From Gammaproteobacteria bacterium (GTDB lineage Bacteria > Pseudomonadota > Gammaproteobacteria > Steroidobacterales > Steroidobacteraceae): a DNA stretch of 35,072 bases. The notes under the pieces were generated by a model. That model was not told the origin of the DNA, searched no databases, and saw only the letters and a program-made list of their open reading frames with translations. Positions 1-35,072 of this stretch are shown one piece after another. Within the stretch, counting starts at the first letter, position 1. Each line of letters starts with the position of its first letter. The translations under genes and the position numbers were made by a program. The stretch covers positions 1 through 35,072 of the forward strand of contig VBNP01000012.1 of the NCBI GenBank assembly GCA_005877965.1. The letters run 5' to 3'.

Positions 1-156
1 GGCGTCCTGGTGGTGAACCTTGCAGGTGAATCCGTGCGGTGGCAGCCACTTGGCCAGCGCGTCCGGATCGAGAAACGCTCGGTAGACCCGCTCTGGCGTA
101 GCGCGCAGCACACGATGAAGCCGGATGGTGTTGGTGCCTTTGGCGGTCGTCGACAT
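1..156 (-). CDS. SRPBCC / AHSA1-like (START-fold) domain protein, 3' end outside window
   Basis: Reverse-strand translation MSTTAKGTNTIRLHRVLRATPERVYRAFLDPDALAKWLPPHGFTCKVHHQDA is typical of the AHSA1-like N-terminus. GAGGAGAA Shine-Dalgarno lies upstream of the ATG at 156. Confidence 0.8.
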   Translation of the reverse strand, partial: MSTTAKGTNTIRLHRVLRATPERVYRAFLDPDALAKWLPPHGFTCKVHHQDA

Positions 157-564
157 GATTGCTTCTCCTCTCGAGTAATGCTTAAAGACGCGCAGACAAT
201 GATAGGGCGAGAGGTTGGCGGCAGCGACTTGCTCAGCGGCGGTAATCGGCTCAAGGAGCTTGGCCGCGGCGGCGGCCTCACCCGCCTGCAGGGTCCGCAG
301 GACCGTATCGAGGCGCTCCGCGGCACTGGCGGCTGCGTGCGGGGCCCCAGCCGCGCAGAGCGCGCCGCACACCAGCACCGCGAGCGCAAGGGTGGCGCAC
401 ACAACGATGAGTCGCATCCCAGGATGCTAGCGGACTCGAGGTCCGCGCCGGTTGCGGTTCTTGCGAACATACGGTCGGCAGGCGCTCCGCGCGCTCGCTC
501 TCCGAGGCCGTTGACGCCGTGCTCGATGAGCGGCAGACTGATGTTGCGTTCAGGAGCTTGTCGA

Positions 565-745
565 CCTCACGGTCGCACGAGTGAAACGGGAAGCCGGTGA
601 AGCCGACGAAAGGCCAACCCGGCGCTGCCCCCGCAACGGTAAGTGAGTAAAAGCCGAGTCATGACGCCACTGCGCTTCGGCGTGGGAAGGCGACCCGGCA
701 GGATAGTTCCACTCACGAGCCCGTAGACCGACCTGCGACGCAGAG
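565..745 (+). ncRNA. Cobalamin (AdoCbl-type) riboswitch
   Basis: Signature blocks: GAAGCCGGTGAAGCCGAC, GCTGCCCCCGCAACGGTAA, GCCACTGCG...CGTGGGAAGGCG, CGAGCCCGTAGACCGACCTGC. Upstream of btuB. Confidence 0.9.
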
Positions 746-873
746 GCACGTGTTGCGGTGGGCAGCATCGGTGCGGAGCGGCCGGTGTCACTGCACTGCG
801 CATTCTCTGCATCGCTTCCCATCCTCCACGTCGATCGGTCCGACACATGCACGGCGGGTGCATGGAGGGTGGG

Positions 874-2736
874 ATGGCTTTCTTGCGTACGCTCCGCGCT
901 GCCTCGCAGGTCTGCGTTCTCGGCGCTCTTCCGACATTCCTATTGGCCAGCGGCGCTGCACAGGCGCAGAGCGACGGGGCCACCGTCGTCGTTACGGCCA
1001 CGCGCACCAGTCAGTCGATTGAGGATGCGCTCAGCTCGGTGACGGTCATCACCCGAGCAGACATCCAGGCGCGCCAGGCTACGTCGGTACAGGAACTGCT
1101 GACCGGTGAGGCAGGCGTGCAAATTTCAAACAATGGGGGTCTCGGCAAGGCGACCGCGCTCTTCCTGCGCGGCACTGACGCGGACCAGGTGCTGGTGCTG
1201 GTCGACGGCGTCAAACTCACGTCCGCTACGCTCGGCACTACGGCTTTCGAGTACCTGCCGGTCGAGGAGATTGACCGCATCGAAATTGTTCGAGGTCCTC
1301 ACTCAAGCCTGTATGGCTCGGAAGCGGTCGGCGGGGTTATCCAGATCTTCACTCGCCGCGGACAGGGCGAGCCACTGCTGACGGCCAGCGCAGGCGGCGG
1401 CAGCCACAACACGGAGAATAGCAGCGCCGGTCTCTCCGGAAGCACAAAGGGTCTTTCCTACAGTGTTTCGAGTTCCTACCTCGGCGGTGAGGGCTACGCG
1501 TCGTGCCGCGGAACACCCGTTCCTCCGGGCGGGGGATGCTTTACTTTCGATTTCACGCCTGACGGTTTTCACGACGCCTCGCAGTCCGCTCGGATCGGGT
1601 ACGACTTCAGCGACACGGCGAACGCCGAGTTCACGGCGCTGCGTGCCCAGGGGGGCACCCGCTTCGCCGGGACGTTGGTCAATCACGAGAACTTCGTCCA
1701 GCAGACTGCCGGCGTGACGGCGCAGTGGTCGCCCCTGTCCTCCCTGCACCTGATGATGCATGCGGGCCTGTCGCAGGACGAGGCGACGGATGACCTGAAT
1801 TTCGTCCCGCAGAGTAGGTTCGACACCCGTCATTCCCAAGGCACCCTGCAGGCCGACTGGCAGCTGGCACCGCAGCACCTGCTGACACTCGGTACCGATG
1901 CGCAGCGCGATAGCGTGACGAGTTCGGTCGATTATGCCGTCAGTTCACGCCGCGACATCGGCGGCTTCCTCGAGTACCAGGGCGGGCTAGCCTCCGAGCG
2001 ATTCAGTATCAGCGCCCGACACGATAACAACGAGCAGTTCGGAGGTCAGGCGTCCGGAAGCGCGACATGGTCGCACCGCTTCGTTGGCGGGCCGCGGCTC
2101 ACCGCTTCGTTCGGCACGGCGTTCCGAGCGCCCACCTTTAACGAGCTCTACTATCCCTTTTTTGGCAATCCGGCGCTTCGGCCGGAGCACTCCCGCTCAG
2201 CGGAGCTCGGAATCGATGGTTCGCGCGGCGAGGCGCGGTGGTCGCTCCATACATTTGAGACCCGCATCACTGACCTGATCGCCTTCGACTCCACCTTCCT
2301 GCCGGCGAACATCGAGACGGCGGTTATTCGCGGCGCCGAAGGCCAGCTGGCCGCTCGGCGGGCAGGATCGACACTGTCGCTTATCATCACGTGGCTCGAC
2401 CCCCGCAATCGCACACCCGCATCGGCTGAGGGCGGCAAGCTCTTGCCGCGCCGAGCCACGCTGAGTGGCCGCCTGGACCTCGGCCACCAATGGGCGAGCG
2501 CGTGCTTCATGGCGCGCTTGAACGCAGTCGGGCCGCGCTTCGAGGATCTTGCAAACACTCAGCGGCTCGGCGGCTACCTGACACTCGACTTCCTCGGCTG
2601 TTGGGCGCCGGCGCGGCAGTGGTCAGTGGAGGCGAAGGTCGCCAATGTCAGTGGGCGCCACTACGAAACGGCTGAGTTCTACCCGCAAGACGGTCGCACA
2701 GGGTGGATCACCCTGCGCTATCACCCATCCCGCTAG
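874..2736 (+). CDS. btuB: TonB-dependent vitamin B12 outer-membrane receptor
   Basis: Signal peptide, TonB box-like TVVVTATRT, plug domain (VLVLVDGVKLTS, IEIVRGPHSSLYGSEAVGGVIQIFTR). Directly follows the cobalamin riboswitch. ORF opens at 847, but GGAGGG at 865 favours the ATG at 874. Confidence 0.9.
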   Translation: MAFLRTLRAASQVCVLGALPTFLLASGAAQAQSDGATVVVTATRTSQSIEDALSSVTVITRADIQARQATSVQELLTGEAGVQISNNGGLGKATALFLRGTDADQVLVLVDGVKLTSATLGTTAFEYLPVEEIDRIEIVRGPHSSLYGSEAVGGVIQIFTRRGQGEPLLTASAGGGSHNTENSSAGLSGSTKGLSYSVSSSYLGGEGYASCRGTPVPPGGGCFTFDFTPDGFHDASQSARIGYDFSDTANAEFTALRAQGGTRFAGTLVNHENFVQQTAGVTAQWSPLSSLHLMMHAGLSQDEATDDLNFVPQSRFDTRHSQGTLQADWQLAPQHLLTLGTDAQRDSVTSSVDYAVSSRRDIGGFLEYQGGLASERFSISARHDNNEQFGGQASGSATWSHRFVGGPRLTASFGTAFRAPTFNELYYPFFGNPALRPEHSRSAELGIDGSRGEARWSLHTFETRITDLIAFDSTFLPANIETAVIRGAEGQLAARRAGSTLSLIITWLDPRNRTPASAEGGKLLPRRATLSGRLDLGHQWASACFMARLNAVGPRFEDLANTQRLGGYLTLDFLGCWAPARQWSVEAKVANVSGRHYETAEFYPQDGRTGWITLRYHPSR

Positions 2737-2755
2737 CTCACCGGAGGAATCCACG

Positions 2756-3340
2756 ATGAACCTGCCTGAACCTTCGCGCGACCTCATCACGGGCGTTGCT
2801 CTGATCGCGCTGCTCGCAATGACCCGTATCGGCCATTTCGGCGGCATCGCCACGCCACCGGACGCCTCGCTCGCCGTCTTCTTCCTGCTCGGCCTGTGGA
2901 TCGCCTCTTCCCGATGGCTCGTCGTCGCCCTGCTTGCCGCCGTCGCTAGCGATGCACTCGCGATCGCGCAAGGTGTCGGCAGTTACTGCATCACCCCGGC
3001 GTACCCGTTCCTGATTCCGACCTACGGGGTCCTCTGGGGAGCGGGTCGCGCGACTTGCCTCTACGCCGAACGCCGGCGTGGATGGCCGCGCGGCCTCGCA
3101 CTCGGCGTCGCCCTCCTGACGAGCGCCACCAGCGCCTTTGTGCTCTCGAATGCAAGCTTTTATGCGTTCTCGGGCTACTTCAAGGCGATGCCGGTCGGAG
3201 ATTTCGCGCGCGCCGTGAACCCGTACTTGCGACCGTACTTAGCCGGAGCCGCGGCGTACGTCGCAGTCGCGATCGTCTGTCGGCGACTCCTGCTCGGGCC
3301 CGAACGCGAGTCAGCCGGGTCGGCCGCGTCGAAGCCGTGA
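2756..3340 (+). CDS. btuM: BtuM-like small membrane protein, candidate solitary ECF S-component for cobalamin
   Basis: 195-codon polytopic membrane ORF with GGAGGA RBS, between btuB and cobU. MTRIGHFGGIATPPDASLAVFFLLG and SDALAI...GSYCITPAYPF resemble the BtuM family, with Cys78 in the expected area. Confidence 0.7.
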   Translation: MNLPEPSRDLITGVALIALLAMTRIGHFGGIATPPDASLAVFFLLGLWIASSRWLVVALLAAVASDALAIAQGVGSYCITPAYPFLIPTYGVLWGAGRATCLYAERRRGWPRGLALGVALLTSATSAFVLSNASFYAFSGYFKAMPVGDFARAVNPYLRPYLAGAAAYVAVAIVCRRLLLGPERESAGSAASKP

Positions 3341-3384
3341 AGCATCGGTCGCGGGGCGCAGTTGGCTGATGAGGACACCGGCCT

Positions 3385-3903
3385 GTGAAAACGCTCGTCG
3401 TGGGTGGCGTGCGGTCAGGAAAAAGCCGCTATGCGGAAACGCTCGCGCGCGCCCATGGTGGCCCGGTCACCGTGATCGCTACCGCCACCGCCGATGACGA
3501 GGAGATGCGCGCGCGGATCACGGCACACCGGGCGCGACGCCCTGCCGAGTGGACCGTCGTTGAGGAACCCATCTGCCTCGCCGATGCGCTTCGCGCCGCG
3601 GCGAGCCCGAGCGGCATCGTCGTCATCGAATGCCTGACGCTGTGGCTCGCGAACCTTCTGTCGTCCCCACGCGCCGCAGACCTCGAGCCGCAGCGGAACG
3701 CGCTCCTCGACACCGTGGCGAGCCTCGCTGGAGATCAAGTCTTCGTCAGTAACGAGGTCGGCCAAGGCGTCATCCCTGTGAACGCTCTCGCGCGCAGGTT
3801 CGCGGACGAAGCCGGTCAGCTGCACCAGCGCCTGGCGGTGCGGTGCGAGCGTGTCGTGCTAATGGCGGCAGGACTGCCGCTCATCCTCAAGGAATTCCCA
3901 TGA
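3385..3903 (+). CDS. cobU: Bifunctional adenosylcobinamide kinase / adenosylcobinamide-phosphate guanylyltransferase
   Basis: P-loop GGVRSGKSRYAE, then TADDEEMRARITAHRARRPAEWTVVEEP and ECLTLWLANLL. Confidence 0.95.
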   Translation: MKTLVVGGVRSGKSRYAETLARAHGGPVTVIATATADDEEMRARITAHRARRPAEWTVVEEPICLADALRAAASPSGIVVIECLTLWLANLLSSPRAADLEPQRNALLDTVASLAGDQVFVSNEVGQGVIPVNALARRFADEAGQLHQRLAVRCERVVLMAAGLPLILKEFP

Positions 3904-5003
3904 GCTCGAGGCCCTTGTCAGCGCCCCTTCAACAGCGCCGCGCGGATGCGGTCGGCAACAATTCAGGCCGCAGGCCCGTTGCCGCAGTGGATGAAGCAAG
4001 CAGGGCCGCCGCCAACCATCGCCTGGACCTCCTGACCAAGCCGCAGGGCGCTCTGGGGCGACTCGAGCCGCTGGCCGCTCAGCTCTGCGCCGTATTCCAC
4101 ACGCTGCATCCCACGATCGAGCAGCCTGTAGCTCTGGTATTCGCCGGCGATCACGGAGTCGCCGACCATGGCGTCAGCGCCTACCCGCGCGTGGTTACGA
4201 TGCAGATGGTCATGAACTTTCTCTCCGGGGGCGCGGCGATCAGCGTGCTGACGAAGGCGCAGGGCATTGACCTGTGGATCGTTGATGCTGGAATTGACGG
4301 CGATCTCCCGTCCCACCCCAAGCTCATCGACGCAAAGGTGCGGCGTGGCACGCGCGATATGGTGGTCGAGCCGGCCCTGACTACCGAGGAATGCGAGCGC
4401 GCACTGCGACTTGGCGCCGAGGTCGTCGCCGAGGTCATTTCTCCGCCATCGAACACGGTCTTGCTGGGCGAGATGGGCATCGGCAATACGGCGTCGGCCG
4501 CTCTGCTCATGCACGGGCTCACTGGGATCCCCCTTGACGATTGCATAGGCCGAGGGACAGGTCTCGACGATCGGGGCCTTGCGCGCAAGAGAGCCGTGCT
4601 CGCCTCGGCGTGGGCCCGGTGTGCACCACCCCGGAGGCCATCGGAGCTGTTGAGCGAGTTCGGTGGCTGCGAGATCGCGATGTTGGCTGGGGCGGCGCTG
4701 GCCGCTGCATCGCGCGGCTTGCTGGTACTGGTCGACGGCTTCACGGTGACGGTCGCAGTGGCGTTGGCCGCGCAACTTGACCGGCATGTGCTCGATTACT
4801 GTGTGTTCGCCCACTGCTCGGCCGAGCACGCTCACCGCGCGCTGCTCGCGCATCTGCGGGTGGAGGCGCTACTGAATCTGGACATGCGCCTGGGGGAAGG
4901 GACCGGAGCCGCGATGGCGATGCCCCTGGTGCGTGCGGCGATCGCCCTGTTGACCGAAATGGCGACATTTGATGACGCGGGCGTGAGCGGGAAACCGGCA
5001 TGA
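3900..5003 (+). CDS. cobT: Nicotinate-nucleotide--dimethylbenzimidazole phosphoribosyltransferase
   Basis: LDLLTKPQGALGRLEPLA, FAGDHGVADHGVSAYP, GEMGIGNTASAALL, GRGTGLDD. ATGA overlap with cobU. Confidence 0.95.
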   Translation: MSSRPLSAPLQQRRADAVGNNSGRRPVAAVDEASRAAANHRLDLLTKPQGALGRLEPLAAQLCAVFHTLHPTIEQPVALVFAGDHGVADHGVSAYPRVVTMQMVMNFLSGGAAISVLTKAQGIDLWIVDAGIDGDLPSHPKLIDAKVRRGTRDMVVEPALTTEECERALRLGAEVVAEVISPPSNTVLLGEMGIGNTASAALLMHGLTGIPLDDCIGRGTGLDDRGLARKRAVLASAWARCAPPRRPSELLSEFGGCEIAMLAGAALAAASRGLLVLVDGFTVTVAVALAAQLDRHVLDYCVFAHCSAEHAHRALLAHLRVEALLNLDMRLGEGTGAAMAMPLVRAAIALLTEMATFDDAGVSGKPA

Positions 5004-5680
5004 GCGCCATTCGCCAGGCGCTTTGCTCCTGGAGCGGCGGGAAGGACTCGTGCCTCGCGATGCACGTCGCGACCGAGCAAGGGTTCAACGTGACCATGCT
5101 CGTCGCCATGTTCGAGGAGGCGGCTGACCGCAGTCGATCCCACGCCCTTCCCGAGTCCCTCGTCCGCGCACAGGCGCAATCGCTTGGGGTGGAACTCCTG
5201 ACACCTCGAGCCGATTGGGCGCGGTACGAGGCCGCGTTCGTCGAGACGCTGGCTCGCGCACATGGTCGGGGGATCGAGCACGCCATATTTGGCGATATTG
5301 ACCTGATCCCCCATCGGGAGTGGGAAGAGAAGGTCTGTGCCCGAGCGCACATGACCGCACACTTGCCACTGTGGGGACGGCCAAGACCGGTGGTCGTCGA
5401 TGAGGTGCTGCGCAGGGACATCAAGGCTCTCTGCGTATGCGTCAACACGCGTTGGCTCCCGCAATCATTCTGCGGCAGGCCGTACGATCGGCAGTTCATC
5501 GCCGATCTTCCCGAGGGCGTCGATGCCTGCGGCGAGAACGGCGAGTTCCATACGTTCGTCACCCACGCACCCAGGTTCCGGTGGCCCGTTCCCGCAGTCG
5601 TCAGCGGCTTGCGTAGTTATACGGGTCCTCCTGAGTACGGTGGCGACCAGTTCTGGTTCGCGGAGCTCGCCGGTGCCTGA
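5000..5680 (+). CDS. DUF71/COG2102 ATP-binding protein (Dph6-like fold; bacterial B12-associated group)
   Basis: PP-loop-type SWSGGKDSCLAM and family motif GENGEFHTFV. Overlaps the cobT stop by 4 bp, inside the B12 operon. Confidence 0.88.
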   Translation: MSAIRQALCSWSGGKDSCLAMHVATEQGFNVTMLVAMFEEAADRSRSHALPESLVRAQAQSLGVELLTPRADWARYEAAFVETLARAHGRGIEHAIFGDIDLIPHREWEEKVCARAHMTAHLPLWGRPRPVVVDEVLRRDIKALCVCVNTRWLPQSFCGRPYDRQFIADLPEGVDACGENGEFHTFVTHAPRFRWPVPAVVSGLRSYTGPPEYGGDQFWFAELAGA

Positions 5681-6458
5681 AGCAATGCCCGCCGCCAGGC
5701 GCGAGCTGATCCGGCTCTTCGCAGCGATCCAGTTCTTTACCCGCCTACCCGTGCCGGCGTGGGTGGGGCACTCCGAGGAGCACTTGCGCGGCGCGATCCA
5801 TTACCTTCCCGTGATCGGGCTCATGGTCGGCTGTACCGGCGCTGCTACGTTGCTGCTGGGCTCGCTCCTCTGGCCACCTCTGGTCGCAGTGGTTGTGAGC
5901 AGCGCTACCACGATCCTCTTGACCGGTGCGCTGCACGAGGATGGGTTGGCCGATGCCATCGATGGACTGGGCGGCGGGCAGACCCGCGACCAAGCACTGG
6001 CGATCATGAAAGATCCGCGCGCTGGAGTCTTTGGTGCATTGGCCTTAGGTCTCGCCCTCCTCCTCAAGGTGAGTTGCTTGCAAGCCGTGCTGCCCGCCCG
6101 CGCGGCACAGCTCCTGGTGTCCGGCCACGCCTTCAGCCGCTTCGGCGTCGTCGCATTGATGGCCTGTCTCCCGTACGCTCGCGCAACCGGCGCTTCGCGT
6201 GCACGTCCGTTTGCGCAGGATGTCTCCAGCCTGTCAATTGCAGTCGCAGGCCTCGCCGCGATCGCCCCTCTCACTCTACTGGGAACGCCGGCGCTCGGAG
6301 GCGCGGGCGCCGCTGCAGTGGTAGGTGGCATTTGGGGGCTGCTCCTGCGCAGGCGCCTCGGCGGCTATACCGGTGACAGCATGGGCGCCGGTCAGCAGCT
6401 GATGGAGCTGGGGTTCTATCTCGGCGCAATCGCGCGGCTCCCGTCGTGGGCTTGGTGA
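5673..6458 (+). CDS. cobS: Adenosylcobinamide-GDP ribazoletransferase (cobalamin synthase)
   Basis: IQFFTRLPVP, ALHEDGLADAIDGLGGG, IMKDPRAGVFGALAL, GYTGDSMGAGQQLMEL. GTG start with GGAG upstream; alternative ATG at 5685. Confidence 0.93.
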   Translation: MPEAMPAARRELIRLFAAIQFFTRLPVPAWVGHSEEHLRGAIHYLPVIGLMVGCTGAATLLLGSLLWPPLVAVVVSSATTILLTGALHEDGLADAIDGLGGGQTRDQALAIMKDPRAGVFGALALGLALLLKVSCLQAVLPARAAQLLVSGHAFSRFGVVALMACLPYARATGASRARPFAQDVSSLSIAVAGLAAIAPLTLLGTPALGGAGAAAVVGGIWGLLLRRRLGGYTGDSMGAGQQLMELGFYLGAIARLPSWAW

Positions 6459-6655
6459 GGCTCCACAAGCCGCGGCAGAGCTGCGAGGCGTTCCGGGGTC
6501 CATCTCTGGCGTCCGCTCGAGTATCTTGGCGCCAGAGTGCTCGGGGATCATGTCTCGATGAGGACACTGGTGTTGCTGCGCGACGCAGTTCTCAGTAACC
6601 AGCCACGATGCGTGCTTAAGATCAACCAGGCGAGAAGTACGCGAGCGTCGCTCGG

Positions 6656-7366
6656 ATGCCCACGACTGAACACATCCTGCTCGAGTCGGACTTGCGGCAG
6701 GTGCCGGACCTTCGGGACGCGCGGACGGTCCACGCGCGCATCGAGTTCCGCAGCCGACTGCGCAGACGCGTCCTGCAGCTTGAGATCATCGACTACTACT
6801 ATCTTTCCGTACGCTCGCACTCACGCTCCATACTGCTCGAGTACGTCCTCGATCTGCGGTTCGTCGATGCGCCACGGCGGTTGAGGCGCATCGCATGGCG
6901 ATGGATCACCTTCTCGCTGCTATTAATAGCCCTGGCGTTAGGGATCGCTTCGCGGCTCGACTCCTCGGCGATCCCCTGGTGGCAGCACCACTGGCTTGCG
7001 GTGTGGGTCACCCTCATAGTGGTATGGGCATTCGCGACGCTTGTGAGCGTGTACAGGACCACTGAGACAGTGAGTCTGTTCAGTACCCACGGCGCGGCGA
7101 GATTGCTGGAATGCACCGGCGGCCTTGGAACCTTCCATGGCTTTCGGCATTTCATGCGAAAGCTCGCGGCGCACATTCGGCTCGCGTCGGCGGCGCGCCG
7201 ACGCACCAAAGCCGAGCACCTCCGGGACGAAATGCGCGAGCATCTCCGCCTCAAGGAACTCGGGGTGCTGTCTGCAGGGGAGTACGAGACAGCCAAGGCG
7301 CGCATCCTCAACCAACACTCTCCCGCCGCGCAGCCACCTCCCGCTCGTGCCTCAACAAGCTCGTGA
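6656..7366 (+). CDS. Membrane protein with two predicted TM segments and a SHOCT-like C-terminal motif
   Basis: Hydrophobic segments WITFSLLLIALALGIA and HHWLAVWVTLIVVWAFATLVSVY; C-terminal LRLKELGVLSAGEYETAKARIL resembles SHOCT. Confidence 0.6.
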   Translation: MPTTEHILLESDLRQVPDLRDARTVHARIEFRSRLRRRVLQLEIIDYYYLSVRSHSRSILLEYVLDLRFVDAPRRLRRIAWRWITFSLLLIALALGIASRLDSSAIPWWQHHWLAVWVTLIVVWAFATLVSVYRTTETVSLFSTHGAARLLECTGGLGTFHGFRHFMRKLAAHIRLASAARRRTKAEHLRDEMREHLRLKELGVLSAGEYETAKARILNQHSPAAQPPPARASTSS

Positions 7367-7425
7367 GCAGGCCACCCTGAGTTCGCGATCGGTGGCGCTC
7401 GCTTGCGCCGCGGCGCCGTGGCAGA

Positions 7426-7566
7426 CTACCCGCGCGCCGCAAGCGCACTGGCGGCCTCGGCCTGATAGCGCACGACATGCTGCCGCGCGTCATAATCCAT
7501 GACCAGAATCTCAGCGGCGGTCAGCAGCAGCGCGGCAAGCAGCGCGACCAAATTGGTGACTTTCAT
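7426..7566 (-). CDS. Small (46 aa) single-TM protein
   Basis: MKVTNLVALLAALLLTAAEILVMDYDARQHVVRYQAEAASALAARG*, with GAGGAG upstream of the ATG. Too short for the supplied ORF track; divergent from the LysR gene. Confidence 0.6.
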   Translation of the reverse strand: MKVTNLVALLAALLLTAAEILVMDYDARQHVVRYQAEAASALAARG

Positions 7567-7631
7567 GATCCGGCTCCTCGTGTAGTCCATGGCGCGCAGT
7601 GTTCACCCCCCGCGCCCGACCAGCAAACGCG

Positions 7632-8684
7632 ATGTCTGAACGACGCGTAAGAAAAACTGAAGCGAAGCGCAGCTTCGAGCGGCTGCCGCTGAACGCGCTG
7701 CGTGTATTCGAGGCGGTCGCCACCCGCCTGAGCTTCGCCGCCGCCGCCGACGCGCTGCACGTGACGCCCGCGGCGGTCAGCATGCAGATCCGCACGCTCG
7801 AGGAATACCTGCGCGTGCCGCTGTTCCGGCGCAGCGGCCGCGCGATCGCGCTGAGCGCCGAGGGCGCGCTGCTGCTACCGGGCGTGCGCTGCGGGCTCTC
7901 CGAGCTGCAGCAGGCGATGCAGCAGTTGCGTCAGGACCGCAGCGGCGGCGCACTCAACATCAGCACGGTGGCCTCGTTCCTGCAGAAGTGGCTGCTGCCG
8001 CGCCTGCCGCAGTTCCATGACCGGTACCCGAATATCGAACTGAGCATTCACACCTCACGCGCGTCCGTGGATTTCGCGCAGGGCGATTTCCATGCCGCGC
8101 TGCGCATGAGCAGCGCGCCCACGCCGGGCCTTTACAACGAGAAGCTGCTCGATGAATGGTTCCTGCCAGTGTGCAGCCGCGAATTGCTCGACCGCCACGG
8201 TCCCCTGCGCACGCCGGCCGACCTGAAGCGCTACCCGCTGCTGCGCTCGTCCGATGAATCCTGGAGTCTGTGGCGCCACCCGGGAGCCGACGCCGACTGG
8301 CAGGAGCGCGGCGCCGCCTTCGACGATTCGCTGACCGTGCTGGCGGCGGCCGAGCAGGGCCAGGGACTCGCCCTCACACGCTGGACACTGGTCGCGCAGG
8401 ATCTCGCCGACGGCCGCGTCGTGCGCGCGAGCGAGCGGGTTGTGCCCTGCCCGCGCGTCTATTATTTTGTCTGCCCTGAAAGCTACCTGGCGCTGCCGAA
8501 GCTGCAGCAGCTGCTCGAATGGCTGCGTGGGATGGCCGCGGCCTTTCCGCGGCCCGACAGCGCCGCGGCCTTGCTTGGCTCAGGCACGGCGCGCGTCACG
8601 GCTGCAGCGCGCGGCCCCGCGGCGCCTCAGCGCGCGCCGATATCGGCCCCCCGTCAGTCCCGGCCGCGCAAGGTGGCCAGGTAG
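7632..8684 (+). CDS. LysR-family transcriptional regulator (GcvA-like)
   Basis: LPLNALRVFEAVATRLSFAAAADALHVTPAAVSMQIRTLEEYLRVPLFRRSGR wHTH, plus substrate-binding domain. Confidence 0.92.
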   Translation: MSERRVRKTEAKRSFERLPLNALRVFEAVATRLSFAAAADALHVTPAAVSMQIRTLEEYLRVPLFRRSGRAIALSAEGALLLPGVRCGLSELQQAMQQLRQDRSGGALNISTVASFLQKWLLPRLPQFHDRYPNIELSIHTSRASVDFAQGDFHAALRMSSAPTPGLYNEKLLDEWFLPVCSRELLDRHGPLRTPADLKRYPLLRSSDESWSLWRHPGADADWQERGAAFDDSLTVLAAAEQGQGLALTRWTLVAQDLADGRVVRASERVVPCPRVYYFVCPESYLALPKLQQLLEWLRGMAAAFPRPDSAAALLGSGTARVTAAARGPAAPQRAPISAPRQSRPRKVAR

Positions 8685-9320
8685 CTAGAGCAGGCCGTCC
8701 AGTCGGTCGAGGTCGTTGATGACGCGCCAGCGGCCGCCGCCTTTCTCCACCCTGGCGCGCCAGACTTCGAGTCGCGACAGGTATTCGCGCGGGTCGAAAT
8801 TGTCGGAGCGCAGCTTCGTCACGTTGAGCGCTACCACCTCGAAGCCCTTGAAATCGAGCGGCAGGTCGCGCACGTAGCCCTTGGCCAGCTCCTCCTTCAT
8901 GTCGGAGAAGATCAGAATCTCCTTGCGGCCCGTCTTCTTCTCGTTCAGGAACTCGATCGCCTGCAGCAGGCCGCCGGTGATGTCCGTATACGGCGCGGAC
9001 CTGGACTCATCAGCGAATTTCTCTACGCGGCTGGCGAACGCGCGCTTCTGCTGGTTTGCGGTACTGGGACGGTCGTCGAACGTGGCCTTGGCGATGATGT
9101 TCTTCTCCGTGAAGCTCGCGGTGTCAATCCGCGCAACTGCCAAGGAATCCAACGGCTGCAACCGCGACAGGGCGAACAGGATGATCTGCTCTGCCTTGCT
9201 CACCTGCCGGTTGTACGAACCCGACGTATCGATCAGCAGGTACACGCCCGTGTTGTGCGGTACCGGGGACGAGCAGGCTGTGAGCAGCAGTGCCGCGCCC
9301 ACGAAGTGCCGCCAGTTCAT
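8685..9320 (-). CDS. von Willebrand factor A-domain lipoprotein
   Basis: Lipobox LLLTAC; MIDAS-type DTSGS (DxSxS), later TDITGG and FSD. Confidence 0.8.
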   Translation of the reverse strand: MNWRHFVGAALLLTACSSPVPHNTGVYLLIDTSGSYNRQVSKAEQIILFALSRLQPLDSLAVARIDTASFTEKNIIAKATFDDRPSTANQQKRAFASRVEKFADESRSAPYTDITGGLLQAIEFLNEKKTGRKEILIFSDMKEELAKGYVRDLPLDFKGFEVVALNVTKLRSDNFDPREYLSRLEVWRARVEKGGGRWRVINDLDRLDGLL

Positions 9321-10750
9321 GACTGCACCTCCTGCAACGATTCCTCCTCAATGGGCGGTGCCGCATGCGCAGCCGCGATCCTCGCTTCGATCCATAGCGG
9401 CACGAACAGCGGGAGGTCGTAGATCCGCTCCGCCAGCGTGCCGAGATGGCGCAAGCCGTTACCGAGAACGCGAAGGATGAGCGCGAGCGCCCGCAGCACC
9501 CCGATACCCGTCAGGCCCATCACGGTGCGCAGCGAGTGCACGAACGTCTCGAGCGGTATGGCGGCAAACACCAGCGCGAATGGCAGGATAAATCCCATGC
9601 CCATCTGTGCCATCGTGGTGATCCACAGATGCCCGTTCACCAGCGCTGCCGCATTCTCGCCACGCAGCAGCGCGGTGGTCGCGAGCTCGTCCTGCAGCAG
9701 CACTTCGCGCATGTACGCGAGGCCCGCTTCGATACTCGCCATCAGCAGCAGGATCATGAAGGTAATCCCCATCATGCGCAGGCGCATTTTGTCCGACAGA
9801 GCGCCGATCACGGGAAATAGGCGCGTGATGCGCAACGACTCCATGAGGAACAGACCCATGGAGATCTCGACCATGATGATGACGAGCGCAGCGATATCAG
9901 CCGTGCGGAACACGCCGATGAAGCTCGTCCCGCCGACCATCTCCGCCATCGGCCGCGCGATCAGCGTGAAGTTGATCGCAGCCCCGGCCATCGCCACCGC
10001 GAGCACTAACATTGAGACGAAAAAGTTCACCAGCGATGAGGACGACAGCACCGACAGCGCGCGGTCCTCTCCGTGCACGATCGTCTCGTAGTCCTGCATG
10101 TGGCGGTCGATGACCAGCGAGCGCTCGATGACGCTCGCCACGCTCTTGTTCACGCGGCCGAGCGTTTCCTGGATCAGGCGCCAGTCGGGCATCATTTTCC
10201 GCAGCAGCGCGTGACGCTCGCCGCTTGCCTTGCGGTAGTCGTCCATCGCTTCGCCGTGCGCCTTGACCATCGATTTGTGAATGTCGGCGAGGATGTCGGC
10301 GCCGGTATTGCGCGTATCGAGATTGGCGATCACCGCGACCGCCTTCGCCCAACCCGGCGCCTCCGGCGGCACCTCCACCGCTTTCTCCTGATCCTCCTCG
10401 ATGCGGATGATCGCTTCACTCAGGCGGCGGTGCATGTCCGGATAGTTCGCCAGATCCTTGCGCGCGGTGTCCGCAACGCGCGCAAACTCGCGTTCTACCA
10501 TTCGCTCCTTGGCGTCGCGTCCGGCATTGAGCAGTACCTCGCGATTGCGTGCTGCGAGGCGCTCCTCAGCGTGCGCGACCGAATGCGAGGCAAGGCGAAA
10601 CCCGCGCGCCAACGCGCTCGTGGCCGCGTGGATCGCCTGGTGAGCGGTGTGCCGCGCCAGATACAGCGCCGTGATCAGCAGCACCAGCAGGATCGCTGCC
10701 GACACCACCGGCCAGGGCGTGATAGTCAATAGATTCGTGATTATGGACAT
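9317..10750 (-). CDS. Uncharacterised multi-pass membrane protein with N-terminal TM and long helical/coiled-coil region
   Basis: 477 aa with no recognised family. About five hydrophobic segments; region 45-230 is charged and helical. Overlaps the vWA gene by 4 bp (ATGA). Confidence 0.75.
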   Translation of the reverse strand: MSIITNLLTITPWPVVSAAILLVLLITALYLARHTAHQAIHAATSALARGFRLASHSVAHAEERLAARNREVLLNAGRDAKERMVEREFARVADTARKDLANYPDMHRRLSEAIIRIEEDQEKAVEVPPEAPGWAKAVAVIANLDTRNTGADILADIHKSMVKAHGEAMDDYRKASGERHALLRKMMPDWRLIQETLGRVNKSVASVIERSLVIDRHMQDYETIVHGEDRALSVLSSSSLVNFFVSMLVLAVAMAGAAINFTLIARPMAEMVGGTSFIGVFRTADIAALVIIMVEISMGLFLMESLRITRLFPVIGALSDKMRLRMMGITFMILLLMASIEAGLAYMREVLLQDELATTALLRGENAAALVNGHLWITTMAQMGMGFILPFALVFAAIPLETFVHSLRTVMGLTGIGVLRALALILRVLGNGLRHLGTLAERIYDLPLFVPLWIEARIAAAHAAPPIEEESLQEVQS

Positions 10751-10864
10751 GTGGAGACTCGCTTACGTTTGCCCGAAGGCGCGAAGACGGCGGATTCGGG
10801 CCGTCCGGTGCGGAAAGCTCAGGATCGGTGCGGGCGATCGCCGCACGGTACGGATGACATCCAA

Positions 10865-10955
10865 GATGGCAACCCCGCTATCATAGGAAACCCCTTAGAC
10901 CGGTGGCTTTGCGGCCCTTTCTTTCGAAAGGTGTGCCTTTGCTGAACCGCGGTCA
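10865..10955 (-). ncRNA. Cyclic-di-GMP-I (GEMM) riboswitch
   Basis: Minus-strand RNA AAAGGCACACCTTTCGAAAGAAAGGGCCGCAAAGCCACCGGTCTAAGGGGTTTCCTATGATAGCGGGGTTGCC matches GGCAaACC, GAAA tetraloop P2, GGGaCGCAAAGCC, ccGGuCUAA and aGCGGGGUUgCC. Confidence 0.87.
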
Positions 10956-11043
10956 GGGTGCTGCTACGGGGTGCACCTGTCAACGTATTAGGTCGCATTT
11001 TGAAGGCAGCGTTATGTCACCACGCGTCACGCCGCGGATTCCG

Positions 11044-12942
11044 TTACTCGGCGCTCGCGATCAAGCTCAGATCCGGTGCGGCCGGATGCTCGACCGCACG
11101 ACGTGCGGTCGGGGCCGTGGACCCGCGTTGTCCCGCAATCATCGCGCGGTCCCGACCGGATTCCTTGGCGCAATAGAGGGCTTCGTCGGCCATTCTCAGC
11201 AGTTGCTCAAAATGTGGACCCATAGTCGTGTCGGAGATGCCGAAGCTTGCCGTAAAGGCGGGGGTTCCGCCCGCGAGCAGGTTCTCGGCGAGCTTTGCGC
11301 GAACCCGATCGACCACTTCCTGAGCCTGCGAGGCGCCGGAGTGAGGCAGAACCAGAACGAACTCCTCACCACCCCAGCGTGCGGCCAGGTCGCCGTCGCG
11401 CAAACTCGTGCACAGAGTTTGGGCAAAGAGCCGGAGCGCCTGATCACCCGCCTCGTGCCCGCGTGAGTCGTTGAGGCGCTTAAAGTGATCCAGATCCGCG
11501 ATAACCAGGGCGAACACTTTGCCCTCGCGGTTGAGCTGCCGGACCCGCTCTTCCGCGGACCGTCGATTGGACAATCCGGTCAGACTGTCGGTGGTTGCCT
11601 TGCGCTGTGTGCTATTGAATGCGCGCAGCGTGCCGATGCGGGCTCCGGCCTGCATGCCAAGCGTCGTTAGTTGGGCGACCTGGCGGGCCGTCGGGGGCTT
11701 GCCTGCGGGAGCCGCGCTGTGCAACACGCCCAGCGCCCGTCCCATGAAGCTCACGGGAACGCACACCGCGGAAACCGCCCCGCACGGCCGGCCGCGCAGG
11801 CGCGAGCAGGCATTAAGCGCCTCGCTGTCGGGAAATATCACCGGATTGCTCCGACGCACCGCCATGCAACTGAAAGGTGACTGCACGTCACAGCCCGGCG
11901 CGCCGGCATCCGGATGCTGTGTCGCCTTCTCCAGGTGCGTTCGACTGGAATCCGCCAGCAGCAGCTCGGTGGGAAGGTCATTTGAGATCACCTTCATGGC
12001 GCGCCCCAGCACTCGATAGGCCTCTTCTTCGGTGTCGGCCATCTCGAGCGCTTCCACCAATTGAGTGCCAAAGGCATCCCGGTCGGCCTCGGCCCGCAGT
12101 CGTCCGATGACCTCATTCAGGTGATCGGCCATGTCGTTGATCGCGTGGCCGAGCTCTCCGAGCTCATCCTGGCTCGCGACCACATTTCGGACACCAAGAT
12201 CGCCTTGGGACAGCGTCACGGCCACATCGCGAACCTTGCGCAGGGAGGAGCGGATGGACCGCGATAGCCATGCGACCAGCATCGCGACCACGACACTGGT
12301 CAGAACTCCTGCCATGATCAGCCAGCGCTTGGCATTTGCCTCGGCGCTAGCGGCGTCGTTGGTGGCCTCGGTGATGTGTGCCGTGAACGCCGCCGTCTGT
12401 TGAAGCATGCCGGCATCCAATGCATCGCCGGCTTCCCGAAAGGCCGGCAGCAGCGCTCCAGCCGCCTCGGCATCGCGAAGTGCCAGGGGCCCGGTTTCCA
12501 TGGCCCGGGCCAGAAAGGTATCGGCCAGGGTACGCACCTTGGTCTCGGTCTCGACCAGATCGGCGGCAAGGTGGAAGTGCTCGAGCGTCAACAGATCGCG
12601 GCGAAGGTCCTTGGCATTCTCCGCCAGCGAATCGGCGACCGTCGAGCGCTCATCCGCCGAGAGCGTGCCGCTCGCGAGAGCCGCATTCACGTCGGCCCGC
12701 AGATTGGCGTGGACCGTGTCGGCATCCTGATGATAGCGAGCCGCCTTGCTGATCAGCGCCAGCTCCGTCATGGCGCGGCTCTGGGCGCTCAGTGCCCGCC
12801 AGGCAATCACCGTGACCACCACCAGGGCCGCCATCAACAAGCCGTTGATCAGCAGCAGGCGGGCGCCCACGGACCACGCGGGCAACCGCAGGGCGTTGAG
12901 AACCTTAGGCATCCGGTCACTCAGAATGGAACTGACCGCCAT
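11044..12942 (-). CDS. Diguanylate cyclase: N-terminal TM/periplasmic sensor, HAMP, GAF, GGDEF
   Basis: HAMP-like RSIRSSLRKVRDVAVTLSQGDLGVRN; GAF-like Cys-rich region; DLDHFKRLNDSRGHEAGDQAL...RDGDLAARWGGEEF with RxxD I-site. Alternative start M11. Confidence 0.93.
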   Translation of the reverse strand: MAVSSILSDRMPKVLNALRLPAWSVGARLLLINGLLMAALVVVTVIAWRALSAQSRAMTELALISKAARYHQDADTVHANLRADVNAALASGTLSADERSTVADSLAENAKDLRRDLLTLEHFHLAADLVETETKVRTLADTFLARAMETGPLALRDAEAAGALLPAFREAGDALDAGMLQQTAAFTAHITEATNDAASAEANAKRWLIMAGVLTSVVVAMLVAWLSRSIRSSLRKVRDVAVTLSQGDLGVRNVVASQDELGELGHAINDMADHLNEVIGRLRAEADRDAFGTQLVEALEMADTEEEAYRVLGRAMKVISNDLPTELLLADSSRTHLEKATQHPDAGAPGCDVQSPFSCMAVRRSNPVIFPDSEALNACSRLRGRPCGAVSAVCVPVSFMGRALGVLHSAAPAGKPPTARQVAQLTTLGMQAGARIGTLRAFNSTQRKATTDSLTGLSNRRSAEERVRQLNREGKVFALVIADLDHFKRLNDSRGHEAGDQALRLFAQTLCTSLRDGDLAARWGGEEFVLVLPHSGASQAQEVVDRVRAKLAENLLAGGTPAFTASFGISDTTMGPHFEQLLRMADEALYCAKESGRDRAMIAGQRGSTAPTARRAVEHPAAPDLSLIASAE

Positions 12943-13165
12943 CTTATGGCGAAACGGTCACCGGACCTGAGAACGCGTGGGCAGTCGGGGCGGACTTGGT
13001 GCACAAGCCGCGAAATTCAGCGTCTCATGAGCGTGCGCCAGAACCGTTTTGTGACCGCAGTCGACATCCTGCCGGATCGCGGTCGCCGATTTTCCATAAG
13101 CCGCGATCTGCCGTCGGGCTCTGCGGAGCCCTGCGGAGCCGCGATCCTTACAGGCGCCCCGAACG

Positions 13166-13261
13166 CTACAAGGAGCGCGCGACGTCGCTCCACACGACAA
13201 CGGCGAGGTAAACCAGCAGCACAGCGAGCGTAGCTCCGATATCGAGGAGAAAGAATTCCAT
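13166..13261 (-). CDS. 31-aa single-TM microprotein
   Basis: MEFFLLDIGATLAVLLVYLAVVVWSDVARSL*, preceded on the minus strand by AAGGGGTGACCT. Not in the supplied ORF track. Confidence 0.5.
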   Translation of the reverse strand: MEFFLLDIGATLAVLLVYLAVVVWSDVARSL

Positions 13262-13518
13262 AGGTCACCCCTTCGGGCCCGTCAGACCGCGGTGACTTTA
13301 GGCGCCGCCGACCGTGCGGACAGCCCTCTGACGAGGTATCGCAGGTACGGATTCAGGGGCCGGTGATCTATACATTTGGGGAGAGGACGGGTTAGCAAAG
13401 CGGGAAACGCGCCCGCTCCATTGGCACGCAGCCGGCTCGGATGCATTATCGTCGTCGGAGAATCGACTCGCAGGTCCCGGGTATCGAAGCGCGATATTCC
13501 TGGCGCGGAGGGGGTTCC

Positions 13519-14193
13519 ATGAGCGAGCGGGTGCCGATCGTGTACATCGTCGACGACGACGAGGTAACACGTAGTTACTTCGACGCCGTGTTATCGACGG
13601 CAAATGTGCGGTGCTGCCGGGTCGAGTCGGCCTCGTCGTTTCTCGAAATGTACGATCCCGACCAACCGGGTTGCCTGTTGCTTGATGTACAGATGCCCGG
13701 AATGACCGGTCCAGAACTGCAACATGAGCTCAATCTGCGGGGCGCGATCATTCCCGTGATCTTCATCAGCAGTCATGCCGGGGTCCCGACTGCCGTCGAA
13801 GCCATGTTGCACGGCGCGTTCGACTTTCTTCAGAAGCCCGTTTCCCACGAGGTACTGCTGGTCCGCGTGCGCGATGCTCTCGATTACGACGCCGGCAATC
13901 GCGCCGCCCTGCGGCAGCACGATCAGATGAGCACGCGGTTCGTCGCGCTCACTGCCCGCGAGCGCGACGTGCTCGCATTGCTCATCGCGGGGCATTCAAA
14001 CAAGGTCATGGCGAGCGAAATGGGCTTGAGCGAGCGCACCGTCGAGGTGTATCGCGCACGTATCATGAAAAAGACCGCCTCGCGCTCGCTCGCGCAGCTT
14101 GTGCGCATGGCGATGGAGATGCAGCTCATGCCTTCCTCGCCGCAGCGGGCCAAGGCGACTCGAGCCAACCGACAGCCCGGACGCCGACCTTGA
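13519..14193 (+). CDS. FixJ/NarL-type response regulator (REC + LuxR HTH)
   Basis: YIVDDDEVTRSYF, CLLLDVQMPGMTG, FDFLQKPV, LTARERDVLALLIAGHSNKVMASEMGLSERTVEVYRARIMKK. Confidence 0.93.
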   Translation: MSERVPIVYIVDDDEVTRSYFDAVLSTANVRCCRVESASSFLEMYDPDQPGCLLLDVQMPGMTGPELQHELNLRGAIIPVIFISSHAGVPTAVEAMLHGAFDFLQKPVSHEVLLVRVRDALDYDAGNRAALRQHDQMSTRFVALTARERDVLALLIAGHSNKVMASEMGLSERTVEVYRARIMKKTASRSLAQLVRMAMEMQLMPSSPQRAKATRANRQPGRRP

Positions 14194-14349
14194 TGCTGTT
14201 CGCTGCGCAAGCGTCGGCAGCATGAACGCGCCGATCCCCGGCGCAGGCTGAGCTCGAGACCCGCTCGCGCCCTGCCGCGCTTGCCCGTGCGCCTAAGCAC
14301 AGCATGACCGTTTGGCAGTACGATAGGCGCGCGCCACACCGCCACCGCC

Positions 14350-15501
14350 ATGAATCCCGCACCGCTCGCCCGGCTCCTCATAGTGGATGACGAGAGCGCA
14401 CAGGTCATCGCCCTGTGCCGCACCTTGGCGCTCGAGGGCTATGCAACGGCCGGAGCGGGTTCCGGCCCGGAAGCGCTCTGCGCCCTGCGCGCGGCGGCAG
14501 CCGATCGTGCCGGCGCCTTCGACGTTCTCATTACCGACCTCATGATGAAGGATATGAACGGCATCGCGCTGCTGCGCGCGGCACAGGACATTGACCCTGA
14601 CCTGGTGGGTCTCGTCATGACCGGAGATGGCACGATCGACACGGCGATCGAGGCCATGAAGAGCGGCGCCCTCGACTACATTCTCAAGCCGTTCACCCTC
14701 AGGACGATTAGACCGGTGCTGTTGCGCGCGCTGGCTGTGCGGCGCCTGCGCCTCGAGAACGCCCAGCTCCTGCGGCGCGTGGCGAACCGCACCACCGAGC
14801 TCGAGGCGGCGAATCGTGAGCTGCAGAGGGCGAACAAGGAGCTCGAAGCGTTCACGTATTCGGTATCGCACGACTTGCGCCAGCCGCTCAACGGAATGAT
14901 TGGCTTTACCGAATTCCTGGTCAGCGAGAAGCCCGGGCCATTGAACGCCAGCCAAAAGGAGTTTCTCGGCAACATCCACCGCGGCGGACAACAACTGCTG
15001 CGCCTCACGAACGACCTGCTGAACTTCTCGCGCCTCGGCCAGCAACCGCTCAAGAGGGAGACTGTGAATGTTGGTACTCTGGTTCTGGAGATTCTCCATC
15101 AGTTGCGAGACGCGGAGCCGCCGCGTAACGTCGAGCTGCGCGTCAGCGCGTTGCCGGATGCGCGGGCGGACTCCGTACTCCTGCGGCAAGTGTTGGTGAA
15201 TCTCCTGTCCAACGCGTTCAAATTCACCCGCCACGTGCCCAATCCCGTGATCGAAGTCGATGGACGAGAGCAAGCGGGCGAATGTGCCTATTCCATCCGC
15301 GACAACGGCGCCGGATTTGACATGCGCAACGCACAACGTTTGTTCGCCATCTTTCACCGATTGCACAGCGACCGGCACTTCGAGGGAAACGGCGTCGGGC
15401 TCTCGATCGCACAGCGCATCGTCGAACGTCACGGGGGCCGAATCTGGGCCGAAGCCGCCGTCGGGCAGGGAGCTAAATTCACCTTCACGTTGCCAGCGTG
15501 A
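14350..15501 (+). CDS. Hybrid REC-histidine kinase (N-terminal receiver, HisKA, HATPase_c)
   Basis: LIVDDE...DVLITDLMMKDMNG...LDYILKPF; FTYSVSHDLRQPLNGMIGF; LVNLLSNAFKFT; DNGAGFD; GNGVGLSIAQRIVERHGG. Confidence 0.95.
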   Translation: MNPAPLARLLIVDDESAQVIALCRTLALEGYATAGAGSGPEALCALRAAAADRAGAFDVLITDLMMKDMNGIALLRAAQDIDPDLVGLVMTGDGTIDTAIEAMKSGALDYILKPFTLRTIRPVLLRALAVRRLRLENAQLLRRVANRTTELEAANRELQRANKELEAFTYSVSHDLRQPLNGMIGFTEFLVSEKPGPLNASQKEFLGNIHRGGQQLLRLTNDLLNFSRLGQQPLKRETVNVGTLVLEILHQLRDAEPPRNVELRVSALPDARADSVLLRQVLVNLLSNAFKFTRHVPNPVIEVDGREQAGECAYSIRDNGAGFDMRNAQRLFAIFHRLHSDRHFEGNGVGLSIAQRIVERHGGRIWAEAAVGQGAKFTFTLPA

Positions 15502-15525
15502 GCGTGCCGGCAGCGGGGGGGACCT

Positions 15526-15786
15526 ATGAAGCTGGCGGTTGACGTGATCGGCTGGACCGGTGCCCTCCTGATTGTTGGAGCGTATGCGCTGCTGTCGGCG
15601 GGCAGGCTCAAGGCGAAATCCCTGGCCTATCACCTCATGAACATCCTCGGGGCCTTCGGGTTCGTCGTGAACAGCGGGTGGAATGGGGCCCTGCCCTCTG
15701 CGGCCCTGAACGTGGTCTGGATAGGAATCGGGGCGTATGCGCTGTTCCAACGCCGGAGGCGCTGGAAGCGCGGCATAACGCGCTAG
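15526..15786 (+). CDS. Small membrane protein, CBU_0592-like family
   Basis: DVIGWTGALLIVGAYALLSAGRLKAKSLAYHLMNILGAFGFVVNSGWNGALPSAALNVVWIGIGAYAL. Confidence 0.75.
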   Translation: MKLAVDVIGWTGALLIVGAYALLSAGRLKAKSLAYHLMNILGAFGFVVNSGWNGALPSAALNVVWIGIGAYALFQRRRRWKRGITR

Positions 15787-15845
15787 CGATATGCCCCCGC
15801 CAAGGCCGGAAGGGGTATTCTAGGACAGCATCTGCACGGAGGCGC

Positions 15846-15857
15846 ACGGTGCACCGT
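15846..15857. repeat. 12-bp perfect palindrome ACGGTGCACCGT upstream of the S8 protease gene
   Basis: Read directly; the palindrome ends 15 nt before the ATG at 15873. Confidence 0.8.
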
Positions 15858-15872
15858 TCACGGGGGTCGACA

Positions 15873-18317
15873 ATGAAAAACATCTCACGCCGTCGCCTGG
15901 GCCTGGGCGCGCTGGCTCTGGCGGGGTTCGTGGCAGCATCGTCGGCGCAATCTCCCCTGCGACCGAGGGCCCAGGCCCAGCCGGAGAGCCCGACACCGGG
16001 CGTGGCGCATCTGATCGCCTTCGGTACCCGCAGCCCGGCGCAGTGGCAAAGCGCAACCCTCGCTAAGCTCGACGGCGCGCTCGCAGATCTCGCGCGCCAT
16101 GCCTATCGCGTGCGCCCCGGTCACGCCCTGGAGGACCTGCATGCGCTGAGTCCGGCGGCGCGCTTCGCGCACGCCGGGGAAACTGCACAGCCATTGGTGC
16201 TGGTGGACGCCGTCACGCGCGGCGACCCGCAACGGCTGCTGGCCGCGCTGCTGAGCCTGGGGCTCGAGCACCCCTCGCTCTACATCAACGACGTCAGCGG
16301 CTGGCTGCCGGTGAGGCAGATCGAAGCCGCGGCGGCCCGCGCCGAGGTTCACTCCCTGCGCGCCTCCATGCCCCATACGCGCGCGGGATCGGTGACGTCC
16401 CAGGGAGATTTCGCCCAGGGCAGCACCGCGCTGCGGGCCACCTGGCCGACGCTCGACGGCACCGGCGTCACGGTCGGAGTGCTGTCCGACAGTTTCAACT
16501 GCTACGCCGTCTACGCCAGGGCAGGGAGCGGCGTCCCGGCCACCGGTCCAACCGGTTACGCCTCGAACGGCTTCACCGCCGATGCCGCCAAGGACACCTC
16601 CACCGGCGATCTGCCCGCGAGCGTCACGGTGCTCGAGGAGGCCGGCCAATTATCCTCGCAGGGGACGTGCATGGATTTCGGGGCGCCTATGCTCCTGCCC
16701 TTCGGGGACGAGGGCCGGGCGATGTTGCAGATCGTGCACGACGTCGCCCCTGGGGCGAGTCTCGAGTTCCACACGGCGGTCCAAGGCGAGGCCGACTTTG
16801 CCAACGGCATCACTCAGCTCGCGGCGGCGGGTGCGAAAGTCATCGCTGATGACGTCGGCTATTTCGATGAGCCCTTCTTCCAGGACAGCCTGGTCGGCCA
16901 GGCGATCGACACGGTGGCGTCCCACGGCGTGGCGTATTTCTCGGCCGCCGGCAACAACGGTCAGCTCGCCTACGACAATTTGGCGCCAACCTTCAATACG
17001 CCTTCCAGTCCCGCTGGCGAGATGCTGCTGAACTTCGATACCTCGATTATGACGACCGCGACGGCGCTGCCGATCACCATCGCCGCCGCGAGTACCGGGA
17101 ACCCCGGCGGCCTCGCCCCCGGGCAATTTGTCGCCGTGGTGGTGGAATGGGACCAGCCCTACGTGACCGGCGCACCCGCCAGTCCCGGGGCCAGCAGTCA
17201 GATCGATGTGTGCATAACCGGGGTATCCGGCACCGATATCATTGTCAACGGAAGCACCGGCAATCCCGTCACCACCTGTATGGGCCCGAACTCGACCGGC
17301 GTGGATCCCCTGCAGATCCTCATCATCGGCAACCCGGCCAATGCAACGGGCAATACCGCACCCGAAACTCTGAACCTCGTGATCGGCCTCATGAACGGAT
17401 CGCCGGCGCCCGGACGAATCAAGATTGCAATCGAAGACAACGGTGCGGGCAGCACGATCAATTCCTTCTTCACGCCGAGCCCGACGCTGCAGGGGCATCC
17501 GGGTGCCGCCGGCGCTGCGGCTGTCGGCGCAGCGTTCTTCCTGCAAACCCCGGCCTGCGGGACCACGCCGGCACTGCTGGAGCCCTTTTCCTCCGCGGGC
17601 GGTGATCCGATCCTCTTCGACACCGCCGGCACGCGCCTGCCCACACCGGGTGTGGCGCGCCACAAGCCCGATTTCGTCGCACCGGACGGGGTAAACAACA
17701 CCTTTCTCGGTTTCGTGGTGAACGCCACCGGCAGCGGGATCGTCCAGTGCCGCAACAATCCGCAATTCCCGCTGTTTGCCGGGACTTCCGCCGCAACACC
17801 CCACGCCGCAGCCGCCGCGGCGCTGATGCTGCAGTCGAACCCAAACGTCACCGCGGCCCAGGTCCTTACCGCGCTGCGGACCAGCGCGTCCGCGATGGGC
17901 GCCACGACGCCTGATTTCCTGTCGGGTTATGGTTTCATCGAGGCCGATGCCGCTCTGGCGGCGCTGCCGCCGCCAGCCCCCACGATCAGCTTCTCGCCGA
18001 CATCGATCACGGTGGGTATGTCGAGCACCCTGACGTGGTCCGGCATCAACGTCACCGGTTGCACCGCCTCCGGAAGCTGGAGCGGCGCACAGGCAGTGAG
18101 CGGCACCCAGACCATCACACCCACGGCGGCCGGAAACCTCACCTACACGCTTACCTGCAGCAACGCGGTCGGCACAGCGAACAAATCCGCCATGCTCGCC
18201 GTGCAGCCCGCACCGGCCGGAGGCGGAGGAGGCGGTGGCCTCGATGTGGCGACGCTCCTTGCCCTGGCGGCCCTGGCCTGCGCGCGGCGGGTGCACACCG
18301 GCCGGAGAGCTCGCTAG
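15873..18317 (+). CDS. Secreted divergent S8 (subtilisin-like) serine peptidase with Ig-like domain and C-terminal Gly-rich/TM/Arg sorting-like tail
   Basis: TAT/Sec-like signal ([19 protein letters not shown]), [12 protein letters not shown] (Asp), [10 protein letters not shown] (Asn), [19 protein letters not shown] (Ser); tail [32 protein letters not shown]. Confidence 0.85.
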
Positions 18318-19725
18318 CCTTTCAGTGCCGCCAGGGCCGCCAGCAGGGCCTGGCCGTTGGGCGAGCCCAATCCCGTGCAGGGATCCCAGCCGGCCGCCGC
18401 CTGGTAGGCGCCGTTATTGCCTTCGGTGATGTCGCGGAAGGCCTTGGCACCGATCTGGTAGAGCGCGGCGTGGACATCCCCGAGCGGCCTGCCGAGTTTC
18501 TGGTTGCAACGCGCGATCAGGGCGGCCCACAGCGGCGCCACAGCGCTGGTGCCACCGATGACTTCGCTCGCGCCGCCGACCAGCACCTGGTAGCCGGTGA
18601 GCGGATCGGCGTTGCCGGCCACGTCCGGAACGCCGCGCCCCGCAATGCCGTTGGGCGCCTTGGGCACCGCGATGCCCTGTTGCCAGGCCGGCAGCGCGAA
18701 CACGGTGCTGACACCTCCGCCGGTCGCGCCTTCGTCGGCGCTCGTTTCGTTCCACACGACTTCGCTCGCGATCGATGCGCCGCTCGCGGTGAGCTTGGTG
18801 CCGCCACACGCCAGCGCATACGGGCTCGAGGCGGGAAAGTCGACGTGCGGCTGGCCATCGCTCTCGCCGTCACCCGAACCGCTGTCGCCGGCGGCGACCG
18901 TCACCGTGACGCCGAGCGCGGCCGCATCCTCGAGCGCAGTCTGCATCGCAGCGCGCGCCGGTCCGGTCCAGCTGTCCTCAGGACCGCCCCAGCTGATCGA
19001 CATCACGGAGGGTTTGCGTACCGCATCGTGTGCGGCCTGCGATATGGCCTCGTAGAAACCCTGGTCGGTATTAGGGGCAAAGTACACCACGATGTTCGCG
19101 CCGGGCGCGAGCGCGCCGATCCGAGATCGCCCGGGGTGAACCCCCCGCCCAGCTCGATGATTGCGACGGTCTCGCCGCTGCCGTCGGTTCCGGCGGGGAA
19201 GCCGTAGAGCTGCCCGAGCTGGATCGGCGTGTAAGTGACGGTCGGCGCCGCCCGGGGTCGGCGCGAGCGCACGCGCGCCACCGGTCGCCGATCCAGGCCC
19301 AGCACGGCGATGGCTTCGGGCGGCAGGGTCGGTGCCTGCTCGCAGCCGACGAACGGTCCGCGTCCATCGTTGCACTGGTACAGGCCGAGCGTCACGCCGA
19401 ACGCGCGCTCCAACGCCTGCGGCGTAGCACGCAGATGCAGCACGCGGCGATGGGCTTCGGCGCCGACCTCGCTCAGTCCATGTTGGCCGGCGAAGCGGCG
19501 CAGACTGTCGAGGTCCGCCGGCTCGGCGCCACAATGCCGGCCGAATTCACCGCGTTGCCAGCGCGGCGCCCGCGGCCAGGATGCGGCGTCGGGGGCATTG
19601 CCCCGGCGACGACGTAACACCATGGTGACATCCATCGGTGCGCCCGCCTGATGCGGACCCAGGTATTTCGTGCCCGCCGGTGGGGTCCAACGCGACGTGC
19701 TCGTGAGTGCTGAAACCTGACTCAT
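18314..19725 (-). pseudogene. S53 sedolisin/kumamolisin-like peptidase split by an internal deletion/frameshift
   Basis: N-part (frame of the 19003-19815 ORF): prodomain to [40 protein letters not shown]-part (frame of the 18314-19534 ORF): [26 protein letters not shown]...[11 protein letters not shown]...[16 protein letters not shown]. Frames change near 19120-19124. AAGGAG RBS upstream of the ATG at 19725. Confidence 0.85.
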
Positions 19726-19960
19726 GAACGCGACTCCTTGCGTGAACGCACGAGCGAGCAAGTCTATCAGTGCAGCCGCGCTACCCGCTGCGCCCCGCCT
19801 CCCCCGCCTCCGCATCGGCTACCGCGTTGCGGGCCCCCTCTCGGGCTGGCGCCGGGTGATCGGCGCACCGTCCAGTCAACCGGACGTCGGCCCCCGCGTT
19901 GCTCGGCATGGCGGGCGCACATCCGTTGGGCTCAAGATGCGCTCGCTCGAGGTCACGCTC

Positions 19961-20479
19961 ATGGTCAAGCACCTGATCCGCGCCTGTATTATCGTTCCCG
20001 GCATCGCCGCACTGCTGGCCTCGTGCACCTCCCTGCACGTGAGGTCCGACGTCAACCACGCCCTGATCGGGACCGTGCACTGCCGCACCTTTGCGTGGGC
20101 GGGTTCGTTCCACGGCAACAGTCCGCTGCGCAACACCATCGCGAATCCCTTGAATGAGAAGCGCTTGCGCACCGCCATCGCCGCACATCTGGGGTCGGGC
20201 GGAGTGCAGCCGACGGCCGCCGACGCGGACTGCCTGGTGGGCTACGGAATCGGCTCGAACACCGTCGTGGGAGACGTCTATCCCTACGGCTGGGGTTGGG
20301 GCTGGGATCCTTACGTCTACCGCGAAGGCATCATTGCGGTGGATCTGTACGAGGCGAAGAGCCGTCAGCCGCTGTGGCATGCGTCCGTGGAGCAGAGTCT
20401 CTACGGCGTGACCGGTGCGGAAGCCGAGAAGAGGATCGACGCGGCGGTCGCCGCGCTCTTCACCAAGTACCCCGGTTGA
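19961..20479 (+). CDS. DUF4136-like lipoprotein
   Basis: Lipobox ALLASC, then TFAWAG...NPLNEKRLRTAIAAHLGSGGVQPTAADADCLVGYGIG...; GAGGT upstream. ORF can extend to an ATG at 19937. Confidence 0.75.
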   Translation: MVKHLIRACIIVPGIAALLASCTSLHVRSDVNHALIGTVHCRTFAWAGSFHGNSPLRNTIANPLNEKRLRTAIAAHLGSGGVQPTAADADCLVGYGIGSNTVVGDVYPYGWGWGWDPYVYREGIIAVDLYEAKSRQPLWHASVEQSLYGVTGAEAEKRIDAAVAALFTKYPG

Positions 20480-20518
20480 GCCGCCGGCGCGGTCTCCTCT
20501 CCCGCGACGTTTCTTGTC

Positions 20519-21523
20519 GTGCGAGCACGCGCGGGGCAAGATCCGCCGGTGGCGAGTCGCTTCAGCCTGGGCGTGGTGTTTCTCAACGTGCTGCTCGAAC
20601 AGCTGGGAGTGCCCGTGCCCGCAGTCCCGACCCTGGTGGTCGCGGGTGCCCTGGCCGCCGATCACAGACTGCCCGCGGCGTCCCTGTACGCGCTCGCGGT
20701 TGCGGCCTGCGTGATCGGCGATAGCACCTGGTACCTCGCGGGCCGGATCTACGGCGGCCGCGTCATGAATCTGCTGTGCCGCATTTCCCTGACACCGGAC
20801 TCGTGCGTGAGTCAGACCCAGACGAGCTTCGAGCGTTGGGGCGCGAAGGCCCTGATCTTCGCCAAGTTCGTCCCCGGCCTGGCGATGATGGCGCCACCGC
20901 TCGCCGGCGCCGTCGGCATGCGCTTCGCGCGATTCTCCGCCTTCAGCACCCTGGGTGGGGCGTTGTGGGTGGGCGCGGCGCTGCTCGCAGGCGTGCTGCT
21001 CAAGTCGCAGATCGAGCAGTTGCTGCCGCAGGCCGCCGGGATAGGCGGCGCAGCGATCGTCATCATTCTCCTGCTGCTCGGCGCCTACATCCTCTTCAGA
21101 TGGTGGGAGCGCCGCCGCTTCTATCGCGCGCTGCGCATGGCGCGCATCAGCGTCGGGGAACTGCATGAGCAGATGAGTCGCGGCCCCGCGCCCGTGGTCG
21201 TGGACGTGCGCTCGCCGACGGCCCAGGGGCTGGAATTGCGCCGCATCCCCGGTGCCCTGCACATGCCGGTGCAGGAGGTCGGGCGGCATCTGGGCACGTT
21301 CACGCGCGACCGCGAGATCATCCTCTACTGCACCTGTCCGAACGAAGCCTCCGCCGCGCAGGCGGCCCGGCTCCTCATGAACAACGGATTCAGCCGCGTG
21401 CGGCCGCTGCAGGGCGGGCTGGCGGCGTGGATTGCCGCCGGGTACTCGGTCGAGGACATTCCGGTGGCGAGCGCGGAGCGGCCTGCGGCCGGCGCGCCGG
21501 CCGTGAGGCCGGCCGAGCCTTGA
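20519..21523 (+). CDS. DedA-family membrane protein fused to a C-terminal rhodanese domain
   Basis: DedA/SNARE-associated motifs (EQLGVPVPAVPTLVVAGAL, FERWGAKALIFAKFVPGLAMMAPPLAGAVGM), then VVVDVRSPTAQGLELRRIPGALHMPVQEV...EIILYCTCPNEASAAQAARLLMNNGFSRVRPLQGGLAAW. GTG start ambiguous (20519 or 20549). Confidence 0.9.
   Translation: MRARAGQDPPVASRFSLGVVFLNVLLEQLGVPVPAVPTLVVAGALAADHRLPAASLYALAVAACVIGDSTWYLAGRIYGGRVMNLLCRISLTPDSCVSQTQTSFERWGAKALIFAKFVPGLAMMAPPLAGAVGMRFARFSAFSTLGGALWVGAALLAGVLLKSQIEQLLPQAAGIGGAAIVIILLLLGAYILFRWWERRRFYRALRMARISVGELHEQMSRGPAPVVVDVRSPTAQGLELRRIPGALHMPVQEVGRHLGTFTRDREIILYCTCPNEASAAQAARLLMNNGFSRVRPLQGGLAAWIAAGYSVEDIPVASAERPAAGAPAVRPAEP
21487..21502. repeat. 16-bp perfect palindrome GGCCGGCGCGCCGGCC at the 3' end of the DedA-rhodanese gene
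   Basis: Read directly; followed by a further GGCCGGCC at 21508-21515. Confidence 0.8.
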
Positions 21524-21530
21524 GCACCCT

Positions 21531-23804
21531 TCAGTTCGGCTTCAGGCCGTAGACATCCAGTTCGCCCGAGATGGTGGTCGATCCGAACGTGCCGCCGGTG
21601 TTGTTGCCGCGCGTCCCGACGTAGACCTTGCCATTGGCCACCGTGGGCACCGCGAACTTCACCGCATTCCCCGCGGCGTCCGCGCCCACCATCGAGCTGT
21701 TCCACAGCTCGGTCGCCAGATTGGCCGCGCTGTAGGCGTGCAGGACTGCGGCAGCGCAGGCCGGAAGCGGGGGCGGCCCGGTGCAAGAGTTCGCGCTGTC
21801 GATACCCCAGACGATTCCGTCGCTGCCGGCCCCGCTGGCCGAAACGGACGGCGTCGAGCCCGGAAAGCCGAAGGTCGCGGCTGATTGCGAGGTCGGCGTC
21901 GTATTGAAAAGGTTGGTGGAGGTATTGAACGCGTAGGCGCGCATCGATGCGCCGACGGGCGCGATGTACAGCGTGTTATTCCAGAAGGCGGCGGTCTCAT
22001 AAATTTCGTTGCCGAGGTTGAAGTGCTGCCACGCAGTCGTGTCGCCCGACCCGCCCATGCTGTCGCCGTTGAGGAGATAGAGCTCCCCGTCCTTGCCGCC
22101 GCCGATGACCAGGTGCAGGGGGCCCGTGCTCAGATTGAGCACGATGGCCGAGCCCCCGGAGCCGAAATCAAAGTCGTTAGTATTGTCGCTCAACTGATCC
22201 GACGGGGTGAACCACGACGACACCGCGAGTGCGCTGCTCAGCTGCAGGAAGGAGTCGCCGTAGTCATTCGTGGGACCGGTAGGACTGGTGACGTCGAAAG
22301 TGCCGTTGCCCGTGATGACGTACAGGTGGCCGTTGGCGTCGGCCGAGGGCGCACCGCCACTCATCCAGATACCGCCCTGGCCGACATTGGGCGTGACACT
22401 CAGTGCCGATGACTGCGTGAAGGCGGCGCCGTTGTACGTGTAGCCTGCGATCCACCCATACCAGGGCGGCGCGTCATCGTGCGAGCCCCACGCGATGTAC
22501 ACCGTGCCGTTGACCAGCGCGAGGCCGGCGCGCTGGTTCTGGTAGCGCGGACTGAACGCCACGCTCGTACCCCCATCGCCGGTGCCCGGATAGCTCGCCG
22601 CGATGGCCATCGGCGATCCGGATTTCTCGTTGCCGGTCCTCAGATCGATGGCGTGCAGGCGCTGGTAGAACGTCGTACGTCCCGAGTCCACCGACTTCGA
22701 GACCACGTACAGGATAGCGCCTGCGGGATCGATCACCGGAGTGCCGGTCACGCCCACTTCGGGCGTGATATCGCCCCCGCTCCCCGGAGGGTAGCCGACG
22801 AGAAAGTCGGCGGTTCCGGAGGGCACCGTGGTCTCGCCCGCGGTGGCGCCGTGTCCGGTGTCGATGAGACTCACCTTCCACAGCTGCGTGCACGGGTTGG
22901 CATCGGCGTCGAAGGCGTACAGGCTGTCGTGTTGCGTGGCGATGAAGACGACATTGTGAACGACACCACCTACGCTCAGGTTGGCGACCCACAGCGGCTG
23001 CGCGTACACCGCGCCATCGACGGTACAGGAAAAGAGCTTGCCGAAGCTGCTGCTGTTCACGTTCGCCGGGGTGAGCGCGTATTCGCGGGTGTTCGCTCCA
23101 TCGCGTGCCAGGTCGTTGTGATACGTGTATACGCCCGGCAGGTCGGTGACTGCGACGGTGATGGATGCATTGCGGGTCACATCGGTGACACTCGTGGCGG
23201 TGAGCGTGTAGAGGCCGGCGGCCGCGGCAGCGGCGAATGTGACCGGGGCGCCATTCAGGCTGGCGCCGGGATTGAAGGAGCCGCCGGCGGGATTGACGCT
23301 CCAGCTGACCCCGGCGTTGTCGTTGGTCGTCGCACTGACAGAAACCGCTTGCGTGACCGTCAGGCCGGCGCGGGCAGGAGAAACGACGACCGTGATGCTG
23401 GCGGGGCTGATGTTCATCGTGAGGGCGACGCTTTTGGTCTGCGCAGTGCTGCCGGAATCAGTCACCGTGAACGTCAGCGGTGCGCGGGCCGCCGTTGCGG
23501 TCGGAGTGCCGGAAAGCACGCCTGTCGATGCATCGAGCGCAAGCCCCGCAGGCAGGGTTCCCGCGCTCAGCGTCCACGAAAGGGGCAGCATGCCGCCCGT
23601 GGCGGCGAGTGCGCTGCGGTAGGTCTTGCCGATCTGGCCGTCGGCCAGGGAGGTCGTCGTGATGGACAGAGGTGTTGTGGGCGGGGTCGGGTTGCCCGAG
23701 GAGCTGCCGCTGCCGCCCGAGCAGCCGCAGAGGAACGCAGCGCCGATGCACATCGCGATCAGGACACGCGGCGCGGCTCGCCGGCGGGGTGTGGCACACG
23801 GCAT
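21531..23804 (-). CDS. Putative Ig-domain / PQQ-like beta-propeller lipoprotein
   Basis: Lipobox FLCGC; putative-Ig repeat ITTTSLADGQIGKTYRSALAATGGMLPLSWTLSAGTLPAGLALDASTGVLSGTPT; propeller motifs VYAQPLWVANL, LYAFDAD, DGELYLLNGD. Start ATG 23804 preferred over GTG 23882. Confidence 0.85.
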   Translation of the reverse strand: MPCATPRRRAAPRVLIAMCIGAAFLCGCSGGSGSSSGNPTPPTTPLSITTTSLADGQIGKTYRSALAATGGMLPLSWTLSAGTLPAGLALDASTGVLSGTPTATAARAPLTFTVTDSGSTAQTKSVALTMNISPASITVVVSPARAGLTVTQAVSVSATTNDNAGVSWSVNPAGGSFNPGASLNGAPVTFAAAAAAGLYTLTATSVTDVTRNASITVAVTDLPGVYTYHNDLARDGANTREYALTPANVNSSSFGKLFSCTVDGAVYAQPLWVANLSVGGVVHNVVFIATQHDSLYAFDADANPCTQLWKVSLIDTGHGATAGETTVPSGTADFLVGYPPGSGGDITPEVGVTGTPVIDPAGAILYVVSKSVDSGRTTFYQRLHAIDLRTGNEKSGSPMAIAASYPGTGDGGTSVAFSPRYQNQRAGLALVNGTVYIAWGSHDDAPPWYGWIAGYTYNGAAFTQSSALSVTPNVGQGGIWMSGGAPSADANGHLYVITGNGTFDVTSPTGPTNDYGDSFLQLSSALAVSSWFTPSDQLSDNTNDFDFGSGGSAIVLNLSTGPLHLVIGGGKDGELYLLNGDSMGGSGDTTAWQHFNLGNEIYETAAFWNNTLYIAPVGASMRAYAFNTSTNLFNTTPTSQSAATFGFPGSTPSVSASGAGSDGIVWGIDSANSCTGPPPLPACAAAVLHAYSAANLATELWNSSMVGADAAGNAVKFAVPTVANGKVYVGTRGNNTGGTFGSTTISGELDVYGLKPN

Positions 23805-23885
23805 GACTCGGCGCTCCTCCCTGAAGCCGCAGGGACTCAAGTTTCGGCCTACCGTAGCGGTGTCCCTGAGCCCGTGGCTCACGTC
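23805..23885 (-). promoter_or_regulatory. Structured 5' leader with mutually exclusive hairpins upstream of the Ig/propeller lipoprotein
   Basis: Minus-strand GTGAGCCACGGGCTCAGGGACACCGCTACGGTAGGCCGAAACTTGAGTCCCTGCGGCTTCAGGGAGGAGCGCCGAGTC-ATG. GAGCC/GGCTC, CAGGGAC/GTCCCTG, ACCG/CGGT and CCCTG/CAGGG helices; the last abuts GGAGG. Confidence 0.5.
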
Positions 23886-24065
23886 TTAACTTAACCGCGC
23901 GCACGAGCTCTGAACACCGTCGCCAATCAGCGACGCCGGAATCGCGTCGGGGGGTTCACGTGCGCGACCGGGTGGTGCGGGGTGATCGGCTGCGCCGCGG
24001 GGAGCTCACATGCGGGCGTGCCGAAGTGCGTCGTCACCCGCGGCGGGGTGCGGACGCGGCGCGCC

Positions 24066-24161
24066 TTACTTGCCGGGCACGATCCGTTCGCGCACCAGTA
24101 CGCCCAGGTGGCCCACCAGCAGCAGCACTGCGGCGATCATCGATGACACGATCAATTCCAT
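24066..24161 (-). CDS. 31-aa single-TM microprotein
   Basis: MELIVSSMIAAVLLLVGHLGVLVRERIVPGK*, with AAAGGA upstream of the ATG. Not in the supplied ORF track. Confidence 0.5.
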   Translation of the reverse strand: MELIVSSMIAAVLLLVGHLGVLVRERIVPGK

Positions 24162-24322
24162 GAAGCAGGTCCTTTCGAGTCTGTCAGGGCGCGCAGTCTA
24201 CGCACCCATCCTTGCGCGTGAATGACCCAGCGCACGTAATGGTGGCGCGTGACCCGGACTTCAATGGACCACCGCCCTTTGTGGGCGCTCGGGCCTCACC
24301 CCTTCGGGAGAGGCCGGCCCGG

Positions 24323-24778
24323 TCAGCTGATGGAACCGGGCTTGCGCAGCATCTTGCCGATCTCGGCGACGTGGGCCTCCTCGGCGGCAATCTGCGCGCG
24401 CGCGTATTCCTCCAGCATGACGTTGCGCTCGGCCACCGCCGCCAGGAGCTCGCGGTACTCGGCGAGTCCTTCCTGCTCGTGCATGAGCGCCTCGCGCAGA
24501 ATCTCATCGACGTTGTGCTTGTGCGTCTCCAGCAGCGGGCCGATCTTGAGCGACGGGTGACCCGCGAGATTGGTGATGTGCTCGCCGGCCTGAACCGCGT
24601 GCGCCTGGGACTCATCGGCCTGAGCGCGCAGCCAGGCGACGATCGGGATGCGGTTGTGGCCGAAGATCATGAAACTGTAGTGCAGATAGCGCACCAGTCC
24701 CGCGAGCTCGAGCTCGAGAATGCGGTTGAGGGTCGCGACCACCTTGGTGATTTCAGCGCTGCTGAGTTCAGAGGGCAT
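24323..24778 (-). CDS. Bacterioferritin / ferritin-like protein
   Basis: LNRILELELAGLVRYLHYSFMIFG...ADESQAHAVQAGEHITNLAG...LEEYARAQIAAEEAHVAEI; GGAG RBS before the ATG at 24778. Confidence 0.85.
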   Translation of the reverse strand: MPSELSSAEITKVVATLNRILELELAGLVRYLHYSFMIFGHNRIPIVAWLRAQADESQAHAVQAGEHITNLAGHPSLKIGPLLETHKHNVDEILREALMHEQEGLAEYRELLAAVAERNVMLEEYARAQIAAEEAHVAEIGKMLRKPGSIS

Positions 24779-24867
24779 GAGGATCTCCGGGAAGACGTGC
24801 GCGCCGATGTTAAGCCATGCGGCGGTGTATCGTACACGTACGCGCGGATCTGCCGGGAGCACACATC

Positions 24868-25347
24868 ATGAGCGGCTTTTACGATATTGCGGTGCGTAGC
24901 ATCGACGGCACCGAAGACCTGTTGGGAACGCTGCGCGGCAAGCTAACGCTCGCGGTGAATGTCGCCAGCCGCTGCGGCCTGACGCCGCAGTATGCCGGGC
25001 TCGAGCAGCTGCAGCGCGAGCTGCGGGAGGAGAACTTTACCGTGGTGGGTTTCCCCTGCAACCAGTTCGCCGCGCAGGAACCCGGCAGCGAGGCGGAAAT
25101 CGCCGCCTTCTGCCGCAGCAACTACGACCTGAGCTTCCCGCTGAGCGCGAAGCTCGAGGTGAACGGCCCCGGGCGCCATCCGCTCTACCGCTTCCTCACC
25201 TCTGGGGACGGCGGCATCGCCGGCGACATCAGCTGGAACTTCGAGAAGTTCCTCATCGGCCGCGACGGCCGGGTTCTGAAGCGCTACCCGCCGGAAACCA
25301 AACCCCAGGACAGCGGTCTCATGCAGGACATCGCCGAGGCGCTGTAG
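24868..25347 (+). CDS. Glutathione peroxidase
   Basis: VNVASRCGLTPQYAGLEQLQREL, VVGFPCNQFAAQEPGS, ISWNFEKFLIGRDGRVLKRYPP. Confidence 0.95.
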   Translation: MSGFYDIAVRSIDGTEDLLGTLRGKLTLAVNVASRCGLTPQYAGLEQLQRELREENFTVVGFPCNQFAAQEPGSEAEIAAFCRSNYDLSFPLSAKLEVNGPGRHPLYRFLTSGDGGIAGDISWNFEKFLIGRDGRVLKRYPPETKPQDSGLMQDIAEAL

Positions 25348-25352
25348 CGGTC

Positions 25353-26348
25353 ATGCCCGACTTCGACTTCGCCATTCTCGGCGCCGGTGCGATGGGCTCG
25401 ATCGTCGGCGGCCACCTGGCCCGCGCCGGCCACTCGGTCGTGATGCTGGCGCGCGCTGAGCGCGCCCAGCAGCTCGAGCGGCGGGGGCTCACCATCAAGG
25501 GGCTAGTGACGTTCACCGCGCCGGTGGCCACGCTGCGCGAGCCCGCGGCCCTCAAGAGTGCCGGCGCGCTGATCGTCGCCATGAAGACCCCCGCGACCGC
25601 CGAGGCGCTCGCGGCGCTGCGGCATGCGGACTTCGGAGTCACGCTGTCGATTCAGAACGGGCCGCTGAAGAACGAGTTGCTGGCGCAGGCGTTCGGCAAG
25701 GAGCGCGTGCTGGGCGCGCTCGCCGACGCCAGCGGCGAGCTGCTGCCCGATGGGGCCGTGCTGTTCACGCGCAACGTGAACATAATGGTGGGCGAGCTGA
25801 GCGGCGGCGACAGTCCGCGCGCACAACGCCTGGCACGCACGCTCGACGATTCGGGCGTGCGCGCCACCGCCACCTCCGAGATCCTGACACTCGAGTGGTC
25901 GAAGTTCTGCGCCTGGGCGGGATTCATGGCGCTGTCGGTGACCACGCGCGCGGTCACCTGGAAGTATCTGCTGGACCCGGACTGCGCCCTGGTGCTCGCG
26001 CGCCTGGTGCGCGAGATGGGGGTGCTGGCGCACGCACTCGGCATCGGCCTGAGTGACCGCTCGATCCTGCCGGTCGCGAGCATCTGCGCCGGCACCGAGA
26101 CGCAGGCGGTAGCGGCCATCATGAAGGCCGGACGCGAATTTCGGGCGAATGCGCCGGGGCACCGCATGTCCTCGCTCCAGGACCTGGAGGCGGGCCGTTC
26201 GCTCGAAGTGAACGAAACCCTCGGCCACGCGAGCGCCAAGGCCCGCGAGCTCGGCCTCGCGCTGCCCCTGCTCGAAGGCTTTGCGCTGCTGATCGCCGGC
26301 CTTGACCGCGCGCGGCGCGACGCGCTAGCGGCGGGAGCGGCGGCCTAG
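25353..26348 (+). CDS. 2-dehydropantoate 2-reductase (ketopantoate reductase family)
   Basis: FAILGAGAMGSIVGGHLARAGHSVVMLAR, MKTPAT, SIQNG, EWSKFCAWAG, SSLQDLEAGRSLEVNETLG. Confidence 0.9.
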   Translation: MPDFDFAILGAGAMGSIVGGHLARAGHSVVMLARAERAQQLERRGLTIKGLVTFTAPVATLREPAALKSAGALIVAMKTPATAEALAALRHADFGVTLSIQNGPLKNELLAQAFGKERVLGALADASGELLPDGAVLFTRNVNIMVGELSGGDSPRAQRLARTLDDSGVRATATSEILTLEWSKFCAWAGFMALSVTTRAVTWKYLLDPDCALVLARLVREMGVLAHALGIGLSDRSILPVASICAGTETQAVAAIMKAGREFRANAPGHRMSSLQDLEAGRSLEVNETLGHASAKARELGLALPLLEGFALLIAGLDRARRDALAAGAAA

Positions 26349-28510
26349 GATCCGCCCGCGAGCCCGCGATACTCGAGCAACGGGGCGATCTCGGGCGCGC
26401 GCCCGTAGAAGTTGCGAAACAGCACTTGCGGGTCCTCGCTGCGGCCGCGCGACAGCACCCGGGTGCGCAGGTAGTCGCCGTTGGCGCGCGTAAGTCCCCC
26501 GTGGGTGTGAAACCACTGCCCGGTGTCACGCGCCAACACCTCGCTCCACAGGTAGGCGTAGTAGCCGGCCGAATAACCGCTCTCGAAAATGTGCGAGAAG
26601 TACGTCGAGTGATAGCGCGGCGGCACCGGGGAGTAGTCGAGGCCGCTGTCCTTGAGCGCAGCCTGCTCGAACGCCGGCACCTCGGCCGCGCCGGGCGCCT
26701 GGGCGGGGCTGATCTGGTGCCAGGCCTGATCGAGCAGCGCTGCGGCGAGGTATTCGGTGGTGGCATAGCCCTGGTTGAACTTCTGCGACGCCAGCACCTT
26801 GTCGAGGAGCTCGGGCGGCATCGGCTCGCCGCTCTGGTAGTGGCGGGCGTAATGCGCCACCACGCTCGGCTCGCGCGCCCACATCTCGTTGTACTGCGAG
26901 GGGTACTCGACGAAGTCGCGCGGCACCGCCGTGCCGGCGAGCTTCGGGTAGCGCACGCTCGACAGCATGCCGTGCAACGCGTGACCGAACTCGTGGTACA
27001 TCGTCGTGACTTCATCGAAAGTGAGCAGCGCCGGCTGGCCGGCCTGGGGCTTGGCGATGTTCAGGTGATTGGCCACCACCGGCTTGTGATGCAGCAACTG
27101 CGACTGCGACACGTAGGCGGCCATCCACGCCCCGCCCTGCTTGTTGTCGCGTGCGAAGTAGTCGGCCAGGAACAACGCGAGCGGCCGGCCGTCGGCGTCG
27201 AATACCTCGAACACCCGCACATCCGGCTGGTAGACGGGCAGGTCCCGGTGCTCCTTGAAACTGAGGCCATAGAGCTCGTGCGCGGCGTAGAACACACCAT
27301 CCAGCAGCACGTGATCGAGCTCGAAGTACGGCGCGACGCGCGCCTGATCGAAATCGTAGCGTGCCTTGCGCACCTGCTGCGCATAGAAGGACCAGTCCCA
27401 GGGCTGCAGCGCGAAAGAGGGCGTGCCGCTCGCCCGCGCCTGCGCGTCGATCAGCTTCTGGATCTCGGCGGCTTCCGCGCGGGCGCGCGCCAGCGCCGCC
27501 GGGGCCACCTGGCTGATCATGTCGCGCACCGCTTGCGGATTGCCGGCCGACTCGTCCTCGAGCTGATAGGCGGCGTGGTTCGCATAGCCCAGCAGAGCCG
27601 CACGCTCGGCGCGCAGCTTGACCAGCCGCGCGATCACCACGGTGTTGTCCGTCGCTCCGCCCAATCCCCTGCCGATCGATGTCTTGTAGATGCGTTCGCG
27701 CAGCGCGCGATTCGTGAGCTGCGCCAGCGCCGGCTGGTTGGTGGTGTTCTGCAGTGTGATGAGCCACTTGCCGGTGAGACCGCGGGCCGCCGCCGCTTGC
27801 GCCGCCGCGCCGATCTGCTCCGGCGACAGACCCTCGAGGTCCTTGAGGTCGTCGACGGCCACCGCGCCAGCGGCGGTCGCTTTGAGCACGTTGTGCTTGA
27901 AGCGCGTCGTAAGAGAGGAGATCTCGGTGTTGAGGGCGCGCAGGCGCGTCTGCTCGGCCGCCGTCAGCCGGGCGCCGGCGCGTACGAACTCGGTGTGGTA
28001 GCGCCTGAGCAGTTGCAGCGACTCCGGATCAAGGTGCAGGCTCGAGCGCTTTTCGTACAGCGCCTCGACGCGCGCCCACAGCGCCGGATCGAGATGGATC
28101 GCGTCCTCCTGCGCGGTGAGCTTCGGGGCCATCTCGGTGTCGATCTCCTGCATCTGCGGGTTGGTGTTGCTGGCATTGAGCCGCCCGAAGACCGTGTCGA
28201 CCCGGTTCAGCAGCTGCCCGGCGCGCTCGAGTGCAACGATGGTGTTGTCGAACGTGGCCGGCTGCGGGTTGTGAGCGATGCGGGCCACCTCGGTGAGCTG
28301 CTGGCGCATGCCCGCCTGGAACGCCGGCAGGTAATCGGCGTCGCGGATGCGGTCAAAGGGTGGCAGCTCGAAGGGGAGCGTGCTCGGCTGCATGAACGGG
28401 TTGTCGGCCATGGCGGAAGTCCTTGCAGTCTTTTGTCCGGAGCTATCCCGGGCGGCGAGGGCGGACGCTGAGAAGCTGGCGGCGAGAATCGTCAGATACA
28501 CGAGTCTCAT
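26345..28510 (-). CDS. M3-family zinc metallopeptidase (peptidyl-dipeptidase Dcp-like), secreted
   Basis: Signal peptide MRLVYLTILAASFSASALA; zinc motif TMYHEFGHALHGMLS; GYFARDNKQGGAW-like region. Confidence 0.93.
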   Translation of the reverse strand: MRLVYLTILAASFSASALAARDSSGQKTARTSAMADNPFMQPSTLPFELPPFDRIRDADYLPAFQAGMRQQLTEVARIAHNPQPATFDNTIVALERAGQLLNRVDTVFGRLNASNTNPQMQEIDTEMAPKLTAQEDAIHLDPALWARVEALYEKRSSLHLDPESLQLLRRYHTEFVRAGARLTAAEQTRLRALNTEISSLTTRFKHNVLKATAAGAVAVDDLKDLEGLSPEQIGAAAQAAAARGLTGKWLITLQNTTNQPALAQLTNRALRERIYKTSIGRGLGGATDNTVVIARLVKLRAERAALLGYANHAAYQLEDESAGNPQAVRDMISQVAPAALARARAEAAEIQKLIDAQARASGTPSFALQPWDWSFYAQQVRKARYDFDQARVAPYFELDHVLLDGVFYAAHELYGLSFKEHRDLPVYQPDVRVFEVFDADGRPLALFLADYFARDNKQGGAWMAAYVSQSQLLHHKPVVANHLNIAKPQAGQPALLTFDEVTTMYHEFGHALHGMLSSVRYPKLAGTAVPRDFVEYPSQYNEMWAREPSVVAHYARHYQSGEPMPPELLDKVLASQKFNQGYATTEYLAAALLDQAWHQISPAQAPGAAEVPAFEQAALKDSGLDYSPVPPRYHSTYFSHIFESGYSAGYYAYLWSEVLARDTGQWFHTHGGLTRANGDYLRTRVLSRGRSEDPQVLFRNFYGRAPEIAPLLEYRGLAGGS

Positions 28511-28660
28511 GGTGAGCCCTTAGGTTTGGGCCCGCGGGACCCCCTGGGTAGGCCGCGGGAAGGGCGCAATGGTATCCTTCGCGCCCCTTCGATGCGCGCT
28601 CGTCTGGCTACGCGCCTTTCCGGCGCGACCTTGTGCGTGCCCGTTTCACACAGGAACCGT

Positions 28661-29143
28661 ATGAGCATCACGCAGGACCAGGTCGTCAGCATCCACTACA
28701 CGCTGAAGGATGACGCGGGCGAGATCCTCGACAGCTCCCCTGAGGGCAAGCCGCTCGCCTACCTGCACGGCCATGGCAATCTCATACCGGGTCTCGAGCG
28801 CGAGCTCACGGGCAAGCGCGCCGGCGACAAGCTGCAGGTAACCGTCTCGCCGGCCGATGGCTACGGCGAGTACGACCAAGCTCTCGTGCAGCGCGTGCCG
28901 CGGCGCACCCTCAAGGGCCTCGCGAACCTCACGGTGGGCATGCGCCTGCAGGCGCAAACCGGGCACGCCGCGCGTGCAGTGACCGTCACCCAGATCGCCG
29001 GCGACCTGGTGACCCTCGATGGCAATCATCCGCTCGCCGGCAAGAACCTGCATTTTCAGGTCGAGGTTGCCGAGGTGCGCGCAGCCACCGACGCCGAGCT
29101 CTCGCACGGGCACGTGCATGGCCCCGGCGGCCACCATCATTGA
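28661..29143 (+). CDS. slyD: FKBP-type peptidyl-prolyl isomerase, SlyD-like
   Basis: VVSIHYTLKDDAGEILDSSPEGKPLAYLHGHGNLIPGLERELTGKRAGDKLQVTVSPADGYGEYD; His-rich tail HGHVHGPGGHHH. Confidence 0.92.
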   Translation: MSITQDQVVSIHYTLKDDAGEILDSSPEGKPLAYLHGHGNLIPGLERELTGKRAGDKLQVTVSPADGYGEYDQALVQRVPRRTLKGLANLTVGMRLQAQTGHAARAVTVTQIAGDLVTLDGNHPLAGKNLHFQVEVAEVRAATDAELSHGHVHGPGGHHH

Positions 29144-29988
29144 GAGTCCCGCCGCCCGCCGCCGGCCTCCTCTGCAGCCGCCAGGCGCGCGAACACGGCC
29201 TGCATGGCGTCGACGCGCCCGAGGTACGCGCGCGGATCCTGATCCCCGCAGCGCTGCGTGTCGGTGAAGCGAAATCCCTGGCGCACGTACGTCGTGCCAG
29301 CACCGGCGCCGCACAGATGCACGGCCGCAGCCAGGTGGTGCTGCTGTGCGGGCGTGGCGCGGGTGACACGCAAGCGCCCGAGGATGGCGCTGACCTTCAG
29401 ATCGAGGTACGCCGAAGTGAGCTCCACCGCATCGCTTGGCACCACACGCCAGTACAGCGCGTTGAACCAGCATGCGCGCCAGTCATTCCAGGCACCCTCG
29501 CGGACCAGCACATGACCGTGGATACAATAATGCCGCGCCTCGGCAAACGTGCCGTCGGTGATCTGATACATGCCCACGGCGCTGGATGCCGGCCGGTACA
29601 GCTCGAAGGGCTTGAGCGCCCATGACCAGCGCCAGTAGGTGCGCACGAGCGGATTGCCCGACCCCTCCACCTGCGCGAGCGCGGCCAGCAGCTCCGGCGT
29701 GATGGTGCCGGTTGCGTAGCGGCGGAAGATGGGTGAGTACTCACGCCAGGTTTCCGGCGGAGTCTTGTACAGCGTGCCGCTCACCGGAAAGAACAACTCC
29801 GTGGGCTTGCGCACAACCTGGTAGATGCCGTTCACCCCGAGCGCCACGATTGCAACGACCAGCACGCCGATCGAGACGCGCGCGGCCGGCGATGCCCGCC
29901 GCCAGCGCCGCAGCCCGCGCCGCAGCCAGCGCCGCAGCAGCGCCGGCGCCCGCCACAGCCGCCGGCGCCGCGACCGCCGCGCCATCAC
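29137..29988 (-). CDS. Membrane-anchored lytic transglycosylase-like (SLT) protein
   Basis: Arg-rich N-terminus, one TM, LLAALAQVEGSGNP...SSAVGMYQITDGTFAEARHYC...YLDLKVSAI...VHLCGAGAG. Confidence 0.75.
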   Translation of the reverse strand: MMARRSRRRRLWRAPALLRRWLRRGLRRWRRASPAARVSIGVLVVAIVALGVNGIYQVVRKPTELFFPVSGTLYKTPPETWREYSPIFRRYATGTITPELLAALAQVEGSGNPLVRTYWRWSWALKPFELYRPASSAVGMYQITDGTFAEARHYCIHGHVLVREGAWNDWRACWFNALYWRVVPSDAVELTSAYLDLKVSAILGRLRVTRATPAQQHHLAAAVHLCGAGAGTTYVRQGFRFTDTQRCGDQDPRAYLGRVDAMQAVFARLAAAEEAGGGRRDSQ

Positions 29989-30067
29989 CTAAGCCCTCGG
30001 TGCATGAGCGGGCGGCAGTGCACTAACATGCGCCGCAGGGGCGGCGTGCAAAGAGCGGGGGTCGGAC

Positions 30068-30727
30068 GTGTCGCGTGATGCAGTGGAAGTCGAAACCGGC
30101 CGCGATCCGGCGGCCGCCGTGATCTGGCTCCACGGCCTGGGGGCGGACGGCCACGACTTCGAGCCCCTCGTGCCCGAGCTCGTGCGCCCGGGAGAGCGGG
30201 CGCTGCGCTTCGTGTTTCCGCACGCGCCGATCCGGCCCGTGACACTCAACGGCGGAATTGAGATGCGCGCCTGGTACGACATCACCGCGCTCGATCGGCA
30301 CGGGCCTGTGGACGAAAAGGGGATTCGCACCTCACAGGCGACGGTGCAGGCGCTGATCCGCCGTGAGAACGCGCGCGGCATCGGCAGCGAGCGTATCGTA
30401 CTGGCGGGATTCTCCCAGGGCGGCGCCCTGGCGCTGTTCGCCGGAGCGCGCTATCCAGACAAGCTCGCCGGCATCATGGGACTGTCGTGCTACCTGCTGC
30501 TCGCTGCGCGCCTCGCCGCCGAGCGCGCGGCGGCCAATCAGGCGACGCCGGTGTTCCTCGCCCACGGCACGCAGGACCCGGTGATCGCCCCGGCTCTCGG
30601 GGAGCAGGCCCGCCGCCAACTGGAAGCGGCCGGTTATGCGGTGGAATGGCACGCGTACAGCATGCCCCACTCCCTCTGTCCCCAGGAGGTCGCCGACATC
30701 GCCGCGTGGTTACGTCGCGTGCTGTGA
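30068..30727 (+). CDS. Alpha/beta-hydrolase carboxylesterase (phospholipase/carboxylesterase family)
   Basis: AAVIWLHGLGADGHDFEPLVPEL, nucleophile elbow GFSQGGALAL, VFLAHGTQDPVIAP, MPHSLCPQEV. Confidence 0.93.
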   Translation: MSRDAVEVETGRDPAAAVIWLHGLGADGHDFEPLVPELVRPGERALRFVFPHAPIRPVTLNGGIEMRAWYDITALDRHGPVDEKGIRTSQATVQALIRRENARGIGSERIVLAGFSQGGALALFAGARYPDKLAGIMGLSCYLLLAARLAAERAAANQATPVFLAHGTQDPVIAPALGEQARRQLEAAGYAVEWHAYSMPHSLCPQEVADIAAWLRRVL

Positions 30728-30758
30728 GCGCGCACCACGCTCATCCTGAGCCGCCAGC

Positions 30759-31973
30759 TCAGGGGTGCGCTTCCCGCTGAGCGTCCTTCCCTGCATCCGA
30801 CGTGTGGGCTTTGCCCTTGTCAGGGTGCGCAGGGGCTGCCTTGGCCGCCGCGGTCTTCGAGGCAGCTGCCTGGGGCACCGGCGGCTTGGGCGCTGGCGTC
30901 CTGGTGACCGGCGTTGCGGCTGCCGCGGCCTTCGCGGGCGCGCTCTGCACCGAGCGCGCGGGGAGCGCGCGCGCTTCGCGTTCGCGCTCTTCGCGTTGTG
31001 GCCTCGCCTCGGGCCGCGCGCTGCCGGCCATGGAACCGGCGTGCACAGGCTGCGGCTCGCGCGCCAGCATCGGCTGTGGGTGTGCCTCGGCCACGGCCCC
31101 GTGGGCCTGAGGGGGCGGCGACACCGGGGACGCATGCGCGGACACGTACGGCATCACCGCTCGCGTGGACAGGGGTTGCGGCGCCCGTGCCTGCACCAGG
31201 GCCGGACGCGCCGCGGCCAGATGCGGCGCGGCGGGAACCGAGGAGCTGAAGGCCCGGCCGTTCGCCGTGGCGGCAGGCGGCGCCACGATGGTGACATTGG
31301 TGATGTTGGTGACGTTGGTATTATGGATGTTGGTGACGTTGGTATTGTGGATGCTGGTGACATTGGTGGTCACGCGCATACCCACCGCTACCACCGGCGG
31401 CGCACTGGTCACCACCGCGGGCGCGGTGCCCACGGGAGCTGGAATGATGATGCCGCGACGCGAGCCCGGCGGGGCTGGCACGAAGCAGCCCTCCGGACTA
31501 ATCGGGCGCGGACCGGGGATGACACCCACCGCGGCAGGCTCGACCGCCAGAACCAGTTCTGGCCGAGGCGGCACGAAGACGACACCGGGCGCGGACCAGT
31601 ACCCGCTGATGAAGATCACGGCACCGCCGCGGTGTTCGTAGTACGGATGCACCCAGACATACTGCGCCCGCGGTGGCGCCATCCAGTGACCGTGTGCCCA
31701 CACCCAGTTGCCCTGCCACACCCAATAGCCCCCTACCCAGACTGCATAGGGGAACGGCGGCGGCGGCGGGGCCTCCACCAGCATCGGGGGCGGCGCCCAG
31801 CCCACGGCAATCGGCGCGGGCTCCGACAACGCGGGCTCCTCGTACACACTGACGACGACAGGGGGCGAGGCGGCTTCCTCAGCCACCGGGGCCGGCTGGA
31901 TCACTTCACGCGGGGGCGCCTGGATCACGCACCCACCCACCAGCAGCACCAGGGAAAACAGGGCAATACGCAT
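30759..31973 (-). CDS. YXWGXW repeat-containing lipoprotein with Asn/Thr repeat and Ala/Pro-rich tail
   Basis: Lipobox LLVGGC; YAVWVGGYWVWQGNWVWAHGHWMAPP; TTNVTSIHNTNVTNIHNTNVTNITNV. ATG 31973 with GGAGGG. Confidence 0.8.
   Translation of the reverse strand: MRIALFSLVLLVGGCVIQAPPREVIQPAPVAEEAASPPVVVSVYEEPALSEPAPIAVGWAPPPMLVEAPPPPPFPYAVWVGGYWVWQGNWVWAHGHWMAPPRAQYVWVHPYYEHRGGAVIFISGYWSAPGVVFVPPRPELVLAVEPAAVGVIPGPRPISPEGCFVPAPPGSRRGIIIPAPVGTAPAVVTSAPPVVAVGMRVTTNVTSIHNTNVTNIHNTNVTNITNVTIVAPPAATANGRAFSSSVPAAPHLAAARPALVQARAPQPLSTRAVMPYVSAHASPVSPPPQAHGAVAEAHPQPMLAREPQPVHAGSMAGSARPEARPQREEREREARALPARSVQSAPAKAAAAATPVTRTPAPKPPVPQAAASKTAAAKAAPAHPDKGKAHTSDAGKDAQREAHP
31305..31367. repeat. 24-bp tandem repeat (about 2.6 copies) encoding IHNTNVTN-type repeats
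   Basis: gttggtgacgttggtattatggat / gttggtgacgttggtattgtggat / gctggtgacattggt read directly. Confidence 0.85.
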
Positions 31974-32065
31974 AGACCAACCCTCCACAGACCGATCGCC
32001 GCTTACATATGCTTGGAACGGACAATGGCAGGATCCGCTGCCGAATTCCGTCGACTGACTCCGGA

Positions 32066-32120
32066 AAACCCGCGCTTGCGGGCACCGGATACGGCGAGGC
32101 CGCCTGTGCAGGCGGCCTCG
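32066..32120 (-). terminator. Tandem hairpins; the distal one is intrinsic-terminator-like for the upstream YXWGXW gene
   Basis: Minus strand: CGAGGCCGCC-TGCACA-GGCGGCCTCG (near-perfect 12-bp arms) then CCCGCAAGCGCGGGTTTTCC (GC stem followed by TTTT), between the 32156 stop and the next gene. Confidence 0.6.
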
Positions 32121-32155
32121 ATACCTCCGTGTGGGGCCCCGGACGAGCGTGCGGG

Positions 32156-33349
32156 CTACTGGCCGCGACCGCGCTCCTCCTGGCGTTCGCTTCCGGGGCG
32201 CGGACCTGCCTGGCGCTCGCGGGCGGGGCCCTGATGCGCGGGCGCGCCGCCGGGCTGCGCCGGCGCACGACCCTGCGGATAGCCGGGCGCTGCGCGCGGG
32301 GCCGCCTCAGGTCCCGCGCGCCCGGCACCCGGGTACGGGCCGCCGCGCGGGGGCTGCGCTGCGGCGCTGCCACGCTCGTGGGCCTGTTGATTCATCATGG
32401 GCCGCTCCGTCGGGCCACCGCCGCGGTTGCTCATCGCCGGGCGCTGCGCCTGTGGCGGCCGGTCCGTCTGCGGGCCGGCGACGCGGTTAGCCATCGCCGG
32501 GCGCTGCGCCTGTGGCGGCCGGTCCGTCTGCGGGCCGGCGGCCCGGTTACCCATCGCCGGACGCTGCGCCTGCTGCGGCCGATCGCTGCGGTTCGCTGCG
32601 ACCGGCGCACGGCCTGCTGGGCGCGCCGGGGCCGCGCCGCGCGCGGCGACCACGCCGTGTCCGGAAAACACCGCTGGCTTTTGGGTGGCGGCGATCGGCG
32701 GCCGGCCGCCGTTCACCGATGCGCGCAGCGAGTTGTCGCCCCGCGCCTTCTGTTCGTGCTCCCGCTGCCCGGGAGTAAATCCGACGTGGTGATCGCGTTC
32801 CGCCGCGAGCTGTGCTGCATTGGGGCGCGCCGCCACGCCACCGCTGCCACCGTTGAAGCTGACCCGATTGACGGTGACGTTGTTGACGACCGTGCGGTTG
32901 TAGACGTTGGTAATGTTGGTGTTACTGATGTTGGTCACAGAGCGGTTGTAGTAGAATTGGTTGCCGCGCCAGCGTCCGCCCTCATAGCCCTCGCCGCCAT
33001 AGCCGAAGCCGTAGTTGACACCGCCGTAGAAGCCAACGTGCGGGCCCCAGTAGCCGCCGCGCCAGATATAGACGCCGCTCTCCCATCCCCAGTATCCGGG
33101 CGTCCATAACAGGCCCACGCTTGGGGCGAGCGCCCAGGTTCCGGGCACCCAGTAGTAGTCCTCGTCACCCCACGCCCAGTAGCCGGGGATCCAGATGTAG
33201 CCGGCCGCCGGACACGGTGGCTGAACATAGACAGGGAGCTCGGGCGGCGCGATGTTGACCGACACGCCGACAAACACGGCTGCATCCGACACCACCGGAA
33301 GCGCCGCGAGCGACAGGGCCGCAATGAGAGCGCGGATCAGGTTGCGCAT
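32156..33349 (-). CDS. YXWGXW repeat-containing secreted protein with Pro/Gln/Ala-rich tandem-repeat tail
   Basis: Signal peptide MRNLIRALIAALSLAALPVVSDA; GYIWIPGYWAWGDEDYYWVPGTWALAPSVGLLWTPGYWGWESGVYIWRGGYWG; tail GPQTDRPPQAQRPAMANRVA repeats. Confidence 0.85.
   Translation of the reverse strand: MRNLIRALIAALSLAALPVVSDAAVFVGVSVNIAPPELPVYVQPPCPAAGYIWIPGYWAWGDEDYYWVPGTWALAPSVGLLWTPGYWGWESGVYIWRGGYWGPHVGFYGGVNYGFGYGGEGYEGGRWRGNQFYYNRSVTNISNTNITNVYNRTVVNNVTVNRVSFNGGSGGVAARPNAAQLAAERDHHVGFTPGQREHEQKARGDNSLRASVNGGRPPIAATQKPAVFSGHGVVAARGAAPARPAGRAPVAANRSDRPQQAQRPAMGNRAAGPQTDRPPQAQRPAMANRVAGPQTDRPPQAQRPAMSNRGGGPTERPMMNQQAHERGSAAAQPPRGGPYPGAGRAGPEAAPRAAPGYPQGRAPAQPGGAPAHQGPARERQAGPRPGSERQEERGRGQ
32431..32610. 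repeat. 60-bp in-frame direct repeat, about 3 copies
   Basis: ccatcgccgggcgctgcgcctgtggcggccggtccgtctgcgggccggcg... recurs at 32431, 32491 and 32551; unit of 20 residues (AMANRVAGPQTDRPPQAQRP). Confidence 0.9.
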
Positions 33350-33507
33350 GCGATGGACTCCTTACATCGGAAAACCTTGAACGACCAATACTGAACCGCG
33401 GCTGAACCTTCAATTGTCGCCCGCGCCCGACGTCGGGCCCGCCGCGCCGCCTCCCTCTGTGCAACGCGCGCTGACTGCGGCCGTTGACCGCGACGGTGCG
33501 CCATGCC

Positions 33508-34125
33508 CTAGAACCAACTGTAGTTGAAGCTGACACTGACGCGTTCGGCGGCCGCAGCGTTGGAGCTTACCTCGTGGCGCAACCAACTCTCAAACAGCAC
33601 CACCTGACCGGCTCGCGCGCTCAGGGTGACCCACGGCCGGTTGGCGCGCCGTGCGCCGCTCAGGCGCGGCGGCGAGGCCATGAAGCGCTCGAGCCGCGGA
33701 TCCTCTAACTTCAGCCCCGGCGACCGGTCAGGCACCGCGACGTAGTAGGTGCCGCTGATCGTGGACAGCGGATGCAGGTGCAGCCCGTGCACGGCGCCGC
33801 GGCCCATGACGTTCACCCAGCAGTCGGTCATGGTGAGCGCGCGGGCGGTGAGATCCAGCTGCAGCCGGCCCGCGAACGTCGCGACATGCCGATCGAGCTC
33901 GCGTGCCAGGGAGGCGAACGTCGGCGACAACCGGTGCATGCGGTGCGCCGAGTTGTAAGAAGTGTAGCCGCCGGGATAATTGCGCGCGGACCAGCGCCGA
34001 CCGGCCGCATCGTCCGCCCGAAGCTGGCGGCATTCGCGCAGCAGGCGCGCATTCAATCGCCGCCAGCCCCGCGGGCGCAGCCACGCCTGGTACACCAGGG
34101 TCGCAAACAGGACCTGCGTGCTCAT
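33508..34125 (-). CDS. 2OG-Fe(II) oxygenase (TIGR02466-like)
   Basis: VNVMGRGAVHGLHLHPLSTISGTYYVAVPDRSPGLKLEDPR...GQVVLFESWLRHEVSSN...RVSVSFNYSW. ATG at 34125; the longer tracked ORF upstream overlaps mmsA antisense. Confidence 0.85.
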   Translation of the reverse strand: MSTQVLFATLVYQAWLRPRGWRRLNARLLRECRQLRADDAAGRRWSARNYPGGYTSYNSAHRMHRLSPTFASLARELDRHVATFAGRLQLDLTARALTMTDCWVNVMGRGAVHGLHLHPLSTISGTYYVAVPDRSPGLKLEDPRLERFMASPPRLSGARRANRPWVTLSARAGQVVLFESWLRHEVSSNAAAAERVSVSFNYSWF

Positions 34126-34207
34126 GCGATGCGCCAGTATGCTTCGGCGGCGCCGAAGTGGTCTATGATCGGGCGCATTGCTTCGGCCACCTGCGACGGG
34201 TTCTCTC

Positions 34208-35072
34208 ATGGCAGTCTCCACGTTCCCGCCGGCCACGTCCGCCGCTGCAGCGGTGTCGGCGCCGGCCGAGCTCGTACAGCACTGGATCGGCGGCCGGATC
34301 GCCGGCGGTTCCGGCACCCGCCAGCTGCCGGTATTCGATCCGGCCACGGGCGCCGTGACGCGCCAGGTCGCCCTCGCCAGCGCCGAGGACGTGCGCGCCG
34401 CGGTCGCGAGCGCGCAGGCCGCCTGGCCCGCCTGGGCGGATACCCCGCCGGTGCGGCGTGCGCGGATCCTGGCGCGCTTCCTCGAGCTGCTGAACGAGGA
34501 GCGCGACGCGCTCGCCGCGCTCATCACGAGCGAGCAGGGTAAGGTGTTCTCGGACGCGCAGGGTGAGGTGACGCGCGGCATCGAGAGCCTGGAGTTCGCC
34601 TGCGGCATCCCCCAGCTGCTGAAAGGTGATTTCACCGAGCAGGTCTCGGGCGGCATCGACAACTGGACGGTGCGCCAGCCGCTCGGTGTGGTGGCGGGCA
34701 TCACGCCGTTCAACTTCCCGTGCATGGTGCCCTGCTGGATGTTTCCGCTCGCCCTCGCCTGCGGCGACACCTTCGTGCTCAAGCCCAGCGAGCGCGACCC
34801 GTCGGCATCTCTCGTCATGGCTCGGTTGCTGGCCGAGGCCGGCCTGCCGCCGGGCGTGTTCAACGTGGTGCAGGGCGACAAGGTGGCGGTGGACGCTTTG
34901 CTCAGCGCACCCGAAGTGCGCGCCGTGAGCTTCGTCGGCTCGAGCCCCGTCGCGCACTACATCTACCAGCGCGGCGCGGAAGCCGGCAAGCGTGTCCAGG
35001 CCCTGGGCGGCGCCAAGAACCACATGGTGGTCATGCCGGACGCCGATCTCGAACAGGCGGTCGATGCGCTGA
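34208..35072 (+). CDS. mmsA: Methylmalonate-semialdehyde dehydrogenase (CoA-acylating), 3' end outside window
   Basis: [112 protein letters not shown]. Confidence 0.93.

Follow-up and report, generated by a model that had tools for sequence, protein, structure and literature searches.

A gene for an enzyme that makes a second messenger, lying beside an RNA predicted to sense it, raises the question of whether enzyme and RNA belong together or whether the RNA serves only the genes downstream of it. The question is posed here by a 35,072-nucleotide stretch of DNA (termed the window), on the minus strand of which a diguanylate cyclase gene, a c-di-GMP-I riboswitch aptamer, a gene for a membrane protein (termed MEM) and a gene for a vWA lipoprotein follow one another. 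The initial annotation of this DNA read them as a self-contained circuit, in which the upstream cyclase makes the signal sensed by the adjacent riboswitch, for local control of an envelope complex. The analysis described here favors another reading, which we consider quite likely: the MEM and vWA genes would form an operon with its own promoter, controlled in most relatives by an occlusion OFF switch and encoding an envelope pair, and the cyclase would be a chance neighbour. This corrects an attractive reading by confining the proximity of the cyclase to the window's own lineage. It also ties a widespread, unnamed envelope pair to c-di-GMP in one lineage, providing a first handle on the pair's role. 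More generally, it points to a compact natural design that recurs in dozens of genomes: a single RNA fold would sense c-di-GMP and also serve as the ribosome-binding site, which makes it possible to test both sensing and output in one short leader.

Elements of the locus

All four elements named by the initial annotation proved to be real; together with a candidate promoter, they are:

11044..12942, minus strand: TM-HAMP-GAF-GGDEF diguanylate cyclase, 632 aa (Pfam)
10955..10983, minus strand: TTGACA-N17-CACCCT, candidate promoter just ahead of the aptamer (sequence read and conservation in leaders)
10865..10947, minus strand: c-di-GMP-I (GEMM-I) riboswitch aptamer (RF01051, 76.1 bits)
9317..10750, minus strand: MEM, 477-aa inner-membrane protein (no family match)
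8685..9320, minus strand: vWA-fold lipoprotein, 211 aa, with an ATGA overlap with MEM (lipobox and predicted fold)

The aptamer is recognized by the Rfam covariance model well above its gathering score of 35 bits (E 2e-13), at 10947-10865 rather than at about 10955-10865 as first noted; it does not, however, directly follow the cyclase stop codon, from which a gap of ~97 nt separates it. The cyclase has the GAF and GGDEF domains originally assigned to it and, in addition, a HAMP domain and a membrane-spanning N-terminus. The proposed coupling of the lipoprotein gene to MEM is borne out by the ATGA overlap, and the vWA lipoprotein by its lipobox cysteine and predicted vWA fold.

Among 66 distinct leaders, on which all leader counts given here are based, the aptamer has G20 in 62 (and in the window) and C92 in all 66; these positions, numbered after the Vc2 structure, contact the ligand. 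A G at position 20 distinguishes c-di-GMP aptamers from cGAMP variants, and the A20 of the other four leaders might signify a preference for cGAMP. The aptamer is the predicted c-di-GMP sensor of the MEM-vWA operon.

The predicted transcript start of the candidate promoter coincides with the 5' strand of helix P1. The same arrangement (a TTGACA-like element, 16-18 nt and xAxxxT) is found at the corresponding position in 46 of the 66 leaders, as compared with a mean of 2.2 and a maximum of 7 leaders in 200 shuffles; a consensus promoter scan of the window alone, at a stricter threshold, reported none. Because this conserved promoter lies between cyclase and aptamer, the riboswitch operon has its own likely transcript start.

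Distribution of the operon

Of 369 genomes sampled from the class, 51 had a match to MEM, and the plasmid collection searched contained no MEM. The MEM and vWA genes are found together at nearly all loci with enough sequence, both across Gammaproteobacteria and in some Alphaproteobacteria; no further conserved neighbours were seen among those scanned. Within the window's taxonomic order, nearly all MEM-vWA loci have the aptamer in their leader. It is absent from Steroidobacter-type genomes and from most loci outside the order, all of which keep the gene pair; hence control by c-di-GMP is not essential to the pair.

Aptamer, MEM and vWA lipoprotein are a real recurrent unit. A comparison of gene order across genomes, which the initial annotation had proposed as a check of the four-part order, recovers these three and does not recover the cyclase as a recurrent neighbour. 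What remains of the proposed circuit is a riboswitch at the head of the MEM-vWA operon in dozens of genomes, without the cyclase as a member. The annotation had itself stated that its reading would fall if the cyclase did not recur beside the riboswitch in other genomes, and the cyclase is absent from the syntenic loci of the two closest relatives.

A ribosome-binding site within the aptamer

In 50 of the 66 leaders, the aptamer runs right up to the MEM start codon (the other 16 are here called non-abutting). In these 50 abutting leaders, helix P3 contains the Shine-Dalgarno sequence (GGGGU or GGAGU), and the four bases before the AUG are paired in P1, as its 3' strand. An in-frame stop codon occurs inside the aptamer in 39 abutting leaders, 37 of which offer no alternative start ahead of the abutting codon, so that the MEM start cannot lie further upstream. 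MEM N-termini beginning at the abutting codons also align (ITPWPV) with those of relatives that lack the aptamer. When 25 aptamers preceding other genes were examined in the same way, one had a start codon (TTG) within one base of the abutting position and none had GGAG; this variant is present in 23 MEM leaders, in most of which it leaves a C.A mismatch in P3 that is not compensated. Besides this geometry, the leaders exhibit covariation in P1: pairing is perfect in 25 of 51 distinct strand combinations, versus 8.4 +/- 2.2 in permutations, none of 5000 reaching the observed value in a test that ignores relatedness, and nine different sets of P1 pairs are represented.

These patterns suggest the following mechanism. 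MEM and vWA would be transcribed as a two-gene operon from their own promoter, the transcript beginning at the c-di-GMP-I aptamer. Throughout most of the order (the 50 abutting leaders), this aptamer would double as the expression platform. Binding of c-di-GMP would lock P1 and P3 and bar the 30S subunit from the Shine-Dalgarno sequence--that is, translation would be OFF, by direct occlusion, when c-di-GMP is high and ON when it is low. Inasmuch as the Shine-Dalgarno sequence is predicted to be mostly paired even when no ligand is bound (mean unpaired probability 0.21; ViennaRNA), ligand-free translation may be modest. It appears fairly likely that this is a c-di-GMP-I direct-occlusion riboswitch, the aptamer base of which selection has tuned (from GGGG to GGAG) for ribosome binding, and that it controls a previously undescribed MEM-vWA system.

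The direct-occlusion translational riboswitches grouped in PMC10907184 are SAM-II/V, SAM-III, SAM-SAH, some preQ1-I and preQ1-II; c-di-GMP-I is not among them, and the only c-di-GMP riboswitch treated there, Cd1 (with the related cGAMP pilM switch), is an example of co-transcriptional strand exchange. The abutting MEM leaders are like the SAM and preQ1 classes in that the ribosome-binding site lies within or next to the ligand-binding RNA and in that they are predicted to be OFF with ligand, but they differ in ligand and fold. With RF01051 the MEM leaders have in common the aptamer sequence, the P2/P3 structure and positions G20 and C92; most orthologous MEM leaders, however, lack a separate expression platform, having instead the Shine-Dalgarno sequence in the aptamer and the start codon abutting it. 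No report of such an embedded architecture for c-di-GMP-I was found in the open-access literature.

The leader in the window and its genus

Leaders of the window's genus have a spacer of 110-177 nt after the aptamer; in the window itself MEM starts 114 nt past the aptamer, and its ribosome-binding site is neither in nor adjoining the aptamer but is a Shine-Dalgarno sequence of its own. Three features of this leader are relevant:

10872..10876, minus strand: GGGGU inside the 3' strand of P3 (position read directly; role suggested by 50 of 66 relatives and the GGAGU variant)
10763..10864, minus strand: short leader ORF of 33 codons, running from a TTG that adjoins the aptamer to a stop 12 nt ahead of the MEM ATG (sequence read)
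10758..10765, minus strand: TAAGCGAG, likely Shine-Dalgarno sequence of the MEM gene in the window's genus (related leaders)

The GGGGU is identical to the Shine-Dalgarno sequence used where the relatives' start codon abuts the aptamer, and related leaders repeatedly show (C/T)AAGCGAG ahead of the MEM ATG. The window's aptamer retains G20, C92, P2 and P3 and has lost canonical P1 pairing; without this pairing and the abutting geometry, the argument for direct occlusion rests on the relatives. Nevertheless, c-di-GMP control is probably retained in this genus, where it would act on a leader with a spacer and a separate MEM Shine-Dalgarno sequence.

It is here that a switch of opposite sign, in which the ligand frees the downstream start region, is most plausible: the spacer could serve as a strand-exchange platform, and cyclic-dinucleotide aptamers of this type are described, in the title of PMC9262584, as existing in both ON and OFF forms. 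Such a switch is nonetheless unlikely, given that the 50 abutting leaders leave no room for a separate platform and that the ligand-bound aptamer contains the Shine-Dalgarno sequence; moreover, a consensus scan detected terminators no more often than expected by chance in the window region and none in the leader.

The short ORF suggests another arrangement, whereby the aptamer gates the ORF and MEM is translated by reinitiation after the stop codon 12 nt upstream. Nine of the 16 non-abutting leaders still have a start codon directly after the aptamer, and in the window and two related loci (L007 and L021) the distance from the stop to the MEM ATG is exactly 12 nt. But the ORF varies from 16 to 56 codons, its frame differs in the closest relatives, the encoded peptide is not conserved (so that a conserved leader peptide was rejected) and the much shorter ORF of the closest relatives L014 and L017 ends after 18-19 codons, for which reason the 12-nt spacing may be due to a fortuitous match of frame. 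We regard reinitiation as rather improbable, and the ORF as probably a relic of an ancestral abutting start codon.

That the aptamer itself is a relic and no longer has a role in the window's genome is more doubtful still: although the window lacks P1 pairing and an abutting MEM start, and two congeners (L019 and L020) have MEM with no aptamer detected, an aptamer scoring 76.1 bits with its ligand-contacting positions and both P2 and P3 intact, and with a promoter still placed directly before it, argues against this.

The neighbouring cyclase

By sequence, the cyclase has an intact GGEEF motif, with an RxxD I-site five residues before it. It lies within a segment that can be delimited by alignment:

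11040..13137, minus strand: ~2.1-kb stretch carrying the cyclase, absent in L017 and L056, which have ~52 bp instead (alignment)

Window positions 13138 and 11039, which bound this stretch, align to positions 5653 and 5706 of L017. The window's two closest relatives (MEM 91-93% identical) have syntenic flanks and lack the cyclase stretch between response regulator and riboswitch; among 60 relatives, one has a close ortholog of the cyclase, and its genome yielded no MEM. Judging from these comparisons, the adjacent cyclase is a lineage-specific chance neighbour outside the conserved unit. A circuit closed by this enzyme is thus highly improbable, despite its same-strand position near the aptamer, its intact catalytic motif and the presence of a same-strand cyclase just upstream at one other locus, L038: the latter cyclase carries another sensor domain (dCache) and is similar only in GGDEF, at 41% identity, the riboswitch operon has a separate conserved promoter, a local cyclase would act mainly via the cellular c-di-GMP pool and the window's genome has 22 GGDEF matches, which makes one cyclase neighbour unsurprising.

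The MEM and vWA proteins

MEM appears to have five TM helices, TM1 being followed by a cytosolic coiled coil of ~200 residues; glutamates are conserved in both TM3 and TM4. As initially supposed, it belongs to no recognized family: Pfam, PADLOC, PDB sequences and Foldseek provided none, and NCBIfam none above cut-off. Its structure model is moderately confident (pLDDT 74, pTM 0.48). The best Foldseek matches are Tweety homologs (TTYH), a relationship that was rejected (E 0.04, TM-score ~0.2, no sequence similarity).

The lipoprotein has a lipobox cysteine (C16), and its vWA fold is predicted by AlphaFold2 (pLDDT 89.4) with Foldseek E-values down to 2e-6. It would probably be anchored in the outer membrane, facing the periplasm, and would form with MEM an envelope-spanning pair. 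BatB, inter-alpha-inhibitor heavy chain and CLCA1 have the same vWA fold by Foldseek, but here it constitutes a stand-alone lipoprotein paired with MEM. Likewise, MoxR/Bat-type vWA systems have an AAA ATPase partner, whereas the constant partner here is MEM: none of 20 neighbours scanned was a MoxR-type AAA ATPase, and one of them, at locus L032, is an AAA-FHA protein. Pfam VWA_2 matches weakly in 37 of 44 lipoprotein members, the window's member being below the Pfam cut-off. With respect to the MIDAS metal-site pattern (DxSxS...T...D), which in the window's protein opens with a MIDAS-like D31-x-S33, residues D31, S33 and D140 are invariant and T112 nearly so; the third position is S or T in most members and E in a divergent group.

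The aptamer and its gene pair

The cyclase, aptamer, membrane protein and vWA lipoprotein of the initial annotation were all found where it had placed them, and an Rfam search matches the c-di-GMP-I model there with 76.1 bits:

12942-11044, minus strand: membrane-bound cyclase carrying HAMP, GAF and GGDEF domains
10983-10955, minus strand: candidate promoter TTGACA-N17-CACCCT, between cyclase and aptamer
10947-10865, minus strand: c-di-GMP-I aptamer
10750-9317, minus strand: 477-aa membrane protein (termed MEM)
9320-8685, minus strand: 211-aa lipoprotein with a vWA fold in its predicted structure

No family was found for MEM in Pfam, NCBIfam, PADLOC, PDB sequences or Foldseek. Positive-inside reasoning gives it five transmembrane helices (TM1-TM5), with TM1 followed by a cytosolic coiled coil. 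TM3 and TM4 contain several glutamates that are invariant or almost invariant. Under the usual sorting rule, lipoproteins without an aspartate after the lipobox cysteine go to the outer membrane; because none of the vWA lipoprotein members read has this aspartate, their sequences point to that location. The two proteins may plausibly form an envelope-spanning pair.

A predicted ribosome-binding site within the aptamer

Among 66 distinct leaders with an aptamer ahead of MEM, 50 place the MEM start codon directly after the Rfam aptamer end, 2-4 bases (normally 3) past C93; these abutting starts comprise 44 ATGs at the identical position, five offset by one, and one GTG. In 39 of them an in-frame stop lies within the aptamer, and 37 of the 39 contain no alternative start ahead of the abutting codon, which is therefore the earliest possible start in those 37. 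The 3' strand of P3 carries GGGGU or GGAGU 7-8 bases ahead of the AUG, which is normal Shine-Dalgarno spacing. The GGAG form, present in 23 MEM leaders, mostly breaks a P3 pair without compensation; it is absent from all 25 aptamers ahead of other genes in related genomes, only one of which has a start codon (TTG) near the abutting position. The four bases before the AUG pair with the 5' strand to form P1. Pairing is perfect in 25 of 51 distinct strand combinations versus 8.4 +/- 2.2 on permutation, a comparison inflated by the relatedness of the leaders, and nine different P1 pair sets occur; such diverse compensatory pairing is itself direct evidence for P1.

Riboswitches with a ribosome-binding site embedded in the aptamer have been grouped as direct occlusion, with SAM-II/V, SAM-III, SAM-SAH, preQ1-I and preQ1-II as named members (PMC10907184). 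The abutting MEM leaders share this feature; c-di-GMP is placed in that review only under strand exchange. What is well supported is a new architectural variation on a known riboswitch class, serving a gene pair that is widespread but uncharacterised. By direct-occlusion logic, ligand binding should turn translation off in the abutting leaders.

The window's own MEM start lies 114 nt past the aptamer, behind its own Shine-Dalgarno-like TAAGCGAG, and canonical P1 is lost here and in the two closest relatives. Directly after the aptamer a TTG is still present, beginning a 33-codon ORF whose end lies 12 nt ahead of MEM. We read this ORF as a likely relic of the ancestral MEM start. Coupling of its translation to that of MEM is a minor alternative: of the 16 non-abutting leaders, 9 retain a start codon where the abutting one would be, but ORF lengths and frames vary even among the closest relatives.

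Transcription of the leader

Of the 66 leaders, 46 have a TTGACA-type promoter arrangement with the same spacing to the aptamer (shuffle mean, 2.2), and the arrangement is retained at locus L020, where the search detected no aptamer. The riboswitch transcript thus most likely begins at the aptamer. Farther upstream, a motif (GTGACATAA / TTATGTC(G/A)C) recurs in the window (11020-11012, minus strand) and relatives. In several leaders without a TTGACA box, TTATGTCGCAT lies close by, suggesting a putative activator site. CRP-like TGTGA-N6-xCACA sites occur in this region at L021, L007 and L013.

The cyclase as neighbour

The initial annotation also proposed a self-contained circuit, in which the cyclase supplies the signal sensed by the adjoining riboswitch. 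In the syntenic loci L017 and L056 (MEM identity 91% and 93%), the response regulator, kinase and peptidase genes adjoining the cyclase are all kept in unchanged order, and the cyclase is missing: window positions 13138 and 11039 correspond to L017 positions 5653 and 5706, leaving about 52 bp in place of about 2.1 kb. Only one of 60 relatives (G016) has a close cyclase ortholog, and MEM was not found in that genome. L038 likewise has a same-strand cyclase shortly upstream, but one with a different sensor domain. In the 2.8 Mb of the window's genome there are 22 GGDEF matches. The adjacency is thus local and the circuit unsupported. The difference reflects either gain in the window or loss in both L017 and L056. 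Nearby, a 31-aa hydrophobic ORF (MEFFLLDIGATLAVLLVYLAVVVWSDVARSL; 13261-13166, minus strand), whose counterpart is conserved in L017, possibly encodes a small membrane protein.

Distribution of the pair and its riboswitch

The genome collection yielded 45 loci with MEM relatives, and an alignment profile matches 75 of 396 sampled genomes in the order, 51 of 369 in the class and 21 of 399 in the phylum. Where enough sequence is available, the vWA gene almost always follows MEM directly. Within the order, nearly every lineage has the aptamer ahead of MEM (the exceptions are one Steroidobacter-type genus and a few congeners); outside it, only one of the loci checked does, L159. The riboswitch was therefore probably recruited within the order to an older gene pair.

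A divergent subfamily (L193, L194 and L195; 28-30% identity), from genomes outside the class, also forms a gene pair. At L049 (5950-7830) a single frame joins MEM to a C-terminal portion of the vWA protein that lacks the MIDAS start, reflecting a fusion, a deletion or an assembly error. At L009 a second aptamer (c-di-GMP-I-GGC; 472-584, minus strand) follows the vWA gene in the same orientation.

Other riboswitches

Leader aptamers at four loci (L021, L118, L136 and L156) have A20 in place of G20, a change associated with cGAMP-sensing variants. The window's genome has two further c-di-GMP-I aptamers. One (L062 7520-7607; G000:C52) precedes a PilM-like gene (type IV pilus), as in a relative (L085). 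The other (L063 2729-2812; G000:C67) is flanked by an lpxC-like gene and an M23-type peptidase gene, with a secA-like gene after the latter (names assigned by eye from translations); here c-di-GMP may possibly control a cell-wall hydrolase. Within the window, a cobalamin riboswitch (536-750, plus strand; 90.6 bits) precedes a TonB-dependent receptor gene (847-2736) followed by DBI_PRT (CobT-type) and CobS genes; this is an ordinary B12 locus.
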